From Actinobacteria bacterium IMCC26256 (GTDB lineage Bacteria > Actinomycetota > Acidimicrobiia > IMCC26256): a DNA stretch of 64,000 bases. Under the pieces are notes generated by a model, which was not told the DNA's origin, made no database searches, and was given only the letters and a program-made list of their open reading frames with translations. The position numbers and the translations under genes are program-made. Shown in pieces: positions 1 to 64,000 of the stretch (positions are counted from its first letter, which is position 1; every line of letters begins with the position of its first letter). The stretch spans positions 248,001-312,000 of the forward strand of contig CP011489.1 in NCBI GenBank assembly GCA_001023575.1. Direction: 5' to 3'.

Positions 1-9
1 GGAGGTCGT

Positions 10-852
10 GTGACAACAGATTTTGATCCACCCGCAGGAATACTCCGCGAGGTTGTAGCGCTTGCTCTTCGAGAAGACTTCGGCCTCCTTGGAGATCTCA
101 CCTCGCTTGCTGTGATCCCTGAGGATGCATATGGAACCGGGAGATTCGTATCGCGTGCAGACGCAGTAATTGCTGGTACAGCGGCTGCTAGTGAAGTCTT
201 TCGCCAGGTCGACTCTGACCTAGTAGTTGCATGGACATCACCTGATGGATCAGATGTTCAACCCGGTGCTGCGTTTGGCTTAGTGAGCGGCTCGCTTCGA
301 TCAATTCTCTCTGCAGAGCGCACAGCCTTGAATCTCCTCCAGCACTGCTCTGGAGTTGCGACCCTCACGCGGCGTTACGTGAGGAGCGCACATGGGAAGG
401 CTCAGATTCGCGATACGAGAAAGACGCTTCCCGGGCTACGCGCTCTGGAGAAGGCCGCGGTGCGTGCCGGTGGTGGGTTTAACCATCGGGAGTGCCTCTC
501 AGATGCGGTACTAATTAAGGACAACCACCTTGTTCACTATGACCTCACCTCTGCGGTGCGCAGGGCTAAAGCTCATTGGCCGGGGCGAATCGTCGAGGTC
601 GAGTGCGACACGCTCGACCAAATGCGAGAGGCGATCGAGGTAGGCGCTGATTTAATTCTCCTCGACAACATGACTCCTGAGATGGTTCGAGAGGCTCGCC
701 AGATTGCGGGTTCTGAGGTTCAACTAGAGGTATCTGGCGGGGTCTCAATAGATACTGTCGGCGACTATGCGCTGGCGGGTGCAACATTTATATCGGTAGG
801 CGCAATTACGCACTCGGCCCCAGCGGTCGACATAGGACTGGACCTCGATTAA
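10..852 (+). CDS. nadC: Nicotinate-nucleotide pyrophosphorylase (quinolinate phosphoribosyltransferase)
   Basis: This cytosolic enzyme converts quinolinate and PRPP to nicotinate mononucleotide, CO2 and PPi in de novo NAD synthesis. The 280-residue length is normal. The substrate-binding signature RKTLPG lies at residues 137-142, followed by NHR (158-160), KDNH near 170, an ExE pair in VEVEC, and LLDNM and EVSGG in the C-terminal barrel. The start is GTG at 10, with GGAGG at 1-5 just upstream. The coaX start codon follows the stop directly, so the two are probably translated as one unit. In related genomes nadB or nadA often lies upstream, which is outside this window. Confidence 0.95.
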   Translation: MTTDFDPPAGILREVVALALREDFGLLGDLTSLAVIPEDAYGTGRFVSRADAVIAGTAAASEVFRQVDSDLVVAWTSPDGSDVQPGAAFGLVSGSLRSILSAERTALNLLQHCSGVATLTRRYVRSAHGKAQIRDTRKTLPGLRALEKAAVRAGGGFNHRECLSDAVLIKDNHLVHYDLTSAVRRAKAHWPGRIVEVECDTLDQMREAIEVGADLILLDNMTPEMVREARQIAGSEVQLEVSGGVSIDTVGDYALAGATFISVGAITHSAPAVDIGLDLD

Positions 853-1617
853 ATGCTTCTTGCAATCGATACAGGAAACACACAGACTGTCATTGGGCTA
901 TTTGATGGGGAGACCCTCGCTGACCACTGGCGCATCGCGACTGCAGCTGAGCGGACCTCGGACGAGCTCGCATTGATGATTCAGCAGTTCCTTGGGTTCC
1001 ACGGGTTTTCGTTTGATGACGAAATTACCGGAGTTGCGATCTGCTCTGGGGTACCTCGGATCACTGCGTCGCTTCGTGATATGACCCGCAGATACTTTGG
1101 TTTTGAGGCGCTAGTGATTGAGCCCGGCGTCCGAACGGGAATGCCGATTCTTTATGACAACCCTAAGGAAGTTGGGCCAGATCGCATCGCAGACGCGGTC
1201 GCAGCGTATGAAAAATATGGTGGACCGACAGTCGTTGTGGATTTTGGAACTGCCAACACCATTGAGGCCATTAGCGAAAAAGGTGAGTATCTCGGTGGTG
1301 CGATTCTTCCAGGGATCGAGATCTCCTTAGATGCATTATTTGGGCGCGCCGCTGCCCTACGCAGAGTGGAACTCGTTGCGCCTAGAAATGTGATTGGTAA
1401 GACCACGGTGGAGTCGATTCAGTCCGGTGCTATCTATGGATTTAGTGGTCAGGTCGATTCGATGGTTGAGCGTTTCCAAGCAGAGTTAGGGAAATGCACA
1501 GTCATCGCAACAGGTGGATTGGCGGAGCTTATGGTTCCATACTCGAGAACCATTGAGCACTTCGAGCCGTGGCTCACCCTCGAGGGTCTACGCATTGTGT
1601 GGGAGAGAAACCAGTGA
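853..1617 (+). CDS. coaX: Type III pantothenate kinase
   Basis: This kinase phosphorylates pantothenate with ATP, the first step of coenzyme A synthesis. The 254-residue protein has the ASKHA fold signatures of the CoaX type: an N-terminal phosphate loop AIDTGNTQTVIGLF (residues 4-17), GVRTGMPI, the DRIADAV stretch, VDFGTANT and GGAILPGI, then TGGLAEL near the C terminus. ATG at 853 abuts the nadC stop with no gap. Its own stop overlaps the lysS GTG by four bases. The nadC-coaX pair links NAD and CoA cofactor synthesis. Type III kinases lack feedback inhibition by CoA; that is family knowledge, not something read here. Confidence 0.95.
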   Translation: MLLAIDTGNTQTVIGLFDGETLADHWRIATAAERTSDELALMIQQFLGFHGFSFDDEITGVAICSGVPRITASLRDMTRRYFGFEALVIEPGVRTGMPILYDNPKEVGPDRIADAVAAYEKYGGPTVVVDFGTANTIEAISEKGEYLGGAILPGIEISLDALFGRAAALRRVELVAPRNVIGKTTVESIQSGAIYGFSGQVDSMVERFQAELGKCTVIATGGLAELMVPYSRTIEHFEPWLTLEGLRIVWERNQ

Positions 1618-3167
1618 CCGATACTCCAGAACGCCCAACAGATGAACGAACGCGCCGCCTCGAAAAAGTCGAGAGGATGCGTGCCGCGGGCATCGAGCCC
1701 TATCCAGTGCGTTTTGACCGCAGCACGACTATCGGTGGCTTGCGCGAAAAGTTTCCAGACCTTGAGGCCGGCACTGAGACCGATGAAGTCGTGCGCATAG
1801 CCGGTCGTCTATTGCTCCTGAGGCGCCAAGGAAAACTCACATTTGCAACGATGCGCGATGGCTCTGGGGCGGTGCAGCTATTTGTCTCCGAGGGCGAGAT
1901 AGGCATTGAAGGACACAACGACTTCGACGCTCTTGACCTAGGGGATTGGGTTGGTGTCGAGGGAGTTGTAATGACAACACGCAAAGGTGAGCTATCGGTA
2001 AAGGTGAGATCCTTCCAATTGCTCGCCAAGGCGCTGCGGCCTCTCCCCGACAAGTGGCACGGGCTCTCGGATGTCGATACTCGTTTCCGTCAGAGGTATG
2101 TCGACCTAATTGTCAACGAAGATGCTCGTCGCGTATTTGAGATTCGATTCAAAGTAATGGCTGCTATCCGTGACTACCTCGGCTCGCTTGGGTTTATCGA
2201 GGTCGAGACCCCGGTGCTCCACGATCAGGCTGGCGGTGCGGCGGCGCGACCATTCCTGACGCACCACAATGCTCTCGACATGGATCTCGTACTCCGCATT
2301 GCTCTCGAACTACATCTAAAGCGTCTAATCGTCGCAGGCTTTGACAAGGTCTATGAGATGGGCAGGGTATTTAGAAATGAGGGGCTCTCCACTCGCCACA
2401 ACCCTGAGTTCACAATGCTCGAACTCTACGAAGCATTTGTTGACTATGGCGAGATGATGACTCTGACAGAAGAGTTGGTTGCACACTGCGCGATGGTTGC
2501 TCTCGGAACAACACAAGTTATTCACGATGGCGAGGTGCTTGAGTTAGCTCCGCCTTGGAGGCGCGTGACGCTTCGCGATGCAATCATCGAGCATGCTGGT
2601 GTCGACGTGCACCCAAGTATGCCGGTTGAGGCAGTACGTGTTCTCTGTGACAAGTTTGAGGTGCCGTACGAGCAGTCGTGGGGATCAGGAAAACTTATGC
2701 TCGAGATCTACGAGAAGACGACGGAGCACAAGTTGGTAGGCCCAGTATTCGTGCTTGATTACCCGAGAGAGGTCTCGCCACTTGCCAGAGTGCATCGAGA
2801 TGACCCGACATTGACGGAGCGCTTTGAGGCGATAATTGGTGGGCGCGAACTCGCCAATGCGTTTAGTGAGCTGAACGATCCAGTTGATCAGCGCGAGCGA
2901 TTTGAAGCACAGGCGCAGCTCCAAGCAGATGGCGATGCAGAGGCGCACGGGGTGGATGAAGATTATTTGCGGGCCATTGAGTATGGGCTCCCGCCGACCG
3001 GTGGTCTCGGTATCGGGATCGACCGGTTAGTGATGCTCATCGCAGGGGTTGCATCCATTCGCGAAGTAATCCTCTTTCCACAGTCGCGCCCTGAGAGGCC
3101 AGAGGTAATCAGAGCACTAGCTGTGGAAGAACCAGAGAGCGATATCGAGAGCACGCCCACTAGTTAG
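1614..3167 (+). CDS. lysS: Lysyl-tRNA synthetase, class II
   Basis: This synthetase charges tRNA-Lys. The chosen GTG at 1614 overlaps the coaX stop (GTGA) and follows a purine-rich GGGAGAG stretch, giving 517 residues. An earlier in-frame start at 1569 lies inside coaX and adds no conserved sequence. An N-terminal OB-fold anticodon-binding domain covers roughly residues 40-150. The class II catalytic core has motif 1 (GFIEVETPVLHDQAGG), motif 2 (FRNEGLSTRHNPEFTMLE) and motif 3 (GLGIGIDRLVML). The gene ends 23 bases before the convergent polyprenyl synthase gene. Confidence 0.96.
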   Translation: MTDTPERPTDERTRRLEKVERMRAAGIEPYPVRFDRSTTIGGLREKFPDLEAGTETDEVVRIAGRLLLLRRQGKLTFATMRDGSGAVQLFVSEGEIGIEGHNDFDALDLGDWVGVEGVVMTTRKGELSVKVRSFQLLAKALRPLPDKWHGLSDVDTRFRQRYVDLIVNEDARRVFEIRFKVMAAIRDYLGSLGFIEVETPVLHDQAGGAAARPFLTHHNALDMDLVLRIALELHLKRLIVAGFDKVYEMGRVFRNEGLSTRHNPEFTMLELYEAFVDYGEMMTLTEELVAHCAMVALGTTQVIHDGEVLELAPPWRRVTLRDAIIEHAGVDVHPSMPVEAVRVLCDKFEVPYEQSWGSGKLMLEIYEKTTEHKLVGPVFVLDYPREVSPLARVHRDDPTLTERFEAIIGGRELANAFSELNDPVDQRERFEAQAQLQADGDAEAHGVDEDYLRAIEYGLPPTGGLGIGIDRLVMLIAGVASIREVILFPQSRPERPEVIRALAVEEPESDIESTPTS

Positions 3168-3190
3168 TGCTGCGTGCTTAGTATTTCTTC

Positions 3191-4186
3191 TTAGGTGCTT
3201 CGGAGTATCAGTGTCTCCACGAGGCGGCACATGCCACTAATAATTTCTGGGTCGAGAGCCTTCGCGTTTGCAAGAGCCGCTTTGGCCTGCTCGGCCTCTG
3301 AGTTAGCGAACTCGCGAGCAATCTGTAGCCCATCGCTCTTGCGAACCAGGTCACGAATTGCATCTGCCTCATCCTGCGTGACTTTCTCGCCGAGCATTGA
3401 TCGCAGCTCAGGTGATTGCTCTCGAGCGCAGATAACCGGGAGCGTGTAGACGCCCTCCATGATGTCGTTGCCAGCAGGCTTGCCGAGAGTCTCAGTGTCA
3501 GCGGTTAGGTCGAGAATATCGTCGACGATCTGGAAGCAAATTCCTAGGTGCTCACCAAACGCGGTCAGAGCGTCAAGCGTAGATTCGTCGACATCAGAGA
3601 CCATCCCGCCGATACGGCACGATGTCCCAAATAGTGATGCGGTCTTACCTGCAATTGTGGATAGATAGGCATCTCGATCGTGGTCTGCATCGAAGGTGTG
3701 CTGTAGTTCGAGTATCTGACCTCTGCAGAGTTCAGTGATTGTTGTTGCAAGTAAGGATGCGACGTCGGCACCGAGTGACGCCGCAATCTCTGATGCTTTC
3801 GCTAGTAAGAAGTCGCCAGCAAGAATCGCCACAATGTTGGACCAACGGGAATTAACGCTCTCAACACCTCGGCGAGTCTTGGCCTCGTCGATTACGTCGT
3901 CGTGGTAGAGGGAGCCGATATGAACCAACTCAACTGAGCATCCACCAGCGATGGCGGCTGAGCTCGCCGAGCGCTCTGAGTGTTTGCTGCCGCTAACGCC
4001 GAGAGATGCGTAGGCCGAGCAGATAGTCAGAGCGGGGCGAAGCCGTTTCCCTCCGGCTGCGACTAAATGCCCAGCAACATCTGCGAGAAATGGGTCTGAG
4101 TGGGCTACTGAGGACCGCAGCGCATCCTCAACGCGAATGAGATCGGTTGGGAGTTCGGGGAGGCCGAGCGCCTCAAGCGGTGACAT
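3191..4186 (-). CDS. Polyprenyl diphosphate synthase (long-chain trans-isoprenyl type)
   Basis: This all-trans polyprenyl synthase condenses IPP onto allylic diphosphates, most likely to make the menaquinone side chain. Both aspartate-rich motifs are present: DDVIDEAKTRRG (first) and QIVDDILD (second), along with GGKRLRPAL near the N terminus. I chose ATG at 4186 (MSPLEALGLPELP), which gives 331 residues, typical of the family. The frame stays open upstream to 4345 and other starts exist (for example ATG at 4282), but that extension is unlike the family and runs through an inverted repeat. The exact chain length cannot be told, so no symbol is given. It is divergent from clpC. Confidence 0.85.
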   Translation of the reverse strand: MSPLEALGLPELPTDLIRVEDALRSSVAHSDPFLADVAGHLVAAGGKRLRPALTICSAYASLGVSGSKHSERSASSAAIAGGCSVELVHIGSLYHDDVIDEAKTRRGVESVNSRWSNIVAILAGDFLLAKASEIAASLGADVASLLATTITELCRGQILELQHTFDADHDRDAYLSTIAGKTASLFGTSCRIGGMVSDVDESTLDALTAFGEHLGICFQIVDDILDLTADTETLGKPAGNDIMEGVYTLPVICAREQSPELRSMLGEKVTQDEADAIRDLVRKSDGLQIAREFANSEAEQAKAALANAKALDPEIISGMCRLVETLILRST

Positions 4187-4285
4187 GTTTATGCAGGTTA
4201 CGGCCCTCGGCGGATCCTCTCCAACCGGGCTCGGGAACAAATCAGCGCGCTGTGACGTATTACCTACATCGAAAAAATCCATGCA

Positions 4286-4304
4286 CTTAGGGTATGACCC
4301 TAAG
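4286..4304. promoter_or_regulatory. Perfect inverted repeat, possible operator
   Basis: CTTAGGGT and ACCCTAAG form perfect 8-bp arms around a 3-base centre. It lies between the divergent polyprenyl synthase and clpC, about 100 bases upstream of the chosen synthase ATG. The symmetry suggests a dimeric regulator site. The binding protein is unknown. It shares TAGGGT with the iron box at 24169 but does not fit the 19-bp iron-box consensus. Confidence 0.4.
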
Positions 4305-4358
4305 GGAATGGGATTCTTGGCCGATACAATGCGGGTCCGGTGCAATACCCGGGGCAGG

Positions 4359-4380
4359 CTTGAGGATTAAGAGACTCAAG
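4359..4380. promoter_or_regulatory. HAIR-like inverted repeat upstream of clpC (candidate HspR site)
   Basis: CTTGAGG, 8 bases, then ACTCAAG. The HspR-associated inverted repeat consensus is CTTGAGT-N7-ACTCAAG, so this copy has one arm mismatch and one extra spacer base. It sits about 108 bases upstream of the clpC start, a plausible operator position for a heat-shock chaperone gene. No hspR gene is visible in the window. Confidence 0.45.
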
Positions 4381-4487
4381 AGTGCTATCACCAGTTATAG
4401 CGTTTCAGCAAGACAGTTATACCGAGACAATTACAGCGAGCCAGACTTCATAGTCAGATCCATAAAAGCCACGAGAGGTGGTCTCAA

Positions 4488-6986
<2,499 letters not shown>

Positions 6987-7008
6987 GGCGGTAGCGGAGC
7001 GCGATCGC

Positions 7009-7881
7009 ATGGCGCGATGGCGTTTAATTTTGTTGTTGCTTGCGGCGAGCTTTTTGCTCGCCGCTTGCCGCGTCGATACCGCTGTGGTCTTGAGACTCAA
7101 TAGTGATGGCTCTGGACGCGTAATCCTCCAGGTTCATATAGATAAGGCCGCTGTAACTGCAGCCGAGGTAGACGGTCGAACGCTGGAGACAACTCTGCGC
7201 GTAGACGATCTATCCGCTGCAGGTTGGCACATCTCGAAGTGGCGGCGCACTAGCGAAGGCGCGTCGATAACCGCATGGCACTCGTTTGTGAATCCGCAGG
7301 GTGTTGCGCCGATTCTCGCGGAAATAGCCGGAGCCGAGTCCTCGTTCTTCAAAAGAGCCGTGGTCATTCATAAGCCTGGAGCACTTGTTGATAAATACTC
7401 TGTTGATCTCGAACTAGACCCCGATGCGCTCAAACTTGGATTGGCGAATGACCCAGCGCTGTCACAGTTATTACGCAACGCAGGGGTAGCGCCTGAGATC
7501 GTCGAGGAGAACCTCAACGATCGCGCCGCAAGTGATATTCGCTTCTCCCTAAAGTCTGAGTTGCCCGGGGGAGTGATTAGCAGCGCAGCGAGCAAGGGCG
7601 ATGCGAAAGATGGAGCGGCTAGTAGCGGTCGCATCGCATTAGCTAGCTCGACCAAGGTATGGCATCCAAAAGCTATATCGCTGCTTCTTCTTGGAGTCGC
7701 ACTCGTTATTAGCGCGCTCTTAGTTCTACTTGCAGGTTCGATCCGCTCACGCCGCAGGCCACACGGACGGCACGCAAATCGTCATGGACACCATGGAGCT
7801 CACGCCCCTGCTCAACCGAGCGATGAGGTGGAGATGCATAGGCGTCGCAGCGAGCACGGTAAGCATGCTCCCCATAAGTGA
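7009..7881 (+). CDS. Predicted lipoprotein with C-terminal membrane segment and His-rich tail (LppM-like)
   Basis: The function is unknown. An N-terminal signal peptide ends in a lipobox (LLAAC, Cys at residue 20), predicting lipidation. The domain up to about residue 215 resembles the actinobacterial LppM-type lipoprotein domain, recognised only by pattern (RVDTAVVLRLNSDGSG opening). A hydrophobic helix at about 220-243 is followed by SIRSRRR and a basic tail with ten histidines in about 45 residues. If both anchors are real, the domain is tied to the membrane at each end and the tail is cytoplasmic. It begins 22 bases after the clpC stop. Confidence 0.75.
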   Translation: MARWRLILLLLAASFLLAACRVDTAVVLRLNSDGSGRVILQVHIDKAAVTAAEVDGRTLETTLRVDDLSAAGWHISKWRRTSEGASITAWHSFVNPQGVAPILAEIAGAESSFFKRAVVIHKPGALVDKYSVDLELDPDALKLGLANDPALSQLLRNAGVAPEIVEENLNDRAASDIRFSLKSELPGGVISSAASKGDAKDGAASSGRIALASSTKVWHPKAISLLLLGVALVISALLVLLAGSIRSRRRPHGRHANRHGHHGAHAPAQPSDEVEMHRRRSEHGKHAPHK

Positions 7882-7921
7882 CGCGTATTACTCGCTTTCT
7901 GATTCCGTTCTCTGGTGCTAC

Positions 7922-8542
7922 TCAGCTTGATAGAAGTGCGTTAAGTCGTTCTGGGAACTCAAGCAATGACGCCATCACAAAATTGGCGCCTTCACCCATG
8001 AGTTCAGTTGCGCTCCATGGCCCAGTAGCGACGCCAATAGCTGTGATGCCTGCGACGAGTGCCGCATGCATATCTGGCGGGGTGTCGCCGACGTAGGCAA
8101 GTGCAGAGTGCTCGATTAGTGCATCTGCCTTTGCGGGGCCATGACGCCACCCCACTACATGCGCTGCTTTTAGGCCAACGGCATCGAGGCAGCGGTGCGC
8201 ATTGGGCTCAAACTTGGCGGTGATGACGAGATTCTTGCCACCCGCAGCCTCAACAGCCTCGAACGCCTCGAGTGCCCCAGGGAGGAGGCTTGATCCCTTC
8301 GGGCCTAGATCTGCATAGATGGAGCGAAAGTGATCACAGACGCCGTCTATCTCCTCTGGGGGGAAGTAATCGGCAAGAACGGTCTCGAGTGTTGGACCGA
8401 GCTGCTCTGAGAGTTCGTCTCCCGGAATTGACGTTCCTAGAAGGCGGTTTAGGGCCTCGAAAGTATTGGCCACACCGGGGCGTGAGTCGATCAGAGTCAT
8501 GTCTAAATCGAAGCCGATTACTAGATGCGCGAATTGTGTCAC
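7922..8542 (-). CDS. HAD-superfamily hydrolase, phosphoglycolate phosphatase-like
   Basis: A 206-residue HAD phosphatase. The nucleophile motif is FDLDMTLIDS at residues 10-19 (DxDxT). A cap domain follows, then a motif II-like LVITAKFEPN, a lysine in GPAKAD and the acidic motif YVGDTPPDMHAA. The layout matches the Gph/phosphoglycolate phosphatase subgroup, but HAD substrates cannot be assigned from sequence, so no symbol is given. It diverges from radA with only 22 bases between start codons, so the two promoters must overlap or lie inside the genes. It converges on the lipoprotein gene. Confidence 0.85.
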   Translation of the reverse strand: MTQFAHLVIGFDLDMTLIDSRPGVANTFEALNRLLGTSIPGDELSEQLGPTLETVLADYFPPEEIDGVCDHFRSIYADLGPKGSSLLPGALEAFEAVEAAGGKNLVITAKFEPNAHRCLDAVGLKAAHVVGWRHGPAKADALIEHSALAYVGDTPPDMHAALVAGITAIGVATGPWSATELMGEGANFVMASLLEFPERLNALLSS

Positions 8543-8564
8543 AGCCCTACGCTACGCTTCCTCT

Positions 8565-9932
8565 ATGACTCGAACACGTGTTCGCCATTCCTGTACCGAT
8601 TGTGGAGCCCAAACTCCCCGCTGGCTAGGGCGTTGCCCAGAGTGCGGTGCATGGAACACACTCGTCGAAGAGGTTGCCGTGCCTCAGGCTCGAGCGGCCT
8701 CTAGCGCTATGCCAACGGCCGTCTCTATCAACTTGATCGATCCAATCGGGGCACAGCGTCGCGCTACCGGTGTCCCTGAGTTGGATCGAGTCTTAGATGG
8801 AGGGTTGGTCCCTGGTTCGGTGACCCTCCTTGTAGGCGAGCCCGGTATGGGTAAGTCAACCCTCATGCTCCAGGCGCTTGGGCGCATGGCTGCGGATGGT
8901 GCGCGTTGCTTACTGGTATCTGCAGAGGAGTCATGCGAGCAAGTGCGGATGCGCGCTGACCGACTCGGGGTCCTTGAGCCAAGCCTCCTCGTCGTATCAG
9001 ATACTTCACTCCACAATGTGTTGGCGCAGGTTGATGCCGTCGCCCCTGATGTACTTGCGATCGACTCCATTCAAACAGTGCACGATCCAGACCTTCCAGG
9101 AAGCCCGGGATCGGTAACTCAAGTTAGGGAGTGCGCACAGCGCTTAGTGCGTTTAGCGAAGGAGCGGGGTATCTCTGTTGTATTGGTCGGGCATGTCACA
9201 AAAGATGGGCAACTCGCCGGACCGCGCGCACTCGAGCATGTTGTAGATACCGTCCTGCAATTTGAGGGCGATCGCCACCATGCACTGCGAATGCTGCGCG
9301 CGCTTAAGCATCGCTTCGGATCAACGCACGAACTTGGATTATTCGAGATGGGGGAGGCCGGGCTCATAGATGTCCCAGATCCCTCCGCACTCTTCTTAAC
9401 CGATCGTCGCCCTGGGCTCCCAGGCTCAATCGTTGCGCCAGTGCTCGAGGGCGCACGCCCATTATTGGTAGAGGTACAGGCGCTCGTAAATTCTTCTACG
9501 GCTCCGATGCCACGCCGTAGCGCGCAGGGGCTTGAGTCGAGCCGCTTAGCGATGCTTCTTGCGGTACTAGACGCGCGAGCCGGAGTCTCAGTCGCTGACG
9601 TCGATGTCTATGCAAGCGTTGCCGGTGGAGTGCGTGTAATTGAGGCAGGCGCTGACCTCGCAGTCGCGATCGCTGTAGCGAGTGCGCGCATCGGCGTAGC
9701 AGTCCCCGATGATCTTGTAGCGATCGGTGAGATTGGATTAGGTGGGGAGTTGCGCCAAGCTGGCCAGACTCCGCGTCGCCTGGCTGAGGCTGCGCGCCTT
9801 GGATTCCGCAGAGCGATTGTCCCGGCCTCCTCGGCGGGGGTAGAGGGTATTGAGCTCATACGTGTCGGGAGTGTTGTTGAGGCACTGGCGGCCGTTGGCC
9901 TGAGCCTCGATCAGCAGCGAGCACCCTCTTAA
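8565..9932 (+). CDS. radA: DNA repair protein RadA (Sms)
   Basis: RadA is a hexameric DnaB-like helicase that helps branch migration during recombination. The 455-residue protein starts at ATG 8565. An N-terminal C4 zinc finger (CTDCG...CPECG) includes PRWLGRC. A RecA-like core follows with Walker A GEPGMGKST and Walker B VLAIDSIQT, then a Lon-protease-like C-terminal domain. The RadA-specific KNRFG motif reads KHRFG here (Asn to His), a change worth noting. An open extension upstream to 8466 lies within the divergent HAD gene and was rejected. It is followed by disA, a common actinobacterial pair. Confidence 0.95.
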   Translation: MTRTRVRHSCTDCGAQTPRWLGRCPECGAWNTLVEEVAVPQARAASSAMPTAVSINLIDPIGAQRRATGVPELDRVLDGGLVPGSVTLLVGEPGMGKSTLMLQALGRMAADGARCLLVSAEESCEQVRMRADRLGVLEPSLLVVSDTSLHNVLAQVDAVAPDVLAIDSIQTVHDPDLPGSPGSVTQVRECAQRLVRLAKERGISVVLVGHVTKDGQLAGPRALEHVVDTVLQFEGDRHHALRMLRALKHRFGSTHELGLFEMGEAGLIDVPDPSALFLTDRRPGLPGSIVAPVLEGARPLLVEVQALVNSSTAPMPRRSAQGLESSRLAMLLAVLDARAGVSVADVDVYASVAGGVRVIEAGADLAVAIAVASARIGVAVPDDLVAIGEIGLGGELRQAGQTPRRLAEAARLGFRRAIVPASSAGVEGIELIRVGSVVEALAAVGLSLDQQRAPS

Positions 9933-9987
9933 GATACGCAGCATCGCTCGGTCGCGGTAATCTCCCGCAACCTCGAGAGGAGCACCG

Positions 9988-11058
9988 TTGCCGATACCAG
10001 CAAAATCCCAAGCGATGATCAATTCGCTGCGCCTCGTTGCCCCTGGACAGCCCCTGCGAGAGGGGCTTGACCGCATCTTGCAGGCGCGAATGGGCGCGCT
10101 CATTGTCGTGGGTGATGGCCCAGAGGTGCTTGCAATCTGCTCTGGAGGGTTTCTCCTTGATGCCGAGTTCACGCCGCAGCGACTCTCAGAGTTAGCAAAA
10201 ATGGATGGTGCGATAATCCTCTCGGCGGATGCATCGCGTATTGCAAGGGCGAATGTCCACCTTGTCCCAGATCCAAATACTCCAACTACCGAGACCGGAA
10301 CACGCCATCGCACTGCGGAGCGAGTTGGTCGTCAGGTAGATGTTCCAACGATCACCGTCTCAGAGGATATGAGCGTTGTAGCGATGCACCGCCGCGGCGA
10401 GAAGCGGCAACTCGAGCCAGTCTCGCGTGTGCTCGCCCGCGCTGATCAAGCAATGCAGATTCTCGAGCGTTATCGAGTACGGCTCGACGCAGTAACTACG
10501 AGCCTCTCAGCAACAGAGATTGAAGACTTAGTGACATGGAGAGATGTTGCAACCGCTATGCAGCGTGCAGAGATGGTCCGCCGTATCTCTGAGGAGATTG
10601 ACGGATACATAAACGAACTTGGCACTGATGGGCGTCTTGTGATGCTTCAACTCGAGGAGTTGACGTCTGGTGTCGACGACGAATACCGCTTGTTAATTAG
10701 CGATTATCGATCACCAACTTCCCCAAATGCCGCAGAGATATTAGTAGCGCTCAGCGCGCTCGAGGGCGAGTCGCTTTTAGTAGTTGAGGATGTTGCTCGG
10801 ACTCTTGGTTACTCAGATGAGCAGGAGATGGAGGGGGGCGTTAGGCCACGCGGCCTGCGACTTCTTGCGAAGATTCCACGGTTGCCGGCGAGTGTCTCAG
10901 GCCAAGTTGTTGAGCAGTTCGGTTCCTTGACGCGCATTATGCGCGCAAGCCTTGATGAACTCATTGAGGTAGATGGGGTCGGCGAGGTGAGAGCGCAGGT
11001 AATCAAAGACGGAATCGCTCGTATTGTTGAGTCGTCGATTCTTGAGAGATATAAGTAG
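9988..11058 (+). CDS. disA: DNA integrity scanning protein DisA, diadenylate cyclase
   Basis: DisA makes cyclic di-AMP from two ATP and pauses at branched DNA. The 356 residues show the DAC domain (about 1-150) with the DGA motif in MDGAIILSADASR and the RHR motif in GTRHRTAERV. A helical linker and a C-terminal helix-hairpin-helix domain follow (QFGSLTRIMRASLDELIEV, then DGVGEVRAQ). The start is TTG at 9988, supported by GAGAGGAG about 5 bases upstream. It lies 55 bases after radA. RadA is reported to restrain DisA activity in other bacteria, which fits the pairing. The next gene overlaps nothing but starts 7 bases downstream. Confidence 0.95.
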   Translation: MPIPAKSQAMINSLRLVAPGQPLREGLDRILQARMGALIVVGDGPEVLAICSGGFLLDAEFTPQRLSELAKMDGAIILSADASRIARANVHLVPDPNTPTTETGTRHRTAERVGRQVDVPTITVSEDMSVVAMHRRGEKRQLEPVSRVLARADQAMQILERYRVRLDAVTTSLSATEIEDLVTWRDVATAMQRAEMVRRISEEIDGYINELGTDGRLVMLQLEELTSGVDDEYRLLISDYRSPTSPNAAEILVALSALEGESLLVVEDVARTLGYSDEQEMEGGVRPRGLRLLAKIPRLPASVSGQVVEQFGSLTRIMRASLDELIEVDGVGEVRAQVIKDGIARIVESSILERYK

Positions 11059-11065
11059 GAGCAGC

Positions 11066-11797
11066 ATGTCAGCGTTAGAGACAGGTTCAGAAGAAGTTGA
11101 GGTAGAGAGAATTCTCCTCAAGGGGCCCGCAGGCCCTATCGACGCTATTCACGCGCGCCCGCTTGGAATGCCGAGTAGCGGAGTTGTTTTACATCCAGAC
11201 ATCCTCGGGATACGACCACTATTCGATGACCTGGCGAGCCGACTTGCTAGCCAAGGGTTCGCAGTCGTCTCACCGAATCCTTTCTCTGAGACCCCAGCAA
11301 CAGAGCTCGAGAGTCTTGACGCTGCGGCACGCCTTGGGATGGTTAAGGATCTAAAAGACGAGATTCAATTAGGGAGCCTCGAGGCAGCAGCCGATTACCT
11401 CGTTGTTAACGATGGCGTTAGCGAAGTGGCAGTTATTGGCTTCTGCTTCGGTGGGATGTATGCGCTTAAGGCCGCTGCGTCAGGGCGATTCGATCGGGCC
11501 GTTGCCTTCTACGGAATGATTCATGCACCGGATGCTTGGCGGAGCGAGACGCTCGCCGACCCATTGGATGGCATCTCAAGCGCCTGCCCGGTGCTCGCTA
11601 TTTTTGGTGGAGTCGATTCGTGGACGCCCGCCGAAGACGTAGCTGAGTTGCGGGTAGCTCTCGCTGCGGTCGCTGGATCTGAGGTCGTTGTTTACCCCGA
11701 GGCAGACCATGGATTTGTACATGACCCGGATCGTCCTGCACATAGGGAAGATGACTCCGCTGATGCCTGGTCAAGGGTTCTTGCGTTTCTTCGCTAA
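11066..11797 (+). CDS. Dienelactone hydrolase family protein
   Basis: An alpha/beta hydrolase of 243 residues. The nucleophile elbow is GFCFGG, with Cys as the likely nucleophile as in dienelactone hydrolases. The acid residue lies in FGGVDSWTP and the catalytic histidine in PEADHGFVHDP. ATG at 11066 follows AGGAGCAG, a good ribosome site; the frame is open upstream into disA, but that adds no conserved sequence. Its location 7 bases after disA suggests cotranscription. The substrate is unknown, and a role in chlorocatechol breakdown should not be assumed. Confidence 0.85.
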   Translation: MSALETGSEEVEVERILLKGPAGPIDAIHARPLGMPSSGVVLHPDILGIRPLFDDLASRLASQGFAVVSPNPFSETPATELESLDAAARLGMVKDLKDEIQLGSLEAAADYLVVNDGVSEVAVIGFCFGGMYALKAAASGRFDRAVAFYGMIHAPDAWRSETLADPLDGISSACPVLAIFGGVDSWTPAEDVAELRVALAAVAGSEVVVYPEADHGFVHDPDRPAHREDDSADAWSRVLAFLR

Positions 11798-11805
11798 CTG
11801 ATCTG

Positions 11806-11823
11806 CCCCGTCTCATAGCGGGG
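11806..11823. terminator. Weak hairpin between convergent genes
   Basis: CCCCG and CGGGG arms surround an 8-base loop in the 57-base gap between the convergent hydrolase and Crp-like genes. There is only a mixed TCTCTC tract after it on the plus strand, so it is at best a weak bidirectional terminator. Confidence 0.35.
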
Positions 11824-11854
11824 TCTCTCAAGAGTGCTCGTGACCCTAAGTCGG

Positions 11855-12520
11855 CTACTGCTCGGCTCGCTGCGCAAGGCTCTCTCGGTCGAGAATGCGA
11901 TAGTTAGCGCGCCCGACGGTATCGATCCAGCCGAGTCGCGTAAACATTGCAAGCGCTTTGTTAACGCGTTCACGCGATGCTCCAACGAGCCCTGCAAGAT
12001 CCTCTTGAGTCATAGGGAGTTGAAACTCGTCGCGTTCTCCCGCTAGTTCGAGAAGGCGCTTAGCAGTTCGCGCTGGTACGTCAAGGAATACAGAGTCGGC
12101 GAGAGCTTCGTCTGTGGCTCGTAAACGCTGCGCTAGGAGCCGGACGATTAACCACAGCAACTCGGGGTGCTGCTCAAACTCTCTGCGCACCGCTTCATAG
12201 GGAATAGCAATCACTTGTGAATCAACTAGAGCGCGTGCATCGGCAGAGCGGGGCTGGTCATCAAAGGCTCCAAGCTCGCCGAACAGACCCCCCGTCTCCA
12301 TCACGGCAACTAAAGTCTCTCGACCGTCGCTAGCTTGCGTAGCGATTGCGATGCGCCCCTCGAAAACTACGAAAAGTTCAGTCGCAGTATCGCCCTCTGT
12401 GAAGAGGTCGGAGCCCTTTGTGAAGCTCTGGACCGTTGCTTGATTTCGCAAGGACTCAAGTACCTCAGGGGGCATCGAGGCGAATAGTTGTGTGGTGTTG
12501 AGAAGGCGTCTTTGCGGCAC
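11855..12520 (-). CDS. Crp/Fnr-family transcription regulator
   Basis: A 221-residue regulator with an N-terminal cyclic-nucleotide-binding jelly roll and a C-terminal winged helix. The phosphate-binding cassette region reads FGELGAFDDQPRSADA, close to the FGE...R(S/T)A pattern of cAMP-binding members. The recognition helix region is TQEDLAGLVGASRERVNKAL. No cysteine cluster is present, so it is not an oxygen-sensing FNR. It resembles the actinobacterial Crp/GlxR group, but cAMP binding is inference. It is divergent from carD, about 136 bases apart, so it may share a control region with it. Confidence 0.88.
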   Translation of the reverse strand: MPQRRLLNTTQLFASMPPEVLESLRNQATVQSFTKGSDLFTEGDTATELFVVFEGRIAIATQASDGRETLVAVMETGGLFGELGAFDDQPRSADARALVDSQVIAIPYEAVRREFEQHPELLWLIVRLLAQRLRATDEALADSVFLDVPARTAKRLLELAGERDEFQLPMTQEDLAGLVGASRERVNKALAMFTRLGWIDTVGRANYRILDRESLAQRAEQ

Positions 12521-12589
12521 ATCTGCAGACTAGCCAAACGTCAACTATTCAAGGAATTGGCTCTATTTCGGGTTTGGCCAGAAACCCTG

Positions 12590-12595
12590 TACAAT
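12590..12595 (+). promoter_or_regulatory. Probable -10 element of the carD promoter
   Basis: TACAAT at 12590-12595 is a strong -10 hexamer 62 bases before the carD ATG. The -35 region about 17 bases upstream (around TTTCGG) is poor, as is common in actinobacteria and for promoters helped by CarD or RbpA. A short GGGG...CCCC hairpin sits between it and the AAGGAG ribosome site. Confidence 0.4.
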
Positions 12596-12656
12596 GGGGG
12601 TCCCCCGCCGCCGTCTGCGGCTACTAGTTATAGGGGTTTTAGCCCCAAGGAGTTAC

Positions 12657-13454
12657 ATGCCTTTCGAGGTCGGAGACAAAGTCGTTTATCCACATCACGG
12701 TGCGGCCACAATTGAGCGACTTGAGAAGGTCTCCGATCCCCTTGGGGTTCGGCGAGATTACCTAGTCCTCCGGCTCGCTTACGGCGAGTTGACTCTAAAG
12801 GTGCCCGCAGATAACGCAGCCGAAATTGGGCTACGCGATGTGATCAATGACGCGGAGGTTGAGGAGGTATTCGCCGTTCTGCGCAAGCGCGAGGCGCGCA
12901 TGCCAAGCAACTGGTCCCGTCGTTTTAAGAACCACGTAGAGAAGTTGAAGAGCGGAGATATCTACCAGGTCGCCGAGGTTGTCCGTAACCTGACAATTCG
13001 TGAGCGCGATAAAGGCCTCAGCGCAGGCGAGAAGCGCATGCTTGGCAAAGCGCGTCAGATACTTGTAAGCGAGTTGACGTTTGCGCTGAATGTCGATGAA
13101 GACACAGCGGAGATGAAGCTTGATGAGGTACTCGGTAAGACGGGCGGCGTTCCAACCCCCAAGCCGATACCTGACCGTAAGCCCTTGATAGACCCGACTA
13201 CCCCTAAGCGCGCGGTTGTTCGCAAGCCTAAGGAAGTCGTCGCTCCGGCGAAGAAGGCTCCAGCTAAGGCTGCCCCCAAAGCTGTAGCGAAGGCCCCAGC
13301 CAAGAAAGCTGCAGCGGAGAAGGCCCCAGCGGTCGCAGCACCGGCGAAGAAGGCCGCTACAAAAACAGTGACCAAAGCTGTAGCTAAGAAGGCCCCAGCC
13401 AAGGCTGTAGCAAAGAAAGCCCCAGCCAAGAAGTCCCCTGCCAAGAAAGCCTGA
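12657..13454 (+). CDS. carD: CarD-family transcriptional regulator with long lysine/alanine-rich tail
   Basis: CarD binds the RNA polymerase beta subunit and stabilises open promoter complexes, notably at rRNA promoters. ATG at 12657 follows AAGGAGTT. The first 50-60 residues are the polymerase-interaction domain (MPFEVGDKVVYPHHG opening) and the helical DNA-binding region runs to about 160. Mycobacterial CarD ends near there, at about 162 residues. This protein has 265: after a proline-rich linker, residues from about 200 are built of AKKAPAK-type motifs like histone H1 or the tails of actinobacterial HU proteins. The tail should be highly basic and disordered and probably binds DNA. It opens the carD-ispD-ispF-cysS-rlmB region. 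Confidence 0.93.
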   Translation: MPFEVGDKVVYPHHGAATIERLEKVSDPLGVRRDYLVLRLAYGELTLKVPADNAAEIGLRDVINDAEVEEVFAVLRKREARMPSNWSRRFKNHVEKLKSGDIYQVAEVVRNLTIRERDKGLSAGEKRMLGKARQILVSELTFALNVDEDTAEMKLDEVLGKTGGVPTPKPIPDRKPLIDPTTPKRAVVRKPKEVVAPAKKAPAKAAPKAVAKAPAKKAAAEKAPAVAAPAKKAATKTVTKAVAKKAPAKAVAKKAPAKKSPAKKA

Positions 13455-13633
13455 GCTACTGGTTCGGTCTCGATAAGCAATTTTTATCGCCTTGGTGAAG
13501 GCTGCTGGCCTAACTATGGCGCTAACTATCGGGGCAGTTTTCTCCTAAAGAACAGACTCCAAGACGCCGATGCCCGAGGGATCGTTTTATGGGTGCTCGT
13601 TGATTGAGTGCTCATCCTCTTGGAGGTTTGGCT

Positions 13634-14722
13634 TTGTTCGTCGAGGTAATGCGCGGGTTCATGGTGCTCCTGGGTACCGCCGCGGGCTATTGGCTCGCTC
13701 GAGACCTAGTGCCATCCGCTCCATCGGCTGGCGGTATTGGGGCGATGCTTGGTGTTCTCATTGGGTACATAAGCGGAGGTCTGCTCGGCCGTACAACAGA
13801 TCGCGTTTTAGGTGTAGTTGAGCGACGTGTTGCGCGCCTACCGGGGCCCCAACTTGTCGTCGGCGCGCTCGGTGCCATCGCTGGAGCGGTAGCAGGGACC
13901 ATTTTGACGCTTCCGCTTCTCCTACATGTGCGCCCTGCGATCTCCATTCCAATAGCTGGTATCGCAACTTGGGCATTAGGGGCACTCGGATTTCGCATCG
14001 CCGCGTTCCATAGCGGCGACCTATTCGCAGCCGCCGGACTCTCAACACGACCGCTGGTTCGCGCTGAGGCATTTGATCCTCGTGATGGATATCTCCTAGA
14101 TACCTCAGCGCTGATGGATGGACGATTTGCGGGGCTGCTCGACTCCGGCGTCATCCGAGACGATCTATTCGTAGCGATATTTGTTCTTGATGAAATACAG
14201 GGGTTCGCCGATGCTGGGAGTGAAGACCCTCGCGCAAGACGCGCTCGGCGTGGGCTAGAGACACTTGAGCACATTAAGAGTGCTGGGTCTGTGAGAATCA
14301 GTGTGCTCGATGATGAGCTGCCCGAGATCGCTCAGGTTGACGCCAAACTTGTTGCACTTGCTATGCGACTCTCCCTGCGTCTCCTAACAGCGGATGCTCA
14401 ACTAGCTAGCGTCGCTGAGATTCAGGGAGTACCGACTCTCAATCTGCGGCGGCTCGCCGCTGATCTAGCGCCAGCGGTTCTTGCCGGCGAGCGAATGATG
14501 CTTCGAATTCTTAAAGCCGGGCGCGAGCCGGGTCAGGGAGTTGGATTTCTTGACGACGGCTCTATGGTGATTGTTAACGGTGGATCAGCGTCTATTGGCG
14601 CCGAACCGATGGAGATAGTGGTCTCCTCTGTGGTTCCAAATGCAGCAGGGCGCCTAATTTTTGCAAAGCCTGCAGTTAGTTTGCGCGAAACACCTGCATC
14701 CTCGGGCATCATTGGTAAATGA
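13634..14722 (+). CDS. Membrane-anchored PIN-TRAM domain protein
   Basis: This protein has several N-terminal transmembrane helices (about residues 5-125), a PIN nuclease-like domain and a C-terminal TRAM RNA-binding domain, the YacL architecture. PIN acidic residues are seen in LLDTSALMDGRF, LDEIQGFAD, VDAKLVALA and TADAQLA. The TRAM part includes EPGQGVGFLDDGSMVIV. I chose TTG at 13634 because GGAGG at 13622-13626 sits 7 bases upstream; ATG 13649 and TTG 13604 are alternatives. Its stop overlaps the ispD start by four bases (ATGA). RNA cleavage is inferred from the PIN fold and is not proven for this group. Confidence 0.88.
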   Translation: MFVEVMRGFMVLLGTAAGYWLARDLVPSAPSAGGIGAMLGVLIGYISGGLLGRTTDRVLGVVERRVARLPGPQLVVGALGAIAGAVAGTILTLPLLLHVRPAISIPIAGIATWALGALGFRIAAFHSGDLFAAAGLSTRPLVRAEAFDPRDGYLLDTSALMDGRFAGLLDSGVIRDDLFVAIFVLDEIQGFADAGSEDPRARRARRGLETLEHIKSAGSVRISVLDDELPEIAQVDAKLVALAMRLSLRLLTADAQLASVAEIQGVPTLNLRRLAADLAPAVLAGERMMLRILKAGREPGQGVGFLDDGSMVIVNGGSASIGAEPMEIVVSSVVPNAAGRLIFAKPAVSLRETPASSGIIGK

Positions 14723-15384
14723 CCACTTGGGCAATTCTTCTTGGAGCGGGTAGCGGCACGCGCTTTGGGGCTCAGAAGCAGTTCCTAGATCTTGATGGGG
14801 CGCGCATCATTGATCGCGCCATCCACGGAGCCCACGATGCTGTAGATGCCGTTGTACTTGTACTCCCCGCGGGGGAGTCATGGGTTGGGCCACCGGTCCA
14901 TGCTGTAGTTGAAGGCGGGGCGCAGAGATCCGACTCAGTTCGCGCTGGGCTCGCTGTGATTCCTCCCGAGGTGGAGGTGATAGTTGTGCATGATGTGGCG
15001 CGCCCACTTGCAACACGTGCGACTTACTCCGCAGTTATTGATGCAGTTAAGGCTGGGGCTGATGGCGCAGTTCCGGGGATTGCAATCTCCGACACGATCA
15101 AGCGCGTTAGTCAAGGCATGGTTGTAGAGACACTCAATCGGAATGAACTCGTAGCGGTGCAGACACCACAGGCTTTCAATGCTACGAAGCTCCGAGACGC
15201 GCATCTTGCTGGCGGCGATGCAACAGATGACGCTGGATTGATCGAGGCAATTGGGGGTACCGTCATGGTCGTGCAGGGCGATGCGCTTAATCAAAAAATT
15301 ACAGAAGGCAGTGATCTAACGCGACTCGAGGCTCTCCTAGCGGAGCGCTCCACGAGTGAAGGCGACGCAGGGGAGAGCGCATGA
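14719..15384 (+). CDS. ispD: 2-C-methyl-D-erythritol 4-phosphate cytidylyltransferase
   Basis: IspD transfers CMP to MEP in the non-mevalonate isoprenoid pathway. The 221-residue protein has the nucleotide-binding loop LLGAGSGTRFGAQKQ near the N terminus, the VHDVARPL motif, and TPQAF downstream. It overlaps the preceding PIN-TRAM gene and the following ispF gene by four bases each (ATGA at both ends), so all three are very probably translationally coupled. The pathway product would feed the polyprenyl synthase at 3191 and undecaprenyl carrier lipid recycled by UppP at 57121. Confidence 0.95.
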   Translation: MTTWAILLGAGSGTRFGAQKQFLDLDGARIIDRAIHGAHDAVDAVVLVLPAGESWVGPPVHAVVEGGAQRSDSVRAGLAVIPPEVEVIVVHDVARPLATRATYSAVIDAVKAGADGAVPGIAISDTIKRVSQGMVVETLNRNELVAVQTPQAFNATKLRDAHLAGGDATDDAGLIEAIGGTVMVVQGDALNQKITEGSDLTRLEALLAERSTSEGDAGESA

Positions 15385-15875
15385 TCTTTCGCGTTGGGCT
15401 TGGTTTTGATGTTCACCCATTCGGCGGTGATGCTCCACTAGTCATAGGTGGAGTGAGGATCGAGGGCCAGGGCCTAGTTGGTCACTCAGATGCAGACGTC
15501 GTCGCACATGCTGTTGCCGACTCGCTGCTCGGACCGGCGGGGCTCCCCGATCTTGGGTCGCTCTTCCCGGCTAGCGACCCGAAATATTCTGGCATTTCAT
15601 CGATGGAGTTACTCTCGGATGTGGCTCGGCGGGTCAGTGCTCAGGGTTGGTGGGTCCAGAACGTAGATGTCGTGATAGCTGCTGAGCAGCCACGTCTCGC
15701 TGAGCATCTCGCTGCGATGCAGTCAGGGCTTGCCCAGGCTCTCGCTCCCCTCCAGGAGCCGCTCGGTGTAGCCCTGCATGTCTCCGTTACCCCGAAACGC
15801 GGAGAGGGCCTTGGTTTCGTTGGCCGGGTTGAGGGAATCGCCTGTTGGGCAGTGGCGATGCTCAACAAAGGTTGA
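15381..15875 (+). CDS. ispF: 2-C-methyl-D-erythritol 2,4-cyclodiphosphate synthase
   Basis: IspF cyclises CDP-ME 2-phosphate to MEcPP. The 164-residue protein is a normal length and shows the metal ligands in GLGFDVHPF (Asp and His near residues 9-11), then GHSDADVVAHAVADSLLG, which supplies the third metal-binding histidine and active-site residues. VTPKRGEGLGFVGR near the C terminus is also typical. The ATG overlaps the ispD stop. ispD and ispF are separate genes here rather than the fused ispDF seen in some bacteria. Confidence 0.96.
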   Translation: MIFRVGLGFDVHPFGGDAPLVIGGVRIEGQGLVGHSDADVVAHAVADSLLGPAGLPDLGSLFPASDPKYSGISSMELLSDVARRVSAQGWWVQNVDVVIAAEQPRLAEHLAAMQSGLAQALAPLQEPLGVALHVSVTPKRGEGLGFVGRVEGIACWAVAMLNKG

Positions 15876-15905
15876 TTCTGATTGAGCGCGGGTAACCTCG
15901 CTGCA

Positions 15906-17285
15906 ATGACCGTTCGAATTCGCCTGCACGACACACTTCTTGGCCGCAGGGTCAACCTCTCTCCCCGGGTCCCTGGGAGCGTCTCTATCTATGTCTGTGG
16001 ACCTACCGTCTATGACGCTCCGCACCTTGGGCACGGCCGCACCGCTGTTGTATTTGACAGCATTCGCCGCTACTTAACGTGGAGCGGACTCAGCGTCATG
16101 TTTGTGAGCAACATCACTGACATTGAGGACAAAATAATTGGCCGCGCTGCGCGTGAAGGCCTTACTGAGTCCGAGGTAGCGCGCACATACGAAGATGCCT
16201 ATTGGTTCGAGATGGATCGTCTCGATGTTCTTCGACCAGACGAGACGCCCCATGCAACTCAGTACATCTCCGAGATGCTCGAATTAATAGCGGAGTTAAT
16301 CGAGAAGGATCATGCCTACGTAATTGACGGGCAGGGTGTGTACTTCAATGTGCCTTCGTACGACGGATACGGCGAACTCTCGAACCGCAGGCTTGATGAT
16401 CTTCTTGAAGGTGCAGGCTCGCGCGTTGAGATAGATACTGCGAAGAAGAGCCCTGTTGATTTCGCTCTATGGAAAGCGGCAAAACCAGGAGAGCCTGATT
16501 GGGAGTCTCCATGGGGGAGCGGCCGACCAGGGTGGCACATCGAGTGCACTGCGATGTCCCTCCTACTCCTCGGCGAGGGATTTGATATTCACGGTGGCGG
16601 GGATGACTTGACCTTTCCGCACCATGAGAATGAACGCGCACAGGCTGAGGCCGCGGGGCACCCCTTCGCACGCCATTGGATCCACTCTGGGATGGTGATG
16701 GTCGGCGGAGAGAAGATGTCGAAGTCGCTCGGTAACTTCACCACACTCGGAGAGGCAATCGACGCTCATGGCGGAAGGGCAGTTCGCGTCGCTGTACTGC
16801 AGACTCATTATCGTGCCCAGACCGAACTCGGCCCGCTTGAGATCGAGGCTGCAGGGAAAGCTGTTGAGCGCCTCGATGCGCTAGCAAGGCGTGCGAGCGC
16901 CAATGACCTGCCTGCAGACTGCTCAACCGATACTGCATCAGTTGAAGCGTTTACCGCAGCCATGGATGAAGACTTTGGAACCCCTGCCGCACTCGCCGTT
17001 GTATTCGATGCAATTAGCACTGCAAACTCTGCAATCGATGCTGGAGACTTATTCACCGCTGGGACCTTCGCAGCTACGGCTTTTGAGCTTGCAGGAGCGC
17101 TTGGGGTAATGGTGAGGACGCCTGAGCGCGGCGACGATGCAGATGAGATTGATGCATTGGTGCTGCAGCGTGAAGAGGCGCGAGCGTCACGAGACTTTGC
17201 TGGAGCCGACAGGATCAGAGACAAACTCGCTCAGCGCGGTGTCGTGCTCGAGGACGGACCTAGCGGTACGCAGTGGCACCGATGA
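15906..17285 (+). CDS. cysS: Cysteinyl-tRNA synthetase
   Basis: CysS charges tRNA-Cys. It is a class I synthetase with the HIGH-type motif in [16 protein letters not shown] (HLGH), the KMSKSLGN motif, and zinc-ligand candidates in the N-terminal Cys, the HIECTAM segment and [11 protein letters not shown] at 15906 is chosen (459 residues); a TTG at 15882 is in frame with an AAAGG about 9 bases upstream and cannot be excluded. It overlaps rlmB by four bases. The mycobacterial ispF-cysS-rlmB order is the same. Confidence 0.95.
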
Positions 17286-18268
17286 GTAATGACCGGAGCG
17301 GCGGAGAGCGCGGAAGTAATAGTTCCGGGAATAGATCAGGAAATAGTCGCGGAAATAGTGCCGGAAATAGAGCAGGTAATAGAGCAGGTAATAACTCCGG
17401 ACGAGGTGGTTATCGCGACGGCGGGCGTAAGGGTTCTAATGAGCAGCGAGGAGACTTCTCAGACCGCGGCCGTGGGCGTGACTCTGATGGATTTGACGCA
17501 TACTCCTCGCAGCCGCCAGAGCGCGAGCGTGGGTTAGGCGGAGACCAAGTTGAGGGCGTAAATGCTGTGCGCGAGTTGCTACGCGCCGATCGAAGAGATG
17601 TAAGGGAGTTGCTCATCTCGGTAGGGAGAGAGAATTCTCCGGCGATCGAAGAGATTATTGAGCTCGCTCGCGAGCAGCGCGTGCGTGTCCGTGAGGTCGG
17701 TGCGACTCAGATGGAGGCGGTTGCTCGATCAGAGTCGCCACAAGGTGTGATTGCTCGCGCCTCCTCGATCGAGCCCGTTGATATTGACGCATTGCTAGAG
17801 GATCCGAAAGCGTTCATTGTTGTGCTCGATGGTGTGACTGACCCTGGCAACCTAGGGGCAGTTATGCGAACTGCTGAGCAGGCAGGTGCGACAGGTTTCG
17901 TACTCCCTAAGCACAGAAGCGCCCGACTTACTCCGTCTGCGATGAAGGCAGCAGCAGGTGCCGCTGAGTGGCTTCCGATTGCACAGACCGCAGGTGTGCC
18001 GTCATTTCTTGAGAGGGCGAAGCGGGCTGGAGTTTGGTCAGTTGGATTAGATGCTGACGGGGACGTAGATGTAAATGAGATCCCAGTCGCCGATGCTCCG
18101 ATTGTGATCGTGCTCGGGGCAGAGGGGAGCGGGCTATCTCGGCTCACTCGTGGAAGATGCGACCTCATAGCGAGCATCCCAACCTTTGGGCACCTAGACA
18201 GTCTCAATGTCTCAGCCGCCGCCGCCGTCGCCTGCTTCGCAGTTGCCAGGCGTCGCGGCCGAGAGTGA
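17282..18268 (+). CDS. rlmB: 23S rRNA (guanosine-2'-O-)-methyltransferase RlmB-like, TrmH/SpoU family
   Basis: This SPOUT-family 2'-O-methyltransferase probably modifies 23S rRNA. The SpoU motifs are DGVTDPGNLGAVMRTAEQ, IVLGAEGSGLS and IPTFGHLDSLNVSAAAAV, forming the knotted SAM site. A substrate-binding domain precedes them (about residues 95-165, VEGVNAVRELL). Residues 1-85 are unusual: a disordered Gly/Asn/Arg/Ser extension with six tetrapeptide units of GN type, encoded by 12-bp tandem repeats. The ATG overlaps the cysS stop. The last codons and stop are the first copy of a 26-bp tandem repeat that runs on for four more copies downstream. Confidence 0.9.
   Translation: MSNDRSGGERGSNSSGNRSGNSRGNSAGNRAGNRAGNNSGRGGYRDGGRKGSNEQRGDFSDRGRGRDSDGFDAYSSQPPERERGLGGDQVEGVNAVRELLRADRRDVRELLISVGRENSPAIEEIIELAREQRVRVREVGATQMEAVARSESPQGVIARASSIEPVDIDALLEDPKAFIVVLDGVTDPGNLGAVMRTAEQAGATGFVLPKHRSARLTPSAMKAAAGAAEWLPIAQTAGVPSFLERAKRAGVWSVGLDADGDVDVNEIPVADAPIVIVLGAEGSGLSRLTRGRCDLIASIPTFGHLDSLNVSAAAAVACFAVARRRGRE
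17324..17395 (+). repeat. 12-bp tandem repeat encoding GN-type tetrapeptides
   Basis: About six degenerate 12-bp units (for example GGAAATAGTGCC and GGTAATAGAGCA) encode residues 15-38 of the RlmB-like protein as [S/R/A]GN[R/S/N]. The period is a multiple of three, so changes in copy number would keep the frame. Confidence 0.8.
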
Positions 18269-18381
18269 GGGTTGGGCGTCGCGGCCGAGAGTGAGGGTTG
18301 GGCGTCGCGGCCGAGAGTGAGGGTTGGGCGTCGCGGCCAAGAGTAGGGGTTGGGCGTCGCGGCCAAGAGTAAGGGTTGGGC
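18252..18381 (+). repeat. 26-bp tandem repeat spanning the rlmB stop codon, five copies
   Basis: Five head-to-tail 26-bp units start at 18252, 18278, 18304, 18330 and 18356, with core GTCGCGGCC and GGTTGGGC. Copies 1-3 are identical; copies 4 and 5 differ by a few bases (CAAGAGTAGG, CAAGAGTAAG). The first unit contains the last codons of rlmB and its TGA (18266-18268). There are no spacers, so it is not a CRISPR array. Open frames on the minus strand here are only translations of the repeat. Confidence 0.95.
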
Positions 18382-18462
18382 GTTAAATATCTCCCCGCTC
18401 TCGGGAAAGTAACGGGTTCGAGACTACGGTTTGGGACCACCGCGGGCCTCGTGCTTGTGAAT

Positions 18463-18539
18463 GCCGGAGTAGCTCAGTTGGCCAGAGCAGCCGCCTTGTA
18501 AGCGGCAGGTCGTCGGTTCGAGTCCGACCTTCGGCTCCA
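18463..18539 (+). tRNA. tRNA-Thr (anticodon TGT)
   Basis: A 77-base cloverleaf. The acceptor stem GCCGGAG pairs with CTTCGGC (one G-U). The D arm is in GCTCAGTTGGCCAGAGC. The anticodon loop CTTGTAA gives TGT, reading ACA threonine codons. The T loop is GTTCGAGTC and the CCA end is encoded at 18537-18539. It lies 81 bases after the 26-bp repeat array. Confidence 0.95.
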
Positions 18540-18660
18540 TTGAAGTGATCTTTGACACGCGCAAGCAAGGTGCGCGGGATAGGGTCAGACTTACCTGTTA
18601 GCCCAAAAATAAGGGCGGCTTGAACGGAGTCTGAGTGAAATCAATCGGAGAGTCGCAAGC

Positions 18661-19215
18661 ATGACGGATCAGATGACACCAGTAGGCGGAGCCCCTCGTC
18701 GTCGAGGGCCTGCAGCTAGCGGCGGCGGAGCACTTAGCAACCCGGCTGTTCGCGCTGCGCTGTTAATCGTCCTTGCGATCATTATTGGAATCGTCTTGCT
18801 GCAGGTTATTGATGACGGATCAGGCCCAATCGGCGATGGTGGAACGACCACTACTACCGCTGCCTCGACCACATCCACATCTCGCGGAACTACGACAACA
18901 ACTAAGGCTGACCCGAAGGAGACAGGAACGGTGCGCACCCCGCAGCAAGTCACTGTCTTGGTTCTCAATGGTTCAGGAGTTGGGGGCGCAGCCGCTACCG
19001 TCACGAATTCTCTGCGCGCTCTTGGTTACCAAACGCTTCCAGCCTCGGATGCTCCGGCTCAGGTAGGGAACACGGTTTATTACCAGTCTGGATACAAGCG
19101 TGAGTGCGCAGCGGTAGCTACAACTGTTGGCGGTAACGCTGGGGTTAAAGAGATGCCAACCCCAGTTCCAACGGGTGCTGAGCGCGCCAACTGCCTAGCA
19201 ATTCTTGGTACGTAG
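18661..19215 (+). CDS. Membrane-anchored LytR_C-domain protein
   Basis: A 184-residue protein with a basic N terminus, one transmembrane helix (about residues 33-52, ALLIVLAIIIGIVLLQVI), a long Thr/Ser linker (about 60-88) and a C-terminal LytR_C domain (about 92-184, VTVLVLNGSGVGGAAATV opening). LytR_C usually follows the LytR-CpsA-Psr ligase domain that attaches glycopolymers to peptidoglycan. Here it stands alone, outside the membrane, without the catalytic domain, so the protein is more likely an accessory or cell-wall-binding factor. GGAGAG precedes the ATG by about 9 bases. Confidence 0.8.
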   Translation: MTDQMTPVGGAPRRRGPAASGGGALSNPAVRAALLIVLAIIIGIVLLQVIDDGSGPIGDGGTTTTTAASTTSTSRGTTTTTKADPKETGTVRTPQQVTVLVLNGSGVGGAAATVTNSLRALGYQTLPASDAPAQVGNTVYYQSGYKRECAAVATTVGGNAGVKEMPTPVPTGAERANCLAILGT

Positions 19216-19250
19216 ACACGCGCTCTCGTAATAACGGAGATTTAGAACCT

Positions 19251-20153
19251 ATGGATACTGATATTCAGATAGCGCGCGGGCTCATCGGTGCGGCGTCTCT
19301 CTCGAGTGGCCCTACCGATGAACAGTTAAACCTCGTTCAGAGTCTGCTTCACGGTTATTTCGGTCTGGAGGCGGATGCTCGATCGCTTACTCCTATCTCG
19401 GCAAGCGATTTAGCGGAGGCGGTGCCCGTCGATGATCGCCACCGTGTCGCAGATCTCTTGGTAGTGCTTGAGTTCTGTCGCCATCCCTACGATGAAGCCC
19501 AGGCAGATCTAGTAGAGGATTACGTCGCTGCCCTTGGAGTAGATGAGCCGATGCTCATATTGGCTCGTGACGCTATTCAAGGTGAGGTAGAGAAGGTTGC
19601 TGCTGACTGGAGCCGACTCAGTGCGCCCCCGAGTGGAGAACGCGCGAAGGCTGAGGAGGACCGTGAGTATGGCGCCAAGTTGCGTGCCTTGGAGAGCTGC
19701 CCGCCGCTTAGTCTCGGCCGCACATATTTCCAGTACTACCAGCAGTTTGACTCCCCATTCCCCGGAGAAGATGGTGGACCGCATTCTTCAGTAGCGAGTC
19801 ACGATTTTGATCATGTGATCACGGGCTACGACACGGATCCGCCAGGGGAGTTGGCGCTTCAAGCAATGCTCCTCGCATCGAATGGGTTTCATGACCACTT
19901 CTCGTCGTTAGTTGCTTCGCTGCTCTTATACGAAAGCGCGTCTCTTCCTTTCTTAACAATCATCCCCAAGGAAGCCGTGCTTGATAGAGATGGGGCAATG
20001 GATCTGCTTGCAAATGGATTTCTTCGTGGGCAGATGACCACCCTCGATTGCCGATCCCTAGACCACATGGCCATAGTAAATAGGCCGCTCGCGGAGATAC
20101 GCAGAGAGTGCGGTATCGAGCCTCTTACGCAGCCAGCGCACTGGGATCAGTAG
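19251..20153 (+). CDS. TerB-like / COQ4-like two-domain protein
   Basis: I recognise two parts in these 300 residues. Residues 1-115 look like an all-helical TerB-type domain (IARGLIGAASLSSGPTDEQ opening, DDRHRVADLLVVLEF). Residues 150-295 resemble COQ4: the zinc motif HDxxH-x11-E is exact, running from HDFDH to the E of PPGE, followed by ELALQAML. In eukaryotes and proteobacteria COQ4 acts in ubiquinone synthesis. Actinobacteria normally make menaquinone, so the role here is unknown. It starts at ATG 19251, 35 bases after the LytR_C gene. The TerB assignment is the weaker one. Confidence 0.7.
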   Translation: MDTDIQIARGLIGAASLSSGPTDEQLNLVQSLLHGYFGLEADARSLTPISASDLAEAVPVDDRHRVADLLVVLEFCRHPYDEAQADLVEDYVAALGVDEPMLILARDAIQGEVEKVAADWSRLSAPPSGERAKAEEDREYGAKLRALESCPPLSLGRTYFQYYQQFDSPFPGEDGGPHSSVASHDFDHVITGYDTDPPGELALQAMLLASNGFHDHFSSLVASLLLYESASLPFLTIIPKEAVLDRDGAMDLLANGFLRGQMTTLDCRSLDHMAIVNRPLAEIRRECGIEPLTQPAHWDQ

Positions 20154-20252
20154 AGAGATTCAACGCAGCCCGAGGCTCTGGGTAACTACTTCGTAGATTT
20201 TCTTTTGGCGCGGTGCTGGCATCGCATCTATAGATGGGCCAATCTGTGCCCT

Positions 20253-21302
20253 GTGAATAGTTCAGGTGTGCGCGCTGTGGTCTGCCCTGACAAGTTTAGT
20301 GGCACCCTTACTGCAGGTGAGGCAGCCGAGGCGATGGCGGCTGGTTTAATGCGCGCAGGTTTCTCAGAGGTCCTGCAGACTCCGATAGCCGATGGTGGCG
20401 AGGGGTCGCTCGAGACAATTCACGAATCTCTTGGCGGTTCAATTCGCAGCACGCGCGTTACCGGGCCACTCGGCGCAGAGGTGCTCGCCGAGTGGCTTGT
20501 GATACCGAACGGAACAGCGGTGATTGAGATGGCTAGGGCAAGTGGACGTGCGCTTGTTGAGGGGCGCTCTGATCCCTTGGGTGCCACTACTAGAGGTACA
20601 GGTGAACTCATTGCAGCGGCGCGCGCCTCGGGGGTTCGGAGAGTAATTGTCTGCGTAGGTGGGAGTGCAAGCACCGATGGCGGGCTCGGAGCGCTCGAGG
20701 CATTGGGGTGGTCTCTGCGGGGAGTCGACGTAACCGTGGCGTGCGATGTAACAACTACCTTCGTTGCAGCGGCGCGTGATTTCGGTCCTCAAAAAGGTGC
20801 GAAGCCTGCCCAAGTTCAACTCTTAACCGGCCGCCTAGAGCGCCTAGCTGCAGACTTTCTTCAGCGCACCGGCGTAGATATCTGCGAGGTTGAAGGCTCC
20901 GGCGCTGCCGGTGGACTCGCCGGTGGACTCTGCGCAATCGGCGCGCGTTTAGAGCCAGGTTTTGATGTCATCGCTCGCATCGTCGGGCTAGATAGTGCTC
21001 TAGTTGGAGCAGATCTTGTAATGACCGGTGAGGGGCGCGTCGATGCATCTTCGTTCGCTGGGAAAGTTGTTGGCGGTGTAATCGATGCGGCATCTGATGA
21101 GGGTGTGCCTAAGTGCTGTGTAATCGCAGGGCAGATCACTGAAGATGCTCGCAATCACTTAGCGACGCTTCCTAATGTCCTAGGCCTCGCATTGACGGAT
21201 CGGGTCTGGACGCCCTCTGAGGCTTTTGTGCGTGTTGCGCTATTAGTAGAAGAGGCTGCTCTTGAGGGAGGGCGCTCTGCGCTGGACCCCAAAAAACCTT
21301 AA
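20253..21302 (+). CDS. Glycerate kinase
   Basis: This enzyme phosphorylates glycerate with ATP. It belongs to the GarK/GlxK family: the N-terminal VVCPDKFSGTLTAGEAAEAM, the IADGGEGSLE motif, the VCVGGSASTDGGLGALEALG glycine-rich segment, and VMTGEGRVDASSFAGKVVGG near the C terminus are all present. Family members yield 2-phosphoglycerate. GTG at 20253 gives 349 residues; GTG 20268 and TTG 20205 are alternatives, and no strong ribosome site decides. The gene converges on gpgS with 9 bases between stops. Breakdown of glucosylglycerate releases glycerate, so this kinase could recover that product; that link is inference from location. Confidence 0.88.
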   Translation: MNSSGVRAVVCPDKFSGTLTAGEAAEAMAAGLMRAGFSEVLQTPIADGGEGSLETIHESLGGSIRSTRVTGPLGAEVLAEWLVIPNGTAVIEMARASGRALVEGRSDPLGATTRGTGELIAAARASGVRRVIVCVGGSASTDGGLGALEALGWSLRGVDVTVACDVTTTFVAAARDFGPQKGAKPAQVQLLTGRLERLAADFLQRTGVDICEVEGSGAAGGLAGGLCAIGARLEPGFDVIARIVGLDSALVGADLVMTGEGRVDASSFAGKVVGGVIDAASDEGVPKCCVIAGQITEDARNHLATLPNVLGLALTDRVWTPSEAFVRVALLVEEAALEGGRSALDPKKP

Positions 21303-21311
21303 CTCCGATAC

Positions 21312-22250
21312 TTAAGCCTTTAGATCTCTGCGTTGTTCTAGGTAGGCCAAGATGCTCTCCATTGGCGGGCGCTCGCTTGTCTCGATAGCGACCCGCTCCA
21401 TGCTGTAATCCTCTGTGAAGCGCGTTAGTTCTGTCTCGTTTATTGAGGTGGGGTTGATACCAGCACGCCGGAGTGCAGTGGCAATGATCGCAGTTGCCTG
21501 CAGAGAGAGTTGATCGAGTGGGCGATTTCGGTGCTCTCGAACGCCGAGGTCAACCTGCGCAATTACTTTGGCGCCGTACTTCTCGATTATGTCGACGAGC
21601 ATTCCAAACTCGACACCCCATCCCTGAACGAACGGAATCGACTCAAGAATCTCGCGACGCCCGGCGTACTCCCCGGAGAGTGGCTGAACAATGTGGGCAA
21701 GCTGAGGGAAGAGCAGTGAGATAAGTGGCCGCGCCACTAGTTCAGTCACTCGGCCACCACCATTGGGCTCCCCGTGGATTGGCCGCCGGTAGAATCCTTT
21801 TACGAAACCAATCTCAGGGACAGTTAGAAGCGGGCCGATTAACCCCGTCACGAAATGTTCCTCGAAATTGCGGATGTCTGCATCTACCCAGCAGATGAGA
21901 TCGCCGCGGCAGGCATGAAGCGATTTCCACATCGCGTTACCCTTCCCCGATCCAAGTCCAGAGTCTCCAAGGATCGAAGACTCAGCTACAACTCGAGCCC
22001 CCTCCCACGTAGCGGCCTCAGCAGTCGAGTCGATAGAGCCGTCGTCAATCACGACTACCTCGTCAACGATCTCGAACCGCTCCATGAGACACCTTCGGAC
22101 AGTGGCCACTATCTGCCCAACAGTCGCTGCCTCGTCGCGTGCCGGGAGGCAGACGGAGACTGAGAGGCCAGTCCGCGAGCGAGCCTCGGCAAGGGTCTCC
22201 GGTGAGAAATTGCTGTGGTGCCGAGGCACCTGCAGTGGGGTCACGGCCAT
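21312..22250 (-). CDS. gpgS: Glucosyl-3-phosphoglycerate synthase
   Basis: This family-81 glycosyltransferase joins glucose from an NDP-sugar to 3-phosphoglycerate, the first step towards glucosylglycerate and methylglucose lipopolysaccharide. Key features are VSVCLPARDEAATVG near the N terminus, VVIDDGSIDST, the metal-binding DAD in CWVDADIRNF, KGFYRRP, the GEYAGRRE loop and GWGVEFGMLVD. ATG at 22250 gives 312 residues; a GTG at 22274 is in frame. The phosphatase partner GpgP is not visible nearby. Glucosylglycerate is a solute made under salt or nitrogen stress in some bacteria. Confidence 0.93.
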   Translation of the reverse strand: MAVTPLQVPRHHSNFSPETLAEARSRTGLSVSVCLPARDEAATVGQIVATVRRCLMERFEIVDEVVVIDDGSIDSTAEAATWEGARVVAESSILGDSGLGSGKGNAMWKSLHACRGDLICWVDADIRNFEEHFVTGLIGPLLTVPEIGFVKGFYRRPIHGEPNGGGRVTELVARPLISLLFPQLAHIVQPLSGEYAGRREILESIPFVQGWGVEFGMLVDIIEKYGAKVIAQVDLGVREHRNRPLDQLSLQATAIIATALRRAGINPTSINETELTRFTEDYSMERVAIETSERPPMESILAYLEQRRDLKA

Positions 22251-22471
22251 GAGTCTACGGCGCAGGCTCCCCACGTTGCGATCGAAGGCGGGGGCGTGGC
22301 AGACTTCACATCAAGAACAACGCGCTCATCGAGAGCGGCTGAGGGACGGGCCCTATGAAGCCGCGGCAACCAACGCTTATGCGTCAGGTGCCAATGCCCG
22401 AACGATGAGCAGCCCGAGAGCGACAGGGACACCCCTTCCGCTCGAGGCGCTCAAGAGCGCGTCGAGAACGA

Positions 22472-22486
22472 CCGGGATGGTCCCGG
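22472..22486. promoter_or_regulatory. Short perfect hairpin in the thrC leader
   Basis: CCGGGA and TCCCGG arms with a TGG loop lie 26 bases before the thrC start, ahead of the AAGGAG ribosome site (22498-22503). The gpgS-thrC gap of about 260 bases otherwise shows no gene or recognised riboswitch. The hairpin could affect translation or be incidental. Confidence 0.25.
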
Positions 22487-22511
22487 CCGTGGGAGATAAG
22501 GAGTTAAGTCA

Positions 22512-23756
22512 GTGACTTTCGTAACGGCACTTAAGTGTCGAGAGTGTGGTCGGGAGTATCCGATCGAGCCCTCGTATACCTGTTCATGGTGTTTTGGTCC
22601 CCTAGAGGTTGCCTACGACTACGACGCAATCCGCGCCTCAGTATCGAGAGAGAGCATCGCAGCGGGGCCGTTGAGTGTCTGGCGTTATGCAGATCTTCTC
22701 CCATCGGAGCGCCAGGAGTCAGTAGACCTCGGTGCCGGTTTTACTCCGCTAGTACGAGCACCCAGACTCGCTGCAGAGCTTGGACTCGGCGAACTTTGGA
22801 TCAAGAACGACACGCTCAATCCAACAAACTCCTTCAAGGATCGCGTTGTTAGCGTCGCGCTCTCGAAGGCACTCGAGTTTGGTTTCAAGGTTGTGGCATG
22901 CGCCTCGACAGGGAACCTCGCTAACTCTGTTGCAGCGCACGCAGCGCACGCTGGTCTTGAGTCTTATGTCTTTATTCCCTCGAACCTTGAGGCCGGGAAG
23001 ATCGTGACTACTGCGGTCTATGGCGGAAACCTCGTAGCAGTAGATGGCAACTACGACGACGTAAACCGCCTATGCGCGGAACTAGCCGGTACATATCCCT
23101 GGGCTTTTGTGAATGTCAATGTACGCCCTTATTACGCAGAAGGATCTAAAACACTTGCTTTCGAGACTGCCGAGCAACTTGGGTGGCAGGCGCCTGACCA
23201 TGTTGTTGTGCCAATCGCTAGTGGTTCTCAACTAACCAAGATTCACAAAGGGTTCCACGAACTCTTTGAGGTTGGTCTGCTTGATGAAGACCCATCGGTT
23301 CGCGTCTCTGGTGCTCAGGCGCTTGGTTGCTCTCCGGTGGCGACGGCGTTTCTCGAGGGAAGCGAAGTTATTAAACCTGTTAAGCCCGACACAATTGCGA
23401 AGTCGTTGGCGATCGGTAACCCTGCAGATGGCTACTTTGCAATCGATGCAGTGCGTAATACTGGTGGCGCGATGGCAGCAGTGACCGACGACGAAATTGT
23501 TGATGCAATTCGTCTCCTTGCTCGCACGGAGGGAATCTTTGCTGAGACGGCAGGTGGAGTCACAGTGGCAACACTCTCGCGCCTCGCTGCCTCTGGTGTG
23601 ATTCGCCCAGACGAGCGCGTCGTTATCTACATCACGGGCCACGGGCTCAAGACGCTTGAGGCTGTCTCGCCTGTGGTCGGACCAACTGCAACTATTAGGC
23701 CAAATATCGAGGCGTTCCATGACGCATTCCCGGCATTAGAGGAGAGCTCCAAATGA
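22512..23756 (+). CDS. thrC: Threonine synthase
   Basis: This PLP enzyme converts O-phosphohomoserine to threonine. The 414 residues begin with a zinc-ribbon-like segment (CRECGREYP ... CSWCFGP) seen in long-form threonine synthases. The PLP lysine is in NPTNSFKDRV, and the phosphate-binding region is ACASTGNLANSVAAHAAHAG. Start GTG 22512 follows AAGGAG by 8 bases. Its stop overlaps the start of the downstream sulfur-carrier gene by four bases (ATGA), so the two are coupled. The neighbouring carrier raises the question of whether some homologues use sulfur donors; threonine synthase is by far the most likely activity. Confidence 0.93.
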   Translation: MTFVTALKCRECGREYPIEPSYTCSWCFGPLEVAYDYDAIRASVSRESIAAGPLSVWRYADLLPSERQESVDLGAGFTPLVRAPRLAAELGLGELWIKNDTLNPTNSFKDRVVSVALSKALEFGFKVVACASTGNLANSVAAHAAHAGLESYVFIPSNLEAGKIVTTAVYGGNLVAVDGNYDDVNRLCAELAGTYPWAFVNVNVRPYYAEGSKTLAFETAEQLGWQAPDHVVVPIASGSQLTKIHKGFHELFEVGLLDEDPSVRVSGAQALGCSPVATAFLEGSEVIKPVKPDTIAKSLAIGNPADGYFAIDAVRNTGGAMAAVTDDEIVDAIRLLARTEGIFAETAGGVTVATLSRLAASGVIRPDERVVIYITGHGLKTLEAVSPVVGPTATIRPNIEAFHDAFPALEESSK

Positions 23757-24025
23757 CAGTCATCCGAATCCCAACCCAGCTTCGTGAACTAACCGGTGGT
23801 GCAGGCGAGGTCGACCTTCAGGGAGCGACTGTTGCTGAGCTACTCGCGGCACTAAACGCGGCACACCCCGGATTTGGAGAGCGCATCTCTGAGCCTGATG
23901 GCAGCCTGCGACGCTTCGTAAATATCTTTGTTGCGGAGGAGGACATCCGATTCCTCGAGGGCATCGATACACCGGTTGCCCCGGGCGAGGTCGTCAGCAT
24001 CGTCCCTGCAGTAGCGGGCGGCTAG
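23753..24025 (+). CDS. cysO: MoaD/ThiS-family sulfur carrier protein, CysO-like
   Basis: A 90-residue ubiquitin-fold protein ending in Gly-Gly (VPAVAGG). The GG tail is the site where an E1-like protein installs a thiocarboxylate. The stretch RRFVNIFVAEEDIRFLEG and the end VSIVPAVAGG closely resemble mycobacterial CysO, which donates sulfur to CysM in cysteine synthesis. Here it is coupled to thrC rather than to mec and cysM, so CysO is my best guess but a molybdopterin-type MoaD role is possible, since moaA, moaC and moeA also occur in this window. Confidence 0.82.
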   Translation: MTVIRIPTQLRELTGGAGEVDLQGATVAELLAALNAAHPGFGERISEPDGSLRRFVNIFVAEEDIRFLEGIDTPVAPGEVVSIVPAVAGG

Positions 24026-24033
24026 AACCCACT

Positions 24034-24069
24034 CTCCAAGCCTCCCACCCCCTCCAAGCGCCCCAACCC
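24034..24069 (+). repeat. 18-bp tandem duplication downstream of cysO
   Basis: Two imperfect 18-bp units, each opening with CTCCAAG and rich in C, begin 9 bases after the cysO stop and run into the nested palindrome. Confidence 0.6.
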
Positions 24070-24070
24070 C

Positions 24071-24122
24071 CGAACTTCGGGTGGTTAACGTCGCTATAGC
24101 GACCTCAAATGCCCGAAGTTCG
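24071..24122. terminator. Nested palindrome downstream of thrC-cysO
   Basis: Perfect 11-bp arms CGAACTTCGGG (24071-24081) and CCCGAAGTTCG (24112-24122) enclose 30 bases. In the centre is a perfect 14-bp palindrome GTCGCTATAGCGAC (24090-24103). The arms are themselves near-palindromic. It may be a bidirectional terminator for thrC-cysO or a mobile REP-like element. No long T run follows at once, though TTTTTAG occurs near 24138. Confidence 0.55.
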
Positions 24123-24168
24123 TTAGATTTGCGAAGTTTTTAGCCTTGGCTTGTGCTTTTTGATCGAC

Positions 24169-24187
24169 TTAGGTTAGGGTAACCTTA
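24169..24187. promoter_or_regulatory. Iron box (DtxR/IdeR-type operator) upstream of FTR1 gene
   Basis: TTAGGTTAGGGTAACCTTA matches the 19-bp actinobacterial consensus TTAGGTTAGGCTAACCTAA at 17 positions. It lies 57 bases before the start of the iron permease gene. An IdeR-like protein is encoded at 28332-28991. Iron-dependent repression of the permease is the direct prediction. Confidence 0.85.
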
Positions 24188-24243
24188 CTTAACTCGGTCC
24201 CCGGCTAAGAGTGGGAACCGACCATGGCAATGGAGGCTTACCT

Positions 24244-25080
24244 ATGTTCCCAAGTTTTCTAATCGGATTGCGTGAGGGCCTCGAGGCTGCGCTAATCGTC
24301 GGCATCTTGGTTGCGTACCTAGTGCGCACCGATCGTAAGGATCGCCTCACAGCTCTATGGATCGGGGTAGCCGCGGCCGTGGGCGTCAGCCTCGTAGTAG
24401 GAGCGATTCTTCAGTTTGCTGTCGATAATCTCGGCGATGAAGCACTTGCCCCTTTCGTAGGTTTTACTTCGCTACTAACAGTTGCGCTGGTCACCACCAT
24501 GGTCTTTTGGATGCAGCGCACTGCTCGTCGTATGAAGTCTGACCTTGAGGGCCATCTAAGCCAAGCGCTTGCGGCGGGCCCCGTAGCGATCCTCGCGACT
24601 GCTTTCTTTGCTGTCGTGCGTGAAGGGATCGAGACCGCCCTATTTCTCTGGTCAAATGTGCAGGCCACTGGTGGATCGACGGCCGCGTTGATTGGTGCGC
24701 TCCTGGGAATCGGCGCGGCAGTCGCTCTCGGTTGGGTTGTGTACAAGCAGTCGGTGCATATTGATTTAGCGAAGTTCTTCACGATCACCGGTGTGATGTT
24801 GATTGTGATCGCAGGCGGGGTTCTGGCTTACGGTCTCCATGAACTCGCTGAGGGTGGAGTAATCCCGACCACGGCAACTGCGTTCGACATAACAAGCTGG
24901 TTCGATGCTGAGGCATGGTACGGCGCAATTCTCAGAGGAGTATTTGGCTTTAGACCTGCACCGACCGTGTTAGAGGTTGCGGCTTGGTTCGCCTATGTGA
25001 TCCCAGTTACATGGTTGTTTCTCCGAGGGATTAGCGCGGCACCTAAGAAATCTCTCCCGAACAAGGTTGCAGCTCAGTAA
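24244..25080 (+). CDS. FTR1-family iron permease (EfeU-like)
   Basis: A 278-residue membrane permease with about seven transmembrane helices. It carries both iron-binding motifs of the FTR1/EfeU family: REGLE in LIGLREGLEAALIV near the N terminus and REGIE in VVREGIETALFLW mid-protein. ATG at 24244 is chosen because GGAGG lies 7 bases upstream and the sequence then opens directly with MFPSFLIGLREGLE. EfeU normally works with the periplasmic proteins EfeO and EfeB, but neither gene is adjacent. The iron box upstream indicates repression by an IdeR-type regulator when iron is plentiful. Confidence 0.92.
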   Translation: MFPSFLIGLREGLEAALIVGILVAYLVRTDRKDRLTALWIGVAAAVGVSLVVGAILQFAVDNLGDEALAPFVGFTSLLTVALVTTMVFWMQRTARRMKSDLEGHLSQALAAGPVAILATAFFAVVREGIETALFLWSNVQATGGSTAALIGALLGIGAAVALGWVVYKQSVHIDLAKFFTITGVMLIVIAGGVLAYGLHELAEGGVIPTTATAFDITSWFDAEAWYGAILRGVFGFRPAPTVLEVAAWFAYVIPVTWLFLRGISAAPKKSLPNKVAAQ

Positions 25081-25267
25081 GGCTTGTATTCACCTGATTA
25101 GAGAATTACTGGCGGATCTGTCAACGCCGTTCATATCTCAACCGCGTCTTCTTGAGCAGGGCTTGAGGTTGGCGAAAATTGTAATAGTTTTCTAATGAGG
25201 TTCTGTGTTCTACTCCGGGGGTTCCTGCCGGTTTGGTAGGTGGAGACTCTCTGCGAACGGGGTAAGC

Positions 25268-26686
25268 ATGGCTACTAATCGAATTCTTGGTACGAGGTTG
25301 ACGCTGCAGTTGCGTCGCGGCTTGGTCTTGCTCTCCGCTGGTGTGATTGCGTGCACCGCAGTCATAGGCCTGCGCTCTAATGCGCAGCCGGCGGGTGCGA
25401 CAGCGTTTGCGAAGATTGTCTCTTGGGGCGACGACGAATATCGGCAGGTGTCGGAAATGCCGTCGGGCTCAGACTTCACGCAGGTCAGTCTCGGCGAGCG
25501 GCACTCGGTAGCGTTGCGTACTGACGGGAGTCTGGTTTCTTGGGGTGAACCCTCAGGCGGGATTTATGGTCAGGTCTCAGATACGCCTTCCGGAACCGAC
25601 TTCACCCAGGTAAGCGCAGGCCGCTTCCACTCGGTGGCGTTGAAGTCGGATGGAAGTCTCGTCTCTTGGGGTATGGATATATATAGCCAAGTCTCGAGCA
25701 CGCCTTCAGGCACCGACTTCACGCAGGTAAGCGCGGGCTACTACTCCTCGGTGGCGTTGAAGTCCGATGGGAGTCTCGTCTCTTGGGGCTATGACGCTTA
25801 TGGGCAGGTCGCGAGCACGCCTTCTGGCACGGACTTTGAGCAAGTAGACGCCGGCGGGTACCACTCGGTGGCGTTGAAGTCGGATGGGAGTCTCGTCTCT
25901 TGGGGCTGGGACGGCTACGGGCAGGTCTCGAACACGCCTTCTGGCAGCGACTTCGCGCAGGTAAGCGGCGGCATGATGCACTCGGCTGCGGTGCGTGCGG
26001 ATGGGAGCATTGCCTCCTGGGGTTATAACGGAAACGGTGAGGTCACTTACTCGCCGGGTGGCAATGACTTCGCGCAAGTGAGCGCTGGCTACTACACCAC
26101 AGTGGCGTTGAAGACTGATGGGAGCATCGTCTCATGGTGGTACAGCGGCTACGGCCCGGTCTCGAGCAAGCCATCTGGGACAGGCTTTACTCACGTGGAG
26201 AACGGCTACGGATTAACTGCTGCGGCACTTAAAACCGTTGAGCCTGCGGTTGTGGTGCGCATCGGCGATGTGAGTTTGAACGAGGGCAGCGGCCCAGCAG
26301 GGACCACTGCGTCTTTGCTCTACGGGACAGATCGTGCAGTAAACGCTGCGTTATGTGTCTGGTATACGACAGAGAATGATGGTGCGACAGGTGCCGATAA
26401 GTTCACTGCCTTCGATGGAACGCAGGACTACCTCAAACTTGGTGTGACTAAACCCAAGTTTTCTTTGCTGGGAGCTTCGAAGACCGCAGGGAAGATCTCC
26501 ATGAAGGTGAACTACGACGCGGTCGCGGAGTCGGATGAAGTCTTCATGGTCAAGATCACGAAGGTCACCGCGCAGGAGAGCGGAAAGTGTGTCTCAACAT
26601 CAACTGCGGATCCGCGGGTTAATCTCGCTCGGGCCAACGGTTTCGTTCAAATCCTTGATGACGACACTCCGGTTCCCCAGGAGTAA
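25268..26686 (+). CDS. Secreted RCC1-type beta-propeller protein with Calx-beta-like C terminus
   Basis: A signal peptide (about residues 1-45: basic start, then LVLLSAGVIACTAVIG) is followed by seven repeats of 39 residues with the pattern SWG..YGQVS.TPSGTDFTQVSAG..HSVALKSDGSLV. This is the RCC1/BLIP-II-like family, which folds as a propeller. The last 130 residues (VRIGDVSLNEGSG to FVQILDDD) look like a Calx-beta domain, a calcium-binding adhesion module. ATG at 25268 is preferred over upstream starts because it begins the signal peptide. Function is unknown; an exported binding or adhesion protein is likely. The stop lies 45 bases from the convergent operon. Confidence 0.82.
   Translation: MATNRILGTRLTLQLRRGLVLLSAGVIACTAVIGLRSNAQPAGATAFAKIVSWGDDEYRQVSEMPSGSDFTQVSLGERHSVALRTDGSLVSWGEPSGGIYGQVSDTPSGTDFTQVSAGRFHSVALKSDGSLVSWGMDIYSQVSSTPSGTDFTQVSAGYYSSVALKSDGSLVSWGYDAYGQVASTPSGTDFEQVDAGGYHSVALKSDGSLVSWGWDGYGQVSNTPSGSDFAQVSGGMMHSAAVRADGSIASWGYNGNGEVTYSPGGNDFAQVSAGYYTTVALKTDGSIVSWWYSGYGPVSSKPSGTGFTHVENGYGLTAAALKTVEPAVVVRIGDVSLNEGSGPAGTTASLLYGTDRAVNAALCVWYTTENDGATGADKFTAFDGTQDYLKLGVTKPKFSLLGASKTAGKISMKVNYDAVAESDEVFMVKITKVTAQESGKCVSTSTADPRVNLARANGFVQILDDDTPVPQE
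25424..26233 (+). repeat. 117-bp coding tandem repeats of the RCC1 protein
   Basis: About seven 117-bp units encode the 39-residue propeller blades. The inner copies (about 25560-25960) are nearly identical at DNA level over long stretches such as GCGTTGAAGTCGGATGG, which suggests recent duplication or gene conversion. Open frames on the minus strand here are shadows of the repeats. Confidence 0.8.
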
Positions 26687-26731
26687 TAGAGCAAACGAGA
26701 GCACTTAAATCAGAACGTTTATCGCGCCTGC

Positions 26732-27235
26732 TTAGGCTTCTACGCGTTGTAGGCGCGCGACGAAGATGCTGCTGAAATCCCAGACCAACTCATCGCCCTC
26801 GATCCAGCGCTTGACCTCAAATCCGACTGCGCCCTCGGGTCGCAGCACAAGCGCTCCATCCTCGTAGGAGGCAGCGACTGTGATTTGGGTTGTGTAGTCC
26901 GCCGCCATCACATCGTGCACGCCATTCTCGAGTGTGCCGTCGCAGGAGCGAAAATCGTGGATAACTCCTCCACCTGTAACGATTGCGCGATTACCAGCCT
27001 GCTCAATACGCTCAACGTGGCTCCAGATCGGGTCCTCTGAATTGAGTGCCTCTCCATTGGAGCGCACATCAACGACGCGCCAAGTTCCGCGCAGGTCGGG
27101 GACCCCGTCACCTAGCGGCGTCGTGCATCCATCGAGGATAGGCGCAGGCATACTGCGTGCACTCTTGGCCTCCCCGGCCTCGCCATACCCGCCAGTTGGT
27201 GTAAATGCAGTCGGTATCTGGTCAACGTGTGTCAT
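26732..27235 (-). CDS. Conserved hypothetical protein, paralogue B of the DUF1330 operon
   Basis: I do not recognise this 167-residue family. It opens TPTGGYG, then has LGDGVPDLRGTW, HVERIEQAG, GGVIHDFRSCDGT and ends in alternating strand-like segments (FEVKRWIEGDELVWDF). The whole length matches the upstream neighbour, so they are tandem paralogues. The RGTW opening and predicted beta-rich build suggest a small lipocalin-like barrel that could bind a ligand; this is inference only. A strong ribosome site AAGGAG lies 5 bases before the ATG at 27235. It has no signal peptide, so it is probably cytoplasmic. Confidence 0.7.
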   Translation of the reverse strand: MTHVDQIPTAFTPTGGYGEAGEAKSARSMPAPILDGCTTPLGDGVPDLRGTWRVVDVRSNGEALNSEDPIWSHVERIEQAGNRAIVTGGGVIHDFRSCDGTLENGVHDVMAADYTTQITVAASYEDGALVLRPEGAVGFEVKRWIEGDELVWDFSSIFVARLQRVEA

Positions 27236-27315
27236 TGCGTCTCCTTGGTTGTGCTGGGAGTCTCTCCCGAGTCTGTCTTTAGTGCTTATGCGATCCTGTT
27301 CGAAGTTTTACAACC

Positions 27316-27816
27316 TTAGATGCGCTCCATGCGTGCCGTCCATGCAGTTGAGAACTCCCACACAAGTTGTTTGCCCTCGAGCCAGCGTCGAATCGTAATG
27401 CCCGCTAACGCATCCTCGCCGCGAAAAACAAGGACACCGTCGTCGAAGGTGGCAGAGAACACGGCTGGTGTAGTGAAATCAACGGCCATTACATCCTGCA
27501 TTGCATTCTCGTAGGTTCCATCGCATGCGTAGAAGTCGTGGATCACTCCGGCGCTTGTAAATGTGACACGCAGCCCAGCCTGTTCGATGCGCTCTACGTG
27601 CTCCATCACTCTGTGGTCTGAGGGTGCGGGCTCTCCGTTGATCTCCAGGCTCACGGTCTTCCAGGTGCCACGCATGTCGGGCACCCCAGAGCCAAGAGGC
27701 TCATCGCACTCAGCGAGAAATAAAGGCGGCATTTCACGCTGATTTGGTGGCAATGAAGGGTCTCCGTAGCCACCGGCCGGCGTATTGGCCCGAGGAATAT
27801 CGCTCGCCAGAATCAC
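27316..27816 (-). CDS. Conserved hypothetical protein, paralogue A of the DUF1330 operon
   Basis: A 166-residue paralogue of the next gene downstream. It shares NTPAGGYG, LGSGVPDMRGTW, HVERIEQAG, AGVIHDFYACDGT and IRRWLEGKQLVWEFS. I place the start at GTG 27816, which overlaps the stop of the DUF1330-like gene (GTGA); this gives nearly the same length as its paralogue. A longer frame to 27858 would overlap by 46 bases. The conserved His-Asp-Phe and Cys-Asp-Gly residues are candidate functional positions. The function is unknown. Confidence 0.7.
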   Translation of the reverse strand: MILASDIPRANTPAGGYGDPSLPPNQREMPPLFLAECDEPLGSGVPDMRGTWKTVSLEINGEPAPSDHRVMEHVERIEQAGLRVTFTSAGVIHDFYACDGTYENAMQDVMAVDFTTPAVFSATFDDGVLVFRGEDALAGITIRRWLEGKQLVWEFSTAWTARMERI

Positions 27817-28214
27817 TGTGCTGTACCCGCCCCAAACTCTGTCATCGCGAGTAGCCACTGGCTCTCAAGTGCGATGTCGCGGTTCTTGCCAATCGTTGCA
27901 GCAATCTCGGGATCCCCCGCAAGTTTTAAGAAGACCTCGCGAGAGGGATAACGCATCATTGACATGATTTGAAAATCTTGCGCGCCATCGCCAACTAGTT
28001 GCGAGTCGATCAAACCCCCAAATACAAACTCCGCACCGTTGCGCTGCACGTATTCGCGCATTCCATTTGCGTAGACCATCATCTCCTGAAACGTCTCGGG
28101 ATCAACTACACCGTCTGCGTTTCGCTTCAGTTTTAAGATGTTGCACATAACGACAGGCCCATCAGGGCCGCCAATGAACTCTGTTATCTGCTCTGGTGTA
28201 GGCATCTTGGCCAT
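27813..28214 (-). CDS. DUF1330-like protein (dimeric alpha/beta barrel)
   Basis: A 133-residue protein. GPVVMCNILKLKRNADG and the later GLIDSQLVGDGAQDFQIM and MRYPSREVFLKLAGDPE are typical of the DUF1330/EthD-like ferredoxin fold family, whose members form dimeric alpha/beta barrels. No enzymatic role is established for the group. The start is ATG 28214 with GGAG 6 bases upstream. It heads a three-gene unit with two paralogous proteins of unknown function. About 117 bases separate it from the regulator gene upstream on the same strand. Confidence 0.72.
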   Translation of the reverse strand: MAKMPTPEQITEFIGGPDGPVVMCNILKLKRNADGVVDPETFQEMMVYANGMREYVQRNGAEFVFGGLIDSQLVGDGAQDFQIMSMMRYPSREVFLKLAGDPEIAATIGKNRDIALESQWLLAMTEFGAGTAQ

Positions 28215-28331
28215 AGTGGTCTCCTAGATATTTAGAGTGGTTTTTGTTTCGAGTGGTATTTGTTTAGAGGCGTATTCGTGTCGTAATAACTCTGTGTCGA
28301 ACCTCGACTTAGCGGTTTGTTGATCAGGCGC

Positions 28332-28991
28332 TTAGAGCTGCGCTACAAACATGAGCTCAGCAATACGGGTCGGCACGACGTGCTCCCCTGTTGAGGTTCG
28401 TAGAGTCACTTGGCCGTTACCGGTATCAATTATCGCTGCGGTTCGCCCTGGAGTCAGATCAGCAGTTGCAAGGAGGCGCAGCGCTTCGTCGTCGACCTCG
28501 ATGCGCTCGCCGATCCTGATTACCCGGATCTCCCCATTTGAGACAAGGCTGAGAGGTTTGGTGATGGTGGTATCAGCGGCACGAGACGTACCTGGAATCG
28601 GATTTCCGTGCGGGCAAGTGGCGGGATCACCAAGCAGGAGTACAAGTTTCTCCTCGACATCCGCAGAGATCGCATGCTCCCAGCGGGCTGCCTCTTTATG
28701 AACCTTCTCCCACTCAAGGCCGATTACATCAACGAGGAGGCGCTCCGCTAGGCGGTGCCGGCGTACCACGGTTGTGGCTAAGACCCGTCCTTTTTCAGTG
28801 AGGCGAAGGCTGCGATCACCCATCAACTCTGTATATCCAGCCTCAACTAAACGGCTAACTGTCTCAGATACCGAGGGTGCGGAGACGCCGAGGCGCTCAA
28901 CGAGGCGGGCCCTTATGGGCAGCACTCCCTCCTCCTCGAGCTCGAGGATCGTCTCTAGATATTCCTCTGTGGTGTCATGCATCTCAGCCAT
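28332..28991 (-). CDS. DtxR/IdeR-family metal-dependent repressor
   Basis: The 219-residue protein has an N-terminal winged helix (TTEEYLETILELEEEG, then VSAPSVSETVSRLVEAGY), a metal-binding dimerisation domain (about residues 65-140) with RRHRLAERLL and VHKEAARWEH, the CPHGNPIPG loop, and a C-terminal SH3-like FeoA domain (about 150-219). In mycobacterial IdeR the second segment reads EACRWEH, where Cys102 binds metal; here that position is Ala. The other ligands, including Glu and His of RWEH, remain. ATG 28991 is chosen because longer starts would run into the groEL promoter. It probably controls the FTR1 gene through the iron box. Confidence 0.9.
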   Translation of the reverse strand: MAEMHDTTEEYLETILELEEEGVLPIRARLVERLGVSAPSVSETVSRLVEAGYTELMGDRSLRLTEKGRVLATTVVRRHRLAERLLVDVIGLEWEKVHKEAARWEHAISADVEEKLVLLLGDPATCPHGNPIPGTSRAADTTITKPLSLVSNGEIRVIRIGERIEVDDEALRLLATADLTPGRTAAIIDTGNGQVTLRTSTGEHVVPTRIAELMFVAQL

Positions 28992-29031
28992 GGATAAGTA
29001 GAACCCTACCCGCGCTCGCCGTTTCGGCAAT

Positions 29032-29060
29032 TTGCACTCTCCGGGGGCGACTGCCAAACT
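29032..29060 (+). promoter_or_regulatory. Candidate groEL promoter
   Basis: TTGCAC (29032-29037), a 17-base spacer and CAAACT (29055-29060) form a plausible housekeeping promoter. The CIRCE operator begins 4 bases after the -10 element, so repressor bound there would cover the transcription start. Confidence 0.45.
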
Positions 29061-29063
29061 GTG

Positions 29064-29090
29064 TTGGCACTCTCACCTTGAGAGTGCTAA
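29064..29090. promoter_or_regulatory. CIRCE operator (HrcA binding site)
   Basis: TTGGCACTC, a 9-base spacer and GAGTGCTAA. The CIRCE consensus is TTAGCACTC-N9-GAGTGCTAA, so there is a single arm difference. It lies 61 bases before groEL and predicts repression by HrcA and release on heat shock. hrcA is not in the window. Confidence 0.93.
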
Positions 29091-30788
<1,698 letters not shown>

Positions 30789-30816
30789 TCGATAGCCATT
30801 AGTAAGTAGTTGATCA

Positions 30817-30844
30817 CGGGGCGCCCATTAGGGCGCCCCGTTTT
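30817..30844 (+). terminator. Rho-independent terminator of groEL
   Basis: A perfect 10-bp stem (CGGGGCGCCC / GGGCGCCCCG) with an ATTA loop, followed by TTTT, 29 bases after the groEL stop. Confidence 0.9.
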
Positions 30845-30889
30845 CGCGCCTGAGTGCACTATGTCTCTGCCCTGTCGTAGAGTTTAAGT

Positions 30890-31729
30890 ATGGATCAAAA
30901 AGCGCGTTCTCAGGGCAGGTTTAGTTTTGGATCAATTCTCGTATTGGCTCTTGTGGTGACGCTCTCTCTAGTGGGGTGCAGCGCGGCGAATAAACCAGAT
31001 GCAAGCAAGGTCGGTGCTGTCCAACTCATCTCCTCAAGTGTGGATGCTGCATCTCAAGTTGGAACAATGCGCGTTGCCGGTATTTTTTCAATCTCGATGT
31101 CAGGTAAAGCATCGAAGTTTGATCTCGATGGTGGGGTCGACTTTAAGAACAACTCAACCAGCCTCAAGACCTCACTTGCTGATCTCGGAATACCTGGCCT
31201 CGAATCGTCCAAGGTCGAGATTCGCTTGGTTGGCGAGACCGTTTATATTCGTGTCGGAGATCTTGTTGGCGGGATCGGCTCTGCGCTACTTGGTGGCAAA
31301 GAGTGGATCTCTATGGACCTAAGCGCTCTTGGGGGAGAGTCTCTTGCGGGTGCTAATCCAGCAAATCTCCTTGCGATGCTTCGCGGCATTGCAGATGTAG
31401 AAGAGGTTGGCACTGAGAGCATTCGCGGTAATCAGACAACTCACTACACGGGCCGCATAAATATGTCCAAGGCAATAGGTGCAGCCCCAAGTGCGGATAA
31501 AAAAGAGGTCTCCTCCGCGTTCGAGAACCTCTCCAAAGAGTTCCCCGTAGATGTCTGGGTTGATTCAGAGGGGCGCACAGTGAAGCTCTCGACGAATGGT
31601 GGCGGCTCGGAGAATAAGTTCTCATTCTCACTCGAGTTCTTTGATTTCGGTGCAGACCTAAATATCTCTGCGCCCCCAGCGAGTGATGTTGGTTCCCTCG
31701 GAGGCTTGGGCTCCAACGCAGACCAGTAG
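30890..31729 (+). CDS. Predicted lipoprotein, LppX/LprAFG-like
   Basis: A 279-residue exported lipoprotein. The signal peptide (ILVLALVVTLSLVGC) ends with a lipobox Cys near residue 29. The mature domain (SSSVDAASQVGTMRVAG, FKNNSTSLKTSLADLG, YIRVGDL, YTGRINMSKA, VDVWVDSEGRTVKL) follows the pattern of the mycobacterial LppX/LprG family, whose fold holds lipids in a hydrophobic cavity. I infer the fold from pattern alone. A role in lipid binding or transport to the envelope is possible. It follows the groEL terminator by about 45 bases and so must have its own promoter. Confidence 0.75.
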   Translation: MDQKARSQGRFSFGSILVLALVVTLSLVGCSAANKPDASKVGAVQLISSSVDAASQVGTMRVAGIFSISMSGKASKFDLDGGVDFKNNSTSLKTSLADLGIPGLESSKVEIRLVGETVYIRVGDLVGGIGSALLGGKEWISMDLSALGGESLAGANPANLLAMLRGIADVEEVGTESIRGNQTTHYTGRINMSKAIGAAPSADKKEVSSAFENLSKEFPVDVWVDSEGRTVKLSTNGGGSENKFSFSLEFFDFGADLNISAPPASDVGSLGGLGSNADQ

Positions 31730-31784
31730 CACTCAACGCAAGCGCGACCTGAGGGTTTGGCTTCTCGCCCGATAACCTCACCTT

Positions 31785-32570
31785 ATGGCCGAGTCTGTGA
31801 TTCCATCTGAGGGTTGGGGAGTTCTGCATCTATTCCTCAAGGTTGCCCGAGGAGCCTCAAGGCCTGACTCCGCAACCCCTGCGCAAGTAATCTCGTCAGT
31901 CGATGCACTAGTCGCAGATGGTCATCAGTGCGTTTGGTTCCCAGTCCTCGGCCACAAAGCAGACCTCGGAGTAATGGTTGTTGGGCCAGACCTAATTCGT
32001 CTGCAGCAGTTCCAGAACGCGATTCTCGAGACAGGATTATTTATTCTTGAGTGGTCGTACTTCTCGCTCACTGAGGGCTCCGAGTACATGTCCACAGATG
32101 ACGATGAGCGCAGGCGCCTCTCAGATGAGGAGGGCATAACGGATGCTGCGGAGATCGAGACGCGCCTAACGGTATGGAGCGAGCGGATGGTGCATTATCG
32201 CGAGCAGCGAATTCACCCAACACTCCCGCAGCGATCAACAATCTGTTTCTACCCAATGTCGAAGAAGCGCTCGGGGGAGGACAACTGGTATTCGCTTGAG
32301 TTCGCACGCAGAAAAGAACTAATGGCCGGGCATGCCCGCGTTGGTCGCACATACGCGGGGCGAGTCGTTCAACTAATCACAGGCTCAACAGGGATTGACG
32401 ACTGGGAATGGGGAGTCACGCTCTTCTCCGATGACCCGGTAGCGCTCAAAGAGATCGTCTACGAGATGCGCTTCGATGAGGTCTCGGCACGATATGGGGA
32501 GTTTGGCCCCTTTTTCACTGGTCTAGTGATGGACCCAGCAGATGCGCTTAAAGCTGTAGGGATTATCTGA
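31785..32570 (+). CDS. hemQ: Coproheme decarboxylase (HemQ, chlorite dismutase family)
   Basis: HemQ (ChdC) decarboxylates coproheme to heme b in the coproporphyrin-dependent pathway used by Gram-positive bacteria. The 261 residues contain the family core: CFYPMSKKRSGEDNWYSLEF, ELMAGHARVGRTYAG (with the proximal histidine in GH), VVQLITGSTGIDDWEWGVTL and YEMRFDEVSARYGEFGPFF. These match HemQ rather than true chlorite dismutases. No other heme genes are adjacent. The ATG at 31785 lacks a strong ribosome site but begins the expected N terminus. Confidence 0.92.
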   Translation: MAESVIPSEGWGVLHLFLKVARGASRPDSATPAQVISSVDALVADGHQCVWFPVLGHKADLGVMVVGPDLIRLQQFQNAILETGLFILEWSYFSLTEGSEYMSTDDDERRRLSDEEGITDAAEIETRLTVWSERMVHYREQRIHPTLPQRSTICFYPMSKKRSGEDNWYSLEFARRKELMAGHARVGRTYAGRVVQLITGSTGIDDWEWGVTLFSDDPVALKEIVYEMRFDEVSARYGEFGPFFTGLVMDPADALKAVGII

Positions 32571-32611
32571 GTATTCATCACGAGGCCGGCGTAATCGCTA
32601 ACCTAAAAGGC

Positions 32612-32857
32612 GTGACTACTAGCCAGCGCCTATTTGTATCTTTCCCGGAAGCCTTAGTAGACCGTCCCATGGTCTACGAGATCATCAAGCGATTCGATGT
32701 GATACCGAGTATTCGTCGCGCGAACGTCGAGGAGCACTCGGGGTGGACGATTCTTGAGATATCGGGTGAGGCACAGAGCATCGCTGACTCCATTGCATAC
32801 CTAGAAGAACTCGGATGCACCGTCAATCAGATGGAGGGCGACGTCCTACAGGGATAG
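32612..32857 (+). CDS. NIL-domain protein
   Basis: An 81-residue protein that is almost entirely a NIL domain (LFVSFPEALVDRPMVYEI, then VIPSIRRANVEEHSGWTIL and IADSIAYLEELGCTV). NIL is a small ferredoxin-like fold found at the C terminus of methionine ABC transporter ATPases and, in actinobacteria, often as a free protein or fused to ferredoxin. Its partner is unknown; sulfur metabolism or ligand sensing is a guess. The start is GTG 32612, with AAAAGG just before it. It follows hemQ by 41 bases. Confidence 0.8.
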   Translation: MTTSQRLFVSFPEALVDRPMVYEIIKRFDVIPSIRRANVEEHSGWTILEISGEAQSIADSIAYLEELGCTVNQMEGDVLQG

Positions 32858-32909
32858 TCGCGGGTCGATTACGCGTCTGCGTTGACCGAGTTCACTTTTC
32901 TCTGCAGAC

Positions 32910-33191
32910 CTAGTCCTGGCTTAGGTTTTTCCATACTGGGAAGCTCAAGTACTCGACTCCGTCGCGAAATTCACTGCGCCCCGATTCTCTGAAGCTCAAG
33001 ATGTGATGCTCTGCGATAGAGAATCCAAGCATTCGCTTTAGGTCGGCCATTGGGAGCAGGAGAGGGCCATCTGCGTCCCCGTCACGTAGCAGAGCGTCTA
33101 CCTCAAGGGTTGGGCGCTCCGGGCTCGAGGTATCAGGGCAGGTGCATTGATAGACGATTCGTTCAAATACGGCTAACGCGAGGATGCGCAT
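32910..33191 (-). CDS. Small hypothetical protein
   Basis: A 93-residue protein without a family I can name. It contains CTCPDTSSPERPTLEVD, LLPMADLKRMLGFSIAEHHI and ends EYLSFPVWKNLSQD. Codon use looks like its neighbours. Its ATG at 33191 is only 9 bases from the start of the divergent gene at 33201, and neither has a clear ribosome site, so one or both true starts may lie further in. Confidence 0.5.
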   Translation of the reverse strand: MRILALAVFERIVYQCTCPDTSSPERPTLEVDALLRDGDADGPLLLPMADLKRMLGFSIAEHHILSFRESGRSEFRDGVEYLSFPVWKNLSQD

Positions 33192-33200
33192 TGGGCCATC

Positions 33201-33740
33201 ATGTCTCTTATGACTCGTAAATACGAACTGCCAGAGATGTTTAAGCGTTCACGGACAGAACCTGGATCTGATCCGGCAGCAGCGGAGGCGGGCGGAATCG
33301 CAATCCTTAATGAGGTGAGTTCACTGTTGTTATCGGGGATCACTATTGGCTTACCAATTTGGCTGACTAATCGCACAGCTGAGGTCCTCAGGGCTTGGAT
33401 AAAAGGCCCTCTCTCTGAGTCTGAGGAAGAGAAAATAACAGAGGCCTCTCTGGCTTCAACCGAGAGAGTCTCAAGTGAGCTTCGAGCACTCTTCGCGCAA
33501 GACCCGGCAATGCAGCGTGAGACCCCCCTGAGCATTGTGAGGGGGTCTCATCGGGAGCCGGGCCTGCTGCTTCTAGACCTTGGGGTAGCAGAGTTAGAGC
33601 GTGATCCATTTGAAGAACGCGCCTTGCCCGATGATCGATGGTCCCTCGCTCCACCAGATTTGGCCTCAATCGGTGAAGACCTCGGGGCACTTCTTCTCGC
33701 ATGGGGCCTCGCAAAGGCAAGAGTCTTGCGTGCCCGCTGA
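33201..33740 (+). CDS. Hypothetical protein with internal strong hairpin
   Basis: A protein of up to 179 residues (176 if ATG 33210 is used) with no recognised domain. The N-terminal half has a hydrophobic segment (ILNEVSSLLLSGITIGLPIWL, about residues 33-53) that is amphipathic rather than clearly membrane-spanning. The C-terminal half is acidic and leucine-rich (LLLLDLGVAELERDPFEE). The reading frame holds a 10-bp inverted repeat (33518-33550) in its middle. It diverges from a small hypothetical gene. Confidence 0.55.
   Translation: MSLMTRKYELPEMFKRSRTEPGSDPAAAEAGGIAILNEVSSLLLSGITIGLPIWLTNRTAEVLRAWIKGPLSESEEEKITEASLASTERVSSELRALFAQDPAMQRETPLSIVRGSHREPGLLLLDLGVAELERDPFEERALPDDRWSLAPPDLASIGEDLGALLLAWGLAKARVLRAR
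33518..33550. repeat. Strong inverted repeat inside a hypothetical gene
   Basis: TGAGACCCCC (33518-33527) and GGGGGTCTCA (33541-33550) are perfect 10-bp arms around 13 bases. No T run follows, so it is not a typical terminator. Confidence 0.7.
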
Positions 33741-33833
33741 ACCCCTGCTTGCTATCAAATTGACCCGGTACTTTATTCTTGGCTGGTTTTGACCTAGGGT
33801 AACCTCGTCCACTCAGAACCGCGAGAGGCCCCC

Positions 33834-36800
33834 ATGTTTCATACCTCTAACTCTTCGCACCTACTGGTAAACGCTAATAGCGTGCGCTCGGACACTTTGG
33901 GTGATGTAAGTGAACGGCACCTGTCATTATCTGAAGACCCCGCTTTTCTAGGCGCTCTTCTCTCGTCATCTCCGCTTGGTATTGCATGCATAACGCAGAA
34001 TGGTGAACTTCTATACGGCAATGAAAAGTTGAGTGAGATTTTTGGTCAAGAATTAGAGAGCGAAAATATATTCGGCGTTCTCACTGATGCAACATTGGGC
34101 CAGGAACTCGTAATTCAAGACGCATTTGATGCCGTTATCAAGACGGGCCAATGGTTTGGCAATCTAAGGATTGAACGCCCAGACGGGTCATTCTGCAATG
34201 TACGAAACTGGGTTACCAGCGCTGCGCAGGCAGGCGGTAACTATGTCAGCATTTTTGAAGATATAACTTCGCTTGATGCTGCGTTAACGCAGACAGATCA
34301 TCTTCGATCTTTGCTTGAGGAATCTGACGCCCTCGCTCTCGTCTTTGACGATCAAGGCACAATTCGGTATGCCAACCCCACAGCGCGTCGCAGGCTTGGG
34401 CTCGAGGGTTTAACAGAGACCGAACTATCCCTCTTAAATTATCTTGAAGTACTGCGGTTAACTCCCGAGAGTTTTGAACTCATGATTTCAGAGGTTATTC
34501 CTGCTCTACTCAACTCTGGCCAATGGAGTGGTGAGACTTCTTTTGTGAATCTCCAAGGAGATTTCGTGGAAACGGCAACCGATGCTCATCGTAATATCGG
34601 TAAAGACGGCCAGACGTTTTACACGATTACGGTCCACGACGTTACACAACTTAAGAATTATGCAGAAGAACTTGGGCGCCAAGAAATCTGGTTCCGTACG
34701 ATTGTTGCCCAGAGCACTGACGCAGTATTTGTAGTTAGACGACCCGATGGGATTATCTATGCAAGCCCTAGGGCAGAGGATTTGCTCGGTATTCCGCTCG
34801 AAGAAATTATCGGCATAAAATTGCGGCAAAAGATACATCCCGATGACATAGAGGGACTGCCCTACGGATCATTGAATCGCCCCGCCATAAAGCGGCCCTA
34901 CGTTGATCACCCGATTCGAGTTCTCAACGCGGATGGGAATTACAGATTCTGTGAAGCAACGGCAGTTAACTTTGACGGGGACATAAGCGATTCAGCCTCC
35001 ATGATCACCATTAGGGACATCACGGATCGCAGACGCTCTGAGACTCTTGTTCGCGAACAGGCTGGGTTTCTGCGGTTGGTGGCCAGCAGCGCCCCAATTA
35101 GCAATGTCCTTGCCGCCCTCTGCGACCTAGTTGAGGAAACCTTTGTTGGGGCTAAGGCAGCAGTGATGAGGGTCAGCGATGGAAGACTTTCGTTTGCGGG
35201 CGGCCCTCGTATGCCCGATGAATTTGTCGATGCGATGCAGTCCGTTCCCCTTGGTGTAGAGGGTGGCCTCTGCGGAATTGCGGTGGAGGCAGGGGAACCC
35301 GTTTACTCCTTTGATATTTCTAACGATCTGCGACTCGAGGGGTGCCGCGATTTATTACTCCGAAATGGATTCAAGTCAGTTTGGTCGACCCCTGTCGATA
35401 GCTCTGATGAGGACGCAATTACTGCAAGCATCGCAGTCTTCTGGCATGAGCTCCATGAAGTAACCACAGACGAAGTCGCTTTGATGGCGACCCTTTGCTC
35501 TTTATGCTCGATTGCGGTGGACAGGAAGGAATACGAGACGCGTCTTTCACATCAAGCACACCACGATGCACTTACAGGATTGCCAAATCGTTCACTCTTC
35601 ACTGAGTTGTTATCCATTGCTACTGCCCGCGCATCTAGGGGAAACACTGTGAACGCTGTCATGTTCATCGACCTAGATCGGTTCAAGGAAGTAAACGACA
35701 GCCTTGGGCATGACGCCGGAGATGAACTACTTATCAACGTTGCCTCGAGGTTGAGGGAATGCTCACGAGCTAGCGACACGATTGCCCGCTTCGGGGGCGA
35801 TGAATTTGTTGTGCTCTGTGAAGATCTAGACCCTGAGAGCGCGAGTGGAGTCATCACCGATCTCGCCGAGAGACTGCTCACATCAATCGATGAGCCGATG
35901 ATGATCAAGGGACAGTCGCTTCGCGTCTCGGCCAGTGTTGGCGTCGCTATTAACGGAGGCAATGCCAAAGCCGCCGGAATGCTGCGCGACGCCGATGCTG
36001 CGATGTACAAGGCTAAAAAGAATGGCAAGGCGCGGGTCGAAGTCTTTGGCGACGAGCTGCGTTCATCCGCACTAAATCGATTGGAGATGGAGAGCGGCCT
36101 TCGCAGCGCTTCAATGAACGGTGAGCTCGTCCTTGAGTATCAACCAGTAATCAATCTTGTTAATGGCTCAATTGAGGGCGTCGAGGCGCTCGTCCGCTGG
36201 CTCCACCCAACTCAGGGGATGCTGCAGCCCGCATCCTTTATTGAGATTGCCGAGGAGACCGGCGCTATCTCTGAGGTTGGCAACTTTGTCATTAGGGAAG
36301 CTTGCAGTCAGTTGGGCAGGTGGATCATGGATGGTGATGTCAGCACTAATTTCACAGTCTCAGTAAATGTCTCAGCGCGGCAGTTCGAGGGATCGGGCCT
36401 AATTGAAGTTGTGCGTCAGGCACTCGCGTTATCCGGTCTTATTCCATCTCAGTTAGTGCTCGAGATAACTGAGGGCACGCTCATGGAGCCGGCTTCAATC
36501 GACGCACTTCGTGAACTCCATGATCTAGGCGTCCAGGTTGCTATCGACGACTTTGGAACTGGGTACTCGTCGCTGTATTACTTAAAGCGCTTCCCTGTCG
36601 ATATTGTGAAGATTGATAGGTCATTTGTAGATGGGCTCGGGCACGACCCAGATGACGAAGCGATCGTCTCAGCGGTACTCGGGCTAGGCCACGCTCTTGG
36701 CCTGCTCGTTGTGGCTGAGGGCGTCGAGAACGAGACACAAATGCAGGCTCTAAGCGCTCTCGGGTGTGACTCCGCACAGGGATTCTTGATCTCTAGGCCT

Positions 36801-36839
36801 CTCCCGGCCTCAGCGATTCCGTCGCTAGCAACTCATTAG
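33834..36839 (+). CDS. PAS/GAF sensor with GGDEF and EAL domains (cyclic di-GMP turnover)
   Basis: A 1001-residue signalling protein: three PAS-like domains (about 45-140, 155-275, 285-405), a GAF domain (about 425-570), a GGDEF diguanylate cyclase domain (about 575-735) and an EAL phosphodiesterase domain (about 750-995). The catalytic GGDEF is intact in ARFGGDEFVVL, preceded by an RxxD inhibitory site (RASD). The EAL domain keeps VEALVRW, DDFGTGYSS, VKIDRSFV and VVAEGVEN, so both activities are possible. No transmembrane segment is seen, so it is cytosolic. ATG 33834 follows GAGAGG. Confidence 0.95.
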   Translation: MFHTSNSSHLLVNANSVRSDTLGDVSERHLSLSEDPAFLGALLSSSPLGIACITQNGELLYGNEKLSEIFGQELESENIFGVLTDATLGQELVIQDAFDAVIKTGQWFGNLRIERPDGSFCNVRNWVTSAAQAGGNYVSIFEDITSLDAALTQTDHLRSLLEESDALALVFDDQGTIRYANPTARRRLGLEGLTETELSLLNYLEVLRLTPESFELMISEVIPALLNSGQWSGETSFVNLQGDFVETATDAHRNIGKDGQTFYTITVHDVTQLKNYAEELGRQEIWFRTIVAQSTDAVFVVRRPDGIIYASPRAEDLLGIPLEEIIGIKLRQKIHPDDIEGLPYGSLNRPAIKRPYVDHPIRVLNADGNYRFCEATAVNFDGDISDSASMITIRDITDRRRSETLVREQAGFLRLVASSAPISNVLAALCDLVEETFVGAKAAVMRVSDGRLSFAGGPRMPDEFVDAMQSVPLGVEGGLCGIAVEAGEPVYSFDISNDLRLEGCRDLLLRNGFKSVWSTPVDSSDEDAITASIAVFWHELHEVTTDEVALMATLCSLCSIAVDRKEYETRLSHQAHHDALTGLPNRSLFTELLSIATARASRGNTVNAVMFIDLDRFKEVNDSLGHDAGDELLINVASRLRECSRASDTIARFGGDEFVVLCEDLDPESASGVITDLAERLLTSIDEPMMIKGQSLRVSASVGVAINGGNAKAAGMLRDADAAMYKAKKNGKARVEVFGDELRSSALNRLEMESGLRSASMNGELVLEYQPVINLVNGSIEGVEALVRWLHPTQGMLQPASFIEIAEETGAISEVGNFVIREACSQLGRWIMDGDVSTNFTVSVNVSARQFEGSGLIEVVRQALALSGLIPSQLVLEITEGTLMEPASIDALRELHDLGVQVAIDDFGTGYSSLYYLKRFPVDIVKIDRSFVDGLGHDPDDEAIVSAVLGLGHALGLLVVAEGVENETQMQALSALGCDSAQGFLISRPLPASAIPSLATH

Positions 36840-36903
36840 GTTCTCGGTCTTTAAGCCCCTAGGGCCCCCTATACAGAGCAGATTAGATAGGCGGAGTTTG
36901 CCT

Positions 36904-36925
36904 CGGAAACACTCCGGAAACACTC
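36904..36925 (+). promoter_or_regulatory. Direct repeat CGGAAACACTC x2 upstream of amt (possible nitrogen-regulator site)
   Basis: Two adjacent identical 11-bp units place GAAAC at 36906-36910 and 36917-36921, spaced 11 bases apart. GlnR boxes of actinobacteria use GTNAC/GAAAC half-sites at this spacing. A small palindrome ATTACGGTAAT (36930-36940) follows. The position, about 60 bases before the ammonium transporter gene, fits nitrogen control. Confidence 0.4.
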
Positions 36926-36982
36926 TTTTATTACGGTAATCCCACCTACTTCATTACAACTTTATTTACAAGGTGGATTCAC

Positions 36983-38224
36983 GTGAAAATAAATGCAGGG
37001 GATACCGCTTGGGTATTGATCTCAACCGCTCTTGTTCTTTTCATGACCCCGGGGCTTGCACTCTTCTACGGAGGCATGGTGAGGGCCAAGAACGTTCTCG
37101 GCATGTTGATGCAGAACTTCTTCTCAATGGGGCTCATCACTGTTCTATGGGCTGCGATTGGTTACTCACTCGCATTTGGAGGAACCGGGCCGTGGATCGG
37201 AAACTTCGATTTCGCCTGGCTACACAATGCACACCTAGTTGCACCTCCAGGGCTTGAACTAACTATTCCACCTGCATTGTTTATGACTTACCAAATGATG
37301 TTTGCTGTTATCACCCCCGCTCTTATTACGGGTGCGATTGCAGACCGGATGCGTTTCTCGGCATGGGCAATTTTTCTAGGACTATGGGCAGTGCTTGTTT
37401 ACTCACCCGTTGCACATTGGGTATTCGCACCTGCAGGGTGGTTGTTTAAACGCGGTGCGCTTGACTTCGCCGGCGGAACTGTTGTGCATGTAAACGCAGG
37501 AGTTGCAGCGCTCGCCCTAATTATTGTCCTCGGAAAACGTCGCGGATGGCCAAAGCACCCGATGCGAGCACATAGCCTCCCGCTTACATTGCTAGGTACG
37601 GGCATACTTTGGTTTGGTTGGTTTGGCTTCAATGCCGGCTCTGCTCTCGCAGCGAATGGTGTAGCAGTCCAGGCATTCTTGAACACAACACTTGCAGCCG
37701 CAGCAGGAATGCTTGGCTGGTTGGTTGTGGAGCGACTTCGCTTTGGGCACTTCACAACTCTTGGAGCGGCATCAGGTGCTGTAGCAGGGCTAGTGGCGAT
37801 TACTCCCTGCGCAGGTTTCGTTGGGGGAATGGCGCCAGTAATTATCGGAGCACTGACAGGGGCTGCATGTTTCTGGGCAGTGCATCTGAAGTTCCGATTT
37901 GGTTATGACGACTCGCTCGACGTGATTGGGGTACACCTCGTAGGCGGAATTCTTGGTTCATTGCTGCTCGGGCTATTCGCCGATGTAAGCGTGAACGCCG
38001 CCGGGCGGAATGGAGTATTTGCTGGCGGAGGCTGGAGCCTTCTCGGGGAACAGGCAATCGCGGTAGGGGCAACGGTTGTATTCTCCTTCGTCGTGACTCT
38101 CGTAATCGCGCTAGTACTCAAGGCAGTGATGCCAGGTGGGATTCGAGTATCCGAAGAGGATGAAGAAACCGGACTTGACCTCAGTCAGCACTCCGAAACT
38201 GGTTATGCATTCGACCGAGTCTGA
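36983..38224 (+). CDS. amt: Ammonium transporter Amt
   Basis: A 413-residue ammonium channel with about eleven transmembrane helices. Family signatures include DTAWVLISTALVLFMTPGLALFYGG at the N terminus, DFAGGTVVHVNAG (with one pore histidine) mid-protein and DVIGVHLVGG (second pore histidine region) near the C terminus. GTG 36983 follows AAGGTGG. It is the first gene of amt-glnK-glnD, the usual actinobacterial nitrogen-control operon: GlnK plugs the channel when ammonium is plentiful. The gap to glnK is 15 bases. Confidence 0.95.
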   Translation: MKINAGDTAWVLISTALVLFMTPGLALFYGGMVRAKNVLGMLMQNFFSMGLITVLWAAIGYSLAFGGTGPWIGNFDFAWLHNAHLVAPPGLELTIPPALFMTYQMMFAVITPALITGAIADRMRFSAWAIFLGLWAVLVYSPVAHWVFAPAGWLFKRGALDFAGGTVVHVNAGVAALALIIVLGKRRGWPKHPMRAHSLPLTLLGTGILWFGWFGFNAGSALAANGVAVQAFLNTTLAAAAGMLGWLVVERLRFGHFTTLGAASGAVAGLVAITPCAGFVGGMAPVIIGALTGAACFWAVHLKFRFGYDDSLDVIGVHLVGGILGSLLLGLFADVSVNAAGRNGVFAGGGWSLLGEQAIAVGATVVFSFVVTLVIALVLKAVMPGGIRVSEEDEETGLDLSQHSETGYAFDRV

Positions 38225-38239
38225 TAGGGAGATATATAG

Positions 38240-40943
<2,704 letters not shown>

Positions 40944-40964
40944 TGCTCGGCCTAGGCTTAGGTA

Positions 40965-41693
40965 ATGGAGAAGAACCCAGAAAAGAACTCATCAACAAAC
41001 CCAGCCCTCAATCCACCGGTAGTCGCCTCAGATCTTCTTAGGTGGGCTGAGACTCTCTCGGGGATCGCGCGTACCGGGCTCGGATTTACGCAGAGCCTCT
41101 ACGAGAAAGAACGCTTTGAGGAGGTGCTTCACGTAGCGGCAGATATCAGAGCAGCAGCGATTGAAGAGGCAGAGGCAGATGTGCTCTATGAAGACTGGCT
41201 TGTATCGGTCGGCTCCGGAGTGCCGGGGTATGTCACTCCAAAGGTTGCAGTCGCTGCAATTGTCGGGAATGAAGCGGGCGAGATTCTCTTAACTCAGCGC
41301 GCAGATTCAGGCGTCTGGCTCTACCCAGTGGGCTGGGCCGATATCGGTTACTCGCCCTCCGAGGTCGCAATGAAGGAGGTTCTAGAAGAGACCGGAATTG
41401 AGTGCGAACCTCTCTCTCTTGTTGCAGTCCTCGATGGCATGAGGTTTGGGTTTGTTCACCTTCCGCTCTACTCACTGCTATTCCATTGCCGCATGACCGG
41501 AGGCGAGTTAAAGGGCCACCCACTTGAGACTAGAGAGGTTGGATTCTTCGCGCGCGACGCGCTTCCTCAACCACTCGCAGGGGCAAGCCGATGGGTCGAC
41601 TTAGCGTTTCGCGCGATTGATGGAGAGTCATTCCCATCTGACTTCGATGCCCCACGCATGCCGACTTGGCGCGGAGACATAACAACTATTTAG
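40965..41693 (+). CDS. Nudix hydrolase with N-terminal Nudix-associated domain
   Basis: A 242-residue protein. Residues 20-75 resemble the helical domain that precedes some ADP-ribose pyrophosphatases (LLRWAETLSGIARTGLGF). The Nudix box GWADIGYSPSEVAMKEVLEE is present with variations: Lys for the usual Arg in REVxEE and Asp in place of the first Glu; the EExGU glutamates are kept. The substrate is unknown. It begins 21 bases after glnD and its end overlaps the convergent gene by 8 bases. Confidence 0.85.
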   Translation: MEKNPEKNSSTNPALNPPVVASDLLRWAETLSGIARTGLGFTQSLYEKERFEEVLHVAADIRAAAIEEAEADVLYEDWLVSVGSGVPGYVTPKVAVAAIVGNEAGEILLTQRADSGVWLYPVGWADIGYSPSEVAMKEVLEETGIECEPLSLVAVLDGMRFGFVHLPLYSLLFHCRMTGGELKGHPLETREVGFFARDALPQPLAGASRWVDLAFRAIDGESFPSDFDAPRMPTWRGDITTI

Positions 41694-42183
41694 CTTTGAG
41701 CTGATCCTCTAGAAGATCGAATAACGAGATGCTTCTACCGCTGTGGTCCCATGCAGTTCCACTAGCAGCATGATCAACCAAACCCGATCTATCAGGCTCA
41801 CGCCCAATCGATTCTCTAGCGCTCGAGGCAATCTGAGCCGGTTCGAGATCGGCTTCATAAGCCTCGAATACCTCAAGACCATCCCATAGGTCAGTGAGGG
41901 ATCGCGTCTCGTCGCCCAGAGTTAAGGCAGATGGATCTGCGCCACTAGACAACGCAGCCACGACAGTCTCCCATAGGTCGTAGTGAGAGAGGCCGGTGGG
42001 CCCGCTATATCCGGCAACCGGATGGAGCCTGAACTCAAGGGTGGTATCGGGGGGCCCTACATCTACGAGCCAGGTCTGCGAGCCGTTTACATATGAGTCG
42101 ACTGGAGGCCCAACCCCCTCATCGAGTGCAAGAATTAGAGCGGCATCAATGCGCCAAAGCGCCGCTGCGGTAAGTGCACCCAT
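41686..42183 (-). CDS. Hypothetical protein
   Basis: A 165-residue protein with no family I recognise. It is acidic, with HPVAGYSGPTGLSHYDLWE, a helical middle (LTDLWDGLEVFEAYEADLEPAQ) and a C-terminal SISLFDLLEDQLKAK. No signal peptide or membrane helix is seen. It converges on the Nudix gene with an 8-base overlap and diverges from the acyltransferase gene. Confidence 0.6.
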   Translation of the reverse strand: MGALTAAALWRIDAALILALDEGVGPPVDSYVNGSQTWLVDVGPPDTTLEFRLHPVAGYSGPTGLSHYDLWETVVAALSSGADPSALTLGDETRSLTDLWDGLEVFEAYEADLEPAQIASSARESIGREPDRSGLVDHAASGTAWDHSGRSISLFDLLEDQLKAK

Positions 42184-42329
42184 CAGACCTGTCTCCCTAT
42201 AGTTGAGTCTCGGCCAATAAATCTTGTGGCCACCCGTCCGAGGGTAGTCGCGTCGCTAGCCGGTAACGAGATGCGGAGAAGAGCGCTGGGAACGTAGCGG
42301 GAATGTACCGGGGTCGGTACGATGCCGAG

Positions 42330-43754
42330 ATGTCCTCTTACGATCGCCTCTCCTCGCTGGATGCAAGTTTCTTGCATCTTGAGAGCCTTGAGACCCCCAT
42401 GCACGTTGGTGCGGTATCTATTTTCGAGGGCGAGAGTTTCTTCGATAGCACTGGGAGGTTTCAACTCGCAGCGGCTCGCAGACTCGTTGCATCGCGCCTC
42501 CACCTCATCCCACGATTCAGGAAAATCCTTAAGCCTGTTCCGTTGAATCAAGGGCGTCCAATCTGGGTAGACGATCCACGCTTTGATATTGCGTACCACG
42601 TTCGACTCACTGCTCTTCCCTCGCCCGGGACCCGTGAGCAACTAATGACTCTGACAGCACGCGTGCAGTCGCAGCTGCTTGATAGATCGCGACCGCTCTG
42701 GGAGCTTTGGTTCGTCGAGGGTCTAGAGGAAGGCCGCGTCGCTCTGATCCAGAAAACTCATCACGCTCTCGTTGATGGAGTGTCGGGCGTTGATGTCGCA
42801 ACGGTGCTACTCGATTTTCAACCTGAGCCGGCGTTTCGCCCCCCGCCGCGCTGGATCGTGGAGCCTCCTCCGGCCGAGTTACGGCTCCTCGCCGATTCGG
42901 TATGGGAGAGAGCTACAGAGCCGGCGGAGATAGTGAGGTCTCTACGTGCCGGGCTGCGCGGCCCATCGAATGCGCTAGAGAACACAACACGCATAGCGCG
43001 CTCAGTCTCTTCACTATTCGGCACAGACGCTCTTGCTCCGCGCACATCGCTCAACGCTTCAGTCGGACGAAACAGGTTATTTGATGGAGTGACGATTTCG
43101 TTCGACGACGTACACCGAGTGCGCCAAGCATTCGGAGGAACCATCAATGATGTCATTCTTGCCGGTGTCTCTGGTGGCCTTCGCGATCTACTTGAGGCTC
43201 GGGGTGAACCGATTGACGGTATGACGCTCAAGGCATTCTGCCCAGTCTCAGTGCGAGACGATACCGAACGAATGCAGTTAGGGAACAGAGTCTCTGCGAT
43301 GTTCGTGCCACTACCAGTTGGGCTACCTGATCCGGTAGAACGCCTAGAGGCAGTCCGAAATGCAACCTTTGACCTCAAGGAACGCGAGCAAGCAGTAGGT
43401 GCATCTTTTCTTCTTGACCTAACCCATTATGCAGCACCAACACTCCTAGGGCTCGGTGCCCGTCTTGCACACCGCCAACCATTCTTTAACCTCGTCGTTA
43501 CAAATGTTCCAGGCCCGCAGGTTCCCCTTTACTGCATGGGTGGACGCATGCTCGAGGCATTTCCGGTTGTTCCCCTCACGAAGAATCTCTCAATAGGCAT
43601 TGCGATACTTTCTTACTGCGGCAATCTCCATATCGGGCTTTTTGTAGATCGTGATACCTTCCCTGACCTACCAGTGCTCTCATCTGCTCTCGAGAACTCC
43701 TTCGGTGAACTCTTGAAGCGCGCCGAGGAGCAGTTAGGCGAACCCGGCCGGTAA
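42330..43754 (+). CDS. Wax ester synthase/diacylglycerol acyltransferase (WS/DGAT) family
   Basis: This acyltransferase joins acyl-CoA to diacylglycerol or fatty alcohol to make storage lipid. The catalytic HHxxxDG motif is intact (HHALVDG). SSLDASFLHLE at the N terminus, GTINDVILAGVSGGL, GNRVSAMFVPLPV and VTNVPGPQVPLYCMGG are family hallmarks. ATG 42330 gives 474 residues; the frame is open back to 42303 without conserved sequence. In actinobacteria there are often many paralogues, so its precise substrate (triacylglycerol or wax ester) cannot be told. The next gene begins 10 bases downstream. Confidence 0.93.
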   Translation: MSSYDRLSSLDASFLHLESLETPMHVGAVSIFEGESFFDSTGRFQLAAARRLVASRLHLIPRFRKILKPVPLNQGRPIWVDDPRFDIAYHVRLTALPSPGTREQLMTLTARVQSQLLDRSRPLWELWFVEGLEEGRVALIQKTHHALVDGVSGVDVATVLLDFQPEPAFRPPPRWIVEPPPAELRLLADSVWERATEPAEIVRSLRAGLRGPSNALENTTRIARSVSSLFGTDALAPRTSLNASVGRNRLFDGVTISFDDVHRVRQAFGGTINDVILAGVSGGLRDLLEARGEPIDGMTLKAFCPVSVRDDTERMQLGNRVSAMFVPLPVGLPDPVERLEAVRNATFDLKEREQAVGASFLLDLTHYAAPTLLGLGARLAHRQPFFNLVVTNVPGPQVPLYCMGGRMLEAFPVVPLTKNLSIGIAILSYCGNLHIGLFVDRDTFPDLPVLSSALENSFGELLKRAEEQLGEPGR

Positions 43755-43764
43755 CATCACCTGC

Positions 43765-44973
43765 GTGACCCACAGCCATGGACGCTCCAGTGAAGAGAAC
43801 CCTGCCTCTATTGAGGAGGAGCGTGTTGCGCCACCAAAGCGCCTTCCAAAACAGGAGCAGGAGCAAGCCTCAGAGACAATTCTTGAGGTATCCCCGGGCG
43901 TAATTCGGATGCAGCTGCCGATCTGGCTGCCAGGTCTGGGTCACGTGAACATGTACGGGCTCATGGACGACCGTGGAATCGCAGTAGTAGATCCCGGATT
44001 GCCTGGACCAAAGTCTTGGAAGACCTTGAAAGCACGCCTTAAGTCTGCGGGTTTTCGAGTAAAAGATGTTCACACCGTGATCGTCACGCACTCGCATCCA
44101 GATCACTTCGGAGCAGCAGGGAGAATACGCAGAGAATCCGGTGGCGAGTTAATTGCACACCGCGCTTTTACTACGTGGTCACTTGATCGCAACGGGCATA
44201 CTCTCTCGGAGCAGGAAGCAGATCGTATCGAGCAAGAAGCCATTGACGAGGCGCTCGCGTATACCGGCGAGTCATTCGAAGAACTTCCATCGCTCGGTGC
44301 ATCTGACGAGATTACAACCGAGGATCAGCGCCAGTCGGTGCCTTGGGGAGGCCCTACTCCGTGGGGTGGAAGTCAACACCCCGACTTACCTATGAAGCAG
44401 CGTTTTAGGATGCGCGCACAGAGACTTCTATTTAGCCCACCCGACCCAACACGACGCGTTCGCCACGGAAGTCCACTAACTCTTGGCGGGCGTGAGTGGC
44501 AGGTCGTACACACGCCAGGCCACACACTTGACCACCTCTGCCTCTGGGATGCAGACGGGGGAGTCTTGTTATCTGGAGATCACGTCTTGCCGACGATTAC
44601 ACCCCACGTTGCAGGCTCGGCTGTCGGGGACTCGCTGCGCTCCTACCTCGCAACCCTTGATCTAGTTGCGCACCTTCCAAATGTGAAGCTTGGGTTACCC
44701 GCTCACGGGCACCCCTTTACCGATGTACCAGGGCGCGTGGAAGCCATCAAGGAGCACCATGCCGAGCGCATGGAGACGCTTCATCTCGCATCTGTTGCCG
44801 TGGGCGCTGCGAGTGTGGAGCGCCTATCTCACGAAGTATTCCCCGAGCGTCATTGGGGAGTAATGGCCGAGAGCGAGACCTTTGCTCACCTAGAGCACCT
44901 TCGCAGAGATGGCCTAACGGAGCGCTGGGACGATAACGGTGTGATGATCTACCGCAGTGCGCCGGTTTCGTAA
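43765..44973 (+). CDS. Metallo-beta-lactamase-fold hydrolase
   Basis: A 402-residue MBL-fold hydrolase. The zinc motif is VTHSHPDHFGAAG, with later ligands HTPGHTLDHL, LSGDHVLPTI and LPAHGHPF. A C-terminal helical winged domain follows (LASVAVGAASVERLSHEV), as in the MBL group annotated as LACTB2-like or RNase-Z-like hydrolases. The inserted segment of about 70 residues between the first and second metal motifs may shape the active site. Start GTG 43765 is 10 bases after the WS/DGAT gene, so they are probably cotranscribed. Thioester or lactone substrates are possible but unproven. Confidence 0.88.
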   Translation: MTHSHGRSSEENPASIEEERVAPPKRLPKQEQEQASETILEVSPGVIRMQLPIWLPGLGHVNMYGLMDDRGIAVVDPGLPGPKSWKTLKARLKSAGFRVKDVHTVIVTHSHPDHFGAAGRIRRESGGELIAHRAFTTWSLDRNGHTLSEQEADRIEQEAIDEALAYTGESFEELPSLGASDEITTEDQRQSVPWGGPTPWGGSQHPDLPMKQRFRMRAQRLLFSPPDPTRRVRHGSPLTLGGREWQVVHTPGHTLDHLCLWDADGGVLLSGDHVLPTITPHVAGSAVGDSLRSYLATLDLVAHLPNVKLGLPAHGHPFTDVPGRVEAIKEHHAERMETLHLASVAVGAASVERLSHEVFPERHWGVMAESETFAHLEHLRRDGLTERWDDNGVMIYRSAPVS

Positions 44974-45006
44974 GACACATTCTAATTAGGGCGCTAGGTT
45001 GAGGCA

Positions 45007-46335
45007 ATGCCAAAAACTCTTGATGACCCGACCGCTGAGGTAACCGAGGTACTGCAGGCCTTTATTCGTAATGCTTGCGTCAATGACGGCACGCCTGACT
45101 CAGGTGGGGAGGTCCGTAGCGCGGATCTTGTGACGGGCTATCTCGAAGGATCGGGTCTCGAGCTCGAGTACTACGAGCCGCACCCCGGGCGCCGCAGTGT
45201 GCTTGCAAAGATTGAGGGCTCTGACCCAACCGCCCCGGGGCTAATGCTCATGGGGCATACAGATGTTGTGCCGGTAAACGACTCAGGCTGGACGCATGAT
45301 CCGTTCGGTGGCGAACTGATCGATGGAGTTGTGTGGGGGCGCGGGGCGGTTGACATGCTCAACCTCACAGCCTCAATGATGGTTGCGTTTAAGCATCTTG
45401 CTGACTCAGGATTTAAACCGCGCGGCACTCTCTCTTATCTTGCAGTCGCTGACGAAGAAGCATCAGGTACATGGGGTGCAGAGTGGCTTCTTGAGAACGA
45501 ACTAGATGCGGTTCGCACAGAGAATGTGATTACCGAGTCTGGTGGATTTCAGATGGGGAGCCCGGGCGGTATTCGTCTCCCTGTAATGGTAGAGGAGAAG
45601 GGTGCGCTCTGGACCAAGCTGACAGTTCGCGGCACGCCTGGGCACGGGTCGCAGCCGCACCGAACAGATAACGCGCTTCTAAAGGCCGCAGAGATCGTTA
45701 CTCGTATCGGCAAGTACCGCCCACCTGCAAAGGTGGGGAATACTTGGCGAAGTTTCGTGGAGGGCATGCAACTCCCTCCGGAGCTTGCAGATCCAGAGAA
45801 GTTGGATGCTGTGATTGAGGGTCTGCCTATTGGGGCGAGCCGCCTCTTCCACTCGTGTACCCATACAACGATGTCTCCCAATGTTGCGAGAAGCGGGTCA
45901 AAGGTAAATGTCATCCCCGATCATGCAGAGGTACTCATTGATATTCGCGCGTTGCCGGGCGAGAGCGCCGAGGATGTGCGTTTGATGCTTCAGGATGCAT
46001 GCGGAGATCTCTGGTCAGAGATCGAACTCACGATTAGGGATGACGTGGCGACTGCCTCGCCGATCGATACTCCTCTGTGGGATTCGTTGGCGAGAGTCTC
46101 GGGGCGCTTATGTGAAGGCTCTGCGCTTGTTCCGATGATGATGGTGGGCGGTACTGATAACCGCTACTTCCGTCGCGCCGGTGCAGTTGGGTATGGATTC
46201 GGACTATTTAGTGAGCGTCTGAGATTTGAAGATTTTGCATCCATGTTTCATGGGCATGATGAGCGAGTTGACCAAGAATCACTACGTCTATCAACAGAGT
46301 TATGGACGGCTCTAGCCCACGACTTCCTGACCTAG
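45007..46335 (+). CDS. M20-family metallopeptidase
   Basis: A 442-residue peptidase of the M20/ArgE-DapE-CPG2 group. The zinc-binding motif is LMGHTDVVPV, the bridging aspartate follows in WGRGAVDMLN, catalytic glutamates are in VADEEASGTWG and TESGG, and the dimerisation domain spans about 200-310 (TPGHGSQPHRTDN start). The substrate is unknown; amino acid or dipeptide release is typical. It follows the MBL gene by 33 bases. Its stop is 5 bases from the start of a tandem-repeat array that belongs to the convergent PAC2 gene. Confidence 0.92.
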   Translation: MPKTLDDPTAEVTEVLQAFIRNACVNDGTPDSGGEVRSADLVTGYLEGSGLELEYYEPHPGRRSVLAKIEGSDPTAPGLMLMGHTDVVPVNDSGWTHDPFGGELIDGVVWGRGAVDMLNLTASMMVAFKHLADSGFKPRGTLSYLAVADEEASGTWGAEWLLENELDAVRTENVITESGGFQMGSPGGIRLPVMVEEKGALWTKLTVRGTPGHGSQPHRTDNALLKAAEIVTRIGKYRPPAKVGNTWRSFVEGMQLPPELADPEKLDAVIEGLPIGASRLFHSCTHTTMSPNVARSGSKVNVIPDHAEVLIDIRALPGESAEDVRLMLQDACGDLWSEIELTIRDDVATASPIDTPLWDSLARVSGRLCEGSALVPMMMVGGTDNRYFRRAGAVGYGFGLFSERLRFEDFASMFHGHDERVDQESLRLSTELWTALAHDFLT

Positions 46336-46340
46336 ACCTC

Positions 46341-46406
46341 CTTTATCCAAGACCTGCTTTATTCAAGACCCTGCCTTATTCAAGACCTGCCTTACTCAAG
46401 ACCCTG
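46341..46406 (-). repeat. 16/17-bp tandem repeat spanning the PAC2 gene stop codon, four copies
   Basis: Four units (46341-46356, 46357-46373, 46374-46389, 46390-46406) alternate 16 and 17 bases, so the higher-order period is 33. On the minus strand each reads CAG(G)GTCTTGAxTAA-like, and the copy at 46390-46406 contains the last codons and TAA stop (46392-46394) of the PAC2 gene. Later copies degenerate. Confidence 0.9.
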
Positions 46407-47276
46407 CTCTCTTAGGAACTCCTCGAGCTCTGCGGCGATGTCGTCACCTGTCGGGATGCCGTCAGGGTTATCGGAGAGAGGATCCATAAACAGATCGTCG
46501 TCGTCCTCCGACTGCTCCGCTAAGCGCGCTACGTACTCACGTAGGTCGTCATCATCTGCAACAAAGGTATCGATGCGCGCTCTCCATGCTGCAGACTGCA
46601 CGCGCAACTCTCCGAGGCTGATCGGTATGTCTGTGATATTTGAGAGTGCCTCAAGTAAAGCAACCTGCGCTGGAGGGTTCGGTGGGGTAGCTACGTAGTG
46701 AGGCACTGGAGCCCAGAGGGATGCTGATGGAATCCCCGACGACCTGAGAACGTCGTGGAGAACTCCAACAATTCCAGTAGGGCCTTCATAGCGCGATCGT
46801 GTCATCCCAAGGCGGTCCATCAGTGCAGGCTCTGTTGTAGATCCAGTGATCTTTACGACCTGATTATGTGCTGCATCGGCGAGCAATGAACCAAAGGTCA
46901 CCGCTAATTCGCACCCCAACTCGCCGGCTGCTTCAAGAATCGCGTCGCAGAACTCGCGCCATCTCATGTGAGGCTCGGGGCCGAGGACGAGAACCAAGTC
47001 TCGAGATGATCCAGGGACTCGCACCGCGAGTAGGCGCGTACCGGGCCAGCGCACTTCGCGGGTTACACCATCTGTAATAACAACTGTCGGTCGCAGCGCC
47101 TGAAAATCAACGTGACGCTCTGGGTCAATATAAGCAAACTGCTCAGCGTCATACTGAGTTGCGAGTCGCTCTACTGCGTCTGTTGCCGCATCTCCAGCAT
47201 CGTTCCAACCAGTAAAGGCTGCAACGAGAACTGGATGACGCAGAACGGGGTGATCTTCCCAGACGAGGCTGCTCAT
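46392..47276 (-). CDS. PAC2-family protein (proteasome-assembly-chaperone-like)
   Basis: A 294-residue protein of the archaeal/actinobacterial PAC2 family (VAAFTGWNDAGDAATDAVERL, GSLLADAAHN, YEGPTGIVGVLHDVLR, VPHYVATPPNP). The C-terminal 50 residues are acidic and probably disordered (SEDDDDLFMDPLSDNPDG). Eukaryotic homologues assist proteasome assembly; the role in bacteria is unclear. Its stop codon sits within a tandem-repeat array that continues downstream. It has 75 bases to the next gene on the same strand. Confidence 0.9.
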   Translation of the reverse strand: MSSLVWEDHPVLRHPVLVAAFTGWNDAGDAATDAVERLATQYDAEQFAYIDPERHVDFQALRPTVVITDGVTREVRWPGTRLLAVRVPGSSRDLVLVLGPEPHMRWREFCDAILEAAGELGCELAVTFGSLLADAAHNQVVKITGSTTEPALMDRLGMTRSRYEGPTGIVGVLHDVLRSSGIPSASLWAPVPHYVATPPNPPAQVALLEALSNITDIPISLGELRVQSAAWRARIDTFVADDDDLREYVARLAEQSEDDDDLFMDPLSDNPDGIPTGDDIAAELEEFLREQGLE

Positions 47277-47351
47277 AGTTGAGAGCCTAGGGGAGGATCG
47301 CCGCTGATTTCAGATGATGACTAGGTTCTGTAGTGAGGCCTAACCACAGCC

Positions 47352-48419
47352 CTATCCCCTAAGTGCAGCGATCGTGGAATGCGATGCGCGCTCTAGCGCT
47401 CCATCAACAAGCCCTGCAACCAGCGCGCCCATTGCCTCAAAACCATCTCCGAGGGTCTTGCCCATCTGAAAACGAGCATTGATACCCTCAACAATGATCG
47501 CCAATTTGAAGGCTGCGAATACCTCGTACCAATCGAGGTCATCGACGCTGCGCCCGCTCTTGAGTGCATAGGCCTCGACAATCGCATCATGGTCAAGGAA
47601 TCCGTCTTGAGAACCAATGGCCGATCCCGTAGCGATCACCTGGGCATCCGCCTGTCCCCAGTAGAGGAGAAAAAGTCCGAGGTCAGTTAGCGGGTCGCCG
47701 AGGGTAGACATCTCCCAGTCAAGAACCGCTGCGATGCTCGATGGATCGGAGGGGTCCATCATGGTGTTGTCTAAACGGTAATCGCCGTGAACAATGGTGG
47801 GGCTACCGGAAACGGGTAGAGCGTTACGAAGACGCCGAGCAACTTCATCGACGGCGGGTATCTCTCTAGTCTTGGAGCGCTCCCACTGCTCTCCCCATCT
47901 GCGCACCTGGCGCTCGCAGTATCCGTCGGGCCGACCAAAATCACTAAGTCCAATAGCGTTGTAATCAACCGAGTGAATATCCGCCAGAACATTTACAAGT
48001 GCGTGTGACACATTCTTTGCATCACTGGGCGAGAGCGAGGCTATAGATGATGCGTCTCTATAGATGACTCCATCGACTCTCTCCATCACATAAAAAACTG
48101 CATCGTTTATCTCTAGGTCATCGCAGAACCCAAGAATCTTCGGCACTGGGACTGCGGTATTTTGGAGAGCATGTTGAACGCGATACTCGCGAGCCATGTC
48201 GTGAGCGGTCGGCAGCACGTGGCCAAGAGGAGGGCGACGCAGTACCCACTCGCTCTCGCCATCAGTTAGTAGGTAGGTAAGATTTGAGCGGCCACCTGCG
48301 ATGAGGGTTGCAGTAAGCGGAGAGCCTCCAAACCCCTGGATATTCGCTGCGAACCATGGCTCAACTCTGAGAAGATCTATGCCGGGGTCGTTGCTCTCTG
48401 GGGTTTCATTGTTATTCAA
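47352..48419 (-). CDS. Phosphotransferase family protein (APH/ACAD10-like)
   Basis: A 355-residue protein of the kinase-like phosphotransferase (APH) fold. Motifs: GGRSNLTYLL (nucleotide loop), the catalytic loop VHGDYRLDNTM, and the metal-binding VLDWEMSTLGDPLTDLG. This matches the group related to ACAD10/11, which phosphorylates 4-hydroxyacyl-CoA in some organisms, rather than antibiotic resistance enzymes. The substrate is unassigned. A 160-base gap separates it from the whiB gene. Confidence 0.88.
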   Translation of the reverse strand: MNNNETPESNDPGIDLLRVEPWFAANIQGFGGSPLTATLIAGGRSNLTYLLTDGESEWVLRRPPLGHVLPTAHDMAREYRVQHALQNTAVPVPKILGFCDDLEINDAVFYVMERVDGVIYRDASSIASLSPSDAKNVSHALVNVLADIHSVDYNAIGLSDFGRPDGYCERQVRRWGEQWERSKTREIPAVDEVARRLRNALPVSGSPTIVHGDYRLDNTMMDPSDPSSIAAVLDWEMSTLGDPLTDLGLFLLYWGQADAQVIATGSAIGSQDGFLDHDAIVEAYALKSGRSVDDLDWYEVFAAFKLAIIVEGINARFQMGKTLGDGFEAMGALVAGLVDGALERASHSTIAALRG

Positions 48420-48580
48420 GGCGTTTACTCCTAAGTTTTATATCTTGTAAAAATCTTGGAGTTCAGACGCTAGATGTTTTCTTAGTACTTGCGGAGAAAA
48501 ATGGCGCGAGAAGAACCGAGAATTCGATAATCGAAGTCGCCGTCGCCCCTAATTTGAGAGCGGAGATCTTTAGATGTGTA

Positions 48581-48928
48581 TCAGGCGACGCGAGGAGTGC
48601 GAGGTGCCACCGGGGTTCCATCGCCCTTTGGGTAACGAGCAACACGCCCAACAGGCATATCCACACGGTAGCCGGCTGCTGCACGCTCTTCCTCGGACTC
48701 GCCGCCCCAGAACCCATACTCACGGTTCTCTCGTGCCCAGTCACGGCAGGGTGCCATCGCTGCGCACTCGGTGCAGACGCCACGTGCCTTGGACTCGCGT
48801 ACAACGCGTGCCTCCGGGCGCTCACCTGCTGGCGCAAAGAAGAGCTCTGTTCGCCCTTGACATGCTGCATCAGTGGTCCAGGCGAGTGGCCCTGTGAAGA
48901 CAATGCTTGACATGATTTCTGCTGCCAT
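48581..48928 (-). CDS. WhiB-family iron-sulfur transcription regulator
   Basis: A 115-residue WhiB protein, a family confined to actinobacteria and their phages. Four cysteines suit a 4Fe-4S cluster: one in AACQG, then CTECAAMAPC supplying two more in CxxC and one after. The GFWGGESEEER turn and a basic C terminus (YRVDMPVGRVARYPKG) follow. WhiB proteins bind the sigma factor and DNA; the subtype cannot be named from this alone. ATG 48928 has GGAGCGCAAA upstream. Several longer frames on both strands in this region are shadows. Confidence 0.92.
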   Translation of the reverse strand: MAAEIMSSIVFTGPLAWTTDAACQGRTELFFAPAGERPEARVVRESKARGVCTECAAMAPCRDWARENREYGFWGGESEEERAAAGYRVDMPVGRVARYPKGDGTPVAPRTPRVA

Positions 48929-49275
48929 TTTGCGCTCCTTGGTTCTTCTATCAAAACCGATTGGGATTCGAAGTGCTTATATTTAAAGTGCCATCCGGTG
49001 CTTTGGCTACCGGTGGGATAACTGTTGCCGTAGGACTTGAGACACCTTTTAGGGCTTCTTAATGCTCCCCCGCAAGGTGATTGCTACTAATTAGAGTCCA
49101 AAGCCCTGAATCTGTCCAACAGTTAGTTGCGATACTTCCCATCTCAATCTATGATGGAGGCTAAGAAGTGCCGCTCCATAGCCGGTTTGAGGGATATTCC
49201 CACTATCAGCGCGCAGAATTTATTTTTTTATTTTCCCAAATTTGGCTAGTTGGAGGCAACTGAAATGGATTTGAA
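48929..49275. other. Divergent intergenic region between whiB and lysR-type gene
   Basis: About 347 bases with no supportable gene. It is AT-rich near 49215-49245 (a run with TTTATTTTTTTATTTT). It includes a mini open frame of 6 codons at 49265-49285 overlapping the regulator start. Nothing else here resembles a known RNA or riboswitch. Confidence 0.5.
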
Positions 49276-49280
49276 ATGGA
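49261..49280 (+). repeat. Direct repeat duplicating the start region of the LysR-type gene
   Basis: TGAAATGGA occurs at 49261-49269 and again at 49272-49280, 11 bases apart. GGAGG at 49252-49256 is 8 bases from the first ATG (49265), which yields only a 6-codon frame (stop at 49283-49285), and 19 bases from the second ATG (49276), the true gene start. Confidence 0.75.
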
Positions 49281-50175
49281 GTTAAAGCATCTTGAGGCAC
49301 TTATTGCTGTATCCCAGGAGGGTTCTTTTACCGCCGCTGCTGACCGATTAAGCACAGTCCAATCCAATATCTCCGAGCAGATCCGCCAACTTGAGGCTGA
49401 ACTCGGTACCGAGCTAATAGTGCGGAGCCGTCAAGGGGCCAGCCTTACCGAGGCCGGGCGCGCAGTGCTAGCGCGAGCGAGTCGTATCAAGCATGAGGCA
49501 AGTGAAATTGCCTCTGATGTGGCGGACGTATTTGGGCTGAAGATTGGTAACGCGTCTTTCGGCGTTGTTGGTACGGCGAGTAAGTGGCTTGTACCCGACC
49601 TTGTTAGTGCGATGCAGCGTTCGGCGCCTGACGTGATGCTGCGTATCAATGAAGGTGCCTCCGAGAGATTGGTGGCAGAGGTTCTAGATCTTCAACTCGC
49701 ACAAGCAGTTGTAACGGCACCGGTAGCGAATAAGAAACTGATCGAGGAGCATTTACTGGACGAGCGTTTGGTAGGGCTTGTGCCTCAGGGATCGAGACTC
49801 CTCGGGCGTGGAGCAATCAAACTCGAAGAGATCGCTAAAGAAAGATTAGTAATGCCCCCTTCAAACAACCCGCTTAGGTTGGAGGTGGAGCTTGCAGCAG
49901 AGGCGATCAACATCGAATTGAACGTGCCGATTGAGGTTGAGGGTGTACGCCTGATCGGAGACCTTGTTGCTGCTAATGCTGGTATCTCGATTCTGCCAGA
50001 GACATCATTCGATTTTGAGACTCCAGGGTTGCGCACTCTGCCGATCGAGGGGCTGCCGCTGCGTCGCCTTGTTCTCGTCACGCTTAGAGATACTCAACTA
50101 TCGGCTGCCGATCTAGCGGTGCGTGAGCATATTTTGGAGATAGTTAGTCTGCGTGCGAATGCGGGGAAGAAGTAG
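49276..50175 (+). CDS. LysR-family transcription regulator
   Basis: A 299-residue LysR regulator with an N-terminal winged helix (KHLEALIAVSQEGSFTAAAD, LSTVQSNISEQIRQLE) and a periplasmic-binding-like effector domain (about 90-299). The DNA-binding signature matches the CynR/CysB type. The effector is unknown. It diverges from whiB and converges on a VOC gene. The start at 49276 lies 19 bases from its GGAGG, and an overlapping mini frame begins at 49265 (see the direct repeat). Confidence 0.9.
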   Translation: MELKHLEALIAVSQEGSFTAAADRLSTVQSNISEQIRQLEAELGTELIVRSRQGASLTEAGRAVLARASRIKHEASEIASDVADVFGLKIGNASFGVVGTASKWLVPDLVSAMQRSAPDVMLRINEGASERLVAEVLDLQLAQAVVTAPVANKKLIEEHLLDERLVGLVPQGSRLLGRGAIKLEEIAKERLVMPPSNNPLRLEVELAAEAINIELNVPIEVEGVRLIGDLVAANAGISILPETSFDFETPGLRTLPIEGLPLRRLVLVTLRDTQLSAADLAVREHILEIVSLRANAGKK

Positions 50176-50203
50176 CGCTCACAGGAAGAGCCAAGAGGAG
50201 GGG

Positions 50204-50965
50204 CTACTTAGTCTGAGAAAAATGCATGGCGGCCCCAGCTATTCGTGTAGCGGGCATCGCCACAAGTGACTCGACCTCGAGTCGCTCAAACCCAGGAGTA
50301 GATCCCGGGTCCTCAACGACAAGTATCCGCCCGCCAGGCCAAGAGAGGTCGATGCTCTCGTCGGTTTCATACTCGGGTACCCCGCCAAGTAGGCCACACC
50401 AGAGACCGAGCGAAGAAGTAATCGAGTCGGTTCGCATAACAATTCTCTTCAGAAAGGCCCTGTTAGCCGCTGGCTCCAGGGGATCCTCCCACCAGATGGG
50501 GCGCCCTAAAGGGGTGCCGCGCTTGCCATGATCAGCCCATCGCTTGATCCACGTTCCTGGACTTGGATTGGCTTGAGCAAGTTGAATAACTGTTCCCTGG
50601 GCTTCTCTCGGCGATAAGAAAGCCTCGAACCACTCCGGGTCCTCAAAGGAGATGCCGGTCGGGTGGTAGCCCGCCAGGGTCGCTTGATCAATTGCATCCC
50701 GCAGAGAATCGACCTTGAACGTGATGTGGTGCTGACCCTCGCCGTGTCTCGCAATGAATTTAGTGAGGAAGCTGTCACCTGAATCTGAGCGAGGAGTAAT
50801 GACCTCAACCGTCATACCCTTTTTGCCATCGCCAACGCGCGACTGTACCCAGCGAAAATCCGGAGCATCCCCTCCCTCTGTAATGGTTGCGCCGAGTTCG
50901 CCTACTATTTGCGCAAGCGCAGATGTTGGGTTGAGGGTTGCGAGCGCAATGTGATCAAGATCCAT
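50204..50965 (-). CDS. VOC (glyoxalase/bleomycin-resistance-like) protein
   Basis: A 253-residue protein of the VOC fold, with a likely two-module arrangement: DLDHIALATLNPTSALAQIV at the N terminus, GEGQHHITFKVDSLRDAI mid-protein, and a second half that includes RIVMRTDSITSSLGLW and LSWPGGRILVVEDP. The metal ligands cannot be fixed with confidence (His4 and His in QHHITF are candidates). The substrate is unknown. It ends 28 bases after the convergent LysR gene. Confidence 0.82.
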   Translation of the reverse strand: MDLDHIALATLNPTSALAQIVGELGATITEGGDAPDFRWVQSRVGDGKKGMTVEVITPRSDSGDSFLTKFIARHGEGQHHITFKVDSLRDAIDQATLAGYHPTGISFEDPEWFEAFLSPREAQGTVIQLAQANPSPGTWIKRWADHGKRGTPLGRPIWWEDPLEPAANRAFLKRIVMRTDSITSSLGLWCGLLGGVPEYETDESIDLSWPGGRILVVEDPGSTPGFERLEVESLVAMPATRIAGAAMHFSQTK

Positions 50966-51025
50966 ATCCCTACGTTATTGCGCTCACTTGCTTGCTAGCG
51001 GATTCATCGAACTTCGGTGCTTCAT

Positions 51026-51862
51026 CTAGGCAGTCGAAGAAACCGCAACCGGTGAGCGCCTACCCGCTTTAGTTATAGAGCGTGCAATTAAGTATCCAAT
51101 CCCAAGCACTGTAAAACCCGCGACGGCATCGAGAAAATAGTGATTGCCGGTAACGACGATGACGGTCACGGTACAGACGGGGTAGAGAGCGGCAATCACC
51201 TTTGCCCAAGTTGATTTCAGGCGCGGTACAAGCGCGCACGCGCACCAGAGAGCCCAAGCACAGTGAACACTCGGCATCGCTGCAAATTGATTAGAGACAT
51301 TATGGAGGGTGCCAGAATCAAATGACCAGATAGTGGGGTAGCGGTCAAGAGTGTCTATGAATCCAAAATTGGGTGGCAATAGACGTGGGGGCATAAGCGG
51401 CCAAAATGTAAAGCCAATTAGTGCTAGAGCCGTAGCGATCGCAATAGTATTTCTCCACAACGGGTAGTCGTTCTGCCATTTGCGGTAGAGAAAAATACCT
51501 ACTCCAATCGTGACAACGAAGTGGAGTGAGCCGTAGAAGTAGTTAGAGCCAACAATAAGTGCGCGAGTTTGAAGTGCCCACTTTTGTATCGCCTCTTCGT
51601 GGTATATGCCGAGTGTCTGCTGAAGGTGAATTATTGCTCGAGCATGCGAAAGCGCAAGCGCTTCAAGGTGGCGCGCGTCTCGCGAATTGAAGTTACGGAT
51701 CATCGAGTAGAAGAAATAAAACGCAAGAATAAATCCTGCTTCATTCCACCAATGCAGAGCGGAGCCATCCCTTAATCGGCGGCTGCGATTGCCGAGATTC
51801 TCGCCAGTTTCTTTGGCGCCGGCGGTGTTAACAGCGTCACCAGAACCCGTCCCTTGTGTCAT
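51026..51862 (-). CDS. PAP2-superfamily membrane protein
   Basis: A 278-residue integral membrane protein with about six helices. The PAP2 motifs are present: QFAAMPSVHCAWALW (C2, His) and VVTGNHYFLDAVAGF (C3, His), with RLLPP before. This arrangement resembles the inositol-phosphoceramide synthase-like PAP2_3 subset. It probably acts on a lipid phosphate or alcohol at the outer face of the membrane. Its ATG overlaps the stop of the upstream YbhN-like gene by four bases, indicating a coupled two-gene unit. Confidence 0.85.
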   Translation of the reverse strand: MTQGTGSGDAVNTAGAKETGENLGNRSRRLRDGSALHWWNEAGFILAFYFFYSMIRNFNSRDARHLEALALSHARAIIHLQQTLGIYHEEAIQKWALQTRALIVGSNYFYGSLHFVVTIGVGIFLYRKWQNDYPLWRNTIAIATALALIGFTFWPLMPPRLLPPNFGFIDTLDRYPTIWSFDSGTLHNVSNQFAAMPSVHCAWALWCACALVPRLKSTWAKVIAALYPVCTVTVIVVTGNHYFLDAVAGFTVLGIGYLIARSITKAGRRSPVAVSSTA

Positions 51863-52872
51863 GCCGACCCCATATCGGTTTTTAATCGCCGAGCACCTAC
51901 TGCAAATGACGGAGCTCCTGGCAGGCTGACTACAAGCATCACGAGATAATACAGAAGTCCGATACCAAGCGCCTTGCCGGTACTCACTCCTAAAGGCGTT
52001 AGCAGAAGCACAAGCATCCCCTCCCGAACACCTAGGCCACTAAGCGACAGCGGGAGAACTTGAGCCATTGCTACAGCTGGGAAATATGCAAGAACTGCTC
52101 CATTTGGGACATGGGCTTCTAGTGCGCGCCCGATAATCCACATCACCCCGACCATTGAACACTGATAGAGCATGGCGGTGGCGATGGCTCCCAACGCTCG
52201 CTTTGGCTGCTGACGCATGCGCTCAACCCCGATGTGAACTGCTCCGATGAATCGAGTCCAACCCTCGTCCTCGCGAAATCTCCCGGCGAGTTTTGGGTGT
52301 GCAGCGAGGGCGAGAATAAAAACAAGCGCAAGGAGAGTCAGCCCTGCTGCTAATAGTGCAATCCATGATCGCTTCTCACCTAGGAGCGAAGGATTAATTG
52401 CGAATCCAAAGAGGCAGATCATCGGCAGTGCAATGAATCCAGTCAGACGTTCTAGAACAACAGATCCGAATGCGGTTGGCCCATCGCCGATATTGGTTGT
52501 AAGTCGCGAGACTCGAAGTACGTCTCCCCCAATTGTTGAGGGCAGAATATTCCCAACAAACTGCCCCGCAAAGTAGTGACGCACAAGAATTCGGAGCGGC
52601 ACGTGCTCGTCGAAGATCGCAAGTACTCGTTGCCAACGCCAGGCCGAGAGAACAACACCGCCGGCTGCCATCAGAATTGCAGCAGCGAGCCAAAAAACTG
52701 TCGAGGCATGCCGCTGGCGATTGAGAATGACTATGGCGCCGAGGTCCATGCGAGAGATGAGTAACGCCAGTAATGCCACGCTCACAAGGATCCTGAGCCA
52801 AACCACTACCTTGCGGCGCCTAGGAGACTGCGATGCCCTAGGAATCGCGTCAACTTCTAGCTCGGGGGTCAT
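51859..52872 (-). CDS. Lysylphosphatidylglycerol synthase transmembrane/YbhN-type protein
   Basis: A 337-residue integral membrane protein of the UPF0104/LPG_synthase_TM family, with about eight helices. The family signature GQFVGNILPSTIGGDVLRV, the LERLTGF motif and a C-terminal LSLSGLGVREG are present. MprF-type enzymes have an added soluble catalytic domain; this protein lacks it, so it is likely a flippase or lipid-transport-type member. It is coupled (ATGA) to the PAP2 gene downstream, which fits a joint role in lipid handling. Confidence 0.85.
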   Translation of the reverse strand: MTPELEVDAIPRASQSPRRRKVVVWLRILVSVALLALLISRMDLGAIVILNRQRHASTVFWLAAAILMAAGGVVLSAWRWQRVLAIFDEHVPLRILVRHYFAGQFVGNILPSTIGGDVLRVSRLTTNIGDGPTAFGSVVLERLTGFIALPMICLFGFAINPSLLGEKRSWIALLAAGLTLLALVFILALAAHPKLAGRFREDEGWTRFIGAVHIGVERMRQQPKRALGAIATAMLYQCSMVGVMWIIGRALEAHVPNGAVLAYFPAVAMAQVLPLSLSGLGVREGMLVLLLTPLGVSTGKALGIGLLYYLVMLVVSLPGAPSFAVGARRLKTDMGSA

Positions 52873-53065
52873 CGAGGGTAATCCTAGGGCGGTTGGGGCT
52901 GAGGTGACTCCCTAGCGTTCTTATTGAAGATCAGCTTTGGGCTCTCTCCGGACCGTCGCTCAAGGTAGCAGCCGCCCGAATACGCCTCTAGTGTGGGGAA
53001 TGTTTACGCTCCACCCGTAATAGTCACTAAGGCGGCGATCATCGCCTGAGAGAAAGCGCATTTCA

Positions 53066-53884
53066 ATGTTGGTAACAGTTGATGATGGGGTAGCACTTGA
53101 GGTTTTGGTTACCGGTTCCGGACCGGCACTCTTCCTTGTTCACGGTTTTGGTGGAGCGAAGGAAGATTTCTCTGATCACATAGAGGATCTTTCACGAGAG
53201 TATCGAGTAGTTGTCTTCGATCACCGAGGCCATGGAGAGAGCGGCGCCCCAACTGATGAGGCTTCGTACTCGCTAGAGCGACTCGGTGCAGACATCCTCT
53301 GTGTCGCAGATGCGCTCGGCGAGGATACGTTCGTCCTCCTCGGACACTCAATGGGCGGAATGGTTGCACGCAAGGTTGCCCTGACAAACCCCGATCGCAT
53401 TGATGCATTAATTCTTATGGATACTTGTCACGGACCGATAGCAGCGGTTGACGGAGACTTAATTGAGATGGGTGCACAGATCGCGCTCACTGAAGGAATG
53501 ACAACCCTTAAGGAAATTCTCGACGCAGGCACTCCGCTTGATAATCCTGCGTATCAGCGACTCCTAGAAGAGCGTCCCGGGTATCGCGAATTCCAGGAAA
53601 AGAAGTTTGGGTCGCTCTCTGCCGTGATGTGGGCAACAATCGTGCGCGCTATTCGCGATCAATCCGATGATCTTGAAGCCATGAGATCGCTTGAGATGCC
53701 AACCCTTGTCATCGTCGGAGAGGTCGACCTTCCATTTGTATCCCAGAGCAGAGCAATGGCAGATGCGATCCCGGGAGCAGTGCTCGCAGTGATCCCCGAT
53801 GCTGGCCATTCTCCACAGTTCGAGAATCCAGATGCATGGGCGGTCGCAGTGAACAGTTTTCTACTCGCCTCCAGCGTTTCCTAA
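53066..53884 (+). CDS. Alpha/beta-hydrolase
   Basis: A 272-residue hydrolase. VHGFGG forms the oxyanion region, the nucleophile elbow is LLGHSMGGM, the acid residue is in VGEVDLPF and the catalytic histidine is in DAGHSPQFENP. The core matches the 3-oxoadipate enol-lactonase/haloperoxidase-like group, but the substrate is unknown. It overlaps the convergent thioesterase gene by 24 bases at the 3' ends. The 190 bases upstream hold no gene I can support. Confidence 0.87.
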   Translation: MLVTVDDGVALEVLVTGSGPALFLVHGFGGAKEDFSDHIEDLSREYRVVVFDHRGHGESGAPTDEASYSLERLGADILCVADALGEDTFVLLGHSMGGMVARKVALTNPDRIDALILMDTCHGPIAAVDGDLIEMGAQIALTEGMTTLKEILDAGTPLDNPAYQRLLEERPGYREFQEKKFGSLSAVMWATIVRAIRDQSDDLEAMRSLEMPTLVIVGEVDLPFVSQSRAMADAIPGAVLAVIPDAGHSPQFENPDAWAVAVNSFLLASSVS

Positions 53885-54244
53885 GAAACGGTCTCGCTCA
53901 ACGACGACTCTTGTTAGGCGCCCAGCCGCAACCAATCCGCGATGGTCCTTTACTGAGACCACGAAGGTCAGGCGGCGCCCCTCGATAGTGCGAAGCGTCG
54001 CCTCGGCAGTTACTGAACCGCCGGTTGCAGTAGGGGCTAGGTGGTCGAGCTGGACCCGGTAGCCAACAGTGGTTCGACCCTCGGGAAGGTGCCCATCGCA
54101 GGCGGAGACTGCTGCTTGCTCTGCGAGCAGCACAACTTTTGGAGTAGCGAGGACAGGGACATCTCCACTCCCTAAGAACAGAGCGGTGTCCGCCTCAGCG
54201 ACGACAAGGGTTGCGGTTCCGGTGAGTCCGGGCTGGAGGGTCAC
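53861..54244 (-). CDS. Thioesterase, fluoroacetyl-CoA thioesterase (FlK)-like
   Basis: A 127-residue hot-dog-fold protein resembling FlK. The Thr of VLATPKVVLLAEQ, the Glu of AEQAA and the His of VQLDHLAPT fit the FlK Thr-Glu-His catalytic set. Most family members in non-fluoroacetate organisms probably act on other small acyl-CoA thioesters, so no specific substrate is claimed. Its 3' end overlaps the convergent hydrolase by 24 bases. Confidence 0.82.
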   Translation of the reverse strand: MTLQPGLTGTATLVVAEADTALFLGSGDVPVLATPKVVLLAEQAAVSACDGHLPEGRTTVGYRVQLDHLAPTATGGSVTAEATLRTIEGRRLTFVVSVKDHRGLVAAGRLTRVVVERDRFLGNAGGE

Positions 54245-54366
54245 CCCCTTACGATACGCAATGCGCTAGCGCTAAGCACTTTGTGGCCAATTGTCCTAAT
54301 CCCCACTTGGGCGTGGCAGAGTGTGGAATAGACCATTAGTCCTTAATTTACTTGGAGGATAGGCAC

Positions 54367-55755
54367 TTGCTGGACGAGGATGTAATCCGACGGACACTTG
54401 GAACCGCTCTAAAGCGCGGTGGCGACTTCGCAGAGGTTTTTGTGGAGGAGAAGACCTCTAGTAGCGCATCTCTTGATGACGGTCGTGTTGAGGAGGTCTC
54501 GTCGTCGCGTAGGAGAGGGGTAGGCATACGTGTTGTCGTCGGGGAGACCACTGGGTTCGCCCACACCGCAGACCTCTCAGAGGAGGGACTGCGTTCAGCA
54601 GCAGAGGCCGCAGCTGGCGCTGCTCAGGGCAGCGCTGGGGTGCGCGAAGTCGGGGTGTTTAGTCGGAAGACGGTCGAGCCAACTCACGACGTGCGTGACT
54701 ATCCAGAGAGTATTGATAAAGAGATCAAGGTAGAGGCGCTTAGGCGAGCCGATGCCGCAGCGCGCGCCGAGGGTGGAGCCATCGCGCAGGTAAGCGCATC
54801 GTACGCGGATAGCCGACGTCGAATATTGGTCGCTAACTCTGATGGATTAATCGCCGGCGATGAGCAGATACGGACTCGTTTCTCAGTCAACGCAGTAGCG
54901 ACTGGAGATACCGGGCTCCAGACTGGCATGGAGTCTCCGGGGCGTACAGTCGGTTGGGAGTTACTAGAGGAGTTTCCACCAGAGCAGACAGCGCAGATCG
55001 CTGCACGACGCGCGTTGTCAAAACTAGAGGCGAGACCAGCACCAAGCGGGAAGTGGCCTGTTGTACTTAAGAAGGGTGCTGGAGGTGTGCTCTTTCACGA
55101 AGCATGCGGTCACGGGCTCGAGGCTGATCTAGTTGCTCGGGATGCCTCAATATTTAAGGGAAGAGTTGGCGAGCAGGTGGCCTCCTCCCTAGTGACTGTC
55201 GTCGATGATGGGCGTCTTGCGCGCGAATGGGGTGCATATGGGATCGACGATGAAGGCGCCGCTGCTCAGCGCAGTGTCTTGATCGAGGATGGCGTCTTAA
55301 CCGATTACATGTGGGATCTACTTAGAGCGCGCAAAGAAGGGAGAAAAAGCACCGGGAATGGACGGCGCGAGACGTACATGAATCTCCCGATGGTCCGAAT
55401 GACCAATACTTTTCTAGAGCGAGGCGAGACAGACCCCGAAGACATCATTAGTGCTACTGATTACGGCATTTACTGCGTCGCGCTCGGCGGCGGACAGGTC
55501 AATACAGCGACAGGCGACTTCGTATTCGGTGTCACCGAGGCGTACCTAATTGAGAACGGTGTACTAACCGCTCCGCTTAGGAATGCTCAGTTGATTGGTA
55601 ATGGCGCTGAGGCACTACGAGCAATTGACCTTGTAGGTAACGACTTTGATACTTGGGCAGGAACCTGTGGCAAGGATGGTCAAGGGGTCCCGGTCTCGTC
55701 TGGCCAGCCCACGCTGCGCGTCTCCGAACTAACTGTCGGGGGTACTGGGGCATGA
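54367..55755 (+). CDS. tldD: TldD-family metalloprotease subunit
   Basis: TldD pairs with TldE to form a protease that trims peptides such as microcins, and folds around a zinc motif. The motif is present as FHEACGHGLEAD (HExxxH). GGDFAEVFVEEK at the N terminus and ALGGGQVNTATGDFVFG near the C terminus are typical. TTG 54367 is preferred because GGAGG at 54354-54358 lies 8 bases upstream (462 residues). The stop overlaps the tldE ATG by four bases, so they are coupled. The substrate in this organism is unknown. Confidence 0.93.
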   Translation: MLDEDVIRRTLGTALKRGGDFAEVFVEEKTSSSASLDDGRVEEVSSSRRRGVGIRVVVGETTGFAHTADLSEEGLRSAAEAAAGAAQGSAGVREVGVFSRKTVEPTHDVRDYPESIDKEIKVEALRRADAAARAEGGAIAQVSASYADSRRRILVANSDGLIAGDEQIRTRFSVNAVATGDTGLQTGMESPGRTVGWELLEEFPPEQTAQIAARRALSKLEARPAPSGKWPVVLKKGAGGVLFHEACGHGLEADLVARDASIFKGRVGEQVASSLVTVVDDGRLAREWGAYGIDDEGAAAQRSVLIEDGVLTDYMWDLLRARKEGRKSTGNGRRETYMNLPMVRMTNTFLERGETDPEDIISATDYGIYCVALGGGQVNTATGDFVFGVTEAYLIENGVLTAPLRNAQLIGNGAEALRAIDLVGNDFDTWAGTCGKDGQGVPVSSGQPTLRVSELTVGGTGA

Positions 55756-57095
55756 CCTCGAAGCGAGATTTGTTGGTCATCGCACGCGAGATTGCTGGAT
55801 CGGCCCGTGGTTCAGAGCAGATAGAGGCACGCGTAGGGCGAGGTCGCGATACTGACGTCGAGGTGCTTCGTGGTTCGGTTGAGTCACTAACAGTCGCTGA
55901 GAGCGAGGGCGTAACAATTCGCGTAGTCGTCGATGGGCGTCAGGGTGTTGCTTCTGCAGGCTCATTAGATCCCGAGATAGTTGCAGCAACACTTAAAGAC
56001 GCAAGAGACAATGCGCGCTTCGCTGAGCCCGATGAGTTCTCCGGATTGGCGACGCCAGCCGAGTTAGGCGACTCCCTTGTTCCAGAGCTTGACCTGTGGC
56101 GAGACGACTTAGCGCTCATACCCACTGAGGAGAAAGTAGCGATGGCGCTCGAACTTGAGAGAGCAGTTCTCTCAGCGAACTCCCTTGTGCGAGGTGTTGA
56201 GTCAAGTAGTTACGGCGACGGCTCAAATGAGTCGGCGCTCGTTACGTCAACCGGTATTGAAGCAGCGCAGAGAAGGACCACAGCGTCACTTGGGGCATCT
56301 GCTCTCGCTGGGCCTGAGACTGATACTCAGACCGGTTATGGATTTAGCGTAGGGAGAACCCTCTCCGACCTTGATCTTGAGTATGCAGCGAATCAAGCAG
56401 CGAATCGTGCAGTTCGACTCTTAGGTGCGACTCAACCGAAGACTCAGCGCATCCCGGTTATTCTCGATCCGCTCGTAACCAGAACAGTTCTCGCACTTAT
56501 CGTCTCGGCACTTGGAGCAGAGTCTGTTCAGAAGGGGCGTTCGATGTTCGCGGGGAGGCTCGGCGAAGAGATCGGTTCCCCGATCGTTAACCTCATCGAA
56601 GACCCAACGAACCCCGAGGCGTTTGGGGCGACACCCTTTGATAGCGAAGGCGCACCAACACGCAGGGTGGATCTGGTTACTGCGGGAGTGCTGAATGGAT
56701 ACCTTCATAACGTAACTACTGCACGGCGCGGTAAAACTGTTACAACGGGTTCTGCACTCGGTTCAGGGGTAGGTGCACGCGCTGCATACTTGCGGCCGGG
56801 ACCACTTAGCGTCGAGGAGCTCTTTGCTTCAGTGCCACACGCCCTCTACGTGCAGTCGGTGAGCGGGATCCACTCCGGAACAAGCACTGTAAGCGGAGAC
56901 TTCTCGGTTGGTGCAGAGGGCTTGATGGTTCGCGATGGCGTCTTCGCTGAACCAGTTAGAGAAGCAACGATTGCATCAACGCTTCCTCGGATACTCCTAG
57001 ATATTGCCCAGATCGGATCAGATCTCACATGGCTCCCCGGTGGTGGAGCAGGCCTGACGCTATTGATAAGCGACATGATGCTGAGCGGTTCCTAG
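55752..57095 (+). CDS. tldE: TldE/PmbA-family metalloprotease subunit
   Basis: A 447-residue partner of TldD, also called PmbA. It lacks the HExxxH motif, as expected for the non-catalytic subunit. ESSSYGDGSNESALV, the ARRGKTVTTGSALG segment and GIHSGTSTVSGDFSVGAEG near the C terminus are typical. Start ATG 55752 overlaps the tldD stop. An 8-bp direct repeat (GAGCGGTT) flanks its stop codon, a small hint of the same stop-region duplication seen at rlmB, the PAC2 gene and galU. Confidence 0.92.
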   Translation: MTSKRDLLVIAREIAGSARGSEQIEARVGRGRDTDVEVLRGSVESLTVAESEGVTIRVVVDGRQGVASAGSLDPEIVAATLKDARDNARFAEPDEFSGLATPAELGDSLVPELDLWRDDLALIPTEEKVAMALELERAVLSANSLVRGVESSSYGDGSNESALVTSTGIEAAQRRTTASLGASALAGPETDTQTGYGFSVGRTLSDLDLEYAANQAANRAVRLLGATQPKTQRIPVILDPLVTRTVLALIVSALGAESVQKGRSMFAGRLGEEIGSPIVNLIEDPTNPEAFGATPFDSEGAPTRRVDLVTAGVLNGYLHNVTTARRGKTVTTGSALGSGVGARAAYLRPGPLSVEELFASVPHALYVQSVSGIHSGTSTVSGDFSVGAEGLMVRDGVFAEPVREATIASTLPRILLDIAQIGSDLTWLPGGGAGLTLLISDMMLSGS

Positions 57096-57120
57096 AGCGG
57101 TTATCGCCAATTGAGGTTTG

Positions 57121-57954
57121 CTACCGGATACCGGTGGCAAAGATGATGATTACACCGGCTCCAGCAATAAATCGGTAGATCACGAATGGCATAAAGGTGC
57201 GAGTCTTCAAATACTTGAGCAGCCCGGCAATGGCGATCCACCCGCTTATGCCAGCGGCGAGAAATCCTGCGAGGAACGCGCCGCCTGAGCCTGGAGGTAG
57301 GCCATCTCCTGTTAGGAGTTTGAGGCCTGTGAAGACTCCGGCTCCGGCGATTATCGGGAGGCTCATTAAAAAGGAGACTCGTGTTGCCGCAACGCGGTCA
57401 AGCCCGAGCCAGAGCCCCGCTGTGATCGTGATTCCTGAGCGCGATACTCCGGGCTGTAACGCAATTGCCTGGGCTAGCCCCATGATGCCAGCGTCCCGCA
57501 ACTCGAACTCCTCGATGCTGCGCTTCCCAGATTGACGGTCGGCCCACCAGAGTAGAAGCGCCCCTGCGATGAGCATGGCGCCTATTACAACAGGCTGCCC
57601 AAGTTTTTTCTCAATTACTGAAGAGAACAGTGCACCAACAATCGCTGCAGGTACCGCAGATGCAAGTAAGAGCCATGCAAGTCTGGCATTCGGGTCTTGA
57701 AGACTGCGGAGTTTTAGGGATCGAGCCGCCGCTGCAATATAACGAGCAAGGTCATGTCGAAAATACCAACATGCTCCAACGAGTGTTCCTAGGTGCAGCG
57801 CAACATCGAATGCCTTGTTGAGCGACTCGTTACCGGCGAAGTCATTCCAGCGAAAGAGATCTGGTATGAGAATGAGGTGCCCGCTCGATGAGATAGGTAA
57901 GAACTCCGTCAGGCCTTGAGTAATCCCTAAAATGATTGCGTGCAGAATTGACAT
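57121..57954 (-). CDS. uppP: Undecaprenyl-diphosphate phosphatase (BacA/UppP)
   Basis: This membrane enzyme dephosphorylates undecaprenyl diphosphate to recycle the lipid carrier for peptidoglycan. The 277 residues contain about eight helices with the catalytic motifs QGLTEFLPISSSGHL near the N terminus and QPGVSRSGITI in the second half. It is convergent with tldE and 25 bases away. The start at 57954 opens with MSILHAIILGITQG, typical of the family. Confidence 0.95.
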   Translation of the reverse strand: MSILHAIILGITQGLTEFLPISSSGHLILIPDLFRWNDFAGNESLNKAFDVALHLGTLVGACWYFRHDLARYIAAAARSLKLRSLQDPNARLAWLLLASAVPAAIVGALFSSVIEKKLGQPVVIGAMLIAGALLLWWADRQSGKRSIEEFELRDAGIMGLAQAIALQPGVSRSGITITAGLWLGLDRVAATRVSFLMSLPIIAGAGVFTGLKLLTGDGLPPGSGGAFLAGFLAAGISGWIAIAGLLKYLKTRTFMPFVIYRFIAGAGVIIIFATGIR

Positions 57955-58005
57955 TGTAGAGATGCTCCAGTTGAGTAAGTCTCGCGGAGATTATGTTACG
58001 CCGTG

Positions 58006-58659
58006 CTAGCGCGTACTTATGCCCGGTACTGATGCGAGGGTTATAACTCCGCTTGCTACAGCGAAGGCGACGCGCGGTACGAGGTCAAGTGGCACCGCTA
58101 GGGTCGCGGAGGTCCCCTCCGAGGTGCGATCGATCCGTATTATTGTTGCGCCACTTATGACTTCGCGTGTGGGCTCGCCCCCACTGAAGCGCTCTGGGTC
58201 AAGTGTGACGAATACATCGACCACATCTCGAGCATGGAGTTGGCGTGCATCGTTACTGACGACGCGCACCCCCCGTGTCCCTTGGGGCAGTAAATTATTT
58301 GAGGCGCCGAGATGCCGCGTAGTCACGACATTGCCCTTCAATACCGGTATATCGACTCGCTCTCCAATCGCATGGGCGCGAACCTCGGGGTTTGGGGGAG
58401 GCGAGTGGAGCTGCATTGAGCCCAAATCTGATCGGAGGATCTTGTGCCCTGCAGGCAAGTCGCGTCGCGCAACTACTACCGGATAAGTGCGCCCTAGGGC
58501 ATCAGATCTGCGGTGTAGTTGATCGATAGTCGATGCGACATCTATGGCAGTAATCAGCGCGAGCAACGCAGCGGCTATGCGCAGAAATAATGCTCGTCTT
58601 GTTGTTGTGATGGAGATATTTCGGAGATCAGATGAGAAACGATTAATGAGTGATGGCAT
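58006..58659 (-). CDS. SAF-domain protein, CpaB/RcpC-like
   Basis: A 217-residue protein with a basic N terminus, one transmembrane helix (about residues 23-43) and a SAF domain opening with YPVVVARRDLPAGHKI, as in the CpaB/RcpC proteins of Flp (tad) pilus systems. CpaB is a periplasmic beta-clip assembly factor. No other Flp pilus gene is visible in this window, so its partners lie elsewhere. It precedes uppP on the same strand by 51 bases. Confidence 0.78.
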   Translation of the reverse strand: MPSLINRFSSDLRNISITTTRRALFLRIAAALLALITAIDVASTIDQLHRRSDALGRTYPVVVARRDLPAGHKILRSDLGSMQLHSPPPNPEVRAHAIGERVDIPVLKGNVVTTRHLGASNNLLPQGTRGVRVVSNDARQLHARDVVDVFVTLDPERFSGGEPTREVISGATIIRIDRTSEGTSATLAVPLDLVPRVAFAVASGVITLASVPGISTR

Positions 58660-58760
58660 GCGGCCCCCATGAGGGATCGGAGAATCCTGCGGCGGGGAAG
58701 CCTGGGCGCTTTATCTGCGCCGATCATTTGCAGATCACTTGCAGATTTTGGTGGCGATTC

Positions 58761-59123
58761 CTAATTGCTAGTAGTTGGAGCCTTAGGAGTCGATGCCTTA
58801 TCAGACTTCGCTGGTGCCGATTTCGTCTCGCTGGATTTAGATTCACTTGTTTTCTTATCGCCAGATTTGGAGTCACTGCTCTTAGCGCCGGAGTCACCGC
58901 TTGACTCTGATTTGGATTCATTCTTCGCGGTACTCGAACGCTGCGACGATGGGTTATCGGTCTTGTAGAAACCAGAGCCCTTGAGCACAATGCCGACGGC
59001 ACCAAAGACTTTGCTGAGGGTCCCGCCACATCCCTTGTGCTTCTTTAGCGGCGTGTCACTAAATGACTGCTGCACCTGAAAAAGCTCGCCGCATTTTGCG
59101 CAGGAGTACTCGTAGGTGGGCAT
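58761..59123 (-). CDS. FmdB-family zinc-ribbon protein
   Basis: A 120-residue protein with the small FmdB zinc ribbon at the N terminus (MPTYEYSCAKCGELF, then GCGG) and a long Ser/Lys-rich tail (about residues 57-120) that should be disordered. FmdB proteins are named for formamidase regulation in one organism; most are unstudied. The tail composition (SKSESSGDSGAKSSDSKSG type) is of low complexity. A GGCGC hairpin (58706-58722) downstream may serve as its terminator. Confidence 0.85.
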   Translation of the reverse strand: MPTYEYSCAKCGELFQVQQSFSDTPLKKHKGCGGTLSKVFGAVGIVLKGSGFYKTDNPSSQRSSTAKNESKSESSGDSGAKSSDSKSGDKKTSESKSSETKSAPAKSDKASTPKAPTTSN

Positions 59124-59314
59124 CTGATCCTCGTCTATCGAAATATTGGGCCGCCAAAATAGCGGGCATTGGGTGGTAAGTATTTAGTTTGCTCTGGTGT
59201 GGGGCTCGCATCAGCGGTATCCCGACTCTAGAACCTGCTCAATAATGAGCGCCCCTAGAGACTACCGGGGGTTGGATACCACGCCACTAGCCGCGCGTGG
59301 CGTTTAATAGGGGG

Positions 59315-59911
59315 GTGACCACCCCCTGGATAATTGCTCTTCTCTGTATCCCTGCCTATTTCCTTGGAACCTTCCCGACCGCAGTCATGGTCGGTAAGGC
59401 CGGTGGCCACGATGTCACGGCCGAAGGCTCAGGTAATCCGGGGGCCTCAAACGTCAACCGCATCCTTGGTTGGCGTGCCGGGCTCATAGTGCTGATCGCC
59501 GATGCCATGAAGGGAGTAATAGCGGCCTCCGTTGGACTCGCAGTCGGTGGGCGCCCAGGAGGATGGGCTCTCGGTGCTGCGGCTGTACTAGGTCACGTGC
59601 TTCCAATTACTCGCCCCGGCAAGGGTGGCAAGGGTGTGGCGACCACGGCAGGATTTCTCTCAGTCTTGTATCCGATATTTGCTCTCGGTTTCTTAGTTGC
59701 TTTCATAATCGTGACTCGAGTCTTTAAGAAAGCCTCGATTGGCTCCCTTATGGGCTGTATCTGTTTCCCGATTCTTGTAGCGCTTACTCGTCCTCGTTGG
59801 GAGGCAATTGCGACGGTGGCCCTGTCGTGTTTGATTGCTTGGCGCCATAAGGCCAACATCTCGAGATTGATTTCCGGCAATGAGTTGAGCACTAAGTCGC
59901 CAGGCTCCTAA
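59315..59911 (+). CDS. plsY: Acyl-phosphate glycerol-3-phosphate acyltransferase PlsY
   Basis: PlsY transfers an acyl group from acyl-phosphate to glycerol-3-phosphate, the first step of phospholipid synthesis. The 198-residue membrane protein has the PlsY conserved loops: GSGNPGASNVNRILG (first), GHVLPI and GKGGKGVATTAG (second), and a third basic segment (RHKANISRL). The start is uncertain: GTG 59315 is chosen, though GTG 59297 is in frame. It is divergent from the fmdB gene and 120 bases ahead of galU. Confidence 0.9.
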   Translation: MTTPWIIALLCIPAYFLGTFPTAVMVGKAGGHDVTAEGSGNPGASNVNRILGWRAGLIVLIADAMKGVIAASVGLAVGGRPGGWALGAAAVLGHVLPITRPGKGGKGVATTAGFLSVLYPIFALGFLVAFIIVTRVFKKASIGSLMGCICFPILVALTRPRWEAIATVALSCLIAWRHKANISRLISGNELSTKSPGS

Positions 59912-60031
59912 GAATCTTCACAAACAAACGCATTAAAATTTCCTCACTCCGGCAAGGCGATCTGGTTCAGAGACAGACTCAGCGGCGGTAGCGTTACTCT
60001 AACTAAAGAAGTGGTTTCTGATCAGGAGGAC

Positions 60032-60925
60032 ATGGTGGCGAGTTCCCAGACAATTACTAAAGCGGTTATTCCCGCGGCTGGGCTCGGTACCCGATTTCTC
60101 CCAGCGACAAAAAGCCAGCCCAAAGAGATGCTGCCAATCGTCGATAAGCCTGCGATTCAATATGTAATCGAGGAGGCAGTTCGCGCAGGGCTTACAGATA
60201 TTCTCGTTGTCACAGGTCGCGGCAAGCGCGCTATTGAGGATCACTTCGACCGCAATTTTGAGCTTGAGTATTACCTAGAGCAGCAGAGCAAGACAGACCT
60301 CCTGCGCGAGGTACAGCTCACCTCGGAGATGGCCGACATCCATTACATACGCCAGCGTGATCCGCTAGGTCTTGGGCATGCGGTATCGGTAGCGCGTGAG
60401 CACGTTGGTAACGAGCCCTTCGCGGTATTGCTCGGCGATGACATCATGGTGGACGACTCGAAATTGTTGCTCTCGATGATTGATATTCATGCGCGCTACG
60501 GGCGCTCTGCGCTTGCTCTCAAGAAGGTTCCCCAAGAGAGCATCTCTTCATATGGCTGTGTTGAGCCGGAGCCAGTTCATGATGGGCTCGTGCAGGTTCG
60601 TTCAATTGTCGAGAAGCCCAAGCCCGAGGATGCTCCATCGGATCTAGCGGTAATCGGTAGGTATGTATTTACCCCAGAGATTTTCGATGCGCTAGACCGT
60701 ATTCAGCCGGGTGCCGGCGGGGAGCTTCAACTCACAGATGCAATTTCTCTGCTCTTAGAGACACAGACCGTCTACGGATGCGTCTTCGAGTCAGGGAGAT
60801 ACGACATAGGCCAGAAGATTGACTTCCTGAGGGCCAATGTTGAGCTCGCGCTCGACCGCCCTGATCTCGGCCCTGAGGTTGCCGAGTTCCTTGTGCAGCT
60901 CGTCAAGGACCGGGGTCTTATTTAG
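60032..60925 (+). CDS. galU: UTP--glucose-1-phosphate uridylyltransferase
   Basis: GalU makes UDP-glucose from UTP and glucose-1-phosphate, supplying glycosyl donors including those of GpgS. Core motifs: AVIPAAGLGTRFLPATKSQPKEMLP (nucleotide loop), DKPAIQYVIEEA, RQRDPLGLGHAV, LLGDDIM and VEKPKPEDAPS. AGGAGG (60024-60029) lies just upstream; ATG 60032 has a short 2-base spacing and GTG 60035 a better one, so either may be used. About 297 residues. The last codons and stop form the first copy of a 15-bp tandem repeat. Confidence 0.94.
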   Translation: MVASSQTITKAVIPAAGLGTRFLPATKSQPKEMLPIVDKPAIQYVIEEAVRAGLTDILVVTGRGKRAIEDHFDRNFELEYYLEQQSKTDLLREVQLTSEMADIHYIRQRDPLGLGHAVSVAREHVGNEPFAVLLGDDIMVDDSKLLLSMIDIHARYGRSALALKKVPQESISSYGCVEPEPVHDGLVQVRSIVEKPKPEDAPSDLAVIGRYVFTPEIFDALDRIQPGAGGELQLTDAISLLLETQTVYGCVFESGRYDIGQKIDFLRANVELALDRPDLGPEVAEFLVQLVKDRGLI

Positions 60926-60954
60926 AGGCGTCTTATTTAGAGGCGTCTTATATA
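60915..60954 (+). repeat. 15-bp tandem repeat spanning the galU stop codon
   Basis: GTCTTATTTAGAGGC occurs at 60915-60929 and 60930-60944 exactly, with a partial third copy at 60945-60954. The first copy contains the last codons of galU and its TAG (60923-60925). Confidence 0.9.
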
Positions 60955-60984
60955 AATAGGTGCGCTTGGTCGTAGTCTCTAGGG

Positions 60985-62244
60985 ATGCGTTCTTTGGAGG
61001 AGGTCAAGGCCGAGATACTTGAATCAGTCTCTCCACTTGCGCCTGTCGTTGTACCCGCCGGTGAGGCCCTCGGGCTGGTTCTTGCCGAGACTGTGCGTGC
61101 CGCTGAGGCGGTTCCTCCTTTTGCGAATACTGCAATGGATGGTTACGCCCTGCGCTTCGCGGATACTGCCGGCGCAACGGAAGATGCTCCAGTAACCCTA
61201 AATGTTGTGGGCGATCTGCCAGCAGGTTACGCACCGAGTGTTGCTGTAGGCGAGGGTGAAGCGGTGCGCATCATGACCGGTGCGCCGATCCCTGATGGTG
61301 CTGACTCGATAATTCCAGTTGAGCGAACCTCTCGAGACTGCGCCACGCGTGTGCAGGTACATGCAGAGGTCAAACTCAATGATCACATCCGCCCGGTGGG
61401 TGGAGATGTACTCCCAGGTGATTCAGTCTTCTCCCCCGGAGATGTCTTAGGCCCGGCATCGATTGGAGTCTTGTCAAGCCTCGCGGTATCGAGTGTGCGT
61501 ATCTATCCACGCCCGCGTGTTGCTGTCATCTCAACCGGCGACGAGTTGATTGAGGGCGGAGGTGCTCTGGCTCCTGGTCAAATTCGAGACTCAAATCGCC
61601 CGATGCTTCTTGCGATGGTGACCGATGCAGGCTGCGAAGCGATTGATCTCGGTATTGCGCGTGATGATGAAAGCGCTTTAGAAGAAGCACTGCTTGATGC
61701 CGCAGATAAATACGACGCGATTGTTACAAGTGGTGGAGTATCGGTCGGTGACTATGACGTAGTAAAAGCAGTACTCGCGCGAATTGGAGTGCTTGTCTGG
61801 TCACAGGTTGCAATCAAGCCAGCCAAGCCGCTCGCCTTTGGGGTCATCGGCTCAACCCCTATCTTTGGGCTGCCGGGCAATCCGGTCTCGTCAAATATCT
61901 CTTTCGAACTCTTTGCGCGACCTGCGCTTCGAGTCATGGCAGGTCACACTGTCCTTGAGAGGCCAGTTGTTGATGCAGTAGCGACAGCTGATTTTGCTAG
62001 GCGTAGCGATGGAAAGATTCATTTCGATCGAGTAACCGTTAGCCTCGGGCCTTCGGGCTTTACGGCTGAGCGCTCTGGCGGGCAGGGGAGCAACGTGCTC
62101 TCAGCGATGGCGCATGCCAATGGGCTAGCAATTCTCCCCGATGGAGATGGGGTGGAGGCTGGAGGATCGCTCCGAGTAATGCTTCTAACCGATCACTTCT
62201 CCTACCCTGAGGGGAGTGAATTTAGTGGAGCCCCGCGAACCTAA
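60985..62244 (+). CDS. moeA: Molybdopterin molybdenumtransferase MoeA
   Basis: MoeA inserts molybdate into adenylylated molybdopterin. The 419 residues contain PPFANTAMDGYALRFAD (substrate loop), MTGAPIPDGAD, STGDEL, TSGGVSVGDYD and the FGLPGNPVSSNI motif near the C terminus. The fold has four domains; the order matches other MoeA proteins. Its 3' end overlaps the moaA start by 29 bases. It is the first of three molybdenum-cofactor genes. Confidence 0.95.
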   Translation: MRSLEEVKAEILESVSPLAPVVVPAGEALGLVLAETVRAAEAVPPFANTAMDGYALRFADTAGATEDAPVTLNVVGDLPAGYAPSVAVGEGEAVRIMTGAPIPDGADSIIPVERTSRDCATRVQVHAEVKLNDHIRPVGGDVLPGDSVFSPGDVLGPASIGVLSSLAVSSVRIYPRPRVAVISTGDELIEGGGALAPGQIRDSNRPMLLAMVTDAGCEAIDLGIARDDESALEEALLDAADKYDAIVTSGGVSVGDYDVVKAVLARIGVLVWSQVAIKPAKPLAFGVIGSTPIFGLPGNPVSSNISFELFARPALRVMAGHTVLERPVVDAVATADFARRSDGKIHFDRVTVSLGPSGFTAERSGGQGSNVLSAMAHANGLAILPDGDGVEAGGSLRVMLLTDHFSYPEGSEFSGAPRT

Positions 62245-63262
62245 ATATTACTCCAGCGCGCCTGTTGAGTCGTCTACCCTCGTCGATGGTCACGGGCGCC
62301 GGGTACGCGACCTGCGCATCTCTATCACCGACCGCTGCAATCTGCGCTGCACTTACTGCATGCCAGCGGAGGGCCTCCCATGGCTGCCGCGTGCCGATGT
62401 GCTCACGTATGAAGAGATAGCGCGCATAGCGAAAGTCTGCGTTGATCGCTGGGCCTTCGATGCGATTCGCATCACTGGCGGTGAGCCAACTCTTCGTGCT
62501 GATGTCGTCTCTCTCTTTGAGCTGCTCGCACCGCTAGGCGTTGATCTCGCGATGACAACGAATGCGATACGCCTTGTCGATCTAGCGGTGCCACTTCGTA
62601 ACGCTGGTTTGAAGCGAGTGAATATTTCATTGGATACTCTCGATGCTGCAACATTCGAGCGCATTACGCGTCGTGATGATCTTGGCCGCACTATTGCTGG
62701 TATAGATGCAGCGATTGCTGCAGGTTTGGCGCCAGTCAAAATAAATACTGTCGTGATGCGTGGAGTAAATGATCATGAGATTCTTGATCTTGTGGAGTTC
62801 GCTCGTGATCGAGGTGTCGGTCTGCGCTTCATTGAGTTCATGCCGCTCGACGCAGGCCAGGGATGGACGCTCGATCAAGTTGTTCCTGCGCGCGAAATAC
62901 TTGAGACGATTGATGCAGCCTTCCCGCTAAGTGGGGATGCAATTCCAACTAGTGGCCATGTCGAGCCTGCGGAGCGTTTTGCATTTGCAGATGGACGTGG
63001 TGACGTGGGGGTAATCGCTAGCGTCACTGAACCATTCTGTGGCGACTGTGACCGCGTTCGAATCACCGCCGATGGTCGGCTCCGTACCTGCCTCTTTGCG
63101 CTCGATGAGAGCGACCTGCGCGAGGTGGTGCGCAGCGGTGGATCTGATGATGATCTCGCTGCGGTAATTGCGCGTGCGGTGGCAGGCAAGTGGGCTGGGC
63201 ATCGGATCGGGAATGTTGATTTCATTAGGCCGGATAGGTCGATGTCCCAGATCGGTGGCTAG
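62216..63262 (+). CDS. moaA: GTP 3',8-cyclase (radical SAM) MoaA
   Basis: MoaA uses two 4Fe-4S clusters to cyclise GTP, starting molybdopterin synthesis. The first cluster motif is CNLRCTYC near residue 42; the second set is CGDCDRVR plus the Cys of GRLRTC. ITGGEPTLR binds SAM. The C-terminal GG (SQIGG) needed for activity is present. MTTNAIRL replaces the usual MTTNG pattern. GTG 62216 lies right behind GAGGGG with only 1 base spacing; GTG 62225 is an alternative. It overlaps moeA by 29 bases. Confidence 0.94.
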   Translation: MNLVEPREPKYYSSAPVESSTLVDGHGRRVRDLRISITDRCNLRCTYCMPAEGLPWLPRADVLTYEEIARIAKVCVDRWAFDAIRITGGEPTLRADVVSLFELLAPLGVDLAMTTNAIRLVDLAVPLRNAGLKRVNISLDTLDAATFERITRRDDLGRTIAGIDAAIAAGLAPVKINTVVMRGVNDHEILDLVEFARDRGVGLRFIEFMPLDAGQGWTLDQVVPAREILETIDAAFPLSGDAIPTSGHVEPAERFAFADGRGDVGVIASVTEPFCGDCDRVRITADGRLRTCLFALDESDLREVVRSGGSDDDLAAVIARAVAGKWAGHRIGNVDFIRPDRSMSQIGG

Positions 63263-63334
63263 GGGCTATTACCTGCCCGTCGTATTGGGCTCGCAACCCG
63301 CGCGCTTCAGCTCGCGCTCCTAGAATGACTCCCT

Positions 63335-63841
63335 ATGCCCCCTGAGTTCACACACCTTGATCCGTTAGGCCGAGCGCGCATGGTTGATGTCTCTGCGAAA
63401 GAGCCATCCATTCGACGGGCAATGGCGCGCTGCAGTGTCAAGATGCTCCCTGAGACTGCCTCCAAGATCGCTACCGGAGCGGTCTCAAAAGGTGATGTGC
63501 TTGCAGTGGCGCGTGTCGCTGGTATTCAGGCGTCTAAGCAGACAGCAAACCTGATACCACTCTGTCATCCGCTCTTGGTTGGGAGTGTGCTTGTGCATTT
63601 CCGAATCGAGGAGTCGAGCGTCGAGGTAGAGGCGCATGTGGATACCTTTGACCGCACCGGTGTAGAGATGGAGGCACTTACTGCGTGCTCCATTGCGGCT
63701 CTGACTATCTACGACATGTGTAAATCAACCGACCGATCAATGGTGATAACCGAGATTGCGCTATGGGAGAAGAGCGGTGGTCGCTCAGGGCAGTGGCGCC
63801 GCGCTGGGCACGATGTAGGTATCGATTCCTTCGACGAATAA
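63335..63841 (+). CDS. moaC: Cyclic pyranopterin monophosphate synthase MoaC
   Basis: MoaC converts the MoaA product to cyclic pyranopterin monophosphate. The 168 residues show SKGDVLAVARVAGIQASKQTAN, LIPLCHPLLVG, VDTFDRTGVEMEALTACSIA and DMCKSTDRSMVI, with catalytic Lys and Asp residues in the last two. It follows moaA by 72 bases. Downstream sequence is an 18-bp tandem array. A GTG at 63979 may begin a further gene cut off by the window. Confidence 0.96.
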   Translation: MPPEFTHLDPLGRARMVDVSAKEPSIRRAMARCSVKMLPETASKIATGAVSKGDVLAVARVAGIQASKQTANLIPLCHPLLVGSVLVHFRIEESSVEVEAHVDTFDRTGVEMEALTACSIAALTIYDMCKSTDRSMVITEIALWEKSGGRSGQWRRAGHDVGIDSFDE

Positions 63842-63876
63842 TTCGTGCGCGACAAATATGTCAACAGCGTCGAGAC

Positions 63877-63957
63877 TGTTTTAAATGTTGTGAGTGTTTT
63901 AAATGTTGTGACTGGTTTAGATGTTGCGAATGTTGTAAATGTTGTGAGTGTTGTTTA
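63877..63957 (+). repeat. 18-bp tandem repeat downstream of moaC
   Basis: Four and a half imperfect 18-bp units (63877, 63895, 63913, 63931, 63949) of the TGTTTTAAATGTTGTGAG type, with an inner 9-bp echo (TGTT..AAA / TGTTGTGAG). The array starts 36 bases after the moaC stop and does not include it. Open frames crossing it encode only Cys-rich repeats. Confidence 0.88.
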
Positions 63958-64000
63958 AGTAAAGAGTAGGCAGATAAGTGGAGCGCGAGTCGCAGTCGCA

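Follow-up and report, generated by a model that had tools for sequence, protein, structure and literature searches.

The rlmB array and its surroundings

The window analysed here is a stretch of 64,000 nt of the Actinobacteria bacterium IMCC26256 genome (G000:C1:248001-312000), and positions without a prefix are those of the window. A 26-bp tandem array lies at the 3' end of rlmB, with the rlmB stop codon inside its first copy. The features concerned are as follows.

17273-18268, + strand: rlmB, ORF for a SpoU/TrmH-family 23S rRNA ribose methyltransferase (Pfam SpoU_methylase and SpoU_sub_bind)
18266-18268, + strand: TGA stop codon of rlmB, inside array copy 1
18249-18383, + strand: 26-bp tandem array, five full copies plus 5 nt of GGCGTCGCGGCCGAGAGTGAGGGTTG, by Tandem Repeats Finder (TRF) and pattern search
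18463-18539, + strand: tRNA-Thr(TGT), downstream of the rlmB array
28231-28269, no strand: 16-bp array, an intergenic control case in the gap between two genes, touching neither codon
46334-46407, no strand: 16/17-bp tandem array of about 4 copies, filling the gap between the convergent M20 peptidase and PAC2 genes, by TRF
46392-47276, - strand: ORF of a PAC2-family gene, its stop (46392-46394) within the 16/17-bp array
60011-60925, + strand: ORF of a galU-like nucleotidyltransferase, with a TAG stop at 60923-60925
60915-60951, + strand: 15-bp tandem array of 2.5 copies with 100% matches, the galU TAG being in copy 1, by TRF
63877-63952, + strand: 18-bp tandem array of 4.2 copies, 35 nt 3' of the stop of a MoaC-family gene, which it does not overlap

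TRF fits the rlmB array with a period of 26 bp, 5.2 copies and 96% matches (score 235). By pattern search the copies start at 18249, 18275, 18301, 18327 and 18353, while none is expected in shuffled sequence. Copies 1-3 are identical, and those at 18327 and 18353 carry 3 and 2 mismatches. An earlier note on this DNA had placed the rlmB TGA in copy 1 and described the two distal copies as the most diverged, and both observations hold. The five copies it listed are also present, although its coordinates were off by 2-3 nt and the 5-nt partial sixth copy had been overlooked. At the position of the stop codon within the unit, TGA is found in copies 1-3, TAG in copy 4 and TAA in copy 5. The unit is confined to this single locus in the genome, which was searched whole (2,461,858 bp, one contig).

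Two more stop-overlapping arrays reported in the same note, of 16/17 bp at the PAC2 gene and 15 bp at galU, are likewise recovered by TRF. In the PAC2 array a period of 33 was also fitted, and the far edge touches the stop (46333-46335) of the M20 peptidase gene, which ends at 46335. The period of the galU array is divisible by 3, so that the galU stop recurs in frame. Elsewhere in the window, a 117-bp tandem repeat (25565-26178) lies within a gene for RCC1-type repeats, being coding and having a period divisible by 3, and a SAM riboswitch (22323-22411) is found upstream of the gene at 22512-23756. A search of the window against Rfam gave no element at the rlmB array, its matches being tRNA-Thr and the SAM riboswitch elsewhere.

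Placement of the arrays in the genome

Stretches of the same genome amounting to 1.252 Mb (51% of its length) were scanned by TRF for arrays with a period of at least 7 and a score of at least 40, whose boundaries are uncertain by a few bases. The 1156 genes of this sample come from a purpose-written, hexamer-based caller, and calls outside the window are automatic. In total, 240 arrays were found, 126 of them outside coding sequence. The gaps hold 118 arrays against 2.4 in shuffled sequence at score 40, and 76 against 0.2 at score 50.

According to the earlier note, arrays overlapping a stop codon should be commoner than arrays at random positions, and the scan agrees. Under a placement model in which a unit may land at any position where it destroys no gene, uniform placement would give 12.2 stop overlaps among the 120 gap-assigned arrays, and 34 were observed; at score 60 there are 21 against 6.2 expected. 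Overlaps with start codons show no such increase, at 10 against an expectation of about 13, and stops differ from starts at P=0.0008. The stop codon lies in copy 1 (offset below one period) in nearly all stop arrays. Purely intergenic arrays number 78 of the 120, and divergent gaps contain 26 arrays, 23 of which are purely intergenic. At score 50, periods of 0, 1 and 2 modulo 3 are distributed 70/3/1 among the arrays within coding sequences, and 9/9/9 among the stop-overlapping arrays.

No common dispersed unit was found among the arrays, each having its own. Sharing of 8-mers between units is slightly raised (73 pairs versus 33 in shuffles), and short motifs such as GGTCTTGA or CCCTAAATA recur at a few array sites. 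The k-mers enriched 3' of genes correspond to terminator-like CTTCGGG hairpins, not to array units. Directly after stops, CGAACTTCGGGT is enriched in the genome sample and probably forms a terminator hairpin whose loop is UUCG.

Copy number and stop codons in sister species

Copy numbers were compared between species only, with one genome per species. The rlmB array is present in the same-genus genomes G001 and G003, with 4.2 copies in G001 against 5.2 in G000. For galU there are 2.5 copies in G000 and 5 in G001 (L137), and for PAC2 the numbers are 4 and 8 (L145). The three arrays therefore differ at the species level, which is consistent with slippage. In G002 (69% RlmB identity) the rlmB and galU arrays are both missing, with the rlmB-tRNA-Thr order intact. 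This order is also kept in G001 and in more distant relatives, and the sampled gaps outside the genus have no array.

For the arrays of the window and of five 20-kb stretches, orthologues were compared where they could be found. Length or copy number differs for most stop arrays and for most intergenic arrays. The stop array L089:82, for instance, measures 62 bp against 97 and 45 bp in sister genomes, and the intergenic arrays L007:2328, L042:2835 and L089:4655 likewise differ in copy number between species. The stop arrays L042:14692 and L032:15467 are absent in sister species, and many arrays are still found in species that have diverged by roughly 5-15% at the nucleotide level. In this comparison conservation is no higher for stop arrays than for intergenic ones, and the two groups thus behave alike between species.

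The units of the rlmB array are of the TGA type in all G001 copies, of the TAA type in the copies seen in G003, whose contig ends inside the array, and of both types in G000. It follows that unit types were swapped within the array, the stop included. The gene itself ends in GRE-TGA in G000 and G001 versus GQE-TAA in G003. The stop codon of rlmB, which differs between sister species (TGA or TAA), thus appears to have been altered by turnover of the array, in which copy 1, despite being coding, has taken part.

Some other repeats were seen in these genomes. In G001 (contig C262; L142, L145), the gap between the M20 and PAC2 genes contains an insertion of roughly 7 kb, and about 166 bp of the PAC2 3' end are present again on its far side, so that the insert is flanked by two copies of the gene end. 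Another array, whose units are about 80% similar to those of the PAC2 array (TTATCAAAACCCTGC), is found at G000:C1:2110603-2110651 (L146), beside a sensor-kinase-like ORF. The entry L265 (CAMDSG010000046.1), a MAG titled 'Bifidobacterium breve', contains the same-genus rlmB and its array at 94% identity, and the organism name looks wrong. A 1.2 kb sequence (L012:5733-6900 and L032:630-1791) is repeated about 20 times or more in G001 and about 15 times in G003; it is IS-like or belongs to a large gene family, and two stop arrays lie at its edges in L012. Finally, a REP-like 60-bp dispersed repeat (L089:19327-19394) matches numerous sites, in either orientation, in the genomes G001 and G003.

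Origin of the arrays and the excess at stop codons

We consider it likely that the arrays are ordinary minisatellites (VNTRs) born of slippage, gathered where they are least harmful and tolerated at gene ends. They are head-to-tail direct repeats with units within about 7-60 bp, the copy number at one locus varies between related genomes (at the species level), and arrays inside genes keep to periods divisible by 3, unlike those at stops. Tandem duplications of about 10-30 bp would arise genome-wide by replication slippage or unequal exchange, and through the same events existing copies would be gained, lost and converted. Inside genes, duplications would mostly be purged by selection, save those with periods that are multiples of 3. 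A duplication across a stop would leave the upstream protein unchanged, since the original final codons and the stop are retained in copy 1, and would only push the downstream sequence away. Gene ends, together with the tens of bases that directly follow, would therefore be among the most tolerant sites, and arrays would gather there. We infer that slippage is the source of the arrays and that tolerance, not a targeted process, causes the stop excess. The genome is a clear case of the places that short tandem duplications come to occupy when genes are dense: coding-neutral duplication across stops predicts stop-overlapping arrays without any special function.

The stop codon seems, however, to be somewhat more favoured than pure tolerance would predict. 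In co-directional gaps, counting the footprint before duplication, the arrays per kb are 2.28 spanning stops, 1.35 in the 3' 30 nt, 0.73 in mid-gap, 1.28 in the 5' 30 nt and 0.52 spanning starts. The stop rate is 1.7, 2.1 and 3.3 fold that of the adjacent 30 nt at scores 40, 50 and 60 (P 0.08, 0.04 and 0.02, of borderline significance), and about 4 fold the start-spanning rate (P 0.0008). An initial density profile gave a flat 3' zone with no stop peak, and normalising by unit length put the stop 2.5-5 fold above the adjacent 30 nt; the pre-duplication footprint lowers this to 1.7-3.3 fold, which we take as the fairest of the three estimates. Such a residual excess argues against pure tolerance, unless the tail of the coding sequence is freer than the 3' UTR. 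The same holds for the equal share of stop arrays among perfect and diverged arrays (0.27, 0.30 and 0.29), which an age-dependent selective filter might be expected to raise, and for the under-use of TGA at array stops (6/38 versus 417/1111, P=0.006). The 40 nt around array stops are also richer in AT (0.535 versus 0.481, P 0.0006). This AT-richness may be a cause or a consequence of the arrays, and the modest extra stop bias may reflect it.

Alternatively, that extra bias could be a mutational hotspot. Gene 3' ends as a whole would then be places where polymerase pausing, termination or collision with replication raises duplication by slippage or repair. The stop excess over both the adjacent 3' zone and the starts fits this explanation, as does the finding that perfect, presumably young, arrays are as stop-biased as old ones. 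In co-directional gaps, stop arrays are rarest where the gap is 0-20 bp (1.6 per 100 gene ends, versus 5.0, 3.8 and 6.8 in larger gaps), as if transcript ends matter, but this scarcity may instead reflect the harm of shifting the downstream start. In convergent gaps, where termination would be expected, the stop excess is small or absent (10 versus 5.7, P=0.03; 5 versus 4.1, P=0.4), and arrays lying between genes at a distance from their ends outnumber the stop arrays and are equally labile. There is also no significant stop excess in the comparators G040 (order-level) and G059 (class-level), both GC-richer and sampled at 400 kb each. We therefore think a general hotspot at gene ends unlikely. 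A stop-centred mutational process at the level of the genus, linked to the termination of transcription or translation and speeding gene-end duplications whose turnover rewrites stops and C-terminal residues as in rlmB, has a similarly small chance of being correct. The earlier note had suggested a process that duplicates gene ends, for example by slippage. Over-representation at stops and slippage, with which the interspecies copy-number differences are consistent, survive from that suggestion. A process specific to gene ends is unsupported, since most arrays are purely intergenic and vary alike between species, the local excess is small, and it is slight or absent in convergent gaps, which are bounded by gene ends alone.

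Selection of the extra copies for a function, whether as backup stops, as an RNA element or terminator at the 3' end, or as an insulating spacer before the next gene, is quite improbable. A second in-frame stop within 6 codons is indeed commoner in array genes (14/34, 41%) than in others (144/664, 22%; P=0.012), and the persistence of many arrays across species could also speak for a function. Repetition at random phase would by itself, on our own estimate, predict about 48% (1/3 + 2/3 x 0.22), so that no selection for backup stops is needed; the periods have no frame preference, and rlmB has its next in-frame stop 26 codons further on. We therefore dropped the backup-stop role raised in the earlier note. 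The same was done with its other proposal, 3' RNA structure: the fold z-scores of stop arrays against unit-permuted controls are not clearly lower (mean -0.37, sd 1.34), with -1.09 for the rlmB array. An intrinsic terminator was discarded too, as a search of the rlmB array for a Rho-independent terminator (GC-rich hairpin then T run) gave no terminator-like site. Neither the conservation of stop arrays, which does not exceed that of intergenic ones, nor the arrays missing from sister species, those of rlmB and galU in G002 among them, favour a function. As for chance or an artefact of gene calling or assembly, gene calls beyond the window rest on our own caller, applied to half of the genome, and the G003 contig stops within the rlmB array, as assemblies do at repeats, but this is extremely unlikely, since shuffles yield almost no arrays, most array genes are long with good scores, and the rlmB, PAC2 and galU arrays are found again, with different copy numbers, in genomes of the genus that were assembled separately.

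The minisatellite interpretation has a precedent, as stop-overlapping VNTRs and the argument for their neutrality are already published for Yersinia pestis (PMC3689786). In that species, 10 of 88 VNTRs overlap stops, 6 overlap starts and 48 are intergenic, those within ORFs have periods divisible by 3, and the authors point out that a copy change at the stop leaves the ORF intact; they also noted low diversity at stop-overlapping loci and allow for some constraint (PMC3689786). The arrays described here resemble the Y. pestis ones (16-19 bp and longer) in their short periods with the stop inside the repeat, but copy number was typed within the species there and is compared between sister species here (PMC3689786). 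The stop share is 34/120 of non-coding arrays here, where it was tested against a placement model, versus 10/64 of non-coding VNTRs in Y. pestis. The residual stop excess and the swapping of the rlmB stop codon are modest but testable, and the arrays could be used as strain markers for this little-studied actinobacterial lineage.

In Borg elements, too, there are repeats that begin with a unit inside a gene end, and those within ORFs are multiples of three (PMC9879509). Those repeats are perfect, A-rich and carried by archaeal extrachromosomal elements, whereas here the copies are diverged and lie on a bacterial chromosome (PMC9879509). In marine Beggiatoaceae, some sets of TAACTGA direct repeats overlap the stop of the upstream gene, as here, but one heptamer is shared genome-wide and stands mostly before start codons (PMC4679880). 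In our genome each array has its own unit, periods differ and overlaps with starts are not raised. Like the arrays here, the MIRUs of mycobacteria are units in tandem at gene junctions, the genes on either side being left intact (PMC12548453). They are described as mobile elements of one family, with an internal ORF, that have inserted at start codons (PMC12548453). A MIRU unit family is dispersed over many junctions, whereas the rlmB unit is found at one place only. A MIRU-like arrangement, with the stop of a gene and the start codon of its downstream neighbour inside one array, is seen at L019:8146 and L028:17448. The latter array (L028:17448-17621) and that at L027:3473-3642 have periods of 65 and 66 bp.
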